Source: Archaeoglobus profundus DSM 5631 (GTDB lineage Archaea; Halobacteriota; Archaeoglobi; Archaeoglobales; Archaeoglobaceae). Taken from it: a stretch of DNA of 64,000 bases. Numbering within the stretch: position 1 is the first letter of the stretch; each line of letters starts with the position of its first letter. The stretch covers positions 434,001-498,000 of the forward strand of contig NC_013741.1 in the NCBI RefSeq assembly GCF_000025285.1. Direction: 5' to 3'. The notes under the pieces are model-generated. The model ran no database searches. It was not told the DNA's origin and saw nothing but the letters and a program-made list of their open reading frames with translations. Both the position numbers and the translations under genes were made by a program. Positions 1-64,000 of this stretch are shown piece after piece.

Positions 1-684
1 ATCGCAAGGCTGAGAAAGGGAGGTGAGGTTTTCGAAGTTTTGGTTGACCCTTATTTGGCAAGGGATCTCAAAGAGGGTAAAGAGGTCGATTTCGAACAGC
101 TTTTAGCTGTTGAAGAAGTCTTTAAGGATGCTAAAAAGGGTGAGAGGGTTTCAAAGGAGGAACTGACAAAGGCTTTTGGGACTGCTGACGTAAGGGTAAT
201 TGCAAGGAAGATAATAATGGAGGGAGAAGTACAGATCACAGCTGAACAGAGAAAGGAGATGCTTGAGCAGAAGAGAAGGCAGATAGTAGAGTATTTAAGG
301 AGAAATGCAGTTGATCCGAGAACTGGAGCACCACATCCTCCCCAAAGAATAGAAATGGCTTTGGAGCAGGCGAAGGTACACATTGACATTTTCAAGCCCG
401 TTGAAGCGCAGATAAAGGATATAGTCAAAGCTTTGAAACCGATTCTTCCGATGAGGTTTGAGGAGATAGAAATAGCCATAAAAATACCTCCAGAATACAC
501 GGGAAAGGCTATATCCGCCCTCTACTCCTTCGGAAACGTGATCAAGGAGGAGTGGCAGAGGGATGGAAGTTGGATATGCGTTATGAGGATTCCCGCTGGC
601 TTGCACGGTGATCTGCTCGATCTCCTTGGTAAGGTTGCCAAGGGTGAAGCTCTGACTAAGATTTTGAAGAGAATACAGCTGTGA
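1..684 (+). CDS. sdo1: SBDS/Sdo1 ribosome maturation factor (5' end outside window)
   Basis: This is the archaeal SBDS protein, which works in large-subunit maturation. The frame is open from base 1 and reads [20 protein letters not shown], the conserved start of the FYSH domain, so the ATG at 40 is internal and only about 8-10 N-terminal residues are missing upstream. The rest ([20 protein letters not shown], then the helical middle and C-terminal domains) matches the family over its usual length of about 230 residues. The rrp4 gene starts 9 bases downstream on the same strand, the standard archaeal exosome-operon order. Confidence 0.95.
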
Positions 685-693
685 GGTGGTGAA

Positions 694-1539
694 ATGGCTG
701 AAGTAAGTAGGAAGATCGTTTTACCTGGTGATCTGCTATCAACTAATCCAAAGACCGCAGGACCGAACACGTATGTTGAAGGGAATAAGGTTTACGCGAG
801 AGTTTTGGGTTTGCTTGACAAAACGGAGACGATGGTTAAGGTTATTCCGCTTAAGGGTAGGTACGTTCCCTCCTTGGGGGACACAGTTATCGGCATCGTT
901 AAGGAAGTAACGGCTAACGGTTGGATTGTAGATATTCTTTCACCCTACGTAGCGTTTTTACCGGTGCAAGAAAATCCAGCCATGAGACCCAACAAGAAGC
1001 CGAACGAGGTTTTGGATATAGGAGATGCGATAATTGCAAAGGTAATGAACATTGATCCGAAGATGAGGGTTACTTTGACCATGAAGGACAAGCTCTGCAG
1101 ACCGATTAGAGTAGGTAGAATTGTCGTGATAAATCCAACGAGAGTTCCGAGAGTTATAGGGAAGAAGGGTAGCATGATCAAATTGCTCAAATCGGAGTTG
1201 GACGTTCAGATAATAGTCGGTCAGAACGGTTTGATTTGGATAAACGGAGATAGGAGGAAAGTTTCAATTGCCGAGGAGGCTATTTACATAATCGAGCAGG
1301 AAGCTCATACCGAGGGCTTAACTGACAGAATCGCTGAGTTTATCAAGAAGAGAAAGGTGGAAATGGGATTGGCAAAGCCAGAGGAAGTAGAGAAAGAGGA
1401 AGTTGAAGAGAAGGCTGAAGAACTCGGCAAAACTGAAGTTGAGGAGGAGAGAACTGAAGAAGTAAAGATGGAGGAAAAGCCTGAAGAGTCGTTGGAAATT
1501 CCGCCAGAAATTCCCGAGGAGAGGTTAAAGGGTGAGTGA
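694..1539 (+). CDS. rrp4: Exosome complex RNA-binding subunit Rrp4
   Basis: This is the RNA-binding cap subunit of the archaeal exosome, which feeds RNA into the Rrp41/Rrp42 ring. It has an N-terminal domain, an S1 domain at about residues 65-135 ([20 protein letters not shown]) and a KH domain at about 150-210 with the GxxG loop in [11 protein letters not shown]. About 65 Glu/Lys-rich C-terminal residues follow; this tail is longer than the folded core needs and is probably disordered. The ATG at 694 has an AGGTGG ribosome site just upstream. The gene end overlaps the rrp41 start, so translation is probably coupled. Confidence 0.95.
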
Positions 1540-2275
1540 TATGGAGGAGATCAAGCTCATAGTTAACGGTAAAAGGTTGGACGGAAGGGATTTCGAGGAG
1601 CTTAGACCTATAAAGATTGAAGCTGGAGTATTGAACAGAGCTGATGGCTCATGCTACCTTGAGATGGGAGGAAACAAGGTAGTTGCCGCCGTTTACGGAC
1701 CAAGAGAAGTTCATCCGAAGCATTTGGAAGATCCGAGCAAAGCGATAATAAGATACCGTTACAGCATGGCACCTTTCAGCGTTGAGGAGAGAAAAAGACC
1801 CGGACCAGATAGAAGGAGCATAGAAATATCGAAGGTCAGCAGAGAGGCTTTGGAGCCAGTGATAATGAAGGAGTTGTTTCCTCGTTCGGCAATAGACATA
1901 TTCGTCGAGGTCTTGCAGGCTGATGCTGGTTCGAGGACTGCTTGCCTAAACGCTGCGAGCGTTGCTTTAATAGATGCTGGAATTCCGATGAAGGGTATGG
2001 TTACGTCCGTTGCTGTTGCGAAGGTTGACGGTATTTTAGTTTTAGATCCTATGAAAGAGGAAGACAACTACGGTGAAGCGGATATTCCATTTGCTTTCCT
2101 CATAAGGAACGGTAAGATAGAGTCGATAACACTTTTGCAGATGGACGGAAGGGTTAGCAAAGAGGAGCTTAAGAAAGCCTTGGAAATGGCTAAGAAGGGG
2201 GCTATGCAGATTTACCAGCTTCAGAGAGAGGCAATCCTTAAGAAATACATCAAAGAGGAAGAGGTGATGGAATGA
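1532..2275 (+). CDS. rrp41: Exosome catalytic subunit Rrp41
   Basis: This is the RNase PH-type catalytic subunit of the exosome (phosphorolytic 3'-5' exonuclease and tailing activity), which forms a hexameric ring with Rrp42. Family landmarks are [21 protein letters not shown] at the start, the basic [20 protein letters not shown] segment that binds RNA and phosphate, and [12 protein letters not shown] with the conserved active-site aspartates. The GTG at 1532 overlaps the rrp4 end by 8 bases; the ATG at 1541 is an equally possible start. The stop overlaps the rrp42 ATG by four bases. Confidence 0.95.
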
Positions 2276-3051
2276 GCGATGAAATTTTGATGGAGGTTAG
2301 GAAGGACTACGTTCTCTCAAAGCTGAGAGATGGGGAGAGAATTGACGGCAGGGCTTTTGACGAGATAAGACCAATTGAAATAAAGACTGGGCTGATAAAG
2401 AAGGCTGAAGGATCAGCTTACGTCAAATTGGGTAACACTCAGGTTGTAGCAGGAGTGAAGATGCAGATAGGCGAGCCTTTCCCAGACACACCGGATCAGG
2501 GTATAATCATAACCAATGCCGAACTTGTACCCTTAGCTTCTCCAACATTCGAGCCGGGACCACCAGATGAAAATGCAATTGAGTTGGCAAGAGTAGTTGA
2601 TAGGGGTATAAGGCACAGCGAGGCTGTCGATTTGAAAAAGTTGTGTATTGAAGAGGGTGAGAAGGTTTGGATAATATTTATAGACATATGGGCTTTAGAT
2701 GATGACGGAAATTTGATGGACGCTTCAGCTTTAGCTGCGATAGCTGCACTTCTGAACACAACCGTTCCAGCCGAGAGATTTGAAGTGGGAGACGATTTTC
2801 CGCTGCCAGTCAGGGATCTGCCAGTGGCTATAACTTCTCTGGTTTACGATGACAAGATACTCGTTGATCCTTGCAGAGATGAGCTTAGCGTAGGGAAGAA
2901 TACAATAACAATTACAACAGATCAGAACGACAACATAGTCTCAATTCAGAAGAGCGGACCCTTCTTGTTAAGTGAGAAGGCTTTTGAGGAGGTTTTGGAG
3001 GTAAGCATTAGGAAGGCAAGAGAGGTAAGAAAGCTGTTGGCTGATGTTTGA
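2272..3051 (+). CDS. rrp42: Exosome non-catalytic ring subunit Rrp42
   Basis: This is the RNase PH-fold partner of Rrp41. It supplies RNA contacts but no phosphorolytic site in archaea. Conserved blocks include DYVLSKLRDGERIDGRAFDE, AELVPLASPTFEPGPPDENA and ALDDDGNLMDASALAAIAAL. The length of 259 residues is normal. The start is an ATGA overlap with rrp41. The next gene on the chromosome is convergent and unrelated (a glycosyltransferase), whereas many archaea have L37Ae and rpoP here; in this window those lie about 10 kb further on. Confidence 0.95.
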   Translation: MSDEILMEVRKDYVLSKLRDGERIDGRAFDEIRPIEIKTGLIKKAEGSAYVKLGNTQVVAGVKMQIGEPFPDTPDQGIIITNAELVPLASPTFEPGPPDENAIELARVVDRGIRHSEAVDLKKLCIEEGEKVWIIFIDIWALDDDGNLMDASALAAIAALLNTTVPAERFEVGDDFPLPVRDLPVAITSLVYDDKILVDPCRDELSVGKNTITITTDQNDNIVSIQKSGPFLLSEKAFEEVLEVSIRKAREVRKLLADV

Positions 3052-3054
3052 TGT

Positions 3055-4194
3055 TTAGAGTTGATTTAGCAGTTTTATCCATCTCTTAGCAATCTCGTTC
3101 CAGCTTAAGTCTTTGGGAGGGCTGAATCTCTTTCGGCCATTTCTATACGCTTTGACAATTGCTTCTGCCAGTTCATCAGCATTCATAGGTTTCACAAAGA
3201 TTGTTCCCTTATACTTGGATAGAGATTCCCTTAAACCTCCGACGTAAGTGGATATAACGGGAAGTCCAAAAGCCATTGCAATGTGTGCAACTCCGCTTTG
3301 CGAAGCCCTCGTATAAGGCAGAACAACAACATCGCTCGCTGAGAAATACAACGATACTTCGTTGTCGGGAACGTATCTGTTTACAACCGTAATCTTGTTA
3401 CGATATTTCGAGTTAGCTATAAGTTTTGTAGTTTCCCTGTCTTCCCAAGTTTCGCCTACAATAAGCAATCTTGAGTCCTCCAATACTTCCTTAGGTAAAC
3501 TTTCAAAGGCTTTTACAAGATATTTAACGCCCTTGTAGGGCCTAAGCAATCCAAAGAACAGTATTACGAAATTTTCTTTAATTCCTAATTTTTCTTTTGC
3601 TCCTTCCACTCTTTTGTAATGATCGTATAGTCCATGAGGAATTACGGAGATTTTATCTAAAGATATCCCGTAAACTCTGCCGATTAGCTTCTTACCCATC
3701 TCCGAGTGTACTACGTAATGGTCGGCCAACTTCCTAATTACCTTACCCACTACTCTCGAGTAAATCCTTATAGGTAGAATCGAGCTTTCGAGCGGGTCTA
3801 TCACCTCATGAAATTCGATTACAGTTGGTATTTCAGCAAATATTCCGTTCAAAAGCTCTACCGACAGGTACATGTGGGCAACGCTTGAAGTCCACCACTC
3901 CAAGATAACAGCATCGCAATCTTTCATTAAATTAAAGGCTTTAAGCCACGTTGAAGGATTGTTCCAGTCGAGAATTTCGTGAACTTCGACTCTTTTATCG
4001 AATTCGAGATAAGTTAAATTCTCCCCAACCCTCTTCCATCCTGGAAACAACCTCTTCGGAAGCATGTTTCGAAAAAGTATCGTCCTCACGTGAACGTAAG
4101 CTGATAGAGCGTTTGATAAGCGGATCGTGTAGTAACTGACTCCAGAAAGAAAGCGTTTTGATGGACCTAATATTGCAACCTTTCTTATTTTCAC
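3055..4194 (-). CDS. Family 4 (GT-B) glycosyltransferase
   Basis: This is a retaining sugar-nucleotide glycosyltransferase, probably for surface glycan or glycolipid assembly. The N-terminal half reads GPSKRFLSGVSYYTIRLS and the C-terminal Rossmann half has FFGLLRPYKGVKYLVKAF and SGVAHIAMAFGLPVIST. The usual EX7E motif is changed: the first glutamate position carries Gln/Ser and the second Ile. It ends 3 bases after rrp42 in convergent orientation and is divergent from the next transferase with 52 bases between. Acceptor and donor cannot be told from the sequence. Confidence 0.85.
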   Translation of the reverse strand: MKIRKVAILGPSKRFLSGVSYYTIRLSNALSAYVHVRTILFRNMLPKRLFPGWKRVGENLTYLEFDKRVEVHEILDWNNPSTWLKAFNLMKDCDAVILEWWTSSVAHMYLSVELLNGIFAEIPTVIEFHEVIDPLESSILPIRIYSRVVGKVIRKLADHYVVHSEMGKKLIGRVYGISLDKISVIPHGLYDHYKRVEGAKEKLGIKENFVILFFGLLRPYKGVKYLVKAFESLPKEVLEDSRLLIVGETWEDRETTKLIANSKYRNKITVVNRYVPDNEVSLYFSASDVVVLPYTRASQSGVAHIAMAFGLPVISTYVGGLRESLSKYKGTIFVKPMNADELAEAIVKAYRNGRKRFSPPKDLSWNEIAKRWIKLLNQL

Positions 4195-4246
4195 GGGACT
4201 TTATTTTGTCGTGCATCTTATTAATCGTATCGGTTAAGGATTTGAA

Positions 4247-5320
4247 GTGAAAATAGCTCAAGTTTGTCCAAGATTTTATCCGGACATAGGAGGCGTGGAG
4301 ACTCATGTTTATGAAATATCTAAGAGACTGACGAAGAATTTCGAAGTTGAAGTTTTGACTACCGATCCTATGGGTAAGTATCCTGAAGTTGAGGAGATTG
4401 ATGGTATTACTGTTAGAAGGTTTAAATCCATCGCTCCTTCCGAAGCTTACTACTTCTCTTTGGAGATGTACAGATTCCTTAAAGAGCGTAGCTCCGACTA
4501 TGATATAATCCATGCTCACAACTACCATGCTTTTCCAGCTTTATTCGTCGCATTAACTAAGAGTAACAATAAGTTGGTATTTACACCACATTACCATGGG
4601 AGAGGGCACAGTTTCATTAGAGATTTACTGCACAAACCGTATAAGATTTTTGGAAGATGGATTTTCGAAAAATCCGATGCCGTGATATGTGTTTCCAACT
4701 TTGAGAAGGAATTGATTTTAAAAAACTTCAATGTAAATTCATCAAAGCTCTTTGTAATTCCCAACGGTATTAATCTTGAAGAATTTAAGGATGTCGAGAA
4801 GATTAAAAAGCGAAAGGATAGAACTGTTAGGACAATCCTTTACGTTGGAAGAATTGAGAAATACAAAGGCTTAGATTACGTCGTTAAAGCTTTGAAGTAC
4901 TTGCCAGAAAACTATGTGTTGGAGATTGTGGGAAAAGGTAGCTATAAATCGAAAATTGTTAAACTCGCAAAGAATTTGGGTGTTATCAACAGAATTAGGT
5001 TTTATCAGGATTTGAGTAGAGAAGAGCTGATCGAGAGATATGCAAAAGCGGACGTGTTTGTTTTGTTGTCTAAATACGAAGCTTACGGTTTGGTCGTTGC
5101 AGAGGCTTTGGCCTGCAAAACACCCTGTATAGTTGCAAATACATCAGCTTTGAGCGAATGGATTGACAACAGAAACGTTTTTGGAATAGATTATCCGATA
5201 CACATTGAAAAGCTCGTAAATCTAATAAAAGAGATGAGCGGAGTTAGTGTAGAAGGAGTTAACATACCAACTTGGGATGTTGCCGTTGAAAAGTTGAAAA
5301 GGGTTTACAGGGGTGTTTAG
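4247..5320 (+). CDS. Family 4 glycosyltransferase
   Basis: This is a GT-B transferase. It starts with the typical CPRFYPDIGGVETHVYEIS and has the donor-binding C-terminal motifs YVGRIEKYKGLDYVVKAL and EAYGLVVAEALACKTPCIV, which contains an intact EX7E (E-A-Y-G-L-V-V-A-E). The GTG at 4247 gives MKIAQVCP, the expected start of the Rossmann fold; no strong ribosome site is visible. The last codons overlap the HEPN gene, so the sugar transferase and the HEPN/nucleotidyltransferase pair may share a transcript. Confidence 0.88.
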   Translation: MKIAQVCPRFYPDIGGVETHVYEISKRLTKNFEVEVLTTDPMGKYPEVEEIDGITVRRFKSIAPSEAYYFSLEMYRFLKERSSDYDIIHAHNYHAFPALFVALTKSNNKLVFTPHYHGRGHSFIRDLLHKPYKIFGRWIFEKSDAVICVSNFEKELILKNFNVNSSKLFVIPNGINLEEFKDVEKIKKRKDRTVRTILYVGRIEKYKGLDYVVKALKYLPENYVLEIVGKGSYKSKIVKLAKNLGVINRIRFYQDLSREELIERYAKADVFVLLSKYEAYGLVVAEALACKTPCIVANTSALSEWIDNRNVFGIDYPIHIEKLVNLIKEMSGVSVEGVNIPTWDVAVEKLKRVYRGV

Positions 5321-5672
5321 TGTGGAATTTCTGAAAAAGAATGCGTTAAAATTCCTAAGCGAAGCCAAAGAAGCTTTCGACAAGAAAGATTACAATTTAA
5401 CGATGTTTTTTGTCGAACAATTTTTCCAATTAGCATTGAAATACATACTCTACAAGAAATACGGAGATTTTCCGAAAACGCATAGTCTTAAGATGTTGTT
5501 CGAATTAACAAAGGATGAAAATCTAATTAAATATTATCGAGAGAATTTGGACTTGTTTAGGGATATAGAGTTATCGTATATAGCTGCAAGATACTTCGAT
5601 GTAGAATACAGCGAAAATGTTGCGAAAAAATCCCTAAAATTGGCTGAGGACTTCGTGAGGTGGTTGAAGTGA
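5313..5672 (+). CDS. HEPN-domain protein
   Basis: This is an all-alpha HEPN-type protein of 119 residues. The pattern FLSEAKEAFDKKDYNLTMFF, then FFQLALKYILYKKYGDFPKTHSLKML and SYIAARYF, is that of the small HEPN proteins paired with minimal nucleotidyltransferases. Such pairs act as toxin-antitoxin modules in several prokaryotes; a role here is inferred from family and context only. The GTG at 5313 (or 5322) overlaps the end of the upstream transferase, and the nucleotidyltransferase gene overlaps its own end by 13 bases. Confidence 0.8.
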   Translation: MFSVEFLKKNALKFLSEAKEAFDKKDYNLTMFFVEQFFQLALKYILYKKYGDFPKTHSLKMLFELTKDENLIKYYRENLDLFRDIELSYIAARYFDVEYSENVAKKSLKLAEDFVRWLK

Positions 5673-5998
5673 GAGAATATTACGAAATTCTCGAAAAGAA
5701 TAGAGAATTTTTCAAAGAAGCGTTCGAAATAGCTAAGGATATAGCTGAGAAAGCTAAAAAAATGTTCAAAGACTGCGAAGTATTCATCATCGGAAGTTTT
5801 GCAAGGGGTGATCACAAACTTTCCTCCGATTTGGATATACTAATCGTTTCGGACGAAATACCAGATAAGATCGATTTCGAATTCTACAGCAGGATAGTTA
5901 AAGCTCTTACGGATGACCCGAGAGTAAATATACACCTTTTAAACAGAAGGAGACTAAAAGAAGTAGATAAAATATACAGTCCCAGAATTAAGGTTTAA
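5660..5998 (+). CDS. Minimal nucleotidyltransferase (MNT), partner of HEPN
   Basis: This is a small DNA-polymerase-beta-fold nucleotidyltransferase. The catalytic signature GSFARGDHKLSSDLDILI contains the GS helix start and the two metal-binding aspartates in the SDLD segment, so the site looks intact. It overlaps the HEPN gene and forms a classic two-gene MNT/HEPN module. In studied modules the MNT protein modifies (AMPylates) the HEPN toxin; whether that holds here is inference. The start is GTG at 5660 or 5669. Confidence 0.85.
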   Translation: MVEVREYYEILEKNREFFKEAFEIAKDIAEKAKKMFKDCEVFIIGSFARGDHKLSSDLDILIVSDEIPDKIDFEFYSRIVKALTDDPRVNIHLLNRRRLKEVDKIYSPRIKV

Positions 5999-6163
5999 AT
6001 TACCATGATCGAAATCATAAACCATTTTATCTCTCCTACTCTTTAACTCTACATAACAATCATCCATTTCCAACAAGCAAGTTTGATTCTTTTCCCTTAA
6101 AATCTCGATTATCCACTGCTCTGAAATGAAAGGTTATAAAATCAAGAAATTTAACTTAGTGCA

Positions 6164-7216
6164 ATGGTTAGAGTAATTCAATGGAACACTTCAAGAGTGA
6201 ATTCACCGATGAGCGGGATAAAAAAGTATGAGGATGAACTGTATAAAAATATGGTTAAAATAATTTGTGAAGAAGGTTTGAATGTTGAAATCCAAAGAAT
6301 TCAGCGTGATAAGAATAAAATTTTGGGATCAACTGTTGCATCTTGGTTTTTGAAGTATAGATGTGATAAAGCCGATTTAGTTCACGCTACTTCTCAAGTC
6401 GTAGCTCCAGTAGTGTTTATAAGAAGACCAAAGCGGTTTATCGTTACCGTTCACGACTTAACTCCTATGCTTTATCCATCTACTATAAGAGACTCGTCAA
6501 CAAGATTACAATGGATTTTAACACCAAAAGCCTTGAAAAAGGTTGACAAAATAATAGCAATTTCTAACTTCACAAAAAGAGAGGTAGTGAGATTGCTTGG
6601 AATTAATGAGAAAGTTATTACTGTAGTATATCAAGGAGTAGATCACAATCTTTACAAACCTATGAATAAAGAAAAGTGTAAGGAATATTTTGGATTAAAT
6701 CCAGAAGAAAAGCACATACTTTACGTTGCATCAAACGACGAGCACAAAAGAGTAGATTTGGCTAAAGCTATTTTTGAAGAAATCAGAAAATGTAGAGACG
6801 ACGTAAAACTTATTAAGGCAGGATACTCTGAAAGATTAGAAGGGGAGGGGATAATAAGCATGGGATGGATTCGTGAAGAGGACATGCCAAAGCTCTACAA
6901 TTCGGCTGATGTTTATCTCCATACTTCGGAGTATGAAGGGTTTGGATTGCCAGTGTTGGAGGCTATGGCTTGCGGTGTTCCCGTAGTGGTTTCGAATAGA
7001 GCATCTTTACCTGAAATCGTGGGAAATGCGGGAGTTCTAATAGATTTAGATGAGAACTGCGTTCAAGAATTTGCGGAAAATATTTTAAGAATTTTAGATA
7101 AAAATATAAAAATAGACAGAAAGGCTTTGGAGAGAAGCATGATGTTCAGCTGGGAGAAAACGGCAAGGGAAACTTTAAAAGTGTACGAAAGTCTAAGAAA
7201 TCATAATGGAGGATAA
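6164..7216 (+). CDS. Family 4 glycosyltransferase
   Basis: This is a GT-B transferase of 350 residues. It has [14 protein letters not shown] in the N-terminal domain, [18 protein letters not shown] at the interdomain region, and an intact EX7E in [19 protein letters not shown] near residue 262. The ATG at 6164 lies about 26 bases after a TATA-like GTTATAAAATC (6131-6141), so the mRNA is probably leaderless. It overlaps the next transferase by 11 bases. The DNA here is visibly AT-richer than the exosome genes, which suggests acquisition from elsewhere. Confidence 0.88.
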
Positions 7217-8537
7217 ACTATTAATAGTATCTTGTCCTTTTCCAATAATAGGAGGAGGTGAAGAAAGATCATTTCAAGTTCTGAAGTTGATAAAAAAATA
7301 CACATATTTCGACATAGAGGTTATATTTCCTCCAGATCGTATAGTTGATTTATTGCAGATTTATTGCATCAATGATTATGATTGGAAGAATATTATAAAA
7401 ACGCTTGAGAAAAATAGAGTTCCGATAAACCAATATTCAATAATGTTCCTCGAAAATGGATTTGGAAAGCAAACAAAAATAGGTAGTTTTAATATCTCCG
7501 CATTCTTTGATGGTTTACTTCCTCAGAGAAAAATCAATTTTTATAAAGAATATATCAGAAAATGTATCGAACATTGCGACTCCGAGACATTTAAAGGTAT
7601 TTACAGCCATCATGAGTATTTAGATGCTGTTTATGTCAGTAAATATCTTTCATCAAAACTAAATCTTGATTTTGTCATTTTACTTCAGTTGGAACCTTTC
7701 AGGAGTTTTGTGGATGCGACAAAATCATATTTTCGTTTTAATAGATTCGATTTCAGAACCCTAATTAATTTCTTACCATTCATGAACTTAAACACGACAA
7801 TCTCTAAAGAGTATCGAGATTTACTAAAATCAAAACATTTTAAAGGATTCCTTTCAGTTTCAATCACACCAATCCTTATTTCCGGTCTTACAAATACCAA
7901 TTATAGAGTTTTAAGGCCAGCTAATGCTTTTGAATCTAAACTTTTAAAATATCGTAGAAATATAAGGAAAAAAGAGAATTACGCCGTCTTTTTTGCGAGA
8001 TTCACACCCGGGAAGGGAATATTCGAACTACCGATTATTTGGAGGATTGTTACCAAAGAGATTCCAGATATCAGATTGATAGTTTGCGGAAGACAGGATC
8101 AGCGATTTTTGGGAAAGTTCAAGAACTTGACGAAAAAATATGATGTCGAAGATAAAATTATTTTAAAGGGATATGTGCCGAGGGACGAATTGTTTGAAAT
8201 AGTCTCCAAAGCAAAAGTTTTCGTTTACCCTACGCATTCCGATTCGTTTTCCTTAGTAACTCTGGAAAGTCTTGCTGTAGGAACTCCCGTTATCGCCTAT
8301 GATATACCTGCAATTAAATACACTTATCGGGATATTAATGCTGTCAAAATCGTTAGAGAATGGAATACCAGAGAAATGGCTAAAAGGGTGATTGATATTC
8401 TTAAAATTAGCGAGGATGAATACATTGAGATGTTAAACGAAAGGAAACTAATAAACTTTCTGAAGCTTCACAGCTCATGGGAGAATGTAGCAAAAAACGA
8501 GGCTAAGGAGTTAGAAAACCTTTTAAATTTTGAATAG
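7206..8537 (+). CDS. Family 4-like glycosyltransferase, long form
   Basis: This is a 443-residue GT-B protein. It opens with LIVSCPFPIIGGGEERSFQV (the glycine-rich nucleotide-sugar loop) and ends with a donor domain carrying FARFTPGKGIFELPIIWRI and HSDSFSLVTLESLAVGTPVI. In the latter the first glutamate of EX7E is an aspartate. The middle, about residues 100-240, is long and not typical, so it may have an additional acceptor-binding subdomain. It overlaps the previous transferase and is followed 15 bases later by the FkbM gene. Confidence 0.8.
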   Translation: MEDKLLIVSCPFPIIGGGEERSFQVLKLIKKYTYFDIEVIFPPDRIVDLLQIYCINDYDWKNIIKTLEKNRVPINQYSIMFLENGFGKQTKIGSFNISAFFDGLLPQRKINFYKEYIRKCIEHCDSETFKGIYSHHEYLDAVYVSKYLSSKLNLDFVILLQLEPFRSFVDATKSYFRFNRFDFRTLINFLPFMNLNTTISKEYRDLLKSKHFKGFLSVSITPILISGLTNTNYRVLRPANAFESKLLKYRRNIRKKENYAVFFARFTPGKGIFELPIIWRIVTKEIPDIRLIVCGRQDQRFLGKFKNLTKKYDVEDKIILKGYVPRDELFEIVSKAKVFVYPTHSDSFSLVTLESLAVGTPVIAYDIPAIKYTYRDINAVKIVREWNTREMAKRVIDILKISEDEYIEMLNERKLINFLKLHSSWENVAKNEAKELENLLNFE

Positions 8538-8552
8538 ATTATCCCCTCCCAT

Positions 8553-9578
8553 ATGGCTTTGATACAAGACTTAAAGACTACGATTAGTCTTGTACGCAAT
8601 GTAGAAAATTGGACGAACATTTTAATACAAACAATTAGAAAAAAGAAAATCGAAAACATAACTATAAAATTTAGAAAACATCCTATCAGTTTGTACATCT
8701 ATAAGAGTTATACTTCAATTAGACCACATCATCTTAATTCGATTTCTGCTGATCTAGGAAGACACAACAACATTATTAAAAAGGAATGTTATGTAGAAAT
8801 TAGGCGCAATGAGATTAAACTAAAGCTTGGAAGATACTCATTAACTTTACCAAACGACGAATACTCTTTAACTTTTTCATTACCTCGATGGATAATATTT
8901 TTATCAGCTGGTGGTAAAGTTCTAGAAAGCGAGGATAATCCTCTAATAGAGATTTCTGGTTACAAATTCTACTTACCAGATTATAAAAACGGTATATACG
9001 AGATAGTAGAGATGTACATAGATGAAGTCTACGATCGATTCGATTTTAAAAACAAAACCATATTAGATGTTGGTGCTTCTATAGGAGATTCATCTATCTG
9101 GTTCATCCACAAAGGGGCGAAGAAAGTTTTTGCATACGAACCGAATCCCAAATTATATGAAATTTTAAAGAAGAATATTAAAATTAATAATTTATCAGGT
9201 AAAATCATCCCAGAAAACTATGCAGTAGGCATCTCTAAGAAAAAAGCAAAAATGAAGATTCCTTGGTATGGGGCTGGTAGTATATACGGCATTTTTAAAT
9301 GCGAAAATCTTGAGGAAGTGGATGTCACTGTTGTGCCGATTAATGAGATACTCGAAAATAAAAATATCGACATAATAAAGTTAGATTGCGAAGGTTGTGA
9401 ATATGAGATTTTAGATTATTTAATAAAATCTGGGAAACTTGATAACTTAGAAGGTGTAGTATTCGAATGTCATTACATAAATAATAGCCTAAATCCAGAG
9501 CGTATGATACACGCTCTAACCAAGTATGGTTATAACTGTCAAAGAGATGGAAACATAATATCGCTGACTGCTAAATAA
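8553..9578 (+). CDS. FkbM-family SAM-dependent methyltransferase
   Basis: This is a methyltransferase of the FkbM family, which O-methylates sugars and other small substrates. The SAM-binding motif is ILDVGASIGDSSIWFIHKGA, followed by VFAYEPNPKLYEILKKNI. The family signature DIIKLDCEGCEYEIL is intact. About 160 N-terminal residues precede the catalytic domain and are not recognised. The ATG at 8553 follows a TATA-like TTTTAAATTTTGA near 8525. Its place among glycosyltransferases suggests methylation of the surface glycan. Confidence 0.82.
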   Translation: MALIQDLKTTISLVRNVENWTNILIQTIRKKKIENITIKFRKHPISLYIYKSYTSIRPHHLNSISADLGRHNNIIKKECYVEIRRNEIKLKLGRYSLTLPNDEYSLTFSLPRWIIFLSAGGKVLESEDNPLIEISGYKFYLPDYKNGIYEIVEMYIDEVYDRFDFKNKTILDVGASIGDSSIWFIHKGAKKVFAYEPNPKLYEILKKNIKINNLSGKIIPENYAVGISKKKAKMKIPWYGAGSIYGIFKCENLEEVDVTVVPINEILENKNIDIIKLDCEGCEYEILDYLIKSGKLDNLEGVVFECHYINNSLNPERMIHALTKYGYNCQRDGNIISLTAK

Positions 9579-9630
9579 CCATGACAAAAATAGCGAAATC
9601 TTCTTAAATTTTAGCAAATCCTAAGATAAT

Positions 9631-10613
9631 ATGATCAAATTTGTGTTCAATGGCTACTATAGGTCTGGAACTACTATATTCTATAGGATTTTAAAAAAAG
9701 TAATCCTTACCATATATGTTTATGTGAACCCTTAAATGGCATTTTTGCTATCACCACAAATCCTAATAATGAGTTAGAAACAACTTTAATTAATTATGCT
9801 ATGAATCTTCACGGATTTAACCCATTTATGGATTATCACAAATTAGATCTATCATATTACAAGAAAATCTACAGCGAGATTTATCAAAGATTTAGAACAT
9901 ATCGTGATGTGGTTCCTACCTCATTAAATGAAGTAGTTGAATTATTCGATTATCTTAACGACATTCAAGAAGAAATAATAATTCAGCCAAATAGATGTCA
10001 TTTCATTTTATCTCAATTAAGTAAACGATACGACTGCCCATTTATCCACATAATACGAAATCCTATAGATGTTTGGTTTGGTCAAACTATAGAAATGTTT
10101 GCGTTAGCTGATAATATCAGGAGAGCTAGAATAATTTTAAGATTAAGTAAAATAAAATATAAAAAACTTTCGGCATTATTAATAGCACCTATTTTGAGAT
10201 ATATTTTAGTAATAATTCTACCAAACAAGAAAACCTTGAATTGTTGCCAAGTTAGCGAAAACTTCAATCTTATTAAAGACAAGTTCAACTTGGGTTATCC
10301 AAACTTTCTCGATCCACTTGACAAAATGCTTGTAGTCTGGACATACTGCAATTATCACGCATTCAAACAGGCGGAAGAATGCGATAGGGGAATGGTTGTC
10401 TACTACGAGCAGGTAACAAAAGAGCCGGAGAAATGGTTCAAAATAATGTCCGATTTCTCTGGAGTAAACTTTGACTTAAAGTATGCAAAAATACTCAAAC
10501 CGAGAATAACAAAGGACGAAAAGCTGAGGAAACACTTCGTGGAGAGGCTCGAAAGATTGGGATTAATAGACATGGTAAATGAGTTCTATCCTCCCGAAAG
10601 ATGGTTTGGATAA
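9631..10613 (+). pseudogene. Sulfotransferase, split by a -1 frameshift in an A7 run
   Basis: The ATG at 9631 opens NGYYRSGTTIFYRILKK, the 5'-phosphosulfate-binding loop of PAPS sulfotransferases. The frame then runs out at 9735. Dropping back one base at the A7 run (9693-9699) continues without a break as SNPYHICLCEPLNGIF and on through the frame that holds ATG 9801. That frame contains the second PAPS motif, FIHIIRNPIDVWFGQ, and ends at 10613, giving about 328 residues, a normal length. One extra A restores the gene. It could be a real mutation, a homopolymer sequencing error, or slippage on A-AAA-AAA. A glycan sulfation role is inferred from the context. Confidence 0.82.
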
Positions 10614-10644
10614 GTTTTTGAAATCTTCTTAAACTTTACAATTA

Positions 10645-11400
10645 ATGGCTAAAGCAATAATCGGCGTTCCCATTAACGCAAAAACTGGCTACATTCTCAA
10701 CAGATTCCTGAAAAATCAGGAGGAAATCCAAAAAGCATTTAACGGAGAAATCGAAACCGTGTTTGCTACGGAAGACGTGCTTTTTGCTCAAAAGCTCAAA
10801 AAGGTTTTGAAAAACTACAAAATTAACTCTAACGTGATTACATTCAAACCAAATAGACCTAAAGATGCAAAAGATAGAATATAGAACATAGTTTCGGCGA
10901 GAAATGCGATTAGGGGGTACTTCCTCGAATCTGATGCGGATTACCTCATCTTCATGGATGCGGACATGATCTTCGATCCAGAAATCGTAAACAAACTGAT
11001 TAAAATAGCCGAAAAAGGTTACGATGTAGTTTACAACGGTTACTTGGACAGGGGAAATCCGAACGGTATTAATCTAACTGGCTTTGGTGGAACTCTTATA
11101 AAGAGGTGGATTATGGAAAAGGTTAAGTTCAGATGCAAAGAGAGGAGAGGCAGAGTCATAGATGAAGGTGTTTTCTTCGAGTTCGACTTGGTAAGGATTG
11201 GAGCAAAAATTTTCAGAGGTTTCATAAGCTATTCGGAACATCACGATCCGAAAAGACCGCCATCCGTCTGTTATCCAAGAGAGTTGAAACTTTCAGAAAG
11301 AATTAGAAACAACCCATATTTCAGATTTCTGTTTCACTTAATTTCAATTCCCCTGTGCTACGACATCCTCTGGCATCTCTCGATGAAGTTAAAGACTTAA
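10645..11400 (+). pseudogene. Small glycosyltransferase-like gene with an in-frame TAG
   Basis: One frame runs from ATG 10645 to TAA 11398-11400, broken only by TAG at 10882-10884. Both sides are clearly one protein of about 250 residues: IIGVPINAKTGYILNRFL, then after the stop NIVSARNAIRGYFLESDADY and LIFMDADMIFDP, a GT-A-type region with a DxD-like metal site. TAG ends other genes here (for example at 5318 and 13768), so it is read as a stop in general. TGG or AAG to TAG by one change is the simplest explanation. The end overlaps the convergent flippase gene by 4 bases. Confidence 0.75.
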
Positions 11401-12851
11401 TCTCTTTCCAGTCCTAAAATCGTCCTTAAGTATCTTAAATCATCTATCGTCATGCCTTTAATCAAAAAGAGAACACCAAAATATACCATCGCTCCGAGCA
11501 AAACAACGGAAACTCCCTCAATCAAATTCGACAACTTAAACTGCGAGATAATATAAAACATAATCAAACTTGAAACAATGGGTTTTACCAAGTGCTCAAC
11601 CTTTGGAAATACGTTAAACATGACCTTAGACAGATAAGCCAAGGTAATCCAGCTGAAGAGATTGGACACGACCGTAGCAATTCCAGCACCAACGATCCCC
11701 CATCTCAATATCATGAAGTAGTTCAAAACGATGTTCAAAATCATTGCGAAAAAAGAAACGTAAACGGGGTATTCGGGTTTTTCCTTTGCGTTGAATATAA
11801 CACCCCAAAATCCCAAAGCTGATCTTAGGATCAAAAACGAAAGAACGTATAGAACAGGAACTGCTGGTAAGTAATCCGCACCGTAAACGAATTTTATCAA
11901 CTGCTCACCCAAAGAAATCAAGCCGAAGACTACTGGAAAAGAGAGAATCGCACTGTATTTGAAAGCTCTGTTAAAAGCGTTTCTCAAATCCCTACCTTCA
12001 AGCTGAACGAAAACAGGGAACATTACTGTCGGAATAGATACCAGTCCAGAAATGGCTCCGACAATGTTGTAAGATGCCCTGTAATATCCCACATCCTCAG
12101 CTGGCAAAAACATACCTATCATCACGGAATCGACGTAAGCGAAAACCACCCATGTAATCGATCCTATTGTAAGATAGCTCGTAAACCTTACAATCCTCCT
12201 CCAATCGATCGGCTTAGCTCTTCCAAAAACGAGATTGCCGTATTTTTTCAACAGCGATACCAACAAAACTATCAAAGCAAGGGAGCTTGCGATCGCAAAA
12301 CCCAACAAGGCTCCAATAACGGACAAACCTGCAGATACGAATAAAATTATGAAAAACAATCTTGAAAATTCGTAAACTGCTGATTTTATCAAATTTGCCT
12401 TAAAGTCGTTGAAGGCGTTAAAGATGGCATTTAGGAATCCTGATAATGAGAAGAACAGTATAAATAGCGAAGTCACCTTTAGGGGATCGGAAAGTAGAGG
12501 TTTGTGAAAAACGTAGGTTGATAACACATCGGAAGATGCAAATAGTGTAGTTGAGACTAAGAACACCAACAAAACCTTCAACTTGCTCAAACCCCTTATA
12601 TAACCTCTGACGAGCTCGTAATCCTTCAAACCATGAGCGTGAGCAACGTATCTTACAAGTGTTGCATTTATACCTAAATCCGTGAATGTTAGGAGAAGAA
12701 AGGCTATCGATAAAGCCAAAGAGTATATACCGAACAGTTCGGGCTTTAAAGCTCTCGCTACGTATATCGTTACAACAACACCAACTACGTTTGCAATCAA
12801 TACGGATGAACTGTTGTATACAACGTTTCTAAACACCCTTTTGGCGAGCAC
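11397..12851 (-). CDS. Polysaccharide flippase (Wzx/MATE-like, MOP superfamily)
   Basis: This is a multi-spanning membrane protein of 484 residues with about 12-14 hydrophobic helices. It starts with NVVGVVVTIYVARALKPELF, the usual Wzx opening (ARALGPELFG-like), and contains AFNRAFKYSAILSFPVVFGL and FSLSGFLNAIFNAF. It would move lipid-linked glycan across the cytoplasmic membrane, fitting with the neighbouring transferases. The GTG start at 12851 faces L37Ae across an 83-base divergent gap with AT-rich TATA-like sequence on both strands. It marks the right edge of the glycan island. Confidence 0.88.
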   Translation of the reverse strand: MLAKRVFRNVVYNSSSVLIANVVGVVVTIYVARALKPELFGIYSLALSIAFLLLTFTDLGINATLVRYVAHAHGLKDYELVRGYIRGLSKLKVLLVFLVSTTLFASSDVLSTYVFHKPLLSDPLKVTSLFILFFSLSGFLNAIFNAFNDFKANLIKSAVYEFSRLFFIILFVSAGLSVIGALLGFAIASSLALIVLLVSLLKKYGNLVFGRAKPIDWRRIVRFTSYLTIGSITWVVFAYVDSVMIGMFLPAEDVGYYRASYNIVGAISGLVSIPTVMFPVFVQLEGRDLRNAFNRAFKYSAILSFPVVFGLISLGEQLIKFVYGADYLPAVPVLYVLSFLILRSALGFWGVIFNAKEKPEYPVYVSFFAMILNIVLNYFMILRWGIVGAGIATVVSNLFSWITLAYLSKVMFNVFPKVEHLVKPIVSSLIMFYIISQFKLSNLIEGVSVVLLGAMVYFGVLFLIKGMTIDDLRYLRTILGLERD

Positions 12852-12934
12852 ACGAACCGATTGAAAGTTTGATTATTAAATTTAATCTTAAAGTCAACGA
12901 AAGTGTTAAATTGACTACAGCTTTTGCGAGAATT

Positions 12935-13189
12935 ATGGCGAGAACAAAGAAGGTCAAGATGGCTGGAAGATTTGGCCCAAGATACGGCTTAAGGGTCAGA
13001 AGGATGATCATCAAAATCGAGGAACTGCAGAGACAGAAGTACGTCTGCAAGAGATGCGGTAAGAAGGCTGTTAAGAGGGTTGGATCGGGAATATGGGAGT
13101 GCAAAGCCTGTGGCTATAAATTTGCTGGAGGCTGTTACGTTCCTTCGACAACCATAGCACAATCCTTCGAAAAATCTCTTGAGAGGTGA
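12935..13189 (+). CDS. rpl37ae: Ribosomal protein eL43 (L37Ae)
   Basis: This is a zinc-ribbon large-subunit protein of 84 residues: MARTKKVKMAGRFGPRYGLR, then the CxxC pair CKRCGKKAVKRVGSGIWECK and the second CxxC in ECKACGYKFAGG. The ATG at 12935 gives the exact family start. The longer frame from TTG 12869 adds 22 residues with no family match and is rejected. A TATA-like GTTAAATTG lies about 26 bases upstream, so the message is probably leaderless. The rpoP gene follows after 5 bases. Confidence 0.95.
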   Translation: MARTKKVKMAGRFGPRYGLRVRRMIIKIEELQRQKYVCKRCGKKAVKRVGSGIWECKACGYKFAGGCYVPSTTIAQSFEKSLER

Positions 13190-13194
13190 TTGTC

Positions 13195-13332
13195 GTGTAC
13201 ATCTGCCTCGTGTGTGGAGAGGAGGTGGATGTGGACTTGGTCAGAAACATCATCCAGTGCCCAAGATGCGGTAACAGGATTCTGATGAAGCCCAGACCTC
13301 CAGCCTTGAGGAAGGTTGTCAAGGCTATCTGA
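13195..13332 (+). CDS. rpoP: DNA-directed RNA polymerase subunit P (Rpb12-like)
   Basis: This is a 45-residue protein from GTG 13195 to TGA 13332. It reads MYICLVCGEEVDVDL, then IQCPRCGNRILMKPRP and a basic end, which is the archaeal RpoP zinc ribbon (CxxC at the start, CPRC in the middle). It bridges RpoB and the RpoD/L platform in RNA polymerase. A GAGAGGTGAT ribosome site overlaps the L37Ae stop. The L37Ae-rpoP pair is the usual downstream part of the archaeal exosome superoperon. Confidence 0.95.
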   Translation: MYICLVCGEEVDVDLVRNIIQCPRCGNRILMKPRPPALRKVVKAI

Positions 13333-13341
13333 GGGATTTCT

Positions 13342-13770
13342 ATGGAAAAGATAAAGCTCGGAATGGTAGTTTCGGAGTTCAACAGGGACATAACGTACAT
13401 GATGGAAATTCTGGCTAAGGAACATGCAGAATTCTTGGGTGCTGAGATAACGGAAGTAATCAGAGTCCCCGGAGCTTTTGACATTCCTTTAGCTGTAAAG
13501 AAGATGCTCGAAAGGGGTAAAGTTGATGCTGTCGTTGCGATAGGTTGTGTTATTGAAGGGGAAACCGAGCACGATGAGGTCGTTGCCCAGCATGCCGCCC
13601 GTAAGATAATGGATCTGAGCTTGGAATACGGAAAGCCCGTAACACTCGGAATCTCTGGACCGGGAATGGGTAGGATTGCCGCACAGGAAAGGGTCGATTA
13701 CGCCAAGAGGGCTGTTGAAGCTGCGGTTAAGCTTGTAAGGAGATTGAGAGAGTATGAGGAAAAGGCTTAG
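13342..13770 (+). CDS. ribH: 6,7-dimethyl-8-ribityllumazine synthase
   Basis: This is the penultimate enzyme of riboflavin synthesis, joining the pyrimidine and the 3,4-dihydroxybutanone phosphate. The start VVSEFNRDITYMMEILAKEH gives the substrate-binding Phe-Asn. VIRVPGAFDIPLAVKK and AIGCVIEGETEHDEVV carry the phosphate site and the catalytic His. The length of 142 residues is typical of archaeal RibH. It lies 9 bases after rpoP and overlaps the aminotransferase start by 17 bases, so the four genes are probably co-transcribed. Confidence 0.95.
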   Translation: MEKIKLGMVVSEFNRDITYMMEILAKEHAEFLGAEITEVIRVPGAFDIPLAVKKMLERGKVDAVVAIGCVIEGETEHDEVVAQHAARKIMDLSLEYGKPVTLGISGPGMGRIAAQERVDYAKRAVEAAVKLVRRLREYEEKA

Positions 13771-14881
13771 CCTGATAAAGCCTTCCGCAACTCTAAAAAT
13801 TTCGGCCTTAGCTAAAGAACTCGCTAAACAGGGTAAGCCAGTCGTTAACATGAGTGCTGGAGAGCCCGACTTCAGAACTCCTCAGCATATAGTGGAATCG
13901 GCTATAAAGGCTTTGAACGAGGGCAAACACTTCTACACTCCTACAAGGGGAATCCCGGAGCTTTTGGAGGCGATAGCTGAAAAGGTTAACAAGGAGAACG
14001 AAATCCCGGCAAAGCCTGAAAACGTAATAGTTACAGCTGGGGCCAAATACGCTATATTCTTGGCAATGCAGGCTCTGTTAGATGAGGGAGATGAAGTAAT
14101 ACTGCTCGACCCGGCTTGGGTAAGTTATGAGGCTAACGTGATAATGGCCAATGCAAAGCCCATCTGGGTAAAGCACGACGATAGCTTTGAGGATGCTCCA
14201 ATTGAGGAATATGTAACTTCAAAAACAAAGATGGTCGTAATAAACACGCCCAACAACCCCACTGGAGTAGTCTATCCGAAGGGCTTTTTGAAGAAAGTTG
14301 CGGATTTAGCTCAAGATCATGACTTCTACGTTTTGTCAGATGAAATCTATGAGAAAATCATTTACGAGGGAAGGCATTACAGCATAGCAAGCTTTGATGG
14401 GATGTTTGAAAGAACTGTAACGGTAAATGGATTTTCGAAGGCTTATTCGATGACAGGATGGCGATTGGGATATGCTGTTGCGAGTGAGGAGATTATCAAA
14501 GCTATGAACAAGATTCAGTCTCACTCGATAAGTCACCCAACATCCTTCGTCCAATACGCTGGAGTCACTGCTTTGAAGGGAGATCAGAGGTGCGTTGATG
14601 AGATGGTCAAAGCCTTCAGGAGGAGGAGGGACAGGATAATGGAAGGGCTGAACGAGCTTGGAATAGACTACGTCTATCCAAAAGGAGCCTTTTACATCTT
14701 CATGAGAGTTGGAGACGGCACTACCTTTGCTGAAAGATTTCTAAAAGAAGAATACGTTGCAGTCACGCCGGGAGAAGCTTTTGGAAGCTATAAAGATTAC
14801 GTTAGAATCAGCTATGCAACATCCGATGAAAATATCGAAGAGTTTTTAAAAAGACTTGAAAGGTTTATAGAAAAATTTTAA
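13754..14881 (+). CDS. aspC: PLP-dependent aminotransferase, class I (AspC-like)
   Basis: This is a fold-type I aminotransferase of 375 residues. Landmarks are SAGEPDFRTPQHIVESAI at the start, VTAGAKYAIFLAMQALLDEG for the PLP-binding loop, NTPNNPTGVVYP, and the Schiff-base lysine in NGFSKAYSMTGWRLGY. The last arginine, binding the substrate carboxylate, is in DYVRISYATS. Aspartate is the most likely amino donor from the subfamily, but other amino acids cannot be excluded. A T-rich/A-rich spacer of about 85 bases follows. Confidence 0.9.
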   Translation: MRKRLSLIKPSATLKISALAKELAKQGKPVVNMSAGEPDFRTPQHIVESAIKALNEGKHFYTPTRGIPELLEAIAEKVNKENEIPAKPENVIVTAGAKYAIFLAMQALLDEGDEVILLDPAWVSYEANVIMANAKPIWVKHDDSFEDAPIEEYVTSKTKMVVINTPNNPTGVVYPKGFLKKVADLAQDHDFYVLSDEIYEKIIYEGRHYSIASFDGMFERTVTVNGFSKAYSMTGWRLGYAVASEEIIKAMNKIQSHSISHPTSFVQYAGVTALKGDQRCVDEMVKAFRRRRDRIMEGLNELGIDYVYPKGAFYIFMRVGDGTTFAERFLKEEYVAVTPGEAFGSYKDYVRISYATSDENIEEFLKRLERFIEKF

Positions 14882-14968
14882 AATTTAAATTGCAATCCTT
14901 ATTGAGATAAATATCTCCAAAAATTAAAAAATTACCAACCATCTATCTCATGAGGACAGGTGGTACGA

Positions 14969-15595
14969 ATGGGAGAAGTTCTGATATCTGGAGTGCCAGG
15001 AGCAGGAAAAACCATGCTGTTAATGAAAATCATAAAAGAGTTCGATAACGTGATATGGGTTACAACAACACGAAGTGCAAAGACATTGAGAAGTATTCTC
15101 AAGAGTGATGATGTCTGGATAATAGATACACACACATGGGCTCACGTCAAGTTTCATCCTAGGGATATAGTCATAAGCAATCCCCTTAACCTGAATGAAG
15201 TCAATCTAGGAATTTCGAGAATTCTTGACAGTATAAATGGTAAATGTCTCGTAGTACTGGACTCCCTATCCGGCTTGCTACTCTATCACAACCTTCAGAG
15301 GGTTGCTCACTTCTTGAGGAGCGCTTTAGTTAAGATGGAGGAAAAGAACGCTTCTGGACTTTTTACCCTCGTAAAGAACGCTCACGATATTCATACGGAA
15401 ACAAGCATGTACGCCTTGTTCCCTGTTGTAATTGAACTCTTAAGAGAGGACAATGAAGAAACTAAGAGGTTCATAAGGGTCATTAAAGCTACGAAATACA
15501 TAGAACCCAGCTTTGGTGAGGTAAAGATAGTTAAGGATGATATAATCGTACCCGAACACATAATGGAGTACATTCTGAAAGTCCTTAAGTCCTAA
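14969..15595 (+). CDS. RecA-superfamily ATPase (small KaiC/RAD55-like)
   Basis: This is a single-domain P-loop protein of about 208 residues. It starts MGEVLISGVPGAGKTMLLMK (Walker A intact) and has CLVVLDSLSGLL as Walker B. It lacks the EE pair usual in KaiC-type proteins; the corresponding strand reads VIWVTTTRSAKTL. The ATG at 14969 sits 4 bases after an AGGTGGT site; a GTG at 14960 is the alternative. It is convergent with marC, overlapping its end. The function is unknown; such archaeal proteins are usually listed as signal-transduction ATPases. Confidence 0.7.
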   Translation: MGEVLISGVPGAGKTMLLMKIIKEFDNVIWVTTTRSAKTLRSILKSDDVWIIDTHTWAHVKFHPRDIVISNPLNLNEVNLGISRILDSINGKCLVVLDSLSGLLLYHNLQRVAHFLRSALVKMEEKNASGLFTLVKNAHDIHTETSMYALFPVVIELLREDNEETKRFIRVIKATKYIEPSFGEVKIVKDDIIVPEHIMEYILKVLKS

Positions 15596-16238
15596 TAATC
15601 TCCACAATTTTCGCAATCTCGCTTTCCAAGCCAGAGAAAACGTATTCAACTCCTATAGCCGCTAGGAATATTGCCATAACCCTCGCAACTATATCCGACC
15701 CGCTCTTTCCAAGCACCTTAATTACAACTTCGCTGTAAACGTGTGTTAACCTGACTATTATGTAGACGAGAGCTATCGAAGCTATCAGGAGTATTTTAGA
15801 CGGAATATCCGAAGCTTCGGCACTCAAAACGATTGTAGCAGTTATTGCACCCGGACCAGTATAGAGGGGCAATGCTATGGGAAAAACTGCGAGTGAATCA
15901 ACATCTATATGCTTTAAACCCCTCTTAGCGTAGAACTCCTTCCTCGCACCACCCAAGAGTATGTCAATTGCAATTACAAAGAGAAGTATCCCACCAGCAA
16001 CCTTCAAACTCTCTATGGAGATGTGGAAGAACTTCAGAAGTATATCCCCGCTTAGAGCTATAATTATCAAGAGGGCGCAAGCTATTAGAGTGGATTTTTT
16101 CGAAACCCTATCTCTCTCTTTTTCACTGAACCTTTCAGTTAAAGCTATGAAGAAGGGTATGTTTCCAGGGGGATCGACTATTACGAATATCGTTGTGAAA
16201 GCTGTAACGAAGTAGCTGATGTAGTCCACGCACGTCAT
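15585..16238 (-). CDS. MarC-family membrane protein
   Basis: This is a 217-residue integral membrane protein with about six hydrophobic helices. VDPPGNIPFFIALTERFSEK near the start and PLYTGPGAITATIVLS in the middle are the two conserved half-repeats of the MarC family. Its transport substrate is unknown. Despite the name, the family is not proven to act in drug resistance. It is divergent from the fumarase operon with a 59-base gap that must hold both promoters. Confidence 0.9.
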   Translation of the reverse strand: MTCVDYISYFVTAFTTIFVIVDPPGNIPFFIALTERFSEKERDRVSKKSTLIACALLIIIALSGDILLKFFHISIESLKVAGGILLFVIAIDILLGGARKEFYAKRGLKHIDVDSLAVFPIALPLYTGPGAITATIVLSAEASDIPSKILLIASIALVYIIVRLTHVYSEVVIKVLGKSGSDIVARVMAIFLAAIGVEYVFSGLESEIAKIVEIIRT

Positions 16239-16297
16239 TGAACTCGGTATATATCAAATTTTTGAAATCTTAATATGCCCTACAAGATACGGTATTC

Positions 16298-17116
16298 ATG
16301 GAATACGAAGACGTTGTTGATACGGTAGTAGAGCTTTTCAGGAAAGCTGAGACGGAGTTGAGTGAAGACGTTCTAAAAGCGATCAAATACGCTTACGAGA
16401 ACGAAGATAGTGAAATTGCAAGGATGAATTTAAAGAACATCCTTGAGAATGTCGAATATGCGAAAGCTAAAAAAATTCCGATGTGCCAAGATACAGGTTT
16501 GCCAATAGTTTTTGTTGAGCTTGGAAGGGAGTTACACTTGGATTTCGATCTGAAATCGGCGATAATTGAAGGGGTTAAGAGAGCTACAGCTGAAGTTCCA
16601 CTGAGACCGAATGCTGTGCATCCCATCACGAGGAAAAATCCGGGAAACAACGTAGGTGAGCATATGCCAATCATAGATATCGATATCGTTGAAGGAGATG
16701 AGCTTAAAATCGCTGTAATGCCGAAAGGAGCGGGAAGCGAAAACTGTTCAGCTTTGAAGATGATGCTACCTCACGATGTAGATAAGATAAAGAGGTTCGT
16801 CGTTGATGTCGTAAGAAGTGCGATGGGTAAACCTTGCCCACCAATATTCATAGGTCTCGGAATTGGATCTACTTTCGATGGCTCTGCAAAGCTCGCTAAA
16901 AAGGCTCTGCTGAGAGATGTTACGAAGATGAACGATTTCGAGCTTGAGATACTCGAAGCTGTTAACGAGCTTGGGATAGGAGCGATGGGAATGGGTGGAA
17001 AATTTACAGCTTTAGCCGTTTTAAGCGAAATAGGTTACTGTCATACTGCCTCACTTCCTGTAGCTGTAAACATCCAGTGCTGGGCTAACAGAAGAGCTTT
17101 TGCAGTCTTGAGGTGA
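16298..17116 (+). CDS. fumA: Fumarate hydratase, alpha subunit (class I, [4Fe-4S])
   Basis: This is the alpha subunit of two-subunit class I fumarase or tartrate dehydratase, interconverting fumarate and malate. Conserved cluster cysteines are seen in [29 protein letters not shown] and [33 protein letters not shown] binds the substrate. The length of 272 residues is normal for the alpha subunit. The ATG at 16298 lies about 27 bases after a TATA-like CTTAATATG (near 16270), implying a leaderless mRNA. The beta subunit follows after 4 bases. Confidence 0.93.
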
Positions 17117-17120
17117 TAGC

Positions 17121-17687
17121 ATGGAGTTGAAGACCCCAGTAAGCAGAGAGGATTTGGAGAAGCTGAATGTTGGAGAGTTAGTTTATGTTAGCGGCGAAAT
17201 AATCACTGCGAGGGACTCTGCACACATCAGAATTCTCGAATACCTGAGAGAGGGTAAAGATTTGCCGTTTAAAATAGATGGTGCGGTAATATACCACTGC
17301 GGGCCCCTTTTGAAAAAGAGGAATGATGGTTGGGAGGTAATTTCTGCGGGACCAACAACATCTGCTAGAATGAATGAAACGACCAAAGAACTTCTAAAAT
17401 ACGTTGAATGCATAGCCGTAATTGGGAAGGGAGGGATGGATGTCGATTTCAGAGGTAAGGGAGTCTATCTTGCCTATACCGGTGGTTGCGGTGCCCTAGC
17501 GAGTAAGGCGATAAAGAGAGTTAAAGATGTCCATTGGCTCGATCTGGGAATGCCTGAAGCTGTATGGGTTTTCGAGGTTGAAAAGTTGCCGTGCATAGTT
17601 GCAATCGATTTTAAGGGAAACAATCTTTACGATGTCGTGAAGCGTAAGGTTGAGGAGAATTACAAAAGGCTGATCGAGAAAATTTAA
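17121..17687 (+). CDS. fumB: Fumarate hydratase, beta subunit
   Basis: This is the C-terminal-domain subunit of class I fumarase, 188 residues. Landmarks are [43 protein letters not shown] with the substrate-binding arginine, and GKGGMDVDF followed by [11 protein letters not shown]. It forms the active enzyme with the gene just upstream; the tight spacing shows a two-gene operon. Fumarase fits a branched or incomplete citric acid cycle as in Archaeoglobales. The promoter of the following guide RNA overlaps its last codons. Confidence 0.93.
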
Positions 17688-17712
17688 TAGTTAGAGAGAC
17701 ATACTATATATT

Positions 17713-17927
17713 GCCCCAGGCGGGATGAAGGGGCTGAGTGGGCGCATGCCCTCAATGAAGCCACTTGCGAACTTGGGGCGACAGGCGGTGTCGAGACGTC
17801 CCCTTCGGAGAGAGTATACGCTTTCGATGATGTAGGGGCAACCCCGACACCGCACAACCCCGATGGGTCAGCGGTCTTGAGCGGGCATTTGCCTTCGATG
17901 AGAGACCGTGTTAGCGTTCGGGGAACA
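17713..17927 (+). ncRNA. Three-hairpin H/ACA guide RNA (Afu46-like)
   Basis: Three consecutive hairpins each end in ACA: ACA at 17781, 17854 and 17925. Lower stems: GCCCCAGG/CTTGGGGC, GCGGTGTCG/CGACACCGC, CCCCGA/TCGGGG. Each has an internal loop (the pseudouridylation pocket), an upper stem (GGCT/AGCC, CCCC/GGGG, CGGTCT/AGACCG) and a kink-turn element pairing GAG with ATGA, the L7Ae site. The GC content is far above the flanks. A TATA-like TTTAATA at about 17683 gives a start near 17710. A. fulgidus has a known three-stem H/ACA RNA (Afu46), probably the ortholog. It would guide rRNA pseudouridylation; targets were not assigned. Confidence 0.9.
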
Positions 17928-18492
17928 TCTCAAAGACTCTTTTAGCGACTTCAAAATCCTCGTCACCGAAGATTACCAGAGCAACCTTCTTAACAACATT
18001 AGCCTTTTCGGAAAAATCCTTAACTGCTTTCAGAAATGTCTCTACGACATTTTCGAGAGGACATCCATAAATGCCAGCACTTACGGCTGGGAAGGCTATA
18101 GACTTAAGCTTTAGCTCCTCAGCCTTCTCTAAAGGAGCTATAAATGCTTTGTAAAGCTTCTCCTCAAACTCATTATTCCACCTACCCCCACAAATCGGCC
18201 CAACCGTGTGAATGACATACTTGATTCCTATCTTTTCCAAGTTTAGGGCTGGAGTGACAACGACCTCACCATGATCCATGTAATCTTTACCCAGCTGTTC
18301 CTTCAAAGCTTTTTTGCTTATCTCTGTATACTTTTGAGGATCTCCAGCGCAAGCCTTTGCTATAGCCAAAGCAACTCCACCTCCATGCTCCAAATACTTG
18401 TTCGCCGCGTTTACAATAGCTTCAGCTGGATATTTCGTTATGTCACCTTTTTCAAGTACAACCTCAACCGATCCAAACTTCTTCACGACCAT
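17911..18492 (-). CDS. Macro-domain protein (ADP-ribose binding, AF1521-like)
   Basis: This is a stand-alone macro domain of 193 residues that binds ADP-ribose and may remove it from proteins or hydrolyse related compounds. The binding loops are KGDITKYPAEAIVNAANKYL, LEHGGGVALAIAKACAGD and AFPAVSAGIYGCPLENVVET, the last with the diphosphate loop. As I recall AF1521, the match is close over the whole length. The gene's 3' end overlaps the third hairpin of the H/ACA RNA on the other strand by 17 bases. Confidence 0.93.
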   Translation of the reverse strand: MVVKKFGSVEVVLEKGDITKYPAEAIVNAANKYLEHGGGVALAIAKACAGDPQKYTEISKKALKEQLGKDYMDHGEVVVTPALNLEKIGIKYVIHTVGPICGGRWNNEFEEKLYKAFIAPLEKAEELKLKSIAFPAVSAGIYGCPLENVVETFLKAVKDFSEKANVVKKVALVIFGDEDFEVAKRVFEMFPER

Positions 18493-18540
18493 AGATTTAG
18501 TTGCACCAATTTAGCTTAACCCTTCCTATACCTCAACAGC

Positions 18541-18556
18541 CTCTGAAGTATCAGAG
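18541..18556. repeat. Short palindrome upstream of padR
   Basis: The bases CTCTGA-AGTA-TCAGAG form a perfect 6-bp inverted repeat in the gap between the macro-domain gene and padR, about 30 bases before the padR TATA box. It could be a small terminator-like hairpin or a regulator site. It does not match the padR-type operator at 19118, so no assignment is made. Confidence 0.35.
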
Positions 18557-18616
18557 AGTTAGTCCATTTCTGTTCCATACATAACGATTTTATACGACTC
18601 TCTTGAGAAATTCTTG

Positions 18617-19114
18617 GTGAGCAAGGACAGGCAGTTGAAGGGAATACTGAAGTTGTTAATTCTTAAGGAGCTTGAGAAAGAGGAGGCAACAGGCTACGAC
18701 ATAATCAAAAGGATAGGTGAAAGAGCTAAGAGACCTTCACCGGGTTCGGTTTATCCCATATTGAAAGAGCTCAAAGAGAATGGATTTCTAAACGTTAGAA
18801 TTGATGGAAGGAAGAAAATTTACTCTCTTTCGGATAAGGGTAGGAAAGTTCTTAGAGAGGCAATGGAAAAGGAGAAGGAGGCCATAATTAGAAAGGTGGA
18901 AGTTTTAAGGGAGTCTGGTATTCTGAGTGAAAGAGAAGCCGAAGATTTCTACCATTTTGTCAGCAGTAAGAAGGAGATAATAATGAAGCTTCATGAGCTC
19001 AGGAACTGGTCAGCATTTTTGGATGCACTCGTCAAAGTACTCGAAAAGTCCAAGCCAAAGGCAGAAGAGATTCTTGATGAGTTCATTAAGAGACTTGAGG
19101 ACTTATCGAAATAA
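18617..19114 (+). CDS. PadR-family transcriptional regulator
   Basis: This is a winged-helix repressor. The N-terminal domain reads LLILKELEKEEATGYDIIKR, KRPSPGSVYPILKELKENGF and VRIDGRKKIYSLSDKGRKVL, the classic PadR pattern. The C-terminal 80 residues are helical and would dimerise. The GTG at 18617 lies about 26 bases after TTTATAC (18588-18594), so the mRNA is probably leaderless; a TTG three bases upstream is less likely. The next two genes, a surface protein and an efflux pump, are the likely targets because a strong inverted repeat covers their promoter. Confidence 0.9.
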   Translation: MSKDRQLKGILKLLILKELEKEEATGYDIIKRIGERAKRPSPGSVYPILKELKENGFLNVRIDGRKKIYSLSDKGRKVLREAMEKEKEAIIRKVEVLRESGILSEREAEDFYHFVSSKKEIIMKLHELRNWSAFLDALVKVLEKSKPKAEEILDEFIKRLEDLSK

Positions 19115-19117
19115 CTA

Positions 19118-19149
19118 TCGGAAACCGATATACTTATATCGTTTACCGA
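19118..19149. promoter_or_regulatory. Operator over the promoter of the efflux operon
   Basis: TCGGAAACCGATATA and TATATCGTTTACCGA form a 15-bp inverted repeat (13 of 15 matching) with a two-base centre. The TATA box CTTATATCG lies in the right half. Transcription should start near 19163, exactly at the ATG of the next gene. Binding here would block TBP, so this is the expected PadR site. The left arm also contains a smaller palindrome, ATCGG-AAA-CCGAT. Confidence 0.7.
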
Positions 19150-19162
19150 GACTCGGGTGAGC

Positions 19163-21115
19163 ATGAAGAGATTGCTGATTATCTTAGTGCTCTTAACAGT
19201 CATAGGAGTTGCAAATGCTCATGATATAGATTTTCACGTTTCTGTTGAGGGGGATGGTAAGCTTCATCCCGGTGAAGACACTTACATAACCCTGCTTATA
19301 GAAAATGAAGGAAAAGCCGATGGATTTGTTTTGAATGAAAACACATCCAATCTGCTCTCCCTCATAACTACAGCAAAAGACCTCAGAGTTGAAATAGAAG
19401 ATATGTGGATACCTATAACTGTTGAAACTGTAAATCCGCAACTTATAGGAGATTTGCCTTCAGGAAAGGTTGCAAAGGCCGTTTTTAGGGTTAGAGTTGA
19501 TGAGAATGCAAAGCTGGGTAAGTACAGAGTTCCGATCAGACTTAAATATACTAAGGTGAGTTATTCAACAACGTCTTCAGGAGCTCTGCTCGATTACAGT
19601 GAGGAGACGGATGTAGAGTACCTCAAGATCGAAATAACGAGAAAAGACTACGACTTCACAGTTACATCGATTGAGTCAAACCTTAGAGTCGGTGGAGAGG
19701 GGTTGGTTGAAGCTACCGTTAAAAACGTTGGCAGATTCAAAATGTACAACGCCACACTCACGATAAGCGTAACGCCACCCCTAAAGCCGAACCCCTCTGC
19801 AACGTCTTCACATTTGGGGGATTTGGATGTTGGTGATGAGGCTAAGGCAATCTTTAAAGTTTACGTCATGGATGATGCTTTGGATCAGGTATACCCCGCA
19901 GAACTCGTTTTGAATTTTGAAAGAGCCGATGGAAAAACTGTTACAATTTCACATCGGATAGGCTTGAAGGTCGAATGTGCTGAAGTCTTTTCGATCGAAG
20001 ATGTGAAAACTTTTGTGACATCCGCCAAGATTGTTGAAAACACTACAATACCTTCAAGGGGATTTATAAAAGTAGCCATTAGAGATTTGGGCGAGGATGT
20101 CAGAGATGCTGTAGCAGTTCTCTCCTTCGAAACACCCCTACTTCAAGCTGAAAACTCTCCCTATCTTGGTAATCTAAGGAAAGGAGATGAGAAGATCGTT
20201 ACATTTTACGTAAGATGCTTGGCCCCAGAAGGAAGCTACAGGGGTAAGCTCATCATAAGCTACAAAAACGAACTTGGAGATGAAGAGGTTGAAGACTACT
20301 ACATCGGAGTAAACGTTGATTCTGCACCGATAAAGGTTGAAAGAGTTGAAACGAAAAATGTTGGTGTTGGAGCCAAGGGTGATGTAATAGTTCACATCAA
20401 GAACGAACTCGACTGCGATGTAAGAAACTTGGAGTTGGCGATAGTACCTCCTAAATCGATAACTCCTTTGAGTCCAGCCTGCTACGTTGAACTTCTGAAA
20501 CCCAATGAAATTGGTGAGGCAAAGTTCAGAATAGCCGTTTCAAGTGAACTCGTTAGTGGCTACTACAACCTCTACCTTATCGAAAAGTACGATATGGGTG
20601 ATGTTGAAGATGTTGTGAGCGTTGCTGAGATACCGTTACTTGTAGAGCCAAAGAGAGCATATTTCGAAGTGATTTCTGTGGAAAGTGTTCTTTATCCGGA
20701 TGAGACGGGAGATGTGATTGTTAAGATAAGGAACATCGGGAATACAACTATACACAACGGAGTTGTTGAGTTGACTGTCTCTACACCTCTTACAATCGCC
20801 GGTGGCACTGCATTGAGCGGTTTGATAGGTCAGGCACAGCCCGGTCTATACTTTATAGGAACTCTAAAACCGAATGAAGTGGCAGTTGCAAAGTTTAGAG
20901 TCGATGTCGATAAAGACGCTGGAGCTGGATACTATCCAGCGATTGTAAAAATTAGGTATGATGACGATGAGGGTTACACCCACGAATCTAGTCCCATAAC
21001 GATTTCGATTGAGGTGAGGGAGAAACCGCTACTAAATCCAGTTACGGTTACGGCAGTAGTTCTGATAGCTGTAGCGGTTATAGCGGGAGTGAGATTCGCG
21101 AGGAAGAGGAGATGA
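19163..21115 (+). CDS. Membrane-anchored surface protein with repeated CARDB/NEW3-like domains
   Basis: This is a 650-residue exported protein: signal peptide MKRLLIILVLLTVIGVANA, then about five Ig-like beta-sandwich repeats, and a C-terminal membrane anchor VTVTAVVLIAVAVIAGVRFA followed by RKRR. Each repeat carries wording such as VRVDENAKLGKYRVPIRLKY, VDKDAGAGYYPAIVKIRYDD or LRVGGEGLVEATVKNVG, typical of COG1361-type S-layer-associated proteins. It overlaps the MFS gene by 4 bases, so it probably works with the pump at the cell surface. A GTG at 19157 is an alternative start. Confidence 0.85.
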   Translation: MKRLLIILVLLTVIGVANAHDIDFHVSVEGDGKLHPGEDTYITLLIENEGKADGFVLNENTSNLLSLITTAKDLRVEIEDMWIPITVETVNPQLIGDLPSGKVAKAVFRVRVDENAKLGKYRVPIRLKYTKVSYSTTSSGALLDYSEETDVEYLKIEITRKDYDFTVTSIESNLRVGGEGLVEATVKNVGRFKMYNATLTISVTPPLKPNPSATSSHLGDLDVGDEAKAIFKVYVMDDALDQVYPAELVLNFERADGKTVTISHRIGLKVECAEVFSIEDVKTFVTSAKIVENTTIPSRGFIKVAIRDLGEDVRDAVAVLSFETPLLQAENSPYLGNLRKGDEKIVTFYVRCLAPEGSYRGKLIISYKNELGDEEVEDYYIGVNVDSAPIKVERVETKNVGVGAKGDVIVHIKNELDCDVRNLELAIVPPKSITPLSPACYVELLKPNEIGEAKFRIAVSSELVSGYYNLYLIEKYDMGDVEDVVSVAEIPLLVEPKRAYFEVISVESVLYPDETGDVIVKIRNIGNTTIHNGVVELTVSTPLTIAGGTALSGLIGQAQPGLYFIGTLKPNEVAVAKFRVDVDKDAGAGYYPAIVKIRYDDDEGYTHESSPITISIEVREKPLLNPVTVTAVVLIAVAVIAGVRFARKRR

Positions 21116-22629
21116 GGAGTTTAATCAGAAGCTGGCTTGCCTTCCTTCCCGTAAGCTTGGGATTGTTCATGGTTCTTTTAGACGTCAGCGTGCTTAACGT
21201 AGCGTTACCCAGAATAGCTGAAGACTTCCATGCAAGGATGTCAGACTTACAGTGGGTTCTAAACGCCTACACATTGACGATGGTGGTTTTACTGGTTTTA
21301 GCTGGAAGAATAGGGGATATTGTCAGAAGGGACAGATACTTCGTACTTGGAATGGGCATATTCGTTCTGGGTAGCTTCCTGTGTGCCCAATCTTGGAGCA
21401 TAGAAGTTCTGATTTTTTCGAGAATAATTCAAGCTGTTGGTGGAGCCATTTTGAGCAGTAATACATTAGCTATAGTTACTGAACTATTTCCTCCGGGACA
21501 GAGAGGTGCTGTGATGGGCTTGAATGCAATACTTATGGCTTCAAGCTTTGCTTTAGGTCCGATTGTGGGAGGTTGGTTAACTACGAACCTGAGTTGGCAC
21601 TGGGTATTCTACATAAATGTGCCAATCGGCATAATTTCAATTGCTCTGGCTTTTATGCTCTTACCACCTCTAGAACCGAAGGAGAAGGTTCCTATAGATC
21701 TTGCCGGGACTATTTTGCTTGCAATTGGTCTGGGATCTTTAACACTAGGAATAATAGAGGGTCAAAACTGGGGATGGGATAATCAGAAGACGTTAGCATG
21801 TTTTGCAGTAGCCTTCCCATATCTGGCAGCGTTTGCAATTAGAGAATTGAACTACGATTATCCAATTCTTGATCTAAGCCTATTCAAGATCAGGAACTTT
21901 ACGGTGTGTGTTGCTGCGACATCAATAATCTTCTTTGGAACATCCTCCTCCTTCTTCGTAATTCCCTACTTCCTTCAAGGACTTAAGGGATTGACGGCTG
22001 AGGAGGCAGGATACTGGATGATATCTATTCCGATAGCAAATACATTCGTGGCTCCGATTGCTGGAAGACTGAGCGACAAGATGAATCCAAAGTACATGAT
22101 GTGTTTGGGGCCGATTCTGTTTGCTATGGGTATGTACAACATGACAGACGTTGATGTCGACATTAAATACTGGGAGTTCTTCTTCAGGCTGATTCCGATG
22201 GGCATCGGTATGGGACTGCTAACCTCGCCAGCGTTCAACGTTTTAATGTCTTCAGTTCCACCAGCAAAGGCAGGAATGGCCAACGGTACCCTGAGATCTG
22301 TAAATACACTTGCTCAGGCTATGGGTGTTGCTATAGGAGGTGTTTTGATTACGCACAACATGAAGAATTACCTACCTGGATATGAGAACATCGTGCCAGA
22401 TCCTGGAACGATGGCGATATTAACTTTACTCGCAAAATTCAACCCCCTGCCATTAATAGGTATGGTTGAAGGATTTATAGACAGCATGCATTTCGTTTTT
22501 TCAACGATGATGTGGCTTCCCCTAGCAAGCTCGCTGATAATAGCTATTTTTCTGAGAGGAGAAGAGCATCTGAGAAGAATGAGGCATGAAATTCTTGAAA
22601 ATTCGAAGACTTATATAAAGCGTTCTTAA
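21112..22629 (+). CDS. MFS drug exporter, DHA2 (EmrB/QacA) family
   Basis: This is a 505-residue transporter with about 14 predicted membrane helices. Landmarks are FMVLLDVSVLNVALPRIAED at helix 1 (the DHA2 D1 motif), GRIGDIVRRDRYFVLGM for the loop 2-3 motif, and SSFALGPIVGGWL as motif C, the proton-antiporter signature. Substrates are probably amphipathic drugs or lipophilic compounds. It is the last gene of the PadR-controlled pair, translationally coupled to the surface protein. Confidence 0.9.
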   Translation: MRSLIRSWLAFLPVSLGLFMVLLDVSVLNVALPRIAEDFHARMSDLQWVLNAYTLTMVVLLVLAGRIGDIVRRDRYFVLGMGIFVLGSFLCAQSWSIEVLIFSRIIQAVGGAILSSNTLAIVTELFPPGQRGAVMGLNAILMASSFALGPIVGGWLTTNLSWHWVFYINVPIGIISIALAFMLLPPLEPKEKVPIDLAGTILLAIGLGSLTLGIIEGQNWGWDNQKTLACFAVAFPYLAAFAIRELNYDYPILDLSLFKIRNFTVCVAATSIIFFGTSSSFFVIPYFLQGLKGLTAEEAGYWMISIPIANTFVAPIAGRLSDKMNPKYMMCLGPILFAMGMYNMTDVDVDIKYWEFFFRLIPMGIGMGLLTSPAFNVLMSSVPPAKAGMANGTLRSVNTLAQAMGVAIGGVLITHNMKNYLPGYENIVPDPGTMAILTLLAKFNPLPLIGMVEGFIDSMHFVFSTMMWLPLASSLIIAIFLRGEEHLRRMRHEILENSKTYIKRS

Positions 22630-22691
22630 CAAGTTCGGTAGAAACGCTAATATATGGAGTAACGTAGTTAAGGAGGGCACTTGGAGGGTTA

Positions 22692-23060
22692 ATGATGAGC
22701 AAGCCCAAGGTTATGGTTGTAGAAGACGATTTGGCAGTCCTTGAAGCTGTGCAAGTCATGCTCGGCGACAGGTATGAAGTCATAGTAGCAACAAACGGTA
22801 AGGAAGCTATCGAGAAATATCAAGAGTACAAACCCGATATCGTGCTGATGGATATGCTGATGCCAGTAATGGATGGCATTGAAGCAACGAAGAAGATAAA
22901 AGAGATAGATCCGCAAGCAAAAATCATAGGATTAACAGCCTACGCCATAAATAAGGGAAAAGAGTTACTTGAGGCGGGAGCGCTCGAAATTATTGGAAAA
23001 CCTTTCACGAGAAGCCAACTAATTGAAACAATAGAGAAATGCCTTAAGAAAACCCCTTAG
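22692..23060 (+). CDS. Response regulator, single receiver domain (CheY-like)
   Basis: This is a stand-alone receiver of 122 residues with an intact active site: acidic pair in VMVVEDDLAVLEAVQVM, phospho-acceptor Asp54 in IVLMDMLMPVMDG, Thr in IIGLTAYA and Lys in EIIGKPF. A TATA box CTAATATATGG (about 22648) and the ribosome site GGAGGG precede the double ATG at 22692/22695. With no output domain it must act by protein contact. The sensor kinase 11 bases downstream is the obvious partner. Confidence 0.93.
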   Translation: MMSKPKVMVVEDDLAVLEAVQVMLGDRYEVIVATNGKEAIEKYQEYKPDIVLMDMLMPVMDGIEATKKIKEIDPQAKIIGLTAYAINKGKELLEAGALEIIGKPFTRSQLIETIEKCLKKTP

Positions 23061-23071
23061 CCTGTGATACT

Positions 23072-24055
23072 ATGCTAGATCAGCTAAAAAAGTACGGACA
23101 CACTTTGCCAGTACCCTTTCTGGTTTACAACGAAAAAGGCGAAATAGTATATGCAAACTCGGCTTTTCTGGAACTGGTAGGGATGACTTCTGAAGAGGTA
23201 CTCGGAAAAAACATCCTAGACCTTGTCCATCCCGAAGATAAAGAAAGAGCAAGAGATGCAATGAAGAAAAGACTTGCTGGTGAAAGAGTTGAGCCCTACT
23301 TCTTGAGGCTTATAGGCACGCAGGGGAAATGCCGGACTTATATGGTCGTTGGAGGAACAATAAAAATTATGGGAAAAAATTTCGGGATTATTACGTTCAC
23401 CGATGTAACAAAGCTCGAAGAGCAGAAACTGATGCTTCTAATTTTAACTCGAGCTCTTAGACACGATGTTTTGAACGCAGTTACGGTAGCAATGGCACAT
23501 TTAGAGGTAGCCAAAGATCTTTGCAGAGATTGTGAAAAATCAGATTTCCTGCAAAAAATCGAGAAGGCAATAAATAGGGTAGTTGAAATTATGAGGAGCT
23601 TGAAGGCGTTTGAAGAGGCTGTATTAGAAGGTAAGTTGGAAAGAATTTGCGTCAGAGAAGTTGCTGAGAGCGTTGCAAAGCACTTCGATGTACCCATAGT
23701 CGTTGAAGGTGATTGCGAGGCTATTGCCGACAGAGGATTGGAAATAGTTTTCGAGAACCTGTTCCAGAACGCCATACAGCACGGAAGAACAGACAGAATC
23801 GATGTGAAGATAAGTAGAGTGGGAGACTTTTGTGAAATAAGAGTTATTGACTACGGAAAAGGCATACCTGATGAGATAAAAGACAGGATTTTCGAGGAAA
23901 GCTTTTCATACGGAGAAACGGCGTCATCCGGACAAGGTCTTTATCTAGTTAAAAAGCTCGTCGAAAGATACGGAGGTGAAATTTGGGTTGAAGATAATGA
24001 GCCTAAAGGAGCGGTCTTCGTCATAATGCTGAAGGCTTGGAGTGAAGAATCTTAA
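23072..24055 (+). CDS. PAS-domain sensor histidine kinase
   Basis: This is a soluble kinase of 327 residues. A PAS domain lies at about residues 15-115 (FLVYNEKGEIVYANSAFLEL, VHPEDKERARDAMKKRLAGE). The DHp helix has His131 in RALRHDVLNAVT. The ATPase has VFENLFQNAIQHGR (N box), DYGKGIPDEIKDRIFE (G1) and SSGQGLYLVKKLVERYGG (G2). No membrane segment is seen, so it senses a cytoplasmic signal. It is in an operon with the receiver upstream and close to a KaiC-type ATPase downstream. Confidence 0.92.
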   Translation: MLDQLKKYGHTLPVPFLVYNEKGEIVYANSAFLELVGMTSEEVLGKNILDLVHPEDKERARDAMKKRLAGERVEPYFLRLIGTQGKCRTYMVVGGTIKIMGKNFGIITFTDVTKLEEQKLMLLILTRALRHDVLNAVTVAMAHLEVAKDLCRDCEKSDFLQKIEKAINRVVEIMRSLKAFEEAVLEGKLERICVREVAESVAKHFDVPIVVEGDCEAIADRGLEIVFENLFQNAIQHGRTDRIDVKISRVGDFCEIRVIDYGKGIPDEIKDRIFEESFSYGETASSGQGLYLVKKLVERYGGEIWVEDNEPKGAVFVIMLKAWSEES

Positions 24056-24114
24056 TGTTGCGTTCTTGAAGCTTGAAAAATCATGGTTATTACTAACAAG
24101 TTTATGTGTGAGGG

Positions 24115-25530
24115 ATGGTTATGCGGATATCAAGTGGTATTGAATCGCTGGATATCATCTTAAATGGAGGCTTCCTACCCAAAAGGTCGTATCTTATAAG
24201 GGGTGGTCCCGGAAGCGGAAAGACTACCTTCTGCCTCCACTTCTTAATTGAAGGAGTTAAGAACAATGAAAATGTACTTTTCATAACTTTTGGTGAGCCT
24301 TCTGAGAAAATAAAAGAAAATGCGAAAGCTATCGGATTATCTCCTGAAGGCATTGTATTCCTTGATCTTGCACCTTCCGAAGAGTTCTTTGTAAAGGATC
24401 AAACGTATGACATCTTTTCCCCAGCTGACGTCGAAAGAGGACCAACAGTCAAAACCATAGTCGAGACTGTTGAAAAAGTTAAGCCTTCAAGGGTTGTGAT
24501 AGACTCTGTTACTTACCTTCGTTTCTTAGCTCCCGATGTTTATCAGTACAGAAAGCAAGTTCTATCCTTAATAGACTTCCTGACTGACAGGGGAGCTACT
24601 GTTCTTTTCACATCAGAATCAGGCGTGATTCCTGATGACGATCTGCAGTTTATTGCCGATGGTGTTATCGATCTAATTATGGAGATGATAGGGGTAGACA
24701 TCTATCGCAGACTTTCCGTCAAAAAGTTTAGGGGAAGTAGTTTCCTGCCGGGATATCACCTTATACGCATAGGTCATGGGGGAATAAGAATCTATCCGAG
24801 AATACTGCCTCAAAAGATCGAAAGGAAGCATATCGGAGAGAAGATTTCAACTGGTATAAAGGAATTGGATGAGATGACGAACGGCGGTATAAATAGACAG
24901 ACGATAACGGTAATTTCTGGGGCTGCAGGAACTGGAAAAACAACTCTAGCAATGAGAATTGCTTACGAAGCTGCTCTTAGAGGTGAAAACGTTACCTATT
25001 ACGCATTCGAGGAAGATCCAGCTATCATTCTGTCAAGAGCAAAGAAGGTTGGAATGGAAAGAATAAGAGAACTTGTAGAAAAAAGTCTGATAAAAATTGT
25101 ATTTGCCGAATCCCTTAAATTTGCACCAGAAGAGGCGCTCCATATCACCCTAAAAGATTTGAGAGAGCGGAACACGAAGCTAGTAATTATAGACAGTCTG
25201 AACGGCGCTGAGCTTGCGTTAGTAGGCGCTGAGGATAAGAGAAGACCCATACAAGCAATTCTCAGAAATCTTGTCGCAAACGGCGCAACCGTGATACTGA
25301 TCGACGAGTTCGAAGCTAACAGCAGAGGGTTCACGAGGCTTGGCGTAAGCTACCTCGCGGACAATATAATAGTTTTAGGCCACTATGTCAAAGACGGAGT
25401 CACGAGGAAATACATCCGTGTGGTAAAAATGAGGCTGAGCAAGTTCTCGCCAGAGATTAGAGACTTCGAAATAACGAGTGAGGGGATAAAGATTGGAGAG
25501 AGGGTTAAAGAGGTGCAGAAGCTATGCTGA
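24115..25530 (+). CDS. KaiC-like ATPase with two RecA domains
   Basis: This is a 471-residue tandem RecA protein. Domain 1 (about 1-235) has IRGGPGSGKTTFCLHFLIEG and Walker B VVIDSVTYL. Domain 2 (about 240-471) has SGAAGTGKTTLAMRI and LVIIDSLNG. The paired catalytic glutamates are intact in domain 2 (YAFEEDPA), but domain 1 reads TFGEPSEK, with Gly in place of the first. By my alignment the phospho-site pair of cyanobacterial KaiC (Ser-Thr) corresponds to Ser-Tyr in RLGVSYLADN. No kaiA or kaiB is nearby. The setting is a two-component cluster, so a signalling role is inferred. Confidence 0.88.
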   Translation: MVMRISSGIESLDIILNGGFLPKRSYLIRGGPGSGKTTFCLHFLIEGVKNNENVLFITFGEPSEKIKENAKAIGLSPEGIVFLDLAPSEEFFVKDQTYDIFSPADVERGPTVKTIVETVEKVKPSRVVIDSVTYLRFLAPDVYQYRKQVLSLIDFLTDRGATVLFTSESGVIPDDDLQFIADGVIDLIMEMIGVDIYRRLSVKKFRGSSFLPGYHLIRIGHGGIRIYPRILPQKIERKHIGEKISTGIKELDEMTNGGINRQTITVISGAAGTGKTTLAMRIAYEAALRGENVTYYAFEEDPAIILSRAKKVGMERIRELVEKSLIKIVFAESLKFAPEEALHITLKDLRERNTKLVIIDSLNGAELALVGAEDKRRPIQAILRNLVANGATVILIDEFEANSRGFTRLGVSYLADNIIVLGHYVKDGVTRKYIRVVKMRLSKFSPEIRDFEITSEGIKIGERVKEVQKLC

Positions 25531-25873
25531 TAGGAATCGTGGAAAAAACGAAACGAACACAAAGATCTTGAAAGACTTTTTTGAAAAACACGGTTACGAG
25601 GTTGTGGTTGCTAAAGATTATGATGAGTTCGAAAATCTTTACTCCGCCGATCTAATCTTCATCGACCTTGCTGGATTCGACTCGAGAATATGGGATTTAT
25701 GTGAGGATTTAAGGATGAAGATGATACTGTTTATACTGTTCTACCCCAGTAAAGTCGATATTGCGTTAACTAAAGGTGCGGAAGTAGCAGCGTTCAAACC
25801 GCTTAATTCGAAGAAAATCTTAGAATTAGTCGAGAATCTAATCAGGGGTAGATTTTATGAGGATAAAGATTGA
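25524..25873 (+). CDS. Receiver-like protein with an N-terminal frameshift
   Basis: The expected start is ATG 25524, overlapping the KaiC stop: MLIGIVEK. At the A6 run (25543-25548) the frame fails. Stepping back one base continues NETNTKILKDFFEKHGYEVV to the stop at 25873, a typical receiver opening. One more A restores a protein of about 116 residues. The phospho-Asp is likely in ADLIFIDLAGFD and the Lys in AAFKPLNSKK, but the N-terminal acidic pair is replaced by Glu-Lys. The long frame from 25493 in phase with the body starts inside kaiC and is not a natural start. The end overlaps the next gene. Confidence 0.7.
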
Positions 25874-26729
25874 CCTACGTTCGAAGACTAATGAAGAACT
25901 GCTAAAGAAGATGCTATCGAAATACGAGATAACAGAAGGAGACGATTTCGATTTACTTATCACAGATACTAAGAAATTAAAAGAAAACATCGAAAAGATC
26001 TTGGAAATTAGGAAAGGTGAAGTGATTACGCCCGTTCTGGTTATAGATAGTATAAATAGTAAGAAACTAGTCGAAGAAGGATATGCAGATGATTACATAC
26101 AAGCTCCAGTTGATGTTAGGGAACTACTGGCAAAAATTGATAATCTCCTTAGAATCAGGAAGAGATCCATAGAAATCAAGGAATTAAAAGATTTTATTCT
26201 CACTGCCTCAAAAATACTTGCTGAAATGATAAATCAGCCTCTCGTGGTATTCGACGAAAACCTTAATGTCGTTTACAAGAACTCAAAAGCTGAGAAAATA
26301 GACATTTCAAAACTGAAGAAGTTAGCAAAGAAAGTGATTGAAAGTAGGAAGCCCATAACCGAAGAACTCGCAATAGGTGACAAATTTTATTTTGTTTCGG
26401 CATCACCATTCGTTAAAGATGGTAAGATAGTAAGAATTATTTCTGTCGCCTTTGATATAACGGAAAGAGTCGAGGCTGAGAACCAGCTTAAAAAAGTTGC
26501 CGCTCAGCTCACTGAAAACGTTGAGAAATTTGCAGTTCTAGTTGATAGAATCAAAAATCCCTTGACAGCTGCAATTGCGTACCTCGAGGTTTACGAAAAA
26601 AATAAAGACGTCAAGGAAAAAGTCATTGCACAGCTCGAGAGAATCGCGAAAGTAATGGAAGACATTGACGAGGCTTGGAGAAAGTCCGAAGAAGTTATAA
26701 AATTTATCAAGAGATCAAGAGAAAGATAG
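25857..26729 (+). CDS. Kinase-like signalling protein: receiver-like, PAS, DHp remnant
   Basis: This is a 290-residue protein. Residues 1-105 resemble a receiver (FDLLITDTKKL, YIQAPVDVRELLAKID). Residues about 120-210 are a PAS domain (QPLVVFDENLNVVYKNSKAE, ISVAFDITERVEAENQL). Residues about 215-290 are a helical hairpin like a DHp domain, VDRIKNPLTAAIAYLEV, in which the normal phospho-histidine position is Asp. No ATPase domain follows. It therefore cannot be a normal kinase and may act as a scaffold or phosphotransfer decoy for the upstream kinase and receivers. Confidence 0.75.
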   Translation: MRIKIDLRSKTNEELLKKMLSKYEITEGDDFDLLITDTKKLKENIEKILEIRKGEVITPVLVIDSINSKKLVEEGYADDYIQAPVDVRELLAKIDNLLRIRKRSIEIKELKDFILTASKILAEMINQPLVVFDENLNVVYKNSKAEKIDISKLKKLAKKVIESRKPITEELAIGDKFYFVSASPFVKDGKIVRIISVAFDITERVEAENQLKKVAAQLTENVEKFAVLVDRIKNPLTAAIAYLEVYEKNKDVKEKVIAQLERIAKVMEDIDEAWRKSEEVIKFIKRSRER

Positions 26730-27172
26730 ATCCCCCGCGCGCAAACTGAGTTTGGTCGAACTAGAGCTTTTTTCTCGAGCATAAAGCTCCGGCCTATTCG
26801 AGGTAGTTTATCTCCATTGCAGGAAATAGCCTAGCATGATCTTTGTCCAAGGCAGTTCTTTAAGATCTAAAACAGGGCATACGAGTTTCTTCTAAGCTGC
26901 CTCCGAGGACATGCTCCACATTCTCGACATTTTATGAACTGATTACTTTAAAGACTCAAGCGTATAGGGTGTTAGGAAAGCTAAAAGAAGGAGATAGCAC
27001 GGTATTACTTAAGAATAAGAATACCAATGTACACCATTCGACCTCGACAATGGTAATGTTTTTGGATAGTATAGTCAAAGAAAAAAATCTTAAGATGAGA
27101 GATTGGGTTGTTTTGAGCAATGATTGCAAAGGAAGACTTGTTTGTCATTCAGTAGCAAGATAATAGTAGGTG
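26730..27172. other. Long intergenic stretch with one doubtful small ORF
   Basis: This 440-base gap between the signalling cluster and mobA holds no RNA gene that I can recognise. It starts with a GC-rich patch (CCCCCGCGCGC) and a T-rich run near 26767 that could end transcription of the upstream operon. A weak TATA-like ACTTTAAAG at about 26947 and a 64-codon ORF (26969-27163) occupy the right half. Confidence 0.5.
26969..27163 (+). CDS. Small hypothetical protein (doubtful)
   Basis: This is a 64-codon ORF with a GTG start: MLGKLKEGDSTVLLKNKN at the front and MRDWVVLSNDCKGRLVCHS near the end. The open frame extends at least 14 codons further upstream (through LITLKTQAYR) with no ATG or GTG, so this may be a 5'-truncated remnant. 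The composition is protein-like (mixed hydrophobic and charged, ending in a beta-rich segment such as WVVL). No family is recognised. It is about 20 bases downstream of a weak TATA-like sequence. Confidence 0.3.
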   Translation: MLGKLKEGDSTVLLKNKNTNVHHSTSTMVMFLDSIVKEKNLKMRDWVVLSNDCKGRLVCHSVAR

Positions 27173-27778
27173 ATGCGGTTGAATGTAGCTATCTTGGCTG
27201 GAGGGAAGGGCAGCAGGATAGGTCTAGACAAAGGATTCTTGGAGTTAAACGGGAGAATGTTTGCTGAAATATTACTTGAGCGATTTGATGGCTGTAATGT
27301 TGTTTTTGTTTGCAGGGATAAGAAACAGGCTGAAACTTACAGGACAAAATTCAACTGCAACACTATAATAGATACTGTCAAGGAATTTAGCCCCCTAGCC
27401 GGAATTCACTCAGCTTTGGAGCACTTCAGAGATTACGTTTTAATCGTTGCGGTGGACATGCCCCTCGTTAGGAGAGAACTCGCAGAGTTTTTGTATAGAA
27501 AAGCTAGGGGGTATGATGCTTTAATTCCAAGGTGGAGTGACGGAAAGCTCGAACCACTTTTAGCATGCTATTCATACACAGCTGTTAAGGAAATCGAACA
27601 ATGCATCACTAGAGGGGTTAGAAAAGTATCCAAACCGTTTGAAAACTTAAAAACGCTTTACTATCCGATTGAAAGGTTAAGGGTTTTTGACGAAAAGCTC
27701 ATTTCGTTTGTGAATGTAAATACACCTAAGGATTTGGAGATGGTAAGATGCTTGTCGACAGGTACGGAAGACCTATAA
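27173..27778 (+). CDS. mobA: Molybdenum cofactor guanylyltransferase (MobA-like)
   Basis: This is a nucleotidyltransferase adding GMP to molybdopterin. The start LNVAILAGGKGSRIGLDKGF is the conserved nucleotide-binding loop; DTVKEFSPLAGIHSALEHF and VAVDMPLVRRELAEFL carry the metal-binding Asp. The ATG at 27173 directly follows an AGGTG ribosome site, and the GTG three bases upstream belongs to that site. The end overlaps moaA by 31 bases, so both cofactor genes form one unit. MobA and MoaA together fit the tungsten or molybdenum enzymes of Archaeoglobales. Confidence 0.9.
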   Translation: MRLNVAILAGGKGSRIGLDKGFLELNGRMFAEILLERFDGCNVVFVCRDKKQAETYRTKFNCNTIIDTVKEFSPLAGIHSALEHFRDYVLIVAVDMPLVRRELAEFLYRKARGYDALIPRWSDGKLEPLLACYSYTAVKEIEQCITRGVRKVSKPFENLKTLYYPIERLRVFDEKLISFVNVNTPKDLEMVRCLSTGTEDL

Positions 27779-28641
27779 AACATCTCAGGATTTCCGTTAC
27801 ATCTCTCTGCAATATGAATTGTATATATTGCCACAATGAGGGTATGAAGGACGCTGGAAAAGATATGAGCTTGGAGGAGATAATTGAAATATGCAAGGTT
27901 TTTTACGATTTTGGTGTTGAAAAAGTCAAGATTACTGGTGGTGAACCGCTCATTAGAGGAGATATAATGGATATAATCGCAGAAATGCCTGAATTTAAAG
28001 AGATTTCAATGGTAACGAACGGCTACTATCTTTCAAAATATGCATACGAGCTCAAAGAGGTTGGTTTGAACAGAGTCAATGTTAGCTTGGATACACTAAA
28101 TCCCGAAACTTACAGATTTATAACTGGCGTAAGAGGATTGGAAAAGGTTTTGGATGGCATAGAATCAGCTTACAACGCTGAATTGACTCCTATAAAACTA
28201 AACATGGTTGTGATGAAAGGTGTGAACGAGCACGAAATCGAAGATATACTAGAATACACCGCAAGGTTTAATAAAAATAGAATAAATGTCGTACTGCAGT
28301 TGATAGAACTTGTCGGCCACGATGAATACTATTATTCACTTGATGAAATTGAAGAAAAGTTCAAAAGCCGAGCTAAAACAGTTATAACAAGAAGTTTGCA
28401 TGCGAGGAGGCAGTACATTTTGGGTAATAAGGCTGTCGAGTTCGTAAGACCCTTCCACGCAAAGTTCTGCATGCACTGTACGAGAATGAGAGTAACTTCC
28501 GACGGAAAACTCAAGCCCTGCCTTATGAGAGATGTTACGGTTGATGTGAGAGGATTAAAGGGTGAAGAGCTTTTGGAAGCTATAAAAAGAGCTGTGGAGT
28601 TGAGGGAACCCTATGTGAAAGATTTGAATCAATCAAGATAA
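27748..28641 (+). CDS. moaA: GTP 3',8-cyclase, radical SAM (MoaA)
   Basis: This catalyses the first step of molybdopterin synthesis. The N-terminal [4Fe-4S] site is in VTSLCNMNCIYCHNEG (CX3CX2C), SAM is bound by KITGGEPLIRGD, and the C-terminal second cluster is in KFCMHCTRMRVTSDGKLKPC. The length of 297 residues is normal for archaea. The ATG at 27748 lies inside mobA. A bacterial C-terminal double glycine is absent; the end reads KDLNQSR, as I would expect for many archaeal forms. It is convergent with the membrane protein downstream. Confidence 0.93.
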   Translation: MLVDRYGRPIKHLRISVTSLCNMNCIYCHNEGMKDAGKDMSLEEIIEICKVFYDFGVEKVKITGGEPLIRGDIMDIIAEMPEFKEISMVTNGYYLSKYAYELKEVGLNRVNVSLDTLNPETYRFITGVRGLEKVLDGIESAYNAELTPIKLNMVVMKGVNEHEIEDILEYTARFNKNRINVVLQLIELVGHDEYYYSLDEIEEKFKSRAKTVITRSLHARRQYILGNKAVEFVRPFHAKFCMHCTRMRVTSDGKLKPCLMRDVTVDVRGLKGEELLEAIKRAVELREPYVKDLNQSR

Positions 28642-29147
28642 CTTCTAACTTTCGGAGCATTGACAAATCTCTCAAAGTCGTTCGGAGATATCATGACGAT
28701 CTTATCTTTCAATTCGAAGCAGACTACTCTTGACTGTGTTGCTACAATCAGCGCAGTCTTGCCATTCTTCAATTTGAACCAGCCGACTTTGTAACTTCCA
28801 AAACTCGTACCACCCACCCTCAAAACAGGCCTCAAGTTCTCGTCTCTGCCAATGTCGGCAACGTACGATTTCAAAACAACATCTTTACTTATACTTTCGT
28901 GGGCGTACGGCGGTGCGATTACTTCAATTTGATCGTTTAAGACTATTGAGGTTTGATAAGGCGCGACGATGAAAAAGTATGCGCAAATTGCCAAGATAAT
29001 TAACGTAATGCTCAAAGTGATGTACCGAACATTATCCACCGTAATTAGCCAGACATAGGCTGTTAGGGCGATCAATCCAAGTATTAATGCTGTTGAAAAA
29101 ACAACGAAGCTCCGAGGTGGTATGACTTGGAAAACTTCATTGGCCAT
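28629..29147 (-). CDS. Membrane protein with a bacterial-PH-like C-terminal domain
   Basis: This 172-residue protein has two hydrophobic helices near the N-terminus (FVVFSTALILGLIALTAYVW and ITLSITLIILAICAYFFIVA). A beta-rich domain follows (VGGTSFGSYKVGWFKLKNGK, TALIVATQSRVVCFELKDK) that resembles the PH-like domains found in bacterial and archaeal membrane proteins. The function is unknown. It overlaps the end of moaA in convergent orientation and is divergent from the DNA ligase gene, sharing a 53-base promoter gap. Confidence 0.65.
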   Translation of the reverse strand: MANEVFQVIPPRSFVVFSTALILGLIALTAYVWLITVDNVRYITLSITLIILAICAYFFIVAPYQTSIVLNDQIEVIAPPYAHESISKDVVLKSYVADIGRDENLRPVLRVGGTSFGSYKVGWFKLKNGKTALIVATQSRVVCFELKDKIVMISPNDFERFVNAPKVRSYLD

Positions 29148-29200
29148 AATAGATGCTACAACCCTTACAATTAAATATACCTTTTTGATAACATCGTATC

Positions 29201-30868
29201 ATGAAGTTTAGAGAATTTGCTGAGTTTTGTGCGATACTCGAAAGAGTCTCTTCGACACTCGAGATGACTGGAAGGATTGCATCTTTCCTAAGAAGAATTG
29301 AGGATGATGACGACCTTTACAATGTAGTTCACTTCTTAATGGGTAGGGTATTTCCTCCTTGGGATGAAAGGGAGCTTGGTGTCGGTATTGGATTAGTCTG
29401 CAAGGCTCTTGAGAATGTCAGCGGTGTTAGTAAGGAGAAAATTGAGAGCATGATTAAGGATTACGGCGATTTGGGTTTGGTAGCTGAAAGACTGCTTAAG
29501 GGAAGGGGAATTAAAAGTTTGTTTGCTGAGGAACTTACCATAAAAAGAGTTAGGGAAATCTTTGATGAAATTGCAAGCTTGGAAGGGGAGGGAAGTCAAA
29601 AGAGAAAGATTCTGCTTCTCACAGGTTTGTACGGCTCCGCGAGTCCAATAGAGGCAAGGTACCTAACAAGGCTCATTCTCGGCGAGATGAGGTTGGGGGT
29701 TGGAGAGGGAATTATGAGAGATGCGATTGCAAGAGCATGGGGAGTAGACGCTGAACTCGTTGAGAGGGCATACATGATAGTAAACGATCTGGGTAGAGTT
29801 GCAATCATAGCTAAGAATGAGGGTAAAGAGGGGTTAAAGAACGTTAAGATTCAGCTACATATCCCAGTTAAAATGATGCTCGCTCAAGTCGCTGAGAGCA
29901 TAGAGCAGGCTTTGAGAGAAATGAAGACTATAGCTGTTGAGTGGAAGTACGACGGAAGTAGAGTTCAGGTTCACTATGGTAACGGAAAGGTCACAATTTA
30001 TTCCAGAAGGCTTGAAAACGTCACTAAGGCTTTACCTGAAATAGTTGAGGAGATAAAGAAGTGCGTTAAGGAGGGAGTCATACTCGATGGTGAAGTTATA
30101 GCGGTTAAAGATGGCAAACCTATGCCCTTCCAAGAGGTCTTGAGAAGGTTTAGGAGAAAGCATGAGATAACCAAAGCAATGGAAAAGATTCCTCTAGAAG
30201 CTTACTTCTTCGACATACTGTACAACGACGGAGAAGTAATAGATTTACCGTTGAAGGAGAGGAGAAAGATACTGGAGTCCGTCATAAAGGAATCGAAGAT
30301 CATAAAGATCGCTAAGCAAGTCGTTACGAATAAGAAGGAAGAGATAGAGCGAGTTTTCAAGGAGGCTTTGGATGCGGGACATGAAGGGGCTATGCTGAAG
30401 AATCCCAACTCACCTTATACACCCGGTAAGAGGGGAAGGCACTGGCTCAAGCTGAAGGAAGTTATGGAAACCCTCGATTTGGTTGTCGTTGGAGGAGAAT
30501 GGGGAGAGGGAAGGAGAAGTCATTTGATAAGCTCCTTCGAATTAGCATGCCTAGATCCGAGGACTGGAAAGCTCTTGAGGATAGGACAAGTTGGTACGGG
30601 TTTCACAGATGAAGATTTGGAGGAGTTGACCGAGCTATTCAAACCGCTTATAGTCAAGGAGGAGGGAAAGAAGGTCTACTTCAAGCCGAAGATAGTATTT
30701 GAAGTAGCCTATCAGGAGATTCAGAAGAGTCCCAAATACGAGAGCGGGTTTGCGCTGAGGTTTCCAAGGTTCGTAAGGTTGAGAGATGATAAGGGTGTAG
30801 AGGATGCCGATACTATTGACAGGGTTAGAGAGCTCTACGAGAAGCAGTTTGCGAGGGCCAAGAGCTGA
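29201..30868 (+). CDS. lig: ATP-dependent DNA ligase
   Basis: This is the archaeal replicative DNA ligase I of 555 residues. It has an N-terminal DNA-binding domain (1-210), an adenylation domain with the nucleotide-accepting Lys249 in EWKYDGSRVQVHYG (motif I), then VILDGEVIAV (motif III), EAYFFDILYNDG and GHEGAMLKNPNSPYTPGKRG, and the OB fold with RFPRFVRLRDDKG (motif VI). The ATG at 29201 follows a TATA-like AAATATACC by about 25 bases, so the mRNA is probably leaderless. Confidence 0.96.
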   Translation: MKFREFAEFCAILERVSSTLEMTGRIASFLRRIEDDDDLYNVVHFLMGRVFPPWDERELGVGIGLVCKALENVSGVSKEKIESMIKDYGDLGLVAERLLKGRGIKSLFAEELTIKRVREIFDEIASLEGEGSQKRKILLLTGLYGSASPIEARYLTRLILGEMRLGVGEGIMRDAIARAWGVDAELVERAYMIVNDLGRVAIIAKNEGKEGLKNVKIQLHIPVKMMLAQVAESIEQALREMKTIAVEWKYDGSRVQVHYGNGKVTIYSRRLENVTKALPEIVEEIKKCVKEGVILDGEVIAVKDGKPMPFQEVLRRFRRKHEITKAMEKIPLEAYFFDILYNDGEVIDLPLKERRKILESVIKESKIIKIAKQVVTNKKEEIERVFKEALDAGHEGAMLKNPNSPYTPGKRGRHWLKLKEVMETLDLVVVGGEWGEGRRSHLISSFELACLDPRTGKLLRIGQVGTGFTDEDLEELTELFKPLIVKEEGKKVYFKPKIVFEVAYQEIQKSPKYESGFALRFPRFVRLRDDKGVEDADTIDRVRELYEKQFARAKS

Positions 30869-30874
30869 AAAATT

Positions 30875-31342
30875 TTATTCTTTAAAGACATCAAATAAGG
30901 CAATTCTTTCCATGATTAGTAGAGGTAGCTTTTCCAGCCTAACTATTTTAATTTCTTCGTCCGTTATCCCGTAAAGTCTCTTGACGTTTTCTATTCTCGC
31001 CTTATCGACTTTAACGACCTCCTTCTCCTCAAAATATTTCTTGAGTTTATCCTCGCAGTTGTTCAAGATGACGACAACAGCTTCGTTAGTTCCTTCCTTA
31101 ACTCCAACCTTTATGGCATCCCTTATTTGCCTCGTTGCGGAGAAGTAGAGAAGGATTTCGAGAGGAAGTGTCTTTGCAATGTTTCTCTTTTCTTTCCAAG
31201 ATTTTAAGGCCTTCTCAGCAGCAAATTTGACTACGTCTAAATCAATCACGTATTTGGCATCTATTACAGCCGCACATTCCCCTAAATCTTTCAAAAACTC
31301 TTCAAGCGAATTTACTTTCAGAATGCCTTGTTTTATTTTCAT
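30875..31342 (-). CDS. cgi121: KEOPS complex subunit Cgi121
   Basis: This is the small KEOPS subunit that helps make the t6A37 modification of tRNA by binding Bud32 and tRNA. The key element LPLEILLYFSATRQIRDAIK, then VGVKEGTNEAVVVILNN, is the family core. Length 155. Its ATG (31342-31340) overlaps, as ATGA, the stop that the upstream KaiC-like gene would have if its frameshift were repaired, so the two form a coupled operon. It is convergent with the DNA ligase gene, 6 bases apart. Confidence 0.9.
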   Translation of the reverse strand: MKIKQGILKVNSLEEFLKDLGECAAVIDAKYVIDLDVVKFAAEKALKSWKEKRNIAKTLPLEILLYFSATRQIRDAIKVGVKEGTNEAVVVILNNCEDKLKKYFEEKEVVKVDKARIENVKRLYGITDEEIKIVRLEKLPLLIMERIALFDVFKE

Positions 31343-32029
31343 ATGACTCTCATTAGAGATTCCATCCTTATTCCCCTTTCAGTTATGTCGTACCTGAACA
31401 CGTTCTTTGGAACCATGCATCTCCTCAGCTTTATTATTTTGAGTCTTCTCTGAATCTCGTTTTCTCTCTTGAACGTCAAGCTCGAGTATACCATCTGCGA
31501 TTGCTTTGAGTGTGTTCTCTATTCTGCTTTCTGTTGCACCTTCTACGAGTATTGCAAGAGCTACTGATTCATCATTTTTTACTTTCCTTGAGAGTTCCTC
31601 GAATAATGAAATTACCTCATTTTCGCCGTAGTTCCTTATGAGGTTATTTAGATTGTTTATTACGATTCTGTCGTACTTAGAAGTGGCCAAAACTTTCCTT
31701 GTGAATCCTAAAGGATCATGCATTGAGCTTTTTATGAAATTTTTAGCATCGCTTGTGACGTTTGATATAAAACTTATTAATTGAAAGTTTTCGTTAACGT
31801 TAAAATCTGGAAAGTACAATTTTATGTAGTTCAAGAGGTTCTCTGAAGTCTCGTCAGTTGTAACATAAAGGACGCTTTCCCCCTTCTTGACTCCCTCGAC
31901 TGCAAACTGGAAGGATATTATTTCCGCTCCAGCCCCTGGCTTTTCTACCAGTAACACGAGACTACCCGCCGGTATTCCTCCACCCAAGCTTGAATCGAGT
32001 ACGGTTATTCCAGTTGTGTATTTCTTCAT
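31339..32029 (-). CDS. RecA/KaiC-like protein with lost Walker A and a 3' frameshift
   Basis: This is a single RecA-fold domain. It starts GITVLDSSLGGGIPAGSLVL, but the P-loop reads EKPGAGAEIISF, so the GKT residues are gone and ATP binding is doubtful. DRIVINNLNNL stands at Walker B. As written the frame ends at 31379 after a low-complexity tail (ERKRDSEKTQNNKAEEMHG). One frame over, from about 31470, runs ENEIQRRLKIIKLRRCMVP and DITERGIRMESLMRVI, a normal family C-terminus that stops exactly at the Cgi121 start (ATGA). I therefore place the true end at 31339 with one frameshift between 31460 and 31476. Confidence 0.75.
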
Positions 32030-32078
32030 TGAAGTGTCATTGTCGTAAAGGTATAAAACGTTTGTTCGATTTTAGCAC

Positions 32079-32396
32079 ATGAAGCTGAGATTCGATGAAA
32101 GGGGTTTGATTCCAGTCGTAGTTCAAGATGTAAATACTAAGGAAGTACTTATGCTGGCGTATGCGAACGAAGAAGCGATAAGAAAAACGCTGGAAACCGG
32201 ATACGCTCATTACTGGAGTAGAAGCAGAAATAAGCTGTGGATGAAGGGAGAAACGTCAGGGAACGTTCAGAAGGTTATTGAGATAAGGGTGGACTGCGAT
32301 TGCGATTCTTTACTCTACTTGGTCGAGCAGAAGGGAGTTGCATGTCATACTGGTAACTACTCTTGCTTTTATAGAAGACTTGAGGAGATTGAATAA
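32079..32396 (+). CDS. hisI: Phosphoribosyl-AMP cyclohydrolase
   Basis: This is a histidine biosynthesis enzyme (step 3), 105 residues, without a fused HisE domain. Family motifs: [20 protein letters not shown] and the zinc/magnesium site in [19 protein letters not shown], then [10 protein letters not shown]. The ATG at 32079 is 49 bases from the divergent KaiC-like gene, with TATA-like sequence for both strands. No other histidine genes are in the window, consistent with scattered his genes in archaea. Confidence 0.95.
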
Positions 32397-32428
32397 CTTT
32401 TATATATTATTGACAACAAAGCTATTAC

Positions 32429-33286
32429 ATGGACTACTACTACGATCCTTTTGGATTCTTCGCCTCAATGATATGGTGGTTGCTATTGTTCTGGCTACTC
32501 GTAGGCCCTCAACTACAATACCGAAGGCTCACACTGATGAGGCAGGCAATCATGAAGAAGTTGGGAGAAAAGAGGGGAAGCAACGTTATAACGCTAATAC
32601 ACAGGCAGGAGAGCATTGGACTATTTGGTATCCCCTTTTACAGGTTCATCAGCATAGAAGATTCGGAACAGGTTTTGAGGGCTATAAGAATGACTCCAAA
32701 GGATCAACCGATAGATTTGATAATTCACACACCCGGTGGCCTTGTTTTGGCTGCAACTCAGATTGCGAAAGCTCTAAAGAATCATCCAGCAAAGACGACA
32801 GTCATAGTTCCTCACTATGCGATGAGCGGTGGAACTCTGATAGCTTTGGCTGCGGATGAAATAATAATGGATCCAAACGCTGTTTTAGGGCCAGTCGATC
32901 CCCAGCTTATGAACTATCCGGCACCTTCAATTATAAATGCTGTTAAGAAGAAGGATCCGAAAGATGTAGATGATCAGACTCTAATTTTGGCAGATATAGC
33001 TGAGAAAGCTATAAATCAGGTTAGGCAGTTCGTTTATGAGCTTCTGAAAGATAAGATGGAGGATGAGAAGGCTAGAGAAGTTGCAAGAATTCTAACTGAA
33101 GGTAGGTGGACTCACGATTATCCAATAACTGTGGAAGTTGCGAAGGAACTAGGATTAAAAGTTTCTACAGATGTTCCGCCAGAAGTCTATGAGTTAATGG
33201 AGCTATATCCGCAGCCGATAATGCAAAGACCAAGCGTGGAATTCGTTCCTAGGAGGGAGATTAAGACTACTTCAATTTTGAAATGA
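32429..33286 (+). CDS. ClpP/SppA-like membrane serine protease (SDH family, DUF114)
   Basis: This is a 285-residue protein with an N-terminal membrane helix (FFASMIWWLLLFWLLVGPQL), followed by a ClpP-type fold. IDLIIHTPGGLVLAATQIAK is the oxyanion strand and HYAMSGGTLIALAADEII contains the nucleophile serine of the ASGG-like motif. PNAVLGPVDPQL matches the family. It probably cleaves membrane-associated peptides in the cytoplasm. The ATG at 32429 follows TTTTATATATT by about 26 bases, so the mRNA is probably leaderless. Confidence 0.88.
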   Translation: MDYYYDPFGFFASMIWWLLLFWLLVGPQLQYRRLTLMRQAIMKKLGEKRGSNVITLIHRQESIGLFGIPFYRFISIEDSEQVLRAIRMTPKDQPIDLIIHTPGGLVLAATQIAKALKNHPAKTTVIVPHYAMSGGTLIALAADEIIMDPNAVLGPVDPQLMNYPAPSIINAVKKKDPKDVDDQTLILADIAEKAINQVRQFVYELLKDKMEDEKAREVARILTEGRWTHDYPITVEVAKELGLKVSTDVPPEVYELMELYPQPIMQRPSVEFVPRREIKTTSILK

Positions 33287-33347
33287 TTTTTCCGATTTTT
33301 ATGAGAATTTTCGCAACATCTTTATACTGCTTTTTCGAATAATATCC

Positions 33348-33650
33348 ATGCTCATAGAGGTTATAGTTTTTCTGCTAGGCGTGATATATGGATTCCTCAA
33401 TCCGGGAAAGGAGGATAGGTGGAAGCTGTTTAAAAGGGCTTTAGTCATAGGATCAGTTATAGGACTAATACTCGGATTGACGTTCGTCTTCCTCCTGCTA
33501 CCCTTTGGCTTTCATCCGCTCTTTCCACTGGTGGCAATAGCTGGTGTCTTCTGGATGGTTATACTCTTCGTGATTCTGACCGTGTACTTTGCGGTAATAT
33601 TCATAGTTGGGACGTTTGTAGGCGATTTGCTTGAATCTCTGAGATCATAA
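33348..33650 (+). CDS. Small hydrophobic membrane protein
   Basis: This is a 100-residue protein with three hydrophobic helices: LIEVIVFLLGVIYGFLNPGK, VIGSVIGLILGLTFVFLLLP and WMVILFVILTVYFAVIFIVG. The ATG at 33348 sits about 27 bases after CTTTATACTG, a good TATA box, which supports its being a gene. It ends at 33650, overlapping the convergent regulator gene. No family could be named. Confidence 0.7.
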   Translation: MLIEVIVFLLGVIYGFLNPGKEDRWKLFKRALVIGSVIGLILGLTFVFLLLPFGFHPLFPLVAIAGVFWMVILFVILTVYFAVIFIVGTFVGDLLESLRS

Positions 33651-34214
33651 TCTACCTTTATAGAAGATTGTTGATGGACATCCCTGACATCTTTCCCTTT
33701 TGTACCTCTCACAACCTCCACAGTAAACACCGCATGGAGCAATTTTCTCTGTTTTCTCCGCTATAACTTTTATATCCATGAAAGTATCGTAATAGATGTC
33801 TGCGATCGGATAAAATTCGAATCTTCTTACACCTTTCTGTGCCCTAAGAGAACAACTCTCTAAGCTTATACTCTCGAGTGTGTAGTAATTTTCAGCCCAA
33901 ACTAAAGCAAACAAATTGTATGCACCAGTAGTAACGAAGAATTTGATTATACGGGGACAGTTTTCAAACTTATTCAGCATGTCCCTTAAAACTTCACCAC
34001 TTTCGAGCTCCATGGCGATTAAGGCGAGCTTAATTTCAAACTTCTCAACGTTTACGAGAGCTTTCACCTTGATTAACCCTTCTTTTATGAGTTTATCCAC
34101 TCTCTTCTTAGCACCCATGCTTGTCAAACCGATTTTCTTGGCAATTTCCGTAATTGTAGCTCTCCCATCTCTTTGAAGCTCCTCAATGATAATCTTATTC
34201 TTTTTATCGATCAT
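33645..34214 (-). CDS. AsnC/Lrp-type regulator with a C-terminal cysteine cluster
   Basis: This is an HTH_AsnC N-terminus (KIIIEELQRDGRATITEIAK, KIGLTSMGAKKRVDKLIKEG) followed by a sensing domain of about 90 residues. The last 30 residues carry five cysteines, GVYCGGCERYKRERCQGCP, a metal or Fe-S type binding pattern that classic Lrp proteins lack. It could sense metal, redox state or sulfur species. It is divergent from a TauE-type permease, and a large AT-rich inverted repeat lies between, so autoregulation and control of the permease are likely. Confidence 0.8.
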   Translation of the reverse strand: MIDKKNKIIIEELQRDGRATITEIAKKIGLTSMGAKKRVDKLIKEGLIKVKALVNVEKFEIKLALIAMELESGEVLRDMLNKFENCPRIIKFFVTTGAYNLFALVWAENYYTLESISLESCSLRAQKGVRRFEFYPIADIYYDTFMDIKVIAEKTEKIAPCGVYCGGCERYKRERCQGCPSTIFYKGRL

Positions 34215-34244
34215 AACAGTTCGACAAATAACTCGTACAAGTCA

Positions 34245-34299
34245 TTTTCGATTTAAATTTTAAATCAATCAGAAATTAGTTTAAATTTTAAATCGAAAA
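34245..34299. promoter_or_regulatory. Large inverted-repeat operator between the regulator and tauE
   Basis: TTTTCGATTTAAATTTTAAA (34245-34264) and its near inverse ending TTTTAAATCGAAAA (34286-34299) form an interrupted palindrome of about 21 bases per arm with a 12-base spacer. Each arm itself contains TTTAAATTTTAAA or its like. The TATA box TTTATAC (34303-34309) for the permease transcript touches the right arm. AsnC/Lrp proteins bind such paired AT-rich palindromes, so the divergent regulator is the obvious ligand. Confidence 0.7.
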
Positions 34300-34329
34300 G
34301 CGTTTATACATTTAATATCTCTTCGAATC

Positions 34330-34383
34330 ATGGTTGTAAGGGTTGAAAAGATAACCTGCTCTGATAGTGAGGTGATAGTGTGA
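34330..34383 (+). CDS. 17-codon leader peptide before tauE
   Basis: The ATG at 34330 lies about 25 bases from the TATA box, so the mRNA should begin at or next to this codon. The 17-codon frame reads MVVRVEKITCSDSEVIV and its TGA overlaps the GTG of the permease by three bases. This arrangement would let ribosomes pass directly from the leader to the permease. Whether the peptide matters or only delivers ribosomes cannot be told. It is too short to score by family. Confidence 0.45.
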   Translation: MVVRVEKITCSDSEVIV

Positions 34384-35165
34384 ATTCGATAACTGCAATT
34401 TTGGTTTTTGTGGCAGGTTTAATCGCTGGAACTCTTGGAGGGTTATTGGGTATAGGAGGTTGCGTCATAATGCTCCCAGCTTTGGTCTTTATCTTCAAGT
34501 ACCCGCTACCGTTGGCAATAGGAACCACGATTACGGCAGTAATTCTGACGGCAACATCTGGTGCAATTGCACATATTAAGCTGAGAAATGTCGATTATTC
34601 CACTGCAAAGATCGTTGCAATAAGTGGAGCTGTAGGTGCTGCGGTTGGCTCTATAACATTCTTCTACATAGCAAACCAGCTCTGGCTACTGAACTTTATT
34701 TTGGGCTTTGCCTTTCTCTACGTCAGCATCAGGATGATCTACGAAGGAATATTCAAGAGGAAGATGCCAGCAAAGACGGGGAACAAAGTCCCGGGTTCAA
34801 GGTTTGCAAAAAGCCTGATAGGTTTCTTTATCGGAATAGTAACTGGTATAGTTGGACTGGGTGGCGGATATGCCCTAGTCCCATCGTTCATATATCTGCT
34901 CGGCTCACCTGTGAAGATTGCCGTTGGAACATCCTTAGCGTCGTTCATAAGTATGGCTGTTGTGAGTGGGGCTTTCAAACTATATCAAGGTGTTGTAGAT
35001 GCGATCGCAGCGATTTGCTTGGGTATAGGAACCATAATAGGTGCTCAGATTGGTGCAAGATTGACAAAAATATTCCCTTCATGGGCTATAAAGGCTGTAT
35101 TCGGCTTCGTTTTCCTCTACGTCTCTCTAAAGTTCATCTATCAGGGGGTATCGGTACTAGAGTAG
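34380..35165 (+). CDS. TauE/SafE-family anion permease
   Basis: This is a 261-residue membrane protein with about eight helices and two half-repeats: GLIAGTLGGLLGIGGCVIML near residue 15 and GIVTGIVGLGGGYALVPSFI near residue 155. These glycine-rich motifs define the TauE/SafE family, which exports sulfite, sulfonates or other organic anions. The GTG at 34380 overlaps a short upstream leader ORF. In a sulfate- or thiosulfate-reducing archaeon, export of sulfite or a related sulfur anion is a reasonable guess, not shown here. Confidence 0.88.
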   Translation: MNSITAILVFVAGLIAGTLGGLLGIGGCVIMLPALVFIFKYPLPLAIGTTITAVILTATSGAIAHIKLRNVDYSTAKIVAISGAVGAAVGSITFFYIANQLWLLNFILGFAFLYVSIRMIYEGIFKRKMPAKTGNKVPGSRFAKSLIGFFIGIVTGIVGLGGGYALVPSFIYLLGSPVKIAVGTSLASFISMAVVSGAFKLYQGVVDAIAAICLGIGTIIGAQIGARLTKIFPSWAIKAVFGFVFLYVSLKFIYQGVSVLE

Positions 35166-35236
35166 ACGATCTCCTCTGATTTGAATATTTCTTTTTTTGA
35201 GGTTCTCAATAACGAAGGGGCAGAAACGATAGTTTA
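35157..35236 (-). pseudogene. Severed C-terminus of the radical SAM gene
   Basis: Just beyond the TnpB stop, the minus strand reads NYRFCPFVIENLKKRNIQIR and then GDRLL before TAG at 35159-35157. This has no start codon and looks like a genuine protein end. The truncated radical SAM gene at 36587-37216 lacks such an end. The simplest reading is that the TnpB element inserted near this codon and separated the last 25 or so residues. The stop overlaps the tauE end by 9 bases, as expected for neighbouring convergent genes. Confidence 0.6.
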
Positions 35237-35238
35237 TA

Positions 35239-36378
35239 TCATTTTGTAGCGTAGTGTATCTTTTTTAAGCTTTTTAAGGCGATTAGGTAGGCTGAAGCGG
35301 TATGTCTATCGAGACCATATTTTTTCATAATTTTCTCGTGTTCTTTAGAGCGTGTAGTTCCTTTTGGGTTTACGTAGATTGTTTTTAGACCGTATAGTGG
35401 TGTCTTGTACGCTATAGTCTCTATTATTCTGTTTCTAAAAATTGATGTTCTGTAATTATAATTTTTAGTTTTTCTATTACCATTTTTTATCCAGTAATAC
35501 TTTAAGTAACCGACAATTTCTGGATTTTCCAATACTACGTGTGATACTCCGTGATGGTAGGCGTAGTTCAGCATGTCGTGTATTGCTTGGTATATTTTCG
35601 TCCACGCTCGCTTTCTCCTATATCCACGACTGGTTATTTCTCTAAACCAAAACGTTTTAACGTCTCTTAACCTACCGTATCTGTCTACTATAGCTATATT
35701 TAGCCTGTCGACATTAACGTCTATTCCTGCAACGTGATTTCCGAGAGGAGCATCGTATTTTCTCATAACCTCTAAATACAGGTCGTACGGTACCATTACC
35801 TGCAGGCTACAGTAAAGGCGTAGGTCATTTAAGTGGGTGTTGTATTCTTTAATGACAATTCTAGCAGGATACCCTACTTCACTCTTTATTGCTCTTTCTA
35901 CGAGTATCTTCAACAGTTTCTCGTATTTTTTAGGAGTTCTTAAATTTATTTTTATTTTTCTCGGTTCTCTTTCCTGATTGAATACCAATGCTTCTGCTTC
36001 CCTAGTCGACGTTAATCTTACGTTTAGATTTCCTTTCTTCTTTTTATCCGCTTCACACTGGAATAAGAGCCATTGTCTCAACTTTATCTCGTTCACTTTT
36101 AAACCCAGCTTACGAGCACTCTTGAGCGTTGAGTGTATTAATACAGCTATACCATCTACGTATCTACGGTTCGGAAGTACGTCGTAGCACCTTTTACGTG
36201 CATACTTGAGAAAACTCGTTTGCGATAGGTCTACTAGTATTTCATTTTCCTTTGCGTCGTTCAGAAGTCTGTGAGCGCAAAACTTAGAGAACCAAGCTGT
36301 CCACCAAACTAACCTAGCTTTTTCACCGGTAACCGTGAACGGTATGTCGACGGTGACTGGTCGATTCAACACGATCAC
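35239..36378 (-). CDS. tnpB: TnpB RNA-guided nuclease-like protein (IS605 OrfB), zinc finger lost
   Basis: This 379-residue protein has a RuvC-type core: Asp220 in VAGIDVNVDRLNIAIVD, Glu284 in HVVLENPEIVG and Asp357 in GLDRHTASAYLIALKSL, the three acidic residues of an active TnpB site. The four-cysteine zinc ribbon that normally lies between the last two is absent; after TIYVNPKGTTRSKEH comes MKKYGLDRHT. The N-terminal half contains the basic target- and RNA-binding part. The GTG at 36378 or the third-codon GTG is the start, with AGGTG overlapping it. An omega-type guide RNA would be expected over its 3' end. Confidence 0.82.
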   Translation of the reverse strand: MIVLNRPVTVDIPFTVTGEKARLVWWTAWFSKFCAHRLLNDAKENEILVDLSQTSFLKYARKRCYDVLPNRRYVDGIAVLIHSTLKSARKLGLKVNEIKLRQWLLFQCEADKKKKGNLNVRLTSTREAEALVFNQEREPRKIKINLRTPKKYEKLLKILVERAIKSEVGYPARIVIKEYNTHLNDLRLYCSLQVMVPYDLYLEVMRKYDAPLGNHVAGIDVNVDRLNIAIVDRYGRLRDVKTFWFREITSRGYRRKRAWTKIYQAIHDMLNYAYHHGVSHVVLENPEIVGYLKYYWIKNGNRKTKNYNYRTSIFRNRIIETIAYKTPLYGLKTIYVNPKGTTRSKEHEKIMKKYGLDRHTASAYLIALKSLKKIHYATK

Positions 36379-36382
36379 CTAT

Positions 36383-36394
36383 GGGTATATACCC
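36383..36394. promoter_or_regulatory. Perfect palindrome over the tnpB promoter
   Basis: GGGTATATACCC is a perfect 12-base palindrome 5 bases before the tnpB start codon. Its TATATA centre could be a TATA element or an operator. It is so close to the start that a TBP site here could not serve a leaderless tnpB mRNA, so an operator or a DNA hairpin of the element end is more likely. Confidence 0.4.
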
Positions 36395-36429
36395 CCGAAA
36401 GCTTTATAAGTCTTTTTTACGAGACGTTT

Positions 36430-36496
36430 ACGGTGGGCTTCGATTCCCGAGACCCGTAGTCGTAAGGCTACGGTGAGGGGGTCGAGGCGTCGCCGT
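36430..36496 (+). ncRNA. Structured RNA candidate in the TnpB element
   Basis: A long imperfect hairpin: ACGGTG/CGCCGT, then GCTTCGATTCCC pairing over 12 positions (with G-U) with GGGGGTCGAGGC, an internal loop GAGAC/TGA like a kink-turn, and the top stem CCGTAG/CTACGG around an 8-base loop. It is GC-rich in AT-rich surroundings. A TATA box, CTTTATAAG (36402-36410), lies about 25 bases upstream on the plus strand, fitting independent transcription away from tnpB. GTGATGA just after it (36495-36501) looks like a C box, but no D box was found. It could instead be a transposon-end fold or part of a regulatory RNA. Confidence 0.55.
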
Positions 36497-36502
36497 GATG
36501 AT

Positions 36503-36558
36503 CCCATCCGTAGCAGATACAAAATAATATAGTTCAATACATGATGCTACGGATTGGG
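36503..36558. repeat. 13-bp inverted repeat next to the structured RNA
   Basis: CCCATCCGTAGCA (36503-36515) and TGCTACGGATTGGG (36545-36558) are inverse to each other apart from one extra T; a 29-base AT-rich loop separates them. The CCGTAG/CTACGG core repeats the top stem of the neighbouring hairpin, so the two could exchange pairing. It may be the left-end hairpin of the TnpB element or a terminator. Confidence 0.6.
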
Positions 36559-36586
36559 TAAACGGTACGCTTCTAAGTACTCGTAT

Positions 36587-37216
36587 TCAATTCTGCAGGG
36601 GGACTGGTAGCTTCTCTTTCAAGGCTTTCACTCCCTCCTCGCCAAAAACGTCGTACATGATGGCGACCCAGAAAGGAACGCCTTTCTTGGCCAGATTCTC
36701 AACAGCCTTGAGCTGATATCTGAAGTACTCTCCTTTAGCTCCGGTAATCTTCTCAAAGCTATCCTCATCCCAACCCTTTATTGTGACTCTAACAACTACG
36801 TTCAATCCAACTAATAAATTTACAATATCGGAGTTATATCCGAGCATCAACCCGTTAGTTTCTAAGATGAATTCACCGTCGACAAGCGAAATGACTTTAG
36901 CTACGTGTTTTGCCGACCTTTCACCCAAAATAGGTTCGGCACCGCTTATCCTGAACAGGTAGCAATTCTTAGCCCTTGCAATTTTGCGTAATTTCTCAGC
37001 TACCTCTTCAGGAGAGTAAAACTCTCCATACTTCTCTGGCCTCAAATTCTTGAAGTAGTTCCAGCAGTAAGCACAGAGCAGATTGCATCCTACGGTATCA
37101 GCAGTGACTATACCACCGTAGTAGCGTGTATATCGAAATCGGTAGTATTTCCTCTTATCGTTTTGCATCACGATATCCTCAACTTTCCTAGCTCTCTCAA
37201 TTGGATCAAAGGACAT
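36587..37216 (-). pseudogene. Radical SAM protein, 3'-truncated by the TnpB element
   Basis: This radical SAM domain carries the cluster site DTVGCNLLCAYCWNYF (CX3CX2C) and YLFRISGAEPILGERSAK for SAM binding. The frame ends at LKEKLPVPLQN, right at the element border; about 25 further residues of a plausible C-terminus are found on the far side of tnpB (35157-35236). Residues 1-208 look normal. It may still fold, since the barrel is nearly complete. It is the last gene of a minus-strand run from gltX, overlapping nothing but only 4 bases from the flippase-like gene. Confidence 0.75.
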
Positions 37217-37220
37217 GAAA

Positions 37221-38201
37221 CTACCCCGATTTCAATATTTTCAAACTTACGAGAAATCCAAAGAACAAGTTCGTATAGTAAGTTATGGTTCTCCAAATAG
37301 CTACTAGAACACCAAGAGCACCTTGTGGAACGAATGCAGAATAGAGATAAGCCATCGTACCCTCAGCAATTCCACTGCTTCCCGGTGTTAGGGGGATTAG
37401 GGAGACTACAACTATTATCACCTGTGCAGTTATTGAGAACAGGAAGTAGGGTGGAAGGTGCATTGCTAACAGTATGAATGATGGTATCAGAAAACCTAAG
37501 AGCCACATGGCGATTGTAAGCAGAAAGACTATGCATGCGTAATGCTTCGATTTCAAAATGTCTATTAAGGCAACTCTGAATCTCAAAGCCTCGGTTATCA
37601 CTTTAGCCTTTATCTCGTCTGTTCTACCCTTCAAAAATCTTCTAGTGAATTTGAACAGTTTTTCTACAAATCTCTCGATCTTTTTCGGGTTCTTCAGCAG
37701 TGTGTAGAGAAGAGCTATGAAGAGAACCAAGAATAACGAGAATATACCAGCAACTCTAAAGCCTAATCCAACGTAAAATCCAGTCAGGATTACAAGAATT
37801 GGTAGAGAAATTGCAAAAAATATTGCATCGAGCAATCTCTCTATTAGGACAACGGCTGAAGCCGTTCCGTAGCTTTTGCAGACATCTGCAACCATCTTAA
37901 CTCTCACAGGTTCTCCGCCAGCAGATGAAGGAGTTATGGCCGCGAAAAACATGCTTGAAAGCGTTGTTATGAGGGAATAACTGTAGCTAACATCACTCCC
38001 CAAAGTCTTGGCAATTATTTTCAATCTCAAAGCCCATAAGAGCCAGAAAGAAACTTGAAGGAGAAAGGCGATTACTAGAAATTTATAATCGAGAGTTCTT
38101 ATAATGCTTAGAGAAACTTCAAAATTGGATATGTGGAAAATTATGGCGATCGTTACGATGCTGATTATTAGAGCAATTGTTGCTTTAATCCAGTCTTTCA
38201 T
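37221..38201 (-). CDS. Flippase-like membrane protein (LPG synthase TM family, UPF0104)
   Basis: This 326-residue protein has seven or eight membrane helices. PSSAGGEPVRVKMVADVCKS near residue 95 and PLTPGSSGIAEGTMAYLYSA near residue 275 are the two conserved family blocks. Members move or modify lipids, including aglycon parts of lysyl-phosphatidylglycerol and dolichol-type lipids. The gene overlaps the upstream GT2 gene by 17 bases, so a joint role in surface lipid or glycan synthesis is likely. Confidence 0.85.
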   Translation of the reverse strand: MKDWIKATIALIISIVTIAIIFHISNFEVSLSIIRTLDYKFLVIAFLLQVSFWLLWALRLKIIAKTLGSDVSYSYSLITTLSSMFFAAITPSSAGGEPVRVKMVADVCKSYGTASAVVLIERLLDAIFFAISLPILVILTGFYVGLGFRVAGIFSLFLVLFIALLYTLLKNPKKIERFVEKLFKFTRRFLKGRTDEIKAKVITEALRFRVALIDILKSKHYACIVFLLTIAMWLLGFLIPSFILLAMHLPPYFLFSITAQVIIVVVSLIPLTPGSSGIAEGTMAYLYSAFVPQGALGVLVAIWRTITYYTNLFFGFLVSLKILKSG

Positions 38202-39108
38202 TTGACCACCTCATGTAGTGTATCAGTGCTTTGATCGAGTAGATTGAGTGAATTGCAAATCCTATGAGTGGAGCGATAAAGTAGAACCATCTGAAGCGTC
38301 TAATAAACCTTTTTGATTTGAAGTGAATGGCTATTGAGGAAGCTAAGAGAATTAGGGCGTAGATTATCAGAGCCTCTAAATTGAATGCGAGTAGGGGGAT
38401 CATGAATATAAGAAGTGACCACGCCAATACATCGTACGGCTTAAATCCTACCATCTTTAAAGCCTGTGCAACACCTTTCGCCCTAGCACTCTGCCAAGCC
38501 AAAACATCTTTCAAATTTCTGGGCAAACTTACGACTACCTTAGCATTTGCTAAGCCACACTTAACATTCAAACCGTTTTTGAGTAATAAAAGACTAAAAC
38601 CGTAATCCTCAGCCCTGACACTCGTAGGATACATGATTTCCCTGTATATCCAAGTCTTCTCAGCCTTGTTGTTCCCCGGTGCGTGTCTTCTGTATAGCTT
38701 TGGAACTATTAAATGAATTGCATGATACCAAGCGAAGGCGTGATCGAGAAAACTACCCTCCAAAATCGGAACTCCACCAACTATATCGTAATTCTTTAGA
38801 GCTTTAACCATCTCTTCAATGTATCTTTTATCATAGACGTTTTCCGAGTCACCCCAAATGACTGCATCGTAACCCCTCTTTAACGCGAACTCGCAACCTT
38901 CCACCCTCGCAAAACCCGTTCCACCCAGTCTATTTTGAACTTTAAACATAACTCCGTATTTCTCAGCAATTTCTTTGGAGTTGTCCTTGGATTTTCCGTC
39001 TAGAACGAGTACATCGAAATTCTTGTAAGTCTGATCCTTCAAGGACTTTAAACACCTCTCAAGTCCTTCTGCATTGTCTTTGTTGAGAATTACTACCAGA
39101 ACTTTCAT
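38185..39108 (-). CDS. Family 2 glycosyltransferase with C-terminal membrane helices
   Basis: This is a GT-A transferase of 307 residues: LVVILNKDNAEGLERCLKSL and FDVLVLDGKSKDNSKEIAEK at the nucleotide site, VIWGDSENVYDKRYIEEM at the DxD position (here D-S-E), and PTSVRAEDYGFSLLLLKNGL with the ED catalytic pair. The last 70 residues contain two or three membrane helices. It overlaps the oxidoreductase upstream by 4 bases and the flippase-like gene downstream, so it is a central part of the glycolipid operon. Confidence 0.85.
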   Translation of the reverse strand: MKVLVVILNKDNAEGLERCLKSLKDQTYKNFDVLVLDGKSKDNSKEIAEKYGVMFKVQNRLGGTGFARVEGCEFALKRGYDAVIWGDSENVYDKRYIEEMVKALKNYDIVGGVPILEGSFLDHAFAWYHAIHLIVPKLYRRHAPGNNKAEKTWIYREIMYPTSVRAEDYGFSLLLLKNGLNVKCGLANAKVVVSLPRNLKDVLAWQSARAKGVAQALKMVGFKPYDVLAWSLLIFMIPLLAFNLEALIIYALILLASSIAIHFKSKRFIRRFRWFYFIAPLIGFAIHSIYSIKALIHYMRWSNERLD

Positions 39109-40304
39109 AGCTCTTTTGCAAGATTTTTAGCTTTGATCCATACAGCATCCATATTCAAATACTCCCAGTTTCCGAATCTGCCAAAGGGTATTACTCCGTT
39201 TTCAATGAGAAATCCTCTGATTTCTTCAATCTGACTGTAGCTCTCATCGTATACTATGTAAGCATAATCCCACTCCCACTTTAGACATATCTCAGGTTCA
39301 ACTTTGAATCCTATCCTTTCCAAACCCTCCAAAACTTCATCGATCTCAGCCTTCCCAGATATCTCAGCTATCAGGTTTACCCTGTTTTCGGGAGCCATGT
39401 TCGGGCTGTAGTTGTGAAGGAAAGCTACTCTATGAAAGATTACATCACCATCTGGAACGTACACCCAGTGAAAATCTGGAAGATCTCCCTTCCCACCGAT
39501 TCCAACGACTGTAAGGGGATTGTAGCTCAGCTTGACTTTCATACCCAACATTCTAGCTGTAACGTCTATTGGAGCAGTTGAAACGACTTTATCGCACACG
39601 TATTCTTTCTTTCCTTTTAAGATAAATCGTTCCCCTTCCCTTTCTATTTTCTTAATTCTCTCGTTTGTAACGATGTTGCAATGCTTTGCCAGATTTCTTG
39701 CTAGTGTCTCGATTCCCCCTTCCAAAGGATAGTAAAACCTCAGCTGGTGCGTATAACCTTCTGTAGGAATTCCGACACACGACTTTAATATGTCTTCAAC
39801 CGGTGGATTTGGAACCCTATTCCCCACCCATTCGAGCGTAATCTTTCTTAGATCTGTCTTCCAGAGTTTCTCGTTGTAGGGTCTTAGGTATTTATCTGTT
39901 ATAGCCCTGCCGAAGACATAGTAAAACCACTCGAGCAGATTTTTGGGCTTTTCCTTCTCTCTAACGTAGTTCATAAAGAAGTCGTAGAGAATCTCGAACC
40001 TCTCCTCCTTTGGTAACATGTAAATCCCGTTCTCAAACGGATACTTCACAAATCTCCCTTTATAATGTATGAAAGTCCTCCTCCTATGTTCGACAACTCT
40101 CCCAATGATGTTCACTAACTCTCTGAGAGCGTTCGCATCCTTTGAGAATATTATGTGAGATCCGCCAGTGTCGAACGTGTATCCATCAACGTATTCACTC
40201 CTCAGAAGTCCACCTACCCTGTCTTTAGCCTCTAAGACTATAGAATCCTTAACGTGGTATGCCAGTGAAAGCCCTGCTAGCCCTCCTCCTATTATTCCTA
40301 TCAA
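39105..40304 (-). CDS. FAD-dependent amine oxidase/UDP-galactopyranose mutase-like protein
   Basis: This 399-residue flavoprotein starts MIGIIGGGLAGLSLAYHVK, the FAD Rossmann loop, then LEAKDRVGGLLRSEYVDGYT and FDTGGSHIIFS, as in protoporphyrinogen oxidase- and UGM-like enzymes. FLIENGVIPFGRFGNWEYLN with the final FAD-binding segment closes the fold. In a gene run with a GT2 and flippase it may act as a sugar mutase or an amino-sugar oxidase; the substrate is unknown. Its start overlaps the mptE stop by 4 bases. Confidence 0.8.
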   Translation of the reverse strand: MIGIIGGGLAGLSLAYHVKDSIVLEAKDRVGGLLRSEYVDGYTFDTGGSHIIFSKDANALRELVNIIGRVVEHRRRTFIHYKGRFVKYPFENGIYMLPKEERFEILYDFFMNYVREKEKPKNLLEWFYYVFGRAITDKYLRPYNEKLWKTDLRKITLEWVGNRVPNPPVEDILKSCVGIPTEGYTHQLRFYYPLEGGIETLARNLAKHCNIVTNERIKKIEREGERFILKGKKEYVCDKVVSTAPIDVTARMLGMKVKLSYNPLTVVGIGGKGDLPDFHWVYVPDGDVIFHRVAFLHNYSPNMAPENRVNLIAEISGKAEIDEVLEGLERIGFKVEPEICLKWEWDYAYIVYDESYSQIEEIRGFLIENGVIPFGRFGNWEYLNMDAVWIKAKNLAKEL

Positions 40305-40897
40305 ATTATCCCCTCCATCCGCAGTATGTATTCAGCCCACTTCAGCTTTCTCAACTTTAATCCGTCAGCTCTTTCGAAGTCGAAACCCACGAGTCTTATA
40401 GATCTTGCTTTAAAGTGCTTGGCAATTATTGCAGCTCTATCACCATCGGTAAAACCGCAGAAGTTGTAAACGCCGTTTACAGGCTCAACTTGAGTTGTTG
40501 CTACAAATCTATCCAGCTTTGGGACAATTTCTCTAAGAAGTTCAATGTTGTCGCCATGAGCATGCAAAATTATTATGCAATCTTTTTCCTCGAGCTTCTT
40601 GAGTATTTTCCAACCCTCTTCACCATCCGTTACGTGTATGTGCGGGATTATGTCATAATTTAAGATGCTCTTGCCAGCAGTTATTAGAACATCCCATTTG
40701 AAATCTAAACTCTTTGCCAGAGGTCCCAGAACGACAACATCTTTTCCTTCAATGAATTTCAATACGTCAGCGGGTAAAAACTTGCCTTTTCCGAGCTCAG
40801 CCATAATTTTTGTGGCCGTTCTATCTTTTTCAACATCTAATTTCAAATCTTTGGCAATTCTCGGATAAACTTCTTTCAGCCAGAATTCAAGATGCAT
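40301..40897 (-). CDS. mptE: 6-hydroxymethyl-7,8-dihydropterin pyrophosphokinase (MptE-like, DUF115)
   Basis: This makes the activated pterin for tetrahydromethanopterin synthesis. Family motifs: KDVVVLGPLAKSLDFKWD (nucleotide loop), HIHVTDGEEGWKILKKL, IILHAHGDNIELLREIV and YNFCGFTDGDRAAIIAKHF. The length of 198 residues is short compared with some DUF115 proteins but fits archaeal MptE. The role agrees with the methanogen-type C1 cofactors used in Archaeoglobales. It overlaps the nuclease gene by 11 bases and the oxidoreductase by 4. Confidence 0.85.
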   Translation of the reverse strand: MHLEFWLKEVYPRIAKDLKLDVEKDRTATKIMAELGKGKFLPADVLKFIEGKDVVVLGPLAKSLDFKWDVLITAGKSILNYDIIPHIHVTDGEEGWKILKKLEEKDCIIILHAHGDNIELLREIVPKLDRFVATTQVEPVNGVYNFCGFTDGDRAAIIAKHFKARSIRLVGFDFERADGLKLRKLKWAEYILRMEGII

Positions 40898-41390
40898 ACT
40901 TCCATAACCCCCTTCTCTCTTTCATAGCAATCTCCTGAAGCTTCAAGTAGTATTCGAGCTTCTTGAACTTAGTGACGTAAACCCTTGCATAACCTTCTTT
41001 CAATAGGAGGGCGTTGAAATCCGTACCATTGACGTAGACATAAGCTAACAGTCTGCCGTATCTATCCCTGTAACCCGTCATGGGATCAAACTCGAGTGTA
41101 ACGTTTTTATTGTCGAGATAACTCTCCGCAAATTCCTTAGCCTTCAATCCCCATTCAGCTAAGAGCGTCAGGTTCGTTATGTTGTCGTATTCGTAGGGTT
41201 TGTTTTGCTCGGCCTTTATCTCAGGTGTGTCGACCCCTATGAGTCTTACCTTTTCGATTTTTCCATCTATCTTCACGATAATTGTGTCACCATCTACAAC
41301 GTCAACAACAACCCCTTTCTCAACTCTCTCGTATTCCAAACAGCCCAAAAATACCAAAGCTAAGATGACTGTTAAATGGAGTAGTCTCAT
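40887..41390 (-). CDS. Thermonuclease-like exported nuclease (lipoprotein)
   Basis: This is a staphylococcal-nuclease fold protein of 167 residues. The N-terminus MRLLHLTVILALVFLGCLEY is a lipoprotein-type signal with the modified Cys17. VVDVVDGDTIIVKIDGK, VRLIGVDTPEIK with the first active-site Arg, GLKAKEFAESYL and DRYGRLLAYVYV with the second Arg follow. It would degrade DNA or RNA outside the membrane. It overlaps gltX by 4 bases, so it is expressed with housekeeping genes. Confidence 0.88.
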   Translation of the reverse strand: MRLLHLTVILALVFLGCLEYERVEKGVVVDVVDGDTIIVKIDGKIEKVRLIGVDTPEIKAEQNKPYEYDNITNLTLLAEWGLKAKEFAESYLDNKNVTLEFDPMTGYRDRYGRLLAYVYVNGTDFNALLLKEGYARVYVTKFKKLEYYLKLQEIAMKERRGLWKYAS

Positions 41391-43051
41391 GGATGCGTGT
41401 AGATTGCTCTTAAAAATCCGTTAAAAGACTCAAGCCTACAGAAGGCAAATCTCTCAAATTGGACAACGTTACCCATGTCGTTTAAGGCATTCTTCTCAGC
41501 AAACCCCTCTTTGGTAACCTCACCTATAACTTTGCAATCGATTGAATCATCCTCTGATAGCCAGTGAATTATTCTTCCTTTCTTAACATCTCCAAGCTCG
41601 TAGCTGACGAACTCGAATATTCTCTCGTTTTTGTCAATCAACTTGATGTTGCAGAAGTCCTTGAGTCTGATTATATCGCCCTCCTTCAACTTCTCGAAAT
41701 CATCACTGGTTATGTAGACCGTGCTCTTACCTCTCAAAACTCTGAAGCCATCCTTGTTCGGATGCAGTGGTATCCTAACTTCCCTCTCCTCAACACCCTC
41801 GATTTTTATCTCAACAGGATTCCAGACGAAGAAGTATCTATTTGCAACTGGATCCACGAGCTTTCTGTTCTCAGCATAGAGATTCTTCACGCTTACAGCC
41901 ACATCGTTCTCACCGACACCCAATGAAAGGATGAAGTTCCTTATAGCCTCTGGCTGAAAGCCTCTCCTTCTAAAAGCCCTTATTGTTGGCAATCTTGGGT
42001 CGTCCCAGCCCTCATACTTTCCCTCTTCAATAGCCTTCCTTATCTCGCTCGTAGAAAGCCTCCCAAACTCGTGAATGCTCACCTTTCCCCAGTGCTTCGT
42101 TATAGGATATTCCCAGCCAAAGTACTTGTAGATGTATCTCTGCCTAAGCTCCGAATCTCTCAAGTCCTTTCCCCTGATTATGTGTGTGATACCCAAGATG
42201 TGATCTTCTATAGCCGATTCAAAGTCCAAAGTAGGCCAAACACAGTATTTATCCCCTACAAGCGGGTGGTCTTCGTATATTATTCTGAAGGCAACCCAGT
42301 CCCTTATTGCAGGGTCTTTGTGCCTCATGTCCGTCTTTATTCTTATGACAACCTCTCCTTCCTCGTATTCACCGTTGAGCATCTTTTCCCAAACCTCCAA
42401 AGCTTTCTCCTTACTAACGTTCCTATGAGGGCATTCTACTCCCGCATCTCTGTATTTCTTGAATTCCTCCCTACTGCAGAAGCATGGATAGGCCTTCTCC
42501 ATCTTAAGCAGTTTTTCACAGTACTCGTAGTAGATGGGAATTCTCTTAGAAGCGTAAACGACTTCCTTTGGCTTAGCATCCAGCCATTCGCAATCCTCAA
42601 GATACCATCCGTAAGCTTCCAAGAGCGGTCTTTTAGTGCGGGGATCCGTGTCGTCAAACCTCAGAATAAACTTCCCCTTGTACATCTTGCAATACTCATC
42701 GTTCACAATTATTCCACGAGCGGAACCCAATGTTGGAGGCCCATTGGGGTTTGGAGCAAAACGCATCACAACTTTTCCCTCTTCAGCATTTTCCAATGGT
42801 GGAAGTTTAGTCTCCCTTTCATCCTTCTTTTTGACATCTATTACAGAATACCTCTCGAAGAGCGCCCTCCTTTTCTCCTCACTCAGCGAGTTGAACTCTG
42901 CAATACACTCTTTGACAATTTCAAGAACTTCTTTAGCCTTACTCCTAAGCTCTGGCATTTCAGCCATTATCTTGCCCATCACAGCCTTCTCGTTGGGTTT
43001 GCCGTATTTCAGAGCATTTAGAACCACGTACTTCATTACTATCTCTTTCAC
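41387..43051 (-). CDS. gltX: Glutamyl-tRNA synthetase (archaeal type)
   Basis: This is a class I synthetase of 554 residues: the HIGH-type motif in MRFAPNPNGPPTLGSARG and the KMSKS-type site in HEFGRLSTSEIRKAIEEGK, followed by an archaeal/eukaryal beta-barrel anticodon domain (KIEGVEEREVRIPLHPNK). No glutaminyl-tRNA synthetase is seen, so it probably charges both tRNA-Glu and tRNA-Gln. The GTG at 43051 lies about 26 bases after TTTTATAACG (43073-43082 on the minus strand); an ATG 15 bases on is possible. It leads a minus-strand run down to 36587. Confidence 0.95.
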   Translation of the reverse strand: MKEIVMKYVVLNALKYGKPNEKAVMGKIMAEMPELRSKAKEVLEIVKECIAEFNSLSEEKRRALFERYSVIDVKKKDERETKLPPLENAEEGKVVMRFAPNPNGPPTLGSARGIIVNDEYCKMYKGKFILRFDDTDPRTKRPLLEAYGWYLEDCEWLDAKPKEVVYASKRIPIYYEYCEKLLKMEKAYPCFCSREEFKKYRDAGVECPHRNVSKEKALEVWEKMLNGEYEEGEVVIRIKTDMRHKDPAIRDWVAFRIIYEDHPLVGDKYCVWPTLDFESAIEDHILGITHIIRGKDLRDSELRQRYIYKYFGWEYPITKHWGKVSIHEFGRLSTSEIRKAIEEGKYEGWDDPRLPTIRAFRRRGFQPEAIRNFILSLGVGENDVAVSVKNLYAENRKLVDPVANRYFFVWNPVEIKIEGVEEREVRIPLHPNKDGFRVLRGKSTVYITSDDFEKLKEGDIIRLKDFCNIKLIDKNERIFEFVSYELGDVKKGRIIHWLSEDDSIDCKVIGEVTKEGFAEKNALNDMGNVVQFERFAFCRLESFNGFLRAIYTHP

Positions 43052-43145
43052 GATTTCGATTTGTTCGGAGGCGTTATAAAACTGTTATTAAGCCATGAAT
43101 GGAGGCTTACGTATGAAGACGTTGATGTCGATTATAAAATCATCA

Positions 43146-43682
43146 CTAAAAAGCCTTGTAAAGCTTCTCCTTCCTCAAGTATTCTCCCCTGTCAACTAAA
43201 TTTTCGACTACAACCCTGTCCTCTTCAACATCCTTGTATCTACTGGCGTCGAATCTGCTCTTTCCCAATCCTAGAATGTCACCCTTGGAGTTGCAGACGA
43301 AAACTACGTCGTTCTCTTCCACGTCGTCCGTAACCTTTACGACAGACCTTGCAAATATGTCTCTCCCGTATAGGAACAGCATTTCACCCTTTTCATCCAC
43401 GTAAACCTTCTTCTTCTCTCTTCTGATCAAATAGAAAGATCCTTCAAGTGTAAACCTAAGTCTTCTACTTCCCACTTCTCCGACCTTTATTCCAACGCAG
43501 ACGTAGTTCAGCTTTACCCTATTGATGAAGTTTGCTAAATCCTTTGAAAGGGCGTAAAGCTCTTTTGCACCTTCGGAATCCTTGATCAGAAGCTCATTTT
43601 CCTCTAGAAAGTTTTCAGAACCAAAAGCTCTTAGGGCAGATTTTACAACCTTCTCTTCTCTCCTCTTTGGCTTTCTAAGCAT
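43146..43682 (-). CDS. nip7: Nip7-like PUA-domain ribosome biogenesis protein
   Basis: This 178-residue protein resembles eukaryotic and archaeal Nip7. The N-terminal domain includes LYALSKDLANFINRVKLNYV, and the C-terminal PUA domain has EMLFLYGRDIFARSVVKVTD, GDILGLGKSRFDASRY and VVVENLVDRGEYLRKEKL, all typical. It binds pre-rRNA or the exosome during 60S-type assembly. The gene start is 40 bases inside the upstream ORF, an unusually long overlap; the start MLRKPKRREE at 43682 is preferred because the family is conserved from there. Confidence 0.85.
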   Translation of the reverse strand: MLRKPKRREEKVVKSALRAFGSENFLEENELLIKDSEGAKELYALSKDLANFINRVKLNYVCVGIKVGEVGSRRLRFTLEGSFYLIRREKKKVYVDEKGEMLFLYGRDIFARSVVKVTDDVEENDVVFVCNSKGDILGLGKSRFDASRYKDVEEDRVVVENLVDRGEYLRKEKLYKAF

Positions 43683-44056
43683 TTTTTCACCAGAGTTATT
43701 ATATCAATATTTAGCCTGAATGTCTCGACCGTGTTAATTATCACATCTTTACCTATGTACGTACCTAAAGAGTTGGCGAGGCTTTCCGAGAAGACGACTT
43801 CTCCGTTTTGGGAATACTCGAAACCCTCCATGTTTGGCTCAAGCCCGATTACTCGGTAGCTCTCTCTGAAGAAGAACGGTTTAGCTCTTTCACCTAAAAA
43901 TCTTATTTTTGCATAGGTTTCGTTAGCTATTATCGATGTGTTGGAGTATATAGCGTCTATATTTATCCCAATCTCGTTCTTTTCGAGTTCCGGGCTAAAC
44001 CCACCGACCTTGCTTACGTACAGATCCGTGGCAACCTCTATCGGGTATGCGAACAT
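43643..44056 (-). CDS. Hypothetical protein upstream of nip7
   Basis: This is a 137-residue soluble protein rich in beta segments: MFAYPIEVATDLYVSKVGG, NEIGINIDAIYSNTSIIANE and AKIRFLGERAKPFFFRESYR. No family is recognised. It is clearly a gene because its frame is clean, it overlaps nip7 and the codon use resembles the neighbours. A role in RNA processing is only suggested by the neighbour. The last 14 codons overlap nip7. Confidence 0.6.
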   Translation of the reverse strand: MFAYPIEVATDLYVSKVGGFSPELEKNEIGINIDAIYSNTSIIANETYAKIRFLGERAKPFFFRESYRVIGLEPNMEGFEYSQNGEVVFSESLANSLGTYIGKDVIINTVETFRLNIDIITLVKKCLESQRGEKRRL

Positions 44057-44548
44057 CGAAATTTATCATGATTTGTCACTTGATATGCCTTTTGGTTGTT
44101 ACAAAACGTCGCTAAGAAAGCCCCGCTCTTTACAGTAGATCAGAAAGTGTGTTGGTCATAAGGTTATGATGTAACAAACAATTAATAGGAGTATGACAAT
44201 TTAAAGAAGTAACGAATATTCATTAGGATTGAGTATGGGCTAATATGCTATACTATTTAACGAAGGGAGTTAGCGAAAAGATACGGCGATGTAAAATACA
44301 TCTACAGGATTAGACTGATAAAGACTTACGCAAAGCCCAATAACGGCAAAATCCTTACTCTTTTTAATTTTGTTTGATTTTTTAATTGTCGAAGTCTAAG
44401 GCTCTCGAGCTCGTTATTAATTTTCGACAATTAGTTAACTACCTCAATTAAGTTTTTCTTAGCTGATGGGATTTTTATTCTGTTAACGTTAAAAAAATAA
44501 AGTAAAGTATTTAATGTATCTTCTGTAGCATCTATAGAGGTGTAAAAA
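44057..44548. other. 490-base intergenic stretch with an inverted repeat and a short protein-like patch
   Basis: It contains an 11-bp perfect inverted repeat, TAATTGTCGAA (44383-44393) and TTCGACAATTA (44423-44433), around CTCGAGCTCG. At about 44270-44370 the plus strand reads ELAKRYGDVKYIYRIRLIKT without a start codon, probably a gene remnant. The AT-rich part before 44549, with GTTAACGTTAA and a TATA-like TATTTAATG, probably holds the promoter of the next gene. Nothing else was recognised. Confidence 0.5.
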
Positions 44549-45286
44549 ATGGATGAAATAAAGCCACTAAGAGAATTAGACTTCAAAACAATTAGAGAAG
44601 AGTGGATGAATATACAATTGGAGGACGGTACAGTCATTAGATTTAAATCTGTTTTAGTTAGAGTGTTTGAAACTGGACGACATGATCCTATAACAGGAGA
44701 GCCCATATACCATGTAGAAGGTCAGAACATAGTAGTTGCAAGGGCTCCTGATGAATTAAAAGGTGCCCCCTCTGATTTTATACCACCAATACCAGAGTTA
44801 GTGAAGAAAAAGAAACCTATAGAAGTTAAAATAAAGGGTATTACTGGTGACGAATGGAACGAATATGAATTAGAAACTGGAAAGAGAATTAAGACGAAAA
44901 CTGTAATTACTAAGGTTCTAAGAATAGATGGATATTACGATAGGTATGGTAATCCAATATATATAGTCCAATCACAAATGATTGCTACAAGCAGTCCTAC
45001 TCGGCATAAAGTAGTACCCAAACAACATGAATCTATTACATATATAAGTCCTGATAAACTTATAGTGTGCGTATTCTCCAGAAGTGAAGGAATAACAAGA
45101 GTTGATTCTACTAATGAGTACAGCTTTTCTGGGTACGGATACAACATTAACGATCCAATTAGTGAGTCTAATCCTCATAGAGGTTGGAAGATTAGTCCAG
45201 AAAAGCTTGATTTACTGTTATTAGTTCAAAAGACTCTTGAAAAAGATTGGTACTCGAAGGAGGATGAATTTTGGGATGATTATTGA
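44549..45286 (+). CDS. Hypothetical protein with a duplicated domain, upstream of a MazF-like toxin
   Basis: This 245-residue protein has two similar units. Unit 1 (about 20-72): IQLEDGTVIRFKSVLVRVFE, then RHDPITGEPIYHVEGQNIVV. Unit 2 (about 98-150): YELETGKRIKTKTVITKVLR, then YYDRYGNPIYIVQSQMIATS. Both end in a YxxxGxPIY turn and a beta strand. The C-terminal 90 residues are unrelated. The MazF-like gene overlaps its stop, so it sits where an antitoxin would be, but it resembles no antitoxin known to me. No family is recognised. Confidence 0.7.
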   Translation: MDEIKPLRELDFKTIREEWMNIQLEDGTVIRFKSVLVRVFETGRHDPITGEPIYHVEGQNIVVARAPDELKGAPSDFIPPIPELVKKKKPIEVKIKGITGDEWNEYELETGKRIKTKTVITKVLRIDGYYDRYGNPIYIVQSQMIATSSPTRHKVVPKQHESITYISPDKLIVCVFSRSEGITRVDSTNEYSFSGYGYNINDPISESNPHRGWKISPEKLDLLLLVQKTLEKDWYSKEDEFWDDY

Positions 45287-45632
45287 ACAAAGAGATATTG
45301 TGCTAATTCATTTTCCATTTACGGATTTAAGCAGAACAAAAAAGAGACCTGTATTGGTTGTTTCGTCAGACGAATTTAACAGACTAAGTGAGGATGTTAT
45401 AGTCGTTCAGATTACCTCAAATTTAAGAAGTGGTTTTGAAGAATATAATGTTAGAATTAGTAACGATGATTTGGAGATCTGCTACGGGAAACCTATAATC
45501 CCAAGTATAGTGAAACCATACATAATCTTCTCTCTTGATAAAGGATTAATAATCAAGAAGATCGGAAAACTAAATGAAGATAAATTCCGAGAAGTTTTAG
45601 AAAAACTAAAAGAAGTTATTTTTCCTCAATGA
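45276..45632 (+). CDS. MazF/PemK-like toxin
   Basis: This is a type II toxin-fold endoribonuclease candidate of about 118 residues: IEQRDIVLIHFPFTDLSRTK, KKRPVLVVSSDEFNRLSEDV, VVQITSNLRSGFEEYNVRIS and IPSIVKPYIIFSLDKGLI. These match the beta-barrel of PemK/MazF, with the RP and the later Ser/Thr of the active site. The ATG at 45276 is chosen because the domain begins there; the longer frame from 45237 adds 13 unrelated residues. It overlaps the upstream gene by 11 bases, a typical toxin-antitoxin arrangement. Confidence 0.85.
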   Translation: MIIEQRDIVLIHFPFTDLSRTKKRPVLVVSSDEFNRLSEDVIVVQITSNLRSGFEEYNVRISNDDLEICYGKPIIPSIVKPYIIFSLDKGLIIKKIGKLNEDKFREVLEKLKEVIFPQ

Positions 45633-45929
45633 CTTCTTTAATAACGCCCTTCTCCCTCAGCCTCTTGACTCCTCTAACGAATCTTTCGTAACTTAGGAAC
45701 TCTCTATGCTTCTTTTCGAAATCGGCTTTCATGATAGCCCCAAATAGCTTTCCAGCTTAATCCTTGAGGTCTGTACTTCTTGACGTATTGTAGAATTTCC
45801 TCATCACAGAATGGTCGTGAACTGCATCTTCACTTCTACGAAAAACATTTACCATCGGAAGCATTTGAGGAAACTTGGAATAAATATGTGGGATTAATAA
45901 AAGAGATATTAAGCATAATTAAAGTTTAA
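45617..45929. pseudogene. Two gene remnants between mazF and the transposase
   Basis: On the minus strand, 45733 to 45617 reads MKADFEKKHREFLSYERFVR and GVKRLREKGVIKEV; a different frame just upstream reads EEILQYVKKYRPQGLSWKA, so this is a frameshifted remnant. On the plus strand, about 45820 to 45929 reads FYEKHLPSEAFEETWNKYVG and ends IIKV at a stop overlapping the transposase end. Neither has a usable start. Both look like C-terminal pieces of genes cut by insertion or deletion. Confidence 0.5.
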
Positions 45930-47077
45930 CCGTAGTCAACCTGAAATTGAAAAATCAAGGTACCAATAATCTTAGCAGTAACTACAGGTTTCATCTCATT
46001 AAAGATTAGACATAGGGTGATATTTACTAAAATCCATAAATTATATAAGCAAAGGGAGAATAGGAAGTAGAATAACCTAACAGAGATGTTTTTAGAAGTG
46101 GTTTTGGCTCTGAAATCCTTTGAGACTCTGTAAGCGGTTTCAATTCCCCATCTTCTTCTGAATAATTCAGCATAACCGATAGCATTCTTCTCGTTAACTG
46201 GAAGATTAGTAACGAAACAGACTTTATCGTTATTAACCCTTGATGGAACAATGAAGAGATTAACAGTCTCTTTACCAGGTGGTTTTCTCTTACGCCACAT
46301 TTGATAATTCCTCACAACTATAACATCCTTGTCCTTGTTCTCATCAAGGATTTTTCTTATCGTAGAGCTTCTTAAAGCTTGAATAATGAATTTCAACCCA
46401 AGTTTCTTCAAAATCCTAATGTATTCCATGTCGTAAAAATGTCTGTCCAAATAGACCCTCTTAATCTTAATCCTGCTCATTGCATGCTTAAGCAACTCTT
46501 CAAACACTTTATATCGATCCTTAAACTCTTTCAAAGGCAAAGCCTTTAGATGAAACCTCTTACCGTTCTCAACAATGCAGATCGTCATGAACTTGTAAGC
46601 TTTGTGGGTACCCTGTTTCGGTTGTGTTCCGATGACATAATCACCCCACTTCCCGTAATATAGCCAATCGTGTATATCTATCGCTACATCAACTGGATTC
46701 CTGAATTTTCCCTTCCTCTTAGCATCTTCTAATAGCTTATCAAACACTAAATCAAATTGAGTTATAATCTCTTCAATACTTAACTTCCTTAAGTGGTAAA
46801 GGAGTGTATCGGCTGAAGGAGCTTTATTCCTTAACAACCTATATGTTCTCGAACCATTCGTAGCAAAATCCTTCGTAATCGCAATGTAAGTTAAGAAATC
46901 AAGAAAGTCTTCAGTAGTGTAAATGCAGTTGTAGTTTAATTTAAGGTCAATATGAGTATAAACAAGCCTTTTCACATTTCTACAGACTTCTCTAACACAA
47001 ATTCTTTCGAAAATCTTATCAATATTCCTACTTACCTTTACCTTGGAGCTGGTCTGGTATCCTCGGGGGCGGGGCAT
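45926..47077 (-). CDS. ISH3-like DDE transposase
   Basis: This 383-residue transposase has an apparently intact DDE site: Asp in VDVAIDIHDWLYYGKWGD, Asp in RVYLDRHFYDMEYI and Glu in RRRWGIETAYRVSKDFR (Y1-type RRRWxIE signature). It belongs with the ISH3 group of archaeal IS4-type elements. The ATG at 47077 lies inside strong inverted repeats, which may hide the start in read-through RNA. I could not find matching terminal repeats on both sides, so the element limits are left open. Confidence 0.85.
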   Translation of the reverse strand: MPRPRGYQTSSKVKVSRNIDKIFERICVREVCRNVKRLVYTHIDLKLNYNCIYTTEDFLDFLTYIAITKDFATNGSRTYRLLRNKAPSADTLLYHLRKLSIEEIITQFDLVFDKLLEDAKRKGKFRNPVDVAIDIHDWLYYGKWGDYVIGTQPKQGTHKAYKFMTICIVENGKRFHLKALPLKEFKDRYKVFEELLKHAMSRIKIKRVYLDRHFYDMEYIRILKKLGLKFIIQALRSSTIRKILDENKDKDVIVVRNYQMWRKRKPPGKETVNLFIVPSRVNNDKVCFVTNLPVNEKNAIGYAELFRRRWGIETAYRVSKDFRAKTTSKNISVRLFYFLFSLCLYNLWILVNITLCLIFNEMKPVVTAKIIGTLIFQFQVDYG

Positions 47078-47121
47078 GCCAGATCAGCTCCTGCCCGAGG
47101 GTGGTGGGGGCACCCTCGGGC
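47045..47121. repeat. Nested GC-rich inverted repeats at the transposase start
   Basis: GGAGCTGGTCTGGTAT (47045-47060) pairs with ATGCCAGATCAGCTCC (47076-47091) at 14 of 16 positions, enclosing the transposase start codon. Immediately right, GCCCGAGGGTG (47093-47103) pairs perfectly with CACCCTCGGGC (47111-47121). Both are much more GC-rich than the flanks. In a transcript reading in from outside, the two hairpins would form and block translation of the transposase; this is known from other insertion sequences and is inferred here. Confidence 0.7.
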
Positions 47122-47232
47122 GCTCTTTTACCATTTGCTTTACCATTCACCATTTACTATCCACACTATTTAAGGTTTTTGGTGTAACTATATCTGGTTA
47201 ATTCATAACTAAATATAGTAGAAAAGTGTTAT

Positions 47233-47255
47233 ATACTATAATAGGTAAATAGTAT
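47233..47255. promoter_or_regulatory. Inverted repeat at the promoter of the winged-helix gene
   Basis: ATACTAT (47233-47239) and ATAGTAT (47249-47255) form a 7-bp inverted repeat with a 9-base spacer, overlapping the TATA-like GTTATATACT and lying directly before the start of the winged-helix gene. It could be an autoregulatory site for that protein. Confidence 0.45.
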
Positions 47256-47267
47256 GTGGTGATCAGT

Positions 47268-47975
47268 ATGGCAAGGGTTGGAGTTTATAGATATCCAGAT
47301 ATCTCATTGAAAGAAGCAGTGAGTGATTTAGATAAGATTAAGAGATTCTTAGGGAAGAAAGTGGATGGAGAAATTACTAGAGAAGCTATTGCCAAAGCTC
47401 TAGGCTTAACTCCAAGAGGTGGCAGATTTACAAATAAGATAGCTTCATTGATCCATTATGGATTCTTAGAAAGTGCTGGTGATGGTAAAGTTAAGTTAAC
47501 GGAGTTAGCAAAAGAAATTCTTTATCCAATTGGAAACTCTGACATTGAGGCAATGAAAAAAGCCTTTTTCAGTATTCAGTTATTCAAAGATCTTTATGAG
47601 CAATATGGAGATTCAGTAACAGTAGAGCAAATAGAGTGGTTTTTAAGAGCAAAAGCAAATGCAGATCCGAGAGAGGCAAAAGAGAAGGCACGAAAAATCC
47701 ACAAAATTTATATAGAGGGACTCACACAAATATTTAGTGTAGAAAAACAAGAGGAGCAGATTTCTGAAGAGATTCTTGATAGAGGTGAGGAAATCATGAT
47801 GGAAAGAGAAGTGTTAAAACAGCCAGAAGGTATTGAAGAAATTAAGTTCGGAGATGTAAGAATATGGCTACCACCGACAGAAGAAGGTGTTAAAATTGCA
47901 GAACAACTGATTAAGCTCTTTAAGGAAACTAGATTGAAAGTGAAAGAGGTTAAAGAAGAAGAAAAAGAAGAATAG
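47268..47975 (+). CDS. Winged-helix protein paired with the N6-adenine methylase
   Basis: This is a soluble protein of about 235 residues. Residues 30-90 look like a winged helix: VDGEITREAIAKALGLTPRG, RFTNKIASLIHYGFLESAGD and GKVKLTELAKEILYPIG. Residues 90-160 are helical and the end is acidic and Lys-rich. The ATG at 47268 gives MARVGVYRYPDISL; GTG 47256 is an alternative. The methylase gene follows after 66 bases on the same strand with its own TATA box. It may be a repressor or a protein partner of the methylase; no name can be given. Confidence 0.7.
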   Translation: MARVGVYRYPDISLKEAVSDLDKIKRFLGKKVDGEITREAIAKALGLTPRGGRFTNKIASLIHYGFLESAGDGKVKLTELAKEILYPIGNSDIEAMKKAFFSIQLFKDLYEQYGDSVTVEQIEWFLRAKANADPREAKEKARKIHKIYIEGLTQIFSVEKQEEQISEEILDRGEEIMMEREVLKQPEGIEEIKFGDVRIWLPPTEEGVKIAEQLIKLFKETRLKVKEVKEEEKEE

Positions 47976-48041
47976 GAGAATAAAGAGTAATAAGAATTTA
48001 TGGAAAAAAGTTTTTAAATTCTCCATTTTTTACACTCTTTA

Positions 48042-50825
48042 ATGAGGTATGTTTTTGAAAATAGATTAAATGTGCTTTTATCGGAGCTTCTCAATGAATT
48101 AGGTGTAATTTCCTATAGTGAGCAGTTAGGTCGTCGGGTACGTAGAGATATAGTTGTATATCATCAGGGATTAAGAATAATTTTAGAAGGATCATATAAT
48201 AGAGAAGATGCTGAAAGAGATGCTAAAAGAAGGATTGAACAACTTTTAGCTGATTTAGCTATAGCGATCCACTATCCAAGAATCCCAGATGCTACTGATA
48301 AAGAACTTAAGGAGAGATTAAAGTCGATTAGATTTTATGCTAAGGTTATAGTTCCTGTAGACATTTCTGGCACTCTCTACGAGTTCCTGTGGCAGAAAAG
48401 AGTTATCGCTAAACCTGTCGAGGATTGGATAGAGGTAAATCTAAATCTATTGGCAAATTTAATAAGAGAGTCAGCCCAGTTCATTATAAGCGAGGAGCAT
48501 GTTAAGCAAGTGGAAAACAAGGTTGACAGCTTTATTAATGATTGGGTTCAATTATTGGTCAATCATCCTCATTCAAACACAATTGCTAGAAATTTATATG
48601 ATGTTCTTCTCAAATTATATGGGTTCTCCATAGGAGACCCACAGAGAATAAAAGAAGTAATATTTGCTCAATCTGGTCTTGCTTTACTTTTAAGTGCTGT
48701 ATATTATGAATCTGTTAGATATGCTCATGACTTGAAATCCTTATTTGAGTTAAGTGAAAAAACCGATGCTCAATCAGCCTTAAGAAGAGCTATTGTTGAA
48801 ATTCTCAAAATAAATTATCAACCAATTTTTAATACGGCATTGGCAATTTTAGATTGTCTTCCTCCAATGCATAGGAAATTTGAACACTTAATTGATCTTG
48901 CAACGGAGATTGCTTCAAAAAGATCGCTACTTAGGAGGGATATTGCTGGCAAAATTTACCATAAGATTGTTGGTGATTGGAGCCTTAGAAAAGGTTTAGC
49001 AACTTTTTACACACAAATACCTGCTGCCTATTTACTACTACATTTGGCGAAACCAACATTATCAAGAATTTGTGACTTTGCATGTGGTAGTGGTACTCTT
49101 CTGACGGCTGCATATAGTGCTGCAAGGACTCAGTATGGTTTATCGTTGTTAGAACAGGGAGTGGATAAAGATCCAAGAGAAATCGATGAGGAATTTCATA
49201 AAGCTTTCATAAAATCTTGCTATGGGATAGATGTTCTAAAGTATGCAACACAAGTCACAGCTATAAATCTAGCACTTCATAGCCCAGAAACTCCACTTGA
49301 TGAGTTTAACATCTATACGTTGCCTTTAGGTCTTAGAGAGAAGAATGGTATGGTATCTTTAGGTTCTTTAGAATTTGCAAGAACTGCTGTAAGATTAGAT
49401 CAAATATTATATGGAGAAAAAGCTACGAAAATAGGATTAACTAAGGAGGAAGAGAAGTTGATAAAATTAGAACCATTCAAGTTCATTGTTATGAATCCGC
49501 CATTTACAAGAGCTACTGGTAGAGGTGGAAGAGAAGGTGGCGGATTATTTGGTTTTATAGCAGATGAAACTGCAAGAGAAAGAGTTCGTTCAGATTATGA
49601 TAGACTAAGAGATGATATCAGAAATCAACTCTTAAAGATTGGAACTAGATGTTTATATGGTACAGACCTTAGATTCCTCCTTGAGGAACGTGAATATAGG
49701 TCAATAGGTCAAGCTGGTGAAGGTTTATTGTTCTTATATTTGGCATACAAAATGCTAGAGGACAATGGTAAGATTTGTTTTGTTTTACCCAAAAGTCTCT
49801 TGTCTGGAGTTTCATGGTTCTTAGCAAGAACCTTATTGGCTTCAGAGTTCCATACAGAGTATATTATCGTAAGCTATGATTCAGAAGGAGGTTATAATTT
49901 CTCAGAGTCTACAAGCTTAAGTGAGCTTCTTTTGGTAGCAAAGAAGACTAAAGAGCATTCAGATGATGAAAAAACAAAATTTGTGTTATTATTAAAGAAG
50001 CCTAGAACAAGCATCGAAGCTATAGCTCTTGCCAATCAAATTGACAGAGGGGAGGAATATGTAGAAGCAGGAAATGCTCAAGCTTTTGTTATAAGCGTTG
50101 ATAGAAAAACTCTCCTGAAATACATTGATAATTGGGGAAGATTTGTGTTTCTACCAAATACCTACCTCATAAAAGAGATATTAGACATTTTAAGAGGTGT
50201 AATAAGAGTTGGAAACATTAAGATTGAGATACCAATAACTAAATTGAACAATTTAATTTCATCAATTGGAATTGACCGCCATCAATTCCATGATCATTTC
50301 CAGAGAGTTTTAAGACAAATTCCTGGAAGCATGCCTGCAGTCTACGGAGGTGGAGAAGAAGTTAGAGGAAAAATGGTGATATCACCAAATGCCTATGTTA
50401 AACCAAAAACTCAGAGAGCTAGGACTATATTTAGAGAAAAAGCAGGACGGCTTCTATTACCAGATAGAATTAGAGTTAACACAGCTCATGTAATTTCGAT
50501 GCTTTCTGATACGCCAGTTCTGTCGAACATATTTTATGCTGTTAGACTTAGAGATGAAGATGAAAATAAGCTGAAAGCCCTTTGTTTATGGTTTAACACG
50601 ACTTGGGGAATCTTAACAGTACTAGCAAATAGAGAGGAAACAGAAGGTGCTTTTATAAGTCTAAAAATGAGCCATTGGAAGACAATCCCAGCATTGGATG
50701 TTGATAACCTACCAGAGGACAGATTAAAGGAATTAGCAAATGTTTATGACCAGTTTGGGGAGGCTAACTTCAAAAGGCTACATGAACAAAGTTATTCTCC
50801 TATCCATTGTCTCATTGATGTATAA
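48042..50825 (+). CDS. N6-adenine DNA methyltransferase (restriction-type), 3' end in an invertible segment
   Basis: This is a 927-residue protein. Residues 1-110 include RRDIVVYHQGLRIILEGSYN, which resembles a nuclease-like fold (PD-(D/E)XK pattern with Ser in place of Lys). SAM motif I is RICDFACGSGTLLTAAYSA near residue 343 and the adenine motif is KFIVMNPPFTRATGRGG near residue 485. The remaining 430 residues would hold the target-recognition part. As written, the last 11 residues (SYSPIHCLIDV) look unnatural. The 137-bp segment carrying them is flanked by 47-bp inverted repeats. Flipped, it adds an in-frame tail of 44 residues with RIELDLAFLKALG. The ATG follows TTTTTAAATTC by about 26 bases. 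Confidence 0.88.
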   Translation: MRYVFENRLNVLLSELLNELGVISYSEQLGRRVRRDIVVYHQGLRIILEGSYNREDAERDAKRRIEQLLADLAIAIHYPRIPDATDKELKERLKSIRFYAKVIVPVDISGTLYEFLWQKRVIAKPVEDWIEVNLNLLANLIRESAQFIISEEHVKQVENKVDSFINDWVQLLVNHPHSNTIARNLYDVLLKLYGFSIGDPQRIKEVIFAQSGLALLLSAVYYESVRYAHDLKSLFELSEKTDAQSALRRAIVEILKINYQPIFNTALAILDCLPPMHRKFEHLIDLATEIASKRSLLRRDIAGKIYHKIVGDWSLRKGLATFYTQIPAAYLLLHLAKPTLSRICDFACGSGTLLTAAYSAARTQYGLSLLEQGVDKDPREIDEEFHKAFIKSCYGIDVLKYATQVTAINLALHSPETPLDEFNIYTLPLGLREKNGMVSLGSLEFARTAVRLDQILYGEKATKIGLTKEEEKLIKLEPFKFIVMNPPFTRATGRGGREGGGLFGFIADETARERVRSDYDRLRDDIRNQLLKIGTRCLYGTDLRFLLEEREYRSIGQAGEGLLFLYLAYKMLEDNGKICFVLPKSLLSGVSWFLARTLLASEFHTEYIIVSYDSEGGYNFSESTSLSELLLVAKKTKEHSDDEKTKFVLLLKKPRTSIEAIALANQIDRGEEYVEAGNAQAFVISVDRKTLLKYIDNWGRFVFLPNTYLIKEILDILRGVIRVGNIKIEIPITKLNNLISSIGIDRHQFHDHFQRVLRQIPGSMPAVYGGGEEVRGKMVISPNAYVKPKTQRARTIFREKAGRLLLPDRIRVNTAHVISMLSDTPVLSNIFYAVRLRDEDENKLKALCLWFNTTWGILTVLANREETEGAFISLKMSHWKTIPALDVDNLPEDRLKELANVYDQFGEANFKRLHEQSYSPIHCLIDV

Positions 50826-50973
50826 ATCTCCTCATAAAGAGATATTAGATCATTTTCGTTTACTTTTGCACCTAAAGCTTTTAGAAATGCTAAATCTAAT
50901 TCGATTCTAGATTCATCTTCACCAAATTGTTCATGTAGCCTTTTGAAGTTAGCCTCCCCAAACTGGTCATAAA
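50743..50973. repeat. Invertible segment: perfect 47-bp inverted repeats around 137 bp
   Basis: The left arm is 50743-50789 and the right arm 50927-50973, identical over all 47 positions in opposite orientation. The left arm encodes YDQFGEANFKRLHEQ of the methylase. The spacer 50790-50926 codes on the plus strand for SYSPIHCLIDV and a stop. Read from the minus strand it codes for FGEDESRIELDLAFLKALG, LISLYEEIY, then a stop, in the frame that joins the repeat. Sequence outside the arms is not repeated, so this is not a simple fold-back artefact. No recombinase gene lies next to it. Confidence 0.85.
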
Positions 50974-51093
50974 AAACTTTACTTTAATTTTTATAAATTT
51001 TTATATCATATTAGGCACTTTCCGATCTACTGTTTAGTGCGGGGAGGATGTCAAAAGTACTATTATGAGGTCGCGTAAACACAATCTCTGACT

Positions 51094-51453
51094 TCAATCT
51101 ACAATCTCAAGCCTTATCTCGTTGCCGTTTTTGTCGTAAAAGCCCCAGCAACCCCATTCGAAAGGGTAACAGACGATGATGTGAACGATTCCATGCTTTG
51201 CAAACATATCCAAATCTGCTCTTGAAGGTTTACAGCTTGGGGAAGGATGGCTATGCACAGTTCCATAAATCCGATAACCCAATGGAAGCATTTCCAAGTG
51301 GATTATAGCAGAGCTCTCGCCGGAATCAAACGGTAAAAACAATAGCTCCTCTATAACTCCTTTCTTACCAGTCAACAATGCTACGAACTCATTCGGATAG
51401 CTCTCCCTAGCAATCTCCAGAGCTAACCTTAAAACCTCTTTTCTTATCTTCAT
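51094..51453 (-). CDS. JAMM/MPN+ metalloprotease (AfJAMM-like)
   Basis: This 119-residue protein has the full zinc site: Glu22 in PNEFVALLTGKKG, His67 and His69 in GTVHSHPSPS, Ser77 and Asp80 in KPSRADLDMF. Family members remove ubiquitin-like SAMP proteins from targets in archaea. It overlaps the next upstream gene by 4 bases. The 3' end lies about 120 bases from the invertible segment and is not affected by it. Confidence 0.92.
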   Translation of the reverse strand: MKIRKEVLRLALEIARESYPNEFVALLTGKKGVIEELLFLPFDSGESSAIIHLEMLPLGYRIYGTVHSHPSPSCKPSRADLDMFAKHGIVHIIVCYPFEWGCWGFYDKNGNEIRLEIVD

Positions 51454-52109
51454 CTCAGCATCTCTATGAGAATAGCCTCAACCTCCCCGAGCTTATCCGC
51501 TATAGACCTTATTTCATCTAAGCTTAACTCTCCCTTCTTCTCAATCTTGGCATCTACGAACATACCTTCACTCATGTACTCGCCAAACTCTCTTGGAGGT
51601 AGGTAAGCGATAACGACGTACTCGTTCGGCTTAAACTTCTCCGAATTAGTTACGACGTTTATCTTGAAACCGCAATCGACGTTGCAGAACCAGAGACCTC
51701 CTATCTTCTTCCTATTAGTTATTACCCCACTGAAGAACCTTATAGCTTCATAAACCCTTGATATTTCGCCCCTTTTCATGAGCTCTGGAAGATATGAAAT
51801 GTATTCGAGCCAGTAGTCTGCAAGTTTCCAGTTGAAGTCTTTTTCAGCCTGCTTCAGAGCTTCTCTGAGTTCTTTAGCTGTTTCGACGAGTTTGACAAAG
51901 TTTTCAAAGTTCAAGAGCTCGTCTATGTCTAGATATGACCATTTAACAACCTGAATATCGTTTTCCATTTCTCTAACTTTCTTCAAAATTTCCTTCCTTC
52001 TCTGAACCTTTACTGCGTTGATTACCCTCTCAAGCTCCTTAATACCCTTTTCGGCAAGTATCAGTCTGAAGTCTCTAGATGTGTCCATGCGGGTTAAACA
52101 TTTCTGCAC
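51450..52109 (-). CDS. Conserved archaeal protein with an EMAP/tRNA-binding-like C-terminus
   Basis: This 219-residue protein has a helical N-terminal two-thirds (ERVINAVKVQRRKEILKKVR, AKELREALKQAEKDFNWKLA). A beta-rich end, IGGLWFCNVDCGFKINVVT, then YVVIAYLPPREFGEYMSEGM, resembles an EMAP/tRNA-binding OB fold as in the archaeal COG2517 group. It is coupled to the JAMM gene by a 4-base overlap. A role in tRNA or RNA binding is inferred from the fold only. It is divergent from mfnA with 18 bases between. Confidence 0.6.
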   Translation of the reverse strand: MQKCLTRMDTSRDFRLILAEKGIKELERVINAVKVQRRKEILKKVREMENDIQVVKWSYLDIDELLNFENFVKLVETAKELREALKQAEKDFNWKLADYWLEYISYLPELMKRGEISRVYEAIRFFSGVITNRKKIGGLWFCNVDCGFKINVVTNSEKFKPNEYVVIAYLPPREFGEYMSEGMFVDAKIEKKGELSLDEIRSIADKLGEVEAILIEMLR

Positions 52110-52127
52110 TTTTTCATCCTTTCGATC

Positions 52128-53219
52128 ATGCTCGAAGAGTTCAAAAGTAAGGACATTCCCTACTCAAGGGTTCTCAGTTCGATGTGCACAATCCCGCATC
52201 CAATAGCTGTTAAGGCTCATGTAGAGTTCATAAACGCAAATTTGGGAGATCCTGCTGTATTTAGAGGCTCCGCTGAGCTTGAGAAAGAAGTCGTTAGGAT
52301 GATCGGAGAACTTCTGCATCACCCGAATGCCAAAGGTTACATTGCAAGTGGAGGAACGGAGGCAAACATTCAGGCTATCAGAGCTTTCAGAAATCTGAAG
52401 AGGGTTAAAAAGCCGAATGTTGTTGTGCCAGAGTCCGCACACTTTTCCTTCGACAAAGCAGGAGAGATTTTAAGGGTTGAGATTAGAAAGGCTAAGCTCG
52501 ATGGGGAGTTTAGGGTTGATGTTGGTGATGTTGAGAGGCTTATCGATGATAATACGGTAGGAATCGTCGGAATTGCTGGAACCACTGCATTAGGACAGAT
52601 CGATCCGATCGAAGAGCTTTCCGAGTTGGCTTTAGAAAGAGATGTATTCTTGCATGTTGATTCGGCTTTTGGAGGCTTTGTCATTCCGTTTTTGGATTTG
52701 AACGTCAAGTTCGACTTCGAGCTTGAGGGAGTTAGCTCGATGACAATCGATCCTCACAAGATGGGGTTGGCAACTATACCAGCTGGTTGCATTCTCTTCA
52801 GGGATGAAAGCTTTTTGAAGGCTTTGGCAGTGAAAACACCCTATCTAATTACGGAGAAGCAGTACTCTTTGACTGGAACAAGACCGGCAACAGGAGTAGC
52901 CTCAACTTACGCGGTGATGAAGTATCTGGGATTTGAGGGGTTTAGGAAAGTTGTGAGGCGATGTATGGAGGTTACGAGGTATTTGGTTGAGAGGATGGGT
53001 GAGCTTGGCTTTGAGCCTGTTATAGAGCCGATTATGAACATAGTCTGCTTTAAATGCGAGAAAGCCTTTGAGATAAGAAATGAGCTTTACAAGAGAGGTT
53101 GGGTAGTTTCCGCAATTCGAAATCCAAGAGCTTTGAGGTTTGTCGTGATGCCTCACGTCGATTTCGAGGTAATAGACAAATTTGTTGAGGAGATGAAAAA
53201 TGTTTTGAGAAAGGTTTAA
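52128..53219 (+). CDS. mfnA: L-tyrosine/L-aspartate decarboxylase (MfnA)
   Basis: This is a PLP enzyme of 363 residues making tyramine for methanofuran or beta-alanine for CoA. KGYIASGGTEANIQAIRAFR binds PLP phosphate, FLHVDSAFGGFVIPFLDL holds the Asp at the pyridine nitrogen, and SSMTIDPHKMGLATIPAG has the Schiff-base Lys211. TGTRPATGVASTYAVMKYLG matches the archaeal family. Archaeoglobales use methanofuran, so both roles are possible. The DUF211 gene follows 24 bases on. Confidence 0.92.
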   Translation: MLEEFKSKDIPYSRVLSSMCTIPHPIAVKAHVEFINANLGDPAVFRGSAELEKEVVRMIGELLHHPNAKGYIASGGTEANIQAIRAFRNLKRVKKPNVVVPESAHFSFDKAGEILRVEIRKAKLDGEFRVDVGDVERLIDDNTVGIVGIAGTTALGQIDPIEELSELALERDVFLHVDSAFGGFVIPFLDLNVKFDFELEGVSSMTIDPHKMGLATIPAGCILFRDESFLKALAVKTPYLITEKQYSLTGTRPATGVASTYAVMKYLGFEGFRKVVRRCMEVTRYLVERMGELGFEPVIEPIMNIVCFKCEKAFEIRNELYKRGWVVSAIRNPRALRFVVMPHVDFEVIDKFVEEMKNVLRKV

Positions 53220-53243
53220 GAGTTTCGATGCAGAGTTAAAATC

Positions 53244-53531
53244 GTGGCAGGGTTAAGGAGGTTGGTGCTCGATGTGTTAAAACCGCACGAACCAAGTAAC
53301 GTGCTGTTAGCAGTAAAGCTCAGTGAGATGGAGAACGTTGAGGGGGTAAACCTTTTGCTCAGAGAGATGGATCAGAACACCGAAACCCTGAAAATAACAA
53401 TTGTGGGAGACAACCTCAACTTCGACAAGATTAGGAAAATTTTGGAGGAGTTCGGAGCGGTGATACATAGTGTTGATGAGATAGTAGCTGGAAGGAAAAT
53501 CGTTGAGAGCGTAAAGACTGAGCAGGACTGA
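53244..53531 (+). CDS. DUF211-family protein
   Basis: This 95-residue ferredoxin-like-fold protein of archaea: LRRLVLDVLKPHEPSNVLLA at the start, VEGVNLLLREMDQNTETLKI and ILEEFGAVIHSVDEIVAGRK. The whole length matches DUF211, whose function is unknown. It follows mfnA closely on the same strand and may be co-transcribed. A TATA box ATTTATATAC lies after it and starts the next operon. Confidence 0.9.
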   Translation: MAGLRRLVLDVLKPHEPSNVLLAVKLSEMENVEGVNLLLREMDQNTETLKITIVGDNLNFDKIRKILEEFGAVIHSVDEIVAGRKIVESVKTEQD

Positions 53532-53612
53532 GCGATTGAACGTTGCGGTTGTAATGCTGATCGTAGATACTTAGGAAGTATAACAGAATTTATATACTCA
53601 AGCAATCGACCA

Positions 53613-54323
53613 ATGAATGGGGGTGTTGACTTGTTCGAAAAAATTCCTACGGGTGTTGAAGGTTTGGACGTGATGCTTAAGGGAGGCTTGATCAAGGGCA
53701 GGACTTACCTGATCAAAGGTGGACCGGGGACGGGAAAGACAATTCTGTCCATGCACTTCTTGGTTGAAGGTGCTAAGAGAGGTGAGAACGTTGTGTATAT
53801 AACGCTTGAGGAGCCCGAAAACGAAGTTAGGGAGAACATGGAAACTCTAGGTTTTGATTTATCGAACGTTACGATAGTTGACCTCTCACCGACAAGTGGG
53901 CATCCCATCTTTTCGAGTCTAATGGGGTTTGAAAGTGGAATAGACGTGAAAACATTTGAGAACATCCTTCAGGATATTATAGGTGATAACATAGATAGGG
54001 TTGTTATCGATTCAATCACAATGCTCAAGGTTGCAACGCCAACGGAAACTGAATACAGAGCCAGCCTTTTGAGATTGATGAGAACCCTTAAAGTTAAGTT
54101 TAACGCTACAACCGTATTAATTTCGGAACTGGGAAACGGTGTTGAAGATTACTTAGTTAACGGGATGATAGAGCTTCGTACGATTGAAGTCAAGGGGAGA
54201 GCAGTCAGGGGCATTAAGATAGTAAAGATGAGAGGTAGCGATTTCGACGAAACTATAAGACCCTACAGGATAACGAACAGGGGTATTGAGGTTTACCCAG
54301 ATTTGAGCGTGTTTGAAGTATGA
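53613..54323 (+). CDS. KaiC-like RecA-family ATPase, single domain
   Basis: This 236-residue ATPase has every key residue: IKGGPGTGKTILSMHFLVEG (Walker A), VYITLEEPENEVRENMETLG (paired glutamates), RVVIDSITMLK (Walker B). The N-terminus KIPTGVEGLDVMLKGGLIKG is the classic KaiC/RadA-like start. The ATG at 53613 lies about 21 bases after ATTTATATAC. Two shorter relatives without an ATP site follow, each overlapping by 4 bases, so the three probably form one complex. The process is unknown; signalling is the usual family label. Confidence 0.88.
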   Translation: MNGGVDLFEKIPTGVEGLDVMLKGGLIKGRTYLIKGGPGTGKTILSMHFLVEGAKRGENVVYITLEEPENEVRENMETLGFDLSNVTIVDLSPTSGHPIFSSLMGFESGIDVKTFENILQDIIGDNIDRVVIDSITMLKVATPTETEYRASLLRLMRTLKVKFNATTVLISELGNGVEDYLVNGMIELRTIEVKGRAVRGIKIVKMRGSDFDETIRPYRITNRGIEVYPDLSVFEV

Positions 54324-54934
54324 AACTCGTAGAACCTCTTGATAAGCTCATCGAAGATTTTCTCAGAGGGGAGTTTGTGCTTGTAGAGTATGATTCGATT
54401 TGTCACTTTCCCCTCCTACCTCTCAGACTGGCAATAGAGAATGACGGAATTTTAGTTGAGATGGGTGATAAATTGAGTGTCAAAATTCCTGCACTTATCA
54501 AATTCATTAGGAACTATGAGGGGCTGTATAAGGTAAAGATAGTGAACATCTCCAACTACAAGCTTGAACTGGAGGGTATTTACATCTACAACATAGCTCT
54601 CGCAGAACTGCTGAGTGTTACATCAAAGCTCTACGAATTCTTTAAAGATTATTCATCGGAATTGATAGTCTTTGACGGTGTAGAATATTTATTCCTTCAC
54701 TACGACTTAAAAAATGTAATAAAGGATTTAGCCGGGTTGAAAGTTATGTTCCCAGATACAACGATGATTCTCTTCGTTAACTACGGGGTCGTTAAAAGAA
54801 GGTACATTACACTGTTAGAGAGCTTGGCAACAACAACAATCAGATTTAAAGGTGTTTTGGGGGATAAAATAGTTAGGCAAGGATACGTCCTTAAATCTTT
54901 AACAAAACCCAGAGCAGAGACGGTAGTATTATGA
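54320..54934 (+). CDS. Degenerate RecA-like protein, DUF835-like
   Basis: This 204-residue protein has the alternating beta-alpha layout of a RecA domain but no P-loop. The N-terminus reads DFLRGEFVLVEYDSICHFPL where Walker A should be. ELIVFDGVEYLFLHYDLKNV resembles Walker B, and MILFVNYGVVKRRYITLLES the following strand. It resembles the archaeal DUF835 type. Both ends overlap neighbours by 4 bases, between an active KaiC-like ATPase and a second degenerate one. Confidence 0.6.
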   Translation: MKLVEPLDKLIEDFLRGEFVLVEYDSICHFPLLPLRLAIENDGILVEMGDKLSVKIPALIKFIRNYEGLYKVKIVNISNYKLELEGIYIYNIALAELLSVTSKLYEFFKDYSSELIVFDGVEYLFLHYDLKNVIKDLAGLKVMFPDTTMILFVNYGVVKRRYITLLESLATTTIRFKGVLGDKIVRQGYVLKSLTKPRAETVVL

Positions 54935-55530
54935 ACTTCGGTATAAAAAAGCTCGACGAACTGATAGGAGATATCGAGAAAGGAACGGTAATATTGATAG
55001 AGGGAGTCGGAGATGTGCCTATCTTGATAGCGAAGGAGTTTCTGAAAAACGCTTTGAATGAGGGCTTTAATGCTTTCGCGATCGTTTCCGAGAGAGTTAA
55101 GAGAGTTTTGAGCGATTTAAATGGGCTAAACGTTCTAACTCCTGACGATGCTTTCTCATTCCAAGAACTTTTCACGATTTCGTTGGTTGTGAGGGATTTG
55201 AAGGAGAAAGTAGGTCTGATAGATGTGTTTCAGCAGTTACTCATAATGCCTGAGTCTGAGAAAGTTTACCACCTTCTGAGGGAAATCTGTCAGCACATTC
55301 GCAAGAAGAAAGGGATAGTTGTTATAACTCTCGACAAGAGGTTGGCTGATGATAGAACAATTGCTATGTTCGAAAACGAGGCTGATTACGTCATAGAGAT
55401 TGACGAAATATCTGAAGGTTTGAAAATTAGGAGGGGAATAAGGGTGAAGAAGTCTCTCAAGAATCCACCAAGTCCCTATTATTCTCTGCTGATCGAGGGT
55501 GGGATAAGAGTTGGAGACAAAATAGGGTAA
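54931..55530 (+). CDS. Degenerate KaiC-like protein
   Basis: This 199-residue protein begins FGIKKLDELIGDIEKGTVIL, clearly KaiC-like, but the P-loop is EGVGDVPILIAKEFL, without the Gly-Lys-Thr. GIVVITLDKRLADDRTIAMF and RRGIRVKKSLKNPPSPYYSL match the C-terminal KaiC strands. It probably does not hydrolyse ATP and may be a regulator or structural partner of the ATPase two genes upstream. It is convergent with thiL, 25 bases away. Confidence 0.7.
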   Translation: MNFGIKKLDELIGDIEKGTVILIEGVGDVPILIAKEFLKNALNEGFNAFAIVSERVKRVLSDLNGLNVLTPDDAFSFQELFTISLVVRDLKEKVGLIDVFQQLLIMPESEKVYHLLREICQHIRKKKGIVVITLDKRLADDRTIAMFENEADYVIEIDEISEGLKIRRGIRVKKSLKNPPSPYYSLLIEGGIRVGDKIG

Positions 55531-55555
55531 TCCTGACGGAATCTGCTCTTACAGC

Positions 55556-56452
55556 TCAGAGGTGCGCATAACCCCTGAATTCAACCTCTTTAACTCTCCC
55601 ATCCCTCCTAACGATCCAAACTCCTTCATCTTCGATGACTTCGCCGATCTCTATGTATTCCGACTTTTTCGATGTAAAAACAAGCTCGTAATCACCGCCA
55701 GAATACAAAAAGAGCTCCAAAGCTTTTTCGTAATCTACAAACTTTGTCAGATGATCCAAAGGAATCTTCTCCTCGTAAATCTTTATCCCTACACCACTCC
55801 TCTTCGCTATCTGATGAAGAGAAATAGCTAAGCTGTCGCTTATGTCCGTCATCGAATTTGCATGCTTTGCAATTCTCAAACCCTCCTCAACCCTAGGCTC
55901 AGGCTTGAATAAGCTGTCTGGATAGGCTATTTCATATCTACTAAAACCATTCATGAGCTGTTCCAAGCTAAGCTGAGCCTTACCCAACAAACCCGTTACG
56001 CAAATCTTATCGCCAACTTTGGCTCCATCCCTCCCCACAAACCTCTCAGCTTTGCCTATTGCAAAGCCGGATATATGTAACTCATCGCCAAAATCCGTGT
56101 CCCCTCCAACAACTGCCACGCCGTACTTATCTGCCAAGTTTTTCATTCCCTTCAAAATCCTTTCAAAATATTCTATCCAGTAATCACTGAGTGTTATCGT
56201 GTAGAGGAAGAAGAGAGGTTTCGCTCCACAACTTGCCAAATCGCTCAGATTTATGGCTAAAGCCAAGTGTCCTATCTCCTCAGGCTTTATACCTTTTGGA
56301 AAATCTGTTTTTTCATGCAGGCAGTCTGTTGTCAGAGCGAGCCTAGTTCCAACATCGACCAGAGCACAGTCGTCATCTATTCCAACGATCACATCATCCC
56401 TTTCTACTCTAAATAACTCCTTAGCCTTCCCAATTAGCTCGAATTCCCTCAC
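55556..56452 (-). CDS. thiL: Thiamine-monophosphate kinase
   Basis: This catalyses the last step of thiamine diphosphate synthesis. It is a 298-residue PurM-fold protein: VIVGIDDDCALVDVGTRLAL, TTDCLHEKTDFPKGIKPEEI, ALAINLSDLASCGAKPLFFL, VGGDTDFGDELHISGFAIG and MTDISDSLAISLHQIAKRSG. All conserved Mg/ATP aspartates are there. The start ATG at 56452 is 174 bases from the divergent trpS start. Confidence 0.93.
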   Translation of the reverse strand: MREFELIGKAKELFRVERDDVIVGIDDDCALVDVGTRLALTTDCLHEKTDFPKGIKPEEIGHLALAINLSDLASCGAKPLFFLYTITLSDYWIEYFERILKGMKNLADKYGVAVVGGDTDFGDELHISGFAIGKAERFVGRDGAKVGDKICVTGLLGKAQLSLEQLMNGFSRYEIAYPDSLFKPEPRVEEGLRIAKHANSMTDISDSLAISLHQIAKRSGVGIKIYEEKIPLDHLTKFVDYEKALELFLYSGGDYELVFTSKKSEYIEIGEVIEDEGVWIVRRDGRVKEVEFRGYAHL

Positions 56453-56626
56453 ATCAAAAGCTTAACTCGAAGTTTTAAAATAATACATGCTTCTAAAACA
56501 TTTGCAAGCTCCTCTAACCTAAAAATCTTCCCGCCAACGTCATTCCTATAACACGAAATCTGTCTTTTGTGATACTTTACGATTATTAGAGCAACGCATT
56601 TAAACTCCCTAACTTTCCCCTTTCCA

Positions 56627-57886
56627 ATGATCACGCCTTGGGAGGTTGAAGGAGTCGTTGACTACGAGAGGCTGATGAGGGAGTTTGGAATAAGGCCTTT
56701 TTCGGAAATCCTCGATAAGATTCCAAATCCCCATCCCCTGATGCGTAGGGGAGTCATCTTTGGACACAGAGACTACGAGAGGATAGTTGATGCTATGAAG
56801 AAGGGTGAGGAATGGGCTGTGATGTCTGGATTTATGCCCTCTGGCCTACCCCACTTGGGTCACAAGATGACCATGGACGAGATAGTATGGCATCAGAACA
56901 TGGGAGGGAAGGCTTTCATGTGCATAGCTGACATGGAAGCAAGATTTGTTAGGGGATTGAGCGTAGAAAAAACGAGAGAGCTGGGAGAGCTTTACATCAG
57001 GAGCATAATTGCTCTAGGATTGAAATCCGATAATTGTCTGATATACTATCAGTCTGCGAACAGATACGTCAAGGATTTGGCGATAGAGCTTTCGTCTGAA
57101 ACAAACTTCAGCGAGTTGAGAGCTGTTTACGGATTCAATCCCGAAACTTCCCTGATAAAGATGTTCATACCCATGATTCAAGCTGGAGATATCTTACATC
57201 CACAGCTGAAAGATTTCGGCGGATTTAAACCTGTTGTAGTGCCAGTCGGAGCGGATCAAGACCCCCATTTAAGGCTTACGAGGGATTTGGCTAACAGAAT
57301 TTGCATATTTTCCTTTGAGAGGATAGAAGGAGGAGTTAGAGTCAGGAGTAGGAAGGGAGAAAATTATCTTGAAAAGCTTAAGGATTTGAACTTCGATTTG
57401 AAAGCTTACGAAGGTCACGTCGACATTTTTGGCGATCCAGAGGAAATAGAAAAAGCCGTTAGAAATCTGGAAATGGAATTGGGAGGCTATGCGTTTATAC
57501 CACCATCTTCAACCTATCACAAGTTCACGACTGGCTTGAGAGGAGGGAAGATGAGTTCGAGTAAGCCGGAAAGCTACATATCTCTATTCGATAAGCCAGA
57601 GGAAGGAGCTAAGAAGGTTATGAGAGCGTTAACGGGAGGAAGGGCTACCGTTGAAGAGCAGAGAAGGTTAGGTGGTGAACCTGATAGATGCGTTGTTTTC
57701 GAGCTTTACACATACCATTTTGCAGATGACAAAATGCTTGAGGAGATAAGGAGAGACTGCGAAGATGGAAACCTTCTCTGTGGGCAGTGTAAGAAGCAGC
57801 TTGCCGAGATAGTCAAGGAGTTCTTAAAGGAATTTCAGGAAAAAGCAAAATCTGTCGATTTAAGCGAATTTGAAATTTTAAAGTAG
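56627..57886 (+). CDS. trpS: Tryptophanyl-tRNA synthetase
   Basis: This is a class I synthetase of 419 residues, of the archaeal/eukaryal type. It starts ITPWEVEGVVDYERLMREFG, a conserved N-terminal extension. The HIGH-type site is SGFMPSGLPHLGHKMTMDEI and the KMSKS-type site GLRGGKMSSSKPESYISLFD. IPMIQAGDILHPQLKDFGGF and VPVGADQDPHLRLTRDLANR form the Trp and ATP pocket. It overlaps the convergent mqnA gene by 9 bases. Confidence 0.96.
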   Translation: MITPWEVEGVVDYERLMREFGIRPFSEILDKIPNPHPLMRRGVIFGHRDYERIVDAMKKGEEWAVMSGFMPSGLPHLGHKMTMDEIVWHQNMGGKAFMCIADMEARFVRGLSVEKTRELGELYIRSIIALGLKSDNCLIYYQSANRYVKDLAIELSSETNFSELRAVYGFNPETSLIKMFIPMIQAGDILHPQLKDFGGFKPVVVPVGADQDPHLRLTRDLANRICIFSFERIEGGVRVRSRKGENYLEKLKDLNFDLKAYEGHVDIFGDPEEIEKAVRNLEMELGGYAFIPPSSTYHKFTTGLRGGKMSSSKPESYISLFDKPEEGAKKVMRALTGGRATVEEQRRLGGEPDRCVVFELYTYHFADDKMLEEIRRDCEDGNLLCGQCKKQLAEIVKEFLKEFQEKAKSVDLSEFEILK

Positions 57887-58612
57887 TTTGTAATCCCTAC
57901 AAAACTCTTCAAAAGCCTTCAAACCCTTTTCACACTTTGAGTCCATTTCGTGTTTTAAAGCCTTGAAGTACTTCCTTAAGAATTCCTCATCAATTCCAAA
58001 TCTCTTAACGGCGGATTTCACAACCTCATTAAAGTTTTTCAAACCCCATCTGAGAGATCGAATTATAAGTTCGTCGCAGATTTCGGCGTCATCAATCGAT
58101 GCTGATATCCCGAATACCATCGGATATCCCGTCAGATCCTTCCACTCCTCTCCCAAATCCATGACAACTTTAAAGTGTTTTCTTGCTTCTAGAGCAGAGT
58201 CACCTATCACCAAAGCACTGTCGCAAGATTTCAGTATGTCATCTGCCTTGAACGCGTTCATTGGCACAAGCTTGCATTTTATCCCTCTCTCTGCCAATAT
58301 TACTTTGAGCAAATTCACAGATGTCGTCGTTTCAGATGTTATACCCACTCTATCACCCAGCTTTCCGTCCCTTGAAACGACTATGACGCTGTAAACTTTA
58401 CCATTTGAGGCAACGCAAAAACGGTATCTTTTAAACTTGCTCTTATTTTTGAGGTAGTAGAAGCTTGGAATTGGTGCATAGTCGATCTTTCTGTTTTCCA
58501 GAAGGGCAATCATCTCTTTAGGGGTTGCAGTCACAATTTCTGCAAGCTTCTCTTTCTCAACATAGTAGTAGGGGAGGTAGTTGTTTATGTAGTCGAACTT
58601 TCCAATTTTCAT
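57878..58612 (-). CDS. mqnA: Chorismate dehydratase (MqnA), futalosine menaquinone pathway
   Basis: This 244-residue solute-binding-like fold catalyses the first committed step of the futalosine route to menaquinone. KIGKFDYINNYLPYYYVEKE, LENRKIDYAPIPSFYYLKNK, VIVVSRDGKLGDRVGITSET and GYPMVFGISASIDD match the family. Archaeoglobales use menaquinone in sulfate respiration, which fits. It is divergent from the radical SAM gene with a 51-base gap. No other mqn genes are within the window. Confidence 0.88.
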   Translation of the reverse strand: MKIGKFDYINNYLPYYYVEKEKLAEIVTATPKEMIALLENRKIDYAPIPSFYYLKNKSKFKRYRFCVASNGKVYSVIVVSRDGKLGDRVGITSETTTSVNLLKVILAERGIKCKLVPMNAFKADDILKSCDSALVIGDSALEARKHFKVVMDLGEEWKDLTGYPMVFGISASIDDAEICDELIIRSLRWGLKNFNEVVKSAVKRFGIDEEFLRKYFKALKHEMDSKCEKGLKAFEEFCRDYKLL

Positions 58613-58663
58613 TGCTCGAAGTTTGCAGAAGTGTTAAACGCATTTCGGTTTTTCTCCACTCAA

Positions 58664-59593
58664 ATGATCGGAGTATACTCAAACCTCTATTACCCCACGA
58701 GATGGGTGCCGTTAAGAAGGAGAGGATTGGGATGGCAGAGATGCAACGAGATGTATGAAGAGCACGGTTGCATTGCAAGCTGTGGCTTAGCCTATGACAA
58801 AATCCTCGAACTGGTATTGGACATTAAGGGTTGCAATTTGCACTGTAAGTATTGCTGGTGCTGGAAGATGAGATACCACAGCGAGGACATAAAGAAGAGT
58901 CCCAAGGATGTTCTGAGAGATTTGGAGTGCAGGTTTGACGAAGTCGTTAAGGATAAGTTCGTTTCCAAAAAAGGTTACAGGATAGGGGTGATTAGAATAA
59001 CTGGAAACGAGCCTTCCCTTCAGTGGGATCACGTGAAGGAAGTCCTGAAGCTTATAGACCGTTCCGAGAGGTTGAGGAGTTTTAAAGTTATAATCGAGAC
59101 AAACGGAGTTGCGTTTGCAAAGATGGATGTTAACGGCTTGGACAATCTCGAAATAAATATCGATATAGATGTGTCATTCAAGGGTGTAAATTACGATCAG
59201 TTCGAATGGTTATCGAGCGTTAAGAGAGAATACTTTCGGTATCAGATAGAGGGATTCGTAAAATTATTCGATTACTACGAAGGGACTAACGTAAGCGTTA
59301 ATCCAGTTTTGGGTATAAACCATGCAGAAAACTACTGTGTCTGGAAGAGGGGGAAGAAGTACGTCATGGACGTTGAGATAATAGACAAATACGGCAACAA
59401 GCTAAACTTCTACGATTACTCGAAAGATTTTGAAGAGGAAGTTCTATCGAGAAAAGAACTCAGATATGACGAAGCGCCTTTTAGGGAGTACTTTGGTATA
59501 AACAGGGAAACAACTAGGCTTGTGGTAGCTGTCGTTTACAAGGGTAGAAGGTATCTGCATATCCTTCCATCAGAACTGCCCGATCTGATATGA
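58664..59593 (+). CDS. Radical SAM protein with a cysteine-rich N-terminus
   Basis: This protein of about 309 residues has the cluster motif LDIKGCNLHCKYCWCWKM (CX3CX2C). SAM-binding is in RIGVIRITGNEPSLQWD. Three further cysteines precede it (GWQRCNEM, EEHGCIASCGLAYD) and could hold a second cluster or disulfides. VIIETNGVAFAKMDVNGL follows. The ATG at 58664 is preferred over GTG 58631 because conserved sequence begins at VYSNLYYPTRWVPL. The 3' end overlaps an MFS gene by 4 bases. The reaction is unknown. It is similar in type, not in detail, to the broken gene at 36587. Confidence 0.8.
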   Translation: MIGVYSNLYYPTRWVPLRRRGLGWQRCNEMYEEHGCIASCGLAYDKILELVLDIKGCNLHCKYCWCWKMRYHSEDIKKSPKDVLRDLECRFDEVVKDKFVSKKGYRIGVIRITGNEPSLQWDHVKEVLKLIDRSERLRSFKVIIETNGVAFAKMDVNGLDNLEINIDIDVSFKGVNYDQFEWLSSVKREYFRYQIEGFVKLFDYYEGTNVSVNPVLGINHAENYCVWKRGKKYVMDVEIIDKYGNKLNFYDYSKDFEEEVLSRKELRYDEAPFREYFGINRETTRLVVAVVYKGRRYLHILPSELPDLI

Positions 59594-60690
59594 GAGCGCT
59601 ACTGTTAGCAGTTTTCTCGGCAATGTTAGGATTGGGTATTGTATCTCCACTTATGCCTATCTATGCAAAAGATCTAGGCGCGACTACGCTAATACTGGGA
59701 ATAATCTACTCAAGCTTCTCAACTGCTAGAACTATCTTTACACCTATAGTGGGATTCTTATCGGATAGACTCGGAAGGAAGTTCTTCATACTCACGGGCT
59801 TGGCTCTCTATTCCATTCTATCTATATTTTACATGGTTGCAAGAACTCCGGAAGATCTCGTAGTTATAAGGTTCTTTCACGGTTTGAGTTCAGCAATGGT
59901 AGTTCCAAGTGCAATGGCTTACGTAAGCCAATTGGCTCCCAAGGGAGAGGAGGGAAGAACAATCTCTTCCTTCAACATAGCTTTTCTAACGGGTATGGGC
60001 TTTGGTCCATTTTTGGGAGGTGTTGTGAAGGATATCTTTGGTTTGAGGTTTGCGTTTGCTATAATGGCATTCTTAACAGCTTTGGCATTCATCTTGGCTC
60101 TTCCCCTTCCAAATCTTAAGGACAGAACCAACTTTAGGGTTAAGGCTATTCTGAACAGGTGTATAACGTCTCTGATGATCTTCAGATTCTCTACAGCGGT
60201 AAGAATGTCACTGATGATTGCTTTCTTTCCAGTTCTGATAAGCTATTTGAAGGGTTACGAGATAGGAGCAATAGTTTCAGCAGTAATACTCTCGAATGCA
60301 ATCTCTCAAAAGCTCTTCAGCGGGCTTGTTGATAGATTTGACAGGGTTTTAATTGCAACTATCAGCGGTCTGGCTTCAACAATCATTTTCATAGTCTTAC
60401 CGTTCTCGGACGATTTCTACAGAATACTAGCACTCGCTTTGGTTATGGGCATATTCAACGGACTTGCCACATGTTCAGCATGTGCAATAGCCATAGAACT
60501 GGGAAGAACTTATGGGCATGGAGCCGTTATGGGCCTGTACAACACTGCAATGAGCTTAGCCATGATGACAACCCCCGTTATAGCTGGTTTCATAGCAGAC
60601 AAAACGGACATACCAACCTCTTTTGTTGCATTGGGATTCCTGAGCATGACATGCCTATTTATATTCCATGCAACAATCTCAAAGAGATGA
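59590..60690 (+). CDS. MFS transporter, DHA1-like
   Basis: This 366-residue protein has about 11-12 membrane helices. GLGIVSPLMPIYAKDLGATT (helix 1), GFLSDRLGRKFFILTGLALY (loop 2-3 motif GxxxDxxGRR/K) and FLTGMGFGPFLGGVVKDIFG (motif C) place it with drug or metabolite exporters. It is embedded in an operon with a radical SAM protein and an RNA methyltransferase, both overlapping, so export of a radical SAM product is possible but unproven. Confidence 0.88.
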   Translation: MRALLLAVFSAMLGLGIVSPLMPIYAKDLGATTLILGIIYSSFSTARTIFTPIVGFLSDRLGRKFFILTGLALYSILSIFYMVARTPEDLVVIRFFHGLSSAMVVPSAMAYVSQLAPKGEEGRTISSFNIAFLTGMGFGPFLGGVVKDIFGLRFAFAIMAFLTALAFILALPLPNLKDRTNFRVKAILNRCITSLMIFRFSTAVRMSLMIAFFPVLISYLKGYEIGAIVSAVILSNAISQKLFSGLVDRFDRVLIATISGLASTIIFIVLPFSDDFYRILALALVMGIFNGLATCSACAIAIELGRTYGHGAVMGLYNTAMSLAMMTTPVIAGFIADKTDIPTSFVALGFLSMTCLFIFHATISKR

Positions 60691-61604
60691 AGTCAGATTT
60701 TGCACAGATAAACAGGAGATTTGTCGAGAGGTATGAGAGGATAGATGACTCTGAAGAATTTTGGATGTACATGGCAAAGCCTTTGAGACCGAGCTTCAGG
60801 GTTAATACGTTAAAGGCCAGTGTTGAAGATGTTGTAAGTAGTTTAAGCGACAGATTCAAGCTAGAACCTATCCCTTGGTGTAAAGAGGGCTTTTTCAGCG
60901 ATAAAGAGGTTGGAAGAACAATAGAACATCAGATAGGTGTAATATTTTCTCAGGAAGCATCTTCCATGATTCCCGCAATTGTTCTCGATCCCAAGCCCAA
61001 TATGTTAGTTTTGGACATGTGCGCCTCACCCGGAGGGAAAACTACGCAGATAGCACAATACATGAAAAACGAAGGCTGTATAGTTGCGAACGACGTGAAG
61101 TACGATAGGATAAACATACTCATTTCAAACTTACAGCGTTGCGGAGTTACGATCGCTCGTGTAACAATGAAAGACGGCAGATTCTTTAAGAGATTCAAAG
61201 ACACATTTGATCGAGTGTTGATCGATGCTCCCTGCTCCAACGTCGGAATGATTAGGAAGAATTACCGATACCTCAAGATGTGGTCTCTCAAAGAAGTTTA
61301 TTCCCTATCGAGGCTTCAGAAAGAGCTTGTAATGGCAGGATACCGAGCTTTAAAGCCCAACGGAATTATGGTGTACTCAACATGCACACTCGATCCTTTG
61401 GAGAACGAGGAAGTTGTCGATTACCTCTTGAGTAATACTGATGCAAAACTGCTCGAAATAGATTTACCAGTAAACAGAACTGAGCCGATTACGGAATTTG
61501 AGGGCAAGGTTTATGATGAAGAGGTTAAGAAATGCCTTAGGATACATCCGCAGGACAACGATACTGAGGGCTTTTTCATAGCAAAGATAACAAAGCCAGA
61601 ATGA
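60687..61604 (+). CDS. RNA (cytosine-C5) methyltransferase, NOL1/NOP2/Sun family
   Basis: This 305-residue protein has SAM motif I in VLDMCASPGGKTTQIAQYMK, the Pro-Cys motif IV in RVLIDAPCSNVGMIRKNYRY and the catalytic TCTL motif in GIMVYSTCTLDPLENEEVV. RPSFRVNTLKASVEDVVSSL is the usual N-terminal block. The two cysteines of motifs IV and VI make it an active m5C enzyme for rRNA or tRNA. The ATG at 60687 overlaps the MFS stop (ATGA); the longer frame from 60471 runs inside the MFS gene and is rejected. Confidence 0.92.
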   Translation: MKSDFAQINRRFVERYERIDDSEEFWMYMAKPLRPSFRVNTLKASVEDVVSSLSDRFKLEPIPWCKEGFFSDKEVGRTIEHQIGVIFSQEASSMIPAIVLDPKPNMLVLDMCASPGGKTTQIAQYMKNEGCIVANDVKYDRINILISNLQRCGVTIARVTMKDGRFFKRFKDTFDRVLIDAPCSNVGMIRKNYRYLKMWSLKEVYSLSRLQKELVMAGYRALKPNGIMVYSTCTLDPLENEEVVDYLLSNTDAKLLEIDLPVNRTEPITEFEGKVYDEEVKKCLRIHPQDNDTEGFFIAKITKPE

Positions 61605-62187
61605 TCGAAGAAAGCAGAAGCGCGTAATCCTTCAAATTGGGTTTATTTATATGTGGTATTCTCATATCCAAGTCGAAGTTTCTAGATTCCAAGCTCTCAG
61701 CCATAGATATCGCTCTGATTATGGCAATATTAGTTAACCTCTTTAGGAGTTCAAGATAGCTAAATCTTTCAATCTTTCTGAGCTGAAAGAGGTTGTTCAA
61801 GTCATTTGAAATGTTTTGAAGCAATCTGAGAGATATGCAAATTGAGTAGGCAAATCTTGGAGGAAATCTAAAGTACATGAGTGCAAATCCAACCTCCTCC
61901 GGATTCAAACCGTACAGAAACAGAAACAACGAAAGCAGGGCGACCATTGTCAAAATCTTGTCAACTCCGCCCAAAAAGAAGCTAGATACAATGTAAAATG
62001 CTATTAGGGGTGTTAATTTTGCTAGAGCCTTGAGCACATTGAAGTTGAATGCGATAGTCAAAATTAAAATCGGTAACGACATCCTTTGATCAACTAAAAT
62101 GCTCAAACTTAGCAGTAACATTGAAATCAAAGCAGTTCTGGCTTCAAATCTCGACGACATGATCGCAGAACTCCAAAATATCTTCAT
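61576..62187 (-). CDS. bioN: ECF transporter T component (BioN/CbiQ-like)
   Basis: This 203-residue membrane protein has four to five helices and the two coupling motifs: LESRNFDLDMRIPH (A-R/S-G-like; the first Ala-Arg-Gly pattern is here E-S-R) and the preceding AIIRAISMAESL. PEEVGFALMYFRFPPRFAYS lies in the middle. It couples the ATPase to the substrate-binding BioY. It overlaps the ATPase gene by 44 bases and the end of the RNA methyltransferase on the other strand. Confidence 0.8.
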   Translation of the reverse strand: MKIFWSSAIMSSRFEARTALISMLLLSLSILVDQRMSLPILILTIAFNFNVLKALAKLTPLIAFYIVSSFFLGGVDKILTMVALLSLFLFLYGLNPEEVGFALMYFRFPPRFAYSICISLRLLQNISNDLNNLFQLRKIERFSYLELLKRLTNIAIIRAISMAESLESRNFDLDMRIPHINKPNLKDYALLLSSIILALLSLL

Positions 62188-63166
62188 CGTGTGTGGCCAT
62201 AATTATAGTCTTCTTAAGCTCTCTTGCTCTTTTAAGAATCTGAAACTTCTTCGTAATGTCCAATCCTGCAGTTGGTTCATCCCACAGGAGTATATCTGCC
62301 TTGAACGTCCTCTCCAAAGCCTTAATCTTGGCCTCTCCGAAGCTTATTGGTTCTTGGACGTGGTAGTAAGGATTTGAGAGACAATGTCCAATTTTACCCT
62401 TTACACTTATTTCACCGCTCCAAGGTTTTAAGATTCCAGCCAAGAGCTTTATCAGAGTAGTCTTACCGCAGCCGTTCATACCTACTACAGCAAGAATCTC
62501 ACCCCTCCTAGCCTCAAATGTGACATCTTTAAGAAGCGAATCTTTGTATCCAAAGCATAGATCCTCAACCCTCAAAACGACTTCTCCTATCTCTCCCTTT
62601 GGCAATTCGAAGTGGAAATCTGGTACATCACGTATTTTACCGTTCTCAAGCCAGATGAAGTCCTCACAAAGACTGATTCTGTGTTCCGCTATAATGAAAG
62701 GCTCTTTCAGTACTTTCAGTACTTTTTCAGCCACCTTCGGATGCAGATTAGCGAAGGGCTCGTCAAGAGCTAAGCAGTCGCCCTTAAGTAAGGCTAGAGC
62801 AATCGTTAAAAGCCTCTTCTCACCATCGGAAAGCTTTGAAGTTTCTCTTTCCAAAATATGCACGATCCCCAACTTCCTTGCAATTCTCAACACTTCATCG
62901 AGATCCCTTCCACACTGAACAGCCTGAATTAGAAGTTCATTTTTAACCTTGCTGAAGAGGATGTAATCGTCTGCATTTTGATGAACGTAAACCGCTCTGC
63001 CTTCCACAATCCCTTTATCAGGTTTTAGAAGACCGGAGGCAATCTTAAGCAGTGTAGTCTTACCCGATCCGTTGTAACCACAGATGAAAGTTCTATCTAC
63101 ATCCAAGCTCACACCTCTCAGCACGGGCTTTGAATAGGAAAACCAGATATCCCTAAGAGATACCAT
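62144..63166 (-). CDS. bioM: ECF transporter ATPase with two fused ABC domains
   Basis: This 340-residue protein has two compact ABC domains. Domain 1 has FICGYNGSGKTTLLKIASGL, signature TSKLSDGEKRLL and Walker B GDCLALDEPFANLH. Domain 2 has AVVGMNGCGKTTLIKLLAGI and Walker B DILLWDEPTAGLDITK, but only QEPISFGEAKIKALE at the signature, and it is about 40 residues shorter than usual, so the helical part is eroded. The fused pair powers BioY. It overlaps bioY by 14 bases. Confidence 0.88.
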   Translation of the reverse strand: MVSLRDIWFSYSKPVLRGVSLDVDRTFICGYNGSGKTTLLKIASGLLKPDKGIVEGRAVYVHQNADDYILFSKVKNELLIQAVQCGRDLDEVLRIARKLGIVHILERETSKLSDGEKRLLTIALALLKGDCLALDEPFANLHPKVAEKVLKVLKEPFIIAEHRISLCEDFIWLENGKIRDVPDFHFELPKGEIGEVVLRVEDLCFGYKDSLLKDVTFEARRGEILAVVGMNGCGKTTLIKLLAGILKPWSGEISVKGKIGHCLSNPYYHVQEPISFGEAKIKALERTFKADILLWDEPTAGLDITKKFQILKRARELKKTIIMATHDEDILEFCDHVVEI

Positions 63167-63761
63167 AGCTCTTGAGAAACTTTTGGATGTGCTTGAAAAC
63201 TGTAATGGCGATTACGTGATCCATGAAGATGTCTTGAGGAAAAAATATCACTACAGTTGCAAAGAATGCTGCCCAGAAAGGTGACAAGTTCAATCCGAAT
63301 GCCCTTGTAACTTCCAAGCAGTAGTTTAAGAGTCCGGAGCTTCCGCTCGTCCATAGCCAGAAGACGTAAAATCCGAGAATGTACAGTGGGATCACTGCCA
63401 ATATACTACCGATCCAGAGCATAACAACCTCCCTCGAATCTCCCTTTCTCCAAACTCTCTCTCTCACCAACCCCATAATTGTTGCACTCAGAGGAAAACT
63501 CCAGATGTAGCCAGCTGTGTATCCTAGGAGGATACCTAAGCCACCACCCCTTGCACTTGCTGGAAATCCCAACGCAATCATGCCAATGTATATGAGTTGT
63601 GGAACAAATCCATATTTCCCCAAAACGAGTCCAGAAAGTATTACCGCAAAGTTCTGAAATGTGTAGGGTATCATTCCTATGTAGAACTTTATCTGGGAAG
63701 TTAGAGCAGTTAGAACGGCTAAAGCACATGCCAGCGTGAATCTGAGGTAGTTGTTAACCAT
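63153..63761 (-). CDS. bioY: Biotin-specific S component BioY
   Basis: This is a 202-residue membrane protein with six helices. MIPYTFQNFAVILSGLVLGK and IGMIALGFPASARGGGLGIL with the typical LPVFAGGxxG-type turn, then GYTAGYIWSFPLSATIMGL, are family signatures. It captures biotin for the ATPase and T component next door. The ATG at 63761 overlaps the left arm of a BirA-type operator and lies about 27 bases from the TATA-like TTTTAAAA, so the mRNA is probably leaderless and repressed by BirA. Confidence 0.92.
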   Translation of the reverse strand: MVNNYLRFTLACALAVLTALTSQIKFYIGMIPYTFQNFAVILSGLVLGKYGFVPQLIYIGMIALGFPASARGGGLGILLGYTAGYIWSFPLSATIMGLVRERVWRKGDSREVVMLWIGSILAVIPLYILGFYVFWLWTSGSSGLLNYCLEVTRAFGLNLSPFWAAFFATVVIFFPQDIFMDHVIAITVFKHIQKFLKSYGIS

Positions 63762-63781
63762 ACATTCGCAAAGGTTAACAA
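63751..63781. promoter_or_regulatory. BirA-type biotin operator at the bioY start
   Basis: TTGTTAACC (63751-63759) and GGTTAACAA (63773-63781) form a perfect 9-bp inverted repeat with a 13-base spacer. The known BirA operator is TTGTAAACC and GGTTTACAA with a spacer of about 14-16 bases, so the match is close. It covers the bioY start codon and the place where transcription should begin. Confidence 0.75.
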
Positions 63782-63797
63782 GTGTTTTAAAAGGTTG

Positions 63798-63868
63798 TGT
63801 AATTGGCGGCTTGCCGACGGCAGTTCATCGAAGGCATATACCCTCTCCAGCCGTAACGGCGGTCGCAT
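63798..63868 (-). ncRNA. Kink-turn hairpin RNA candidate (H/ACA-like)
   Basis: On the minus strand, ACGGC and GCCGT enclose GGAGAGGGTATATGCCTT followed by CGATGAA. This upper part closely repeats the L7Ae kink-turn hairpins of the H/ACA RNA at 17713 (GGAGAGAGTATACGCTTT then CGATGATG in hairpin 2). An ACA at 63800-63798 follows about 25 bases after the stem. A TATA-like GATAAATAG is at about 63881-63889. The lower stem is weak: only GCCG/CGGC could be paired with a two-base bulge. It may be a single-hairpin H/ACA guide RNA. Confidence 0.5.
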
Positions 63869-63939
63869 TTTGTAGGATGCAAACTATTTATCGTTTGCGA
63901 TCGGAACTTAAATATACTACCAAGTCGAATTGAGAGAAA

Positions 63940-64000
63940 ATGAGGTGCTTGGAGGACATAGTTCAGAACGGGGAGAGGGAAAATATCGAGTTTAAAGAGT
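63940..64000 (+). CDS. AlbA_2/Schlafen-type protein (start only)
   Basis: Only 20 codons are visible: MRCLEDIVQNGERENIEFKE. The phrase GERENIEFKE (G-E-xx-xIEFKxS) is the opening of the AlbA_2 DNA-binding/Schlafen-like domain found in many archaeal regulators and helicase-like proteins. The ATG at 63940 lies about 28 bases after TTAAATATAC, so the mRNA is probably leaderless. The rest is outside the window. Confidence 0.65.
   Translation, partial: MRCLEDIVQNGERENIEFKE

Follow-up and report, generated by a model that had tools for sequence, protein, structure and literature searches.

The 3′ end of an N6-adenine DNA methylase gene in the hyperthermophilic archaeon Archaeoglobus profundus AV18T (DSM 5631) lies backwards in the chromosome: a 137-nt spacer, enclosed by two perfect 47-bp inverted repeats, carries the true end of the gene in reverse orientation. 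The reference allele is a derived, truncated form, and the flipped form, which encodes a complete enzyme, is the ancestral one. Whether the inversion recurs in living populations, so that the segment works as a reversible ON/OFF contingency switch, is a proposal to which we give an even chance. The DNA analysed, referred to here as the window, is a stretch of 64,000 nt (chromosome positions 434001-498000), and coordinates are those of the window unless stated otherwise.

The inverted repeat pair and the two frames of the spacer

The features of the segment are the following.

48042-50825, + strand: N6-adenine DNA methylase gene (type IIG/PglX-like), present truncated form, 927 aa (open reading frame; Pfam)
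50743-50789, + strand: left 47-bp inverted repeat arm, coding, YDQFGEANFKRLHEQ
50790-50822, + strand: SYSPIHCLIDV, the present tail of 11 residues, which is antisense to the true one and has its stop codon at 50823-50825 (reading frame; codon scores are poor in all + strand frames of the spacer)
50795-50926, - strand: inverted 44 codons of the normal C-terminus, FGEDESRIELDLAFLKALGAKVNENDLISLYEEIYTSMRQWIGE, with the stop codon TAA at 50792-50794 on the - strand (alignment with homolog C-termini; codon score)
50927-50973, - strand: right 47-bp inverted repeat arm, not part of the reading frame in either orientation
50974-51010, + strand: T-rich run that follows the right arm and probably terminates transcription of the methylase gene (read from the sequence)

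The two arms are complementary at 47 of 47 positions and, with the 137 nt between them, make up a structure of 231 bp, the left arm being coding, all as the initial annotation had described it. By chance, the longest perfect inverted repeat had arms of 13-14 bp (10 mononucleotide shuffles of the window). In a background count that covered the window and 19 sampled 20-kb stretches, 444 kb of the genome together (masked N runs aside), no other perfect pair with arms longer than 16 bp was found within 3 kb. A check for further copies of the 47-bp repeat, which had been recommended from the start, found only these two in the genome, and the identity of the arm as the end of a mobile element was ruled out on this ground. 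An exact scan of IMG/VR for the arm sequence gave no match, and the search for an internal dyad in the arm, of the kind expected of a recombinase site, gave nothing above shuffles (150 of 200 shuffles were as good).

In the present orientation, the frame leaves the left arm as ...HEQ-SYSPIHCLIDV* and ends after 927 aa, with 11 residues and the stop codon coming from the spacer; the annotation had identified this frame correctly, and its count of 12 codons is that of 11 residues plus the stop. With the spacer flipped, the frame reads ...HEQ-FGEDESRIELDLAFLKALGAKVNENDLISLYEEIYTSMRQWIGE* and yields 960 aa, so that the 44 in-frame spacer residues and the stop inside the spacer that had been foreseen are both borne out. 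The junction between the left arm and the spacer is ...GGCTACATGAACAA followed by TTTGGTGAAG in the flipped orientation and ...GGCTACATGAACAA followed by AGTTATTCTC at present. The TAA of the flipped orientation precedes the right arm by 2 nt, so that the restored gene would depend on no outside sequence. As in invertons, inverted repeats flank a segment whose flip alters coding. The reversed spacer is stop-free in the gene's own frame, where its codon score is 21.3 (gene windows of equal size average 18), and the other five spacer frames all have negative scores. Because the reversed spacer still scores as coding, without stops, either the inversion is recent or the frame of the tail is still used.

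The reversed spacer as the C-terminus of the family

The first homologs found in Archaeoglobi were proteins of 957-963 aa with a tail resembling the flipped one; the 88-residue end matched locus L016 with E = 7e-8, and the 44 residues alone matched locus L017 with E = 2e-5. A scan of genome contigs with the window protein alone found no relative, whereas a profile scan did, and the profile search of genomes contributed 80 more homolog loci. No near homolog was found in the GTDB collections, a protein scan of IMG/VR gave no match, and the plasmid and phage collections held only relatives of less than 30% identity. The closest homologs are 40-42% identical in protein and are aligned through the 44-residue tail. 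Indeed, the alignment of the nearest full-length homolog (L073, from Acidilobaceae) covers residues 1-957 of the 960-aa flipped form, and that of a Vulcanisaeta homolog (L077) extends to residue 958. In an alignment of 44 homolog ORFs, all full-length homologs extend well beyond the junction, and the rows ending before or at it are fragments of split or partial genes. Across the whole protein, approximately 45 columns are invariant or nearly so in 26 homologs; R968 and D972 of the L073 tail, which correspond to the R and D of ..SRIELD.. encoded by the flipped spacer, are two of them. Structure prediction was made on L073, as the closest homolog, standing in for the flipped protein. In the resulting AlphaFold model (pTM 0.87), which has fold matches to BpuSI, BrxX, CamA and MmeI, the tail forms two helices that are among the best-defined parts (pLDDT 94-97); judging from this model, the reference protein is predicted to lack the last two helices of the C-terminal domain.

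The homolog alignment, the conserved tail, the predicted helices and the codon score together identify the spacer as the true 3′ end reversed, and the reference allele as a derived truncation. From this conservation, the reference allele is probably an OFF form, either inactive or altered. The comparison upheld the view that the family naturally ends in the alternative tail, and no full-length homolog ending like the short form turned up. What had been presented as a swap of C-termini is better described as an alternation of an intact and a truncated (ON/OFF) protein, not of two working tails.

It could be argued instead that the short form is the working product, that the hairpin is a transcript-end structure stabilising or terminating the mRNA, and that the reversed tail is a relic. 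When the segment is folded as RNA, the two arms pair as a stem (-97.6 kcal/mol, z = -12.8), and the T-rich stretch lies 3′ of the right arm. However, any perfect inverted repeat would fold likewise, none of the full-length homologs ends at the junction, and the missing tail is both conserved and an integral part of the predicted fold, all of which makes this explanation very unlikely. The segment has no Rfam match either, and its identity as a known RNA element was rejected.

Some of the homolog loci have peculiarities of their own. The gene of Vulcanisaeta sp. JCM 16159 (L077, 4774-6998) is split into several frames, so it may be broken too, and another archaeon's homolog (L072, 2052-4872) consists of two overlapping ORFs, one of 715 aa and the other of 229 aa. 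At an Archaeoglobales locus (L015), a gene that matches the candidate defence family PDC-M33A (373-2169; 1.4e-32) lies upstream of the methylase homolog, at a distance of three genes.

The methylase and its genomic context

The initial identification of the protein as an archaeal N6-adenine methylase is borne out by Pfam matches to N6_Mtase (1e-9) and Eco57I (8.4e-6), and models of type I, type IIG and PglX enzymes also match it weakly. The gene is single-copy in the A. profundus genome, and its motifs DFACGSGT and NPPF are both intact. As in type IIG and PglX-like enzymes, a SAM-binding motif, the NPPF catalytic motif, a target-recognition region and C-terminal helices are found in one chain, the helices belonging to the flipped form only.

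The genome of strain AV18T consists of a chromosome of 1,560,622 bases and a plasmid of 2,801 bp, making 1,563,423 bases with an overall G+C content of 42.0% (PMC3035285). The methylase gene is located at the edge of a region of about 35% G+C (44-51 kb), with flanks of 41-45%. This low-G+C island (44000-51000) contains a PemK/MazF-like toxin gene (45237-45632), before which lies a gene of 245 aa that matches no family, and, on the - strand, a DDE transposase (45926-47077); the base composition, together with the toxin and transposase genes, suggests that the island is probably acquired DNA. According to the ORF lists, and to a library comparison for part of the neighbours, the methylase is surrounded by these toxin and transposase genes, by housekeeping genes and by one gene of 239 aa that matches no family. 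The 239-aa gene, which lies upstream, has no homolog near the other methylases. No BREX partner genes (PglZ, BrxC or others) were noted beside the methylase in the ORF lists of the neighbourhood, which therefore does not qualify as a BREX locus. The closest homolog, L073, is solitary as well, among genes of other functions, and the methylase thus needs no obvious partner. Further away in the window, a TnpB-like gene was recognised by eye on the - strand (35239-36378).

Recurrent inversion or a single event

In the mechanism that we propose, turning the last 44 codons around between two oppositely oriented copies of a 47-bp part of the gene would have given rise to the OFF form, and recombination or strand switching between the arms would flip the 137 bp and produce the complete 960-aa enzyme in one step, given that the stop codon lies just inside the arm. 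The arm pair was probably born by a fold-back or template-switch copy of the coding sequence, and the segment would be inverted either by a site-specific recombinase acting in trans or by general recombination between the 47-bp arms. In favor of switching, the repeat pair is perfect and unique, the flip restores exactly the family C-terminus and its stop, the frame of the reversed tail is intact, the genome has candidate recombinases, and inversion commonly affects restriction-modification genes (PMC5903667). Against it, there is a single site in the genome, the arm has no dyad above shuffles, a one-step template switch suffices for the structure, and no inversions were found in the six archaeal read sets of one survey (PMC5903667). 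At the homolog loci compared, no repeat pair was found across the 3′ end.

In a search of the genome for two recombinase families, the tyrosine family gave three hits and the serine family five; internal stops occur in two of these hits. The tyrosine recombinases are XerA-like, and the best NCBIfam match of the small serine recombinases is the Mpi invertase model, below its cut-off. The recombinase search that the annotation had called for has, therefore, provided candidates elsewhere in the genome and none adjacent: the nearest hit of the two families is about 237 kb from the segment, and no IS110/Piv recombinase was found in the genome. Neither the linked recombinase nor the recognisable arm site of invertons was found here. 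Since trans-acting recombinases are known in other systems, the absence of a linked enzyme lowers the case for switching and does not exclude it.

Another repeat was seen beside one of these candidates. A 205-aa serine recombinase, for which the Mpi invertase model is again the best match in NCBIfam (below cut-off), is followed directly downstream by a 25-bp perfect inverted repeat with copies 140 nt apart (L047, 2526-2550 and 2691-2715; chromosome ~722299-722488), built on the palindrome GAGTCAAG..CTTGACTC, with related copies at 735819-735864. These could be sites of that recombinase or a second invertible element.

A different history would be a one-time template-switch mutation, in which a single break would have left the gene as a truncated allele resembling a pseudogene, a fossil; we place this somewhat short of an even chance. 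Briefly, at 50789 the polymerase would have moved across to the complementary strand, immediately beyond the stop codon, synthesised the tail and the 47 bp of coding sequence preceding it in reverse, and then resumed on its first template. With A standing for the arm, B for the tail and C for the flank downstream, such a path predicts A - rc(B) - rc(A) - C, which is exactly the order seen. In the homologs A and B are contiguous, and the locus displays an adjacent reverse-complement copy, perfect arms and four consistent switch points. The fact that the arms are ordinary coding sequence, with no dyad, no nearby recombinase and one site only, also fits. It is documented that template switching creates perfect inverted repeats in a single step and that it can invert a spacer while homogenising the arms (PMC8794818; PMC8604942). 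However, a 184-nt reverse copy is required, the described yeast coding events being much shorter; the start of the arm 2 nt after the stop codon is left unexplained; no microhomology is seen at either junction, assuming no loss of sequence; and such events are rarely kept here, considering that the 444 kb surveyed contain no other perfect inverted repeat above 16 bp. Moreover, an origin by template switching is compatible with later recombination between the 47-bp arms, so the two histories are not mutually exclusive: arms built by a switch may later recombine. The combination of both, namely a chromosomal ON/OFF invertible methylase C-terminus in a hyperthermophilic archaeon with arms from one template-switch event and with flipping by general recombination or by an archaeal recombinase acting in trans, which would represent an inverton near its origin and a possible archaeal methylation switch, is put forward as a tentative reading, possible rather than probable.

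It was also considered that the structure might be an artefact of sequencing, cloning or assembly, the real gene being uninterrupted and the repeat the product of a fold-back chimera or a repeat misjoin. Fold-back chimeras do leave perfect inverted repeats, and the homologs carry the intact gene. Nevertheless, a 231-bp structure should fit inside one 454 Titanium read, and a chimera would need to dominate the consensus. An assembly error is made less likely by the finished state of the genome, obtained from 136x 454 and 30x Illumina coverage with paired-end libraries at an error rate below 1 in 100,000 (PMC3035285), and this explanation is considered quite unlikely. A masked N run was noticed elsewhere (L061, 9706-11856; chromosome ~754706-756856), near a tyrosine recombinase hit at 752715.

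If the proposed flipping is true, the segment would constitute a phase-variable DNA methylase in an archaeal chromosome, extending methylation switches to hyperthermophiles. If there is no flipping, the locus would be a natural example of one replication error that both broke a gene and built the repeat pair to mend it, a case that bears on the origin of invertons.

Comparison with known systems

The L073 fold and the methylase motifs liken the protein to the type IIG and BREX PglX/BrxX enzymes BpuSI (3s1s), BrxX (9ewz), MmeI (5hr4) and CamA (7lni), although identity to these is only 12-14% and the N-terminal nuclease-like motif seems, by eye, to lack the usual lysine.

A methylase switch at the 3′ end had been regarded as new by the initial annotation; recombination within methylase or specificity genes is already known in bacteria. 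With the inversion of type I hsdS genes, described for pneumococcal hsdS and PsrA, the A. profundus segment shares a restriction-modification gene and inverted repeats in coding sequence (PMC7096588). In that system, a dedicated recombinase is present at the locus and the flips swap target-recognition parts between hsdS genes (PMC7096588), whereas A. profundus has one gene, a 44-codon tail, no nearby recombinase and an alternation of intact and truncated forms. Among the relatives of type I methylases, four loci (L134, L137, L148 and L149) have long perfect inverted repeats of 25-248 bp, about 1.1-2.0 kb apart, and are likely hsdS inversion systems.

Template-switch mutations resemble the segment in that a single event gives perfect arms and an inverted spacer in coding DNA (PMC8604942, PMC8794818); the cases in the yeast coding set have arms of at most 16 bp and spacers of a few bp, in comparison with which the A. 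profundus one would be unusually long. In the haloarchaeal viruses phiH1, phiCh1 and ChaoS9, the inversion of archaeal DNA also alters protein sequence, but their tail-fibre modules are viral, carry the recombinase inside the module and swap two related fibre genes (PMC6471424). The archaeal precedents found for DNA inversion are viral.

Intragenic and partly intergenic invertons, in which an arm lies inside a gene and the flip changes or restores coding, were reportedly described by Chanin et al. in 2024 (Nature 634:234, cited in PMC11868660). In those invertons inversion was reportedly seen in reads, while the A. profundus segment is known from one assembled orientation; the present case differs, in addition, in being archaeal and in that its present form truncates a conserved C-terminus. 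If it flips, the segment would act like an intragenic inverton or an hsdS inversion.
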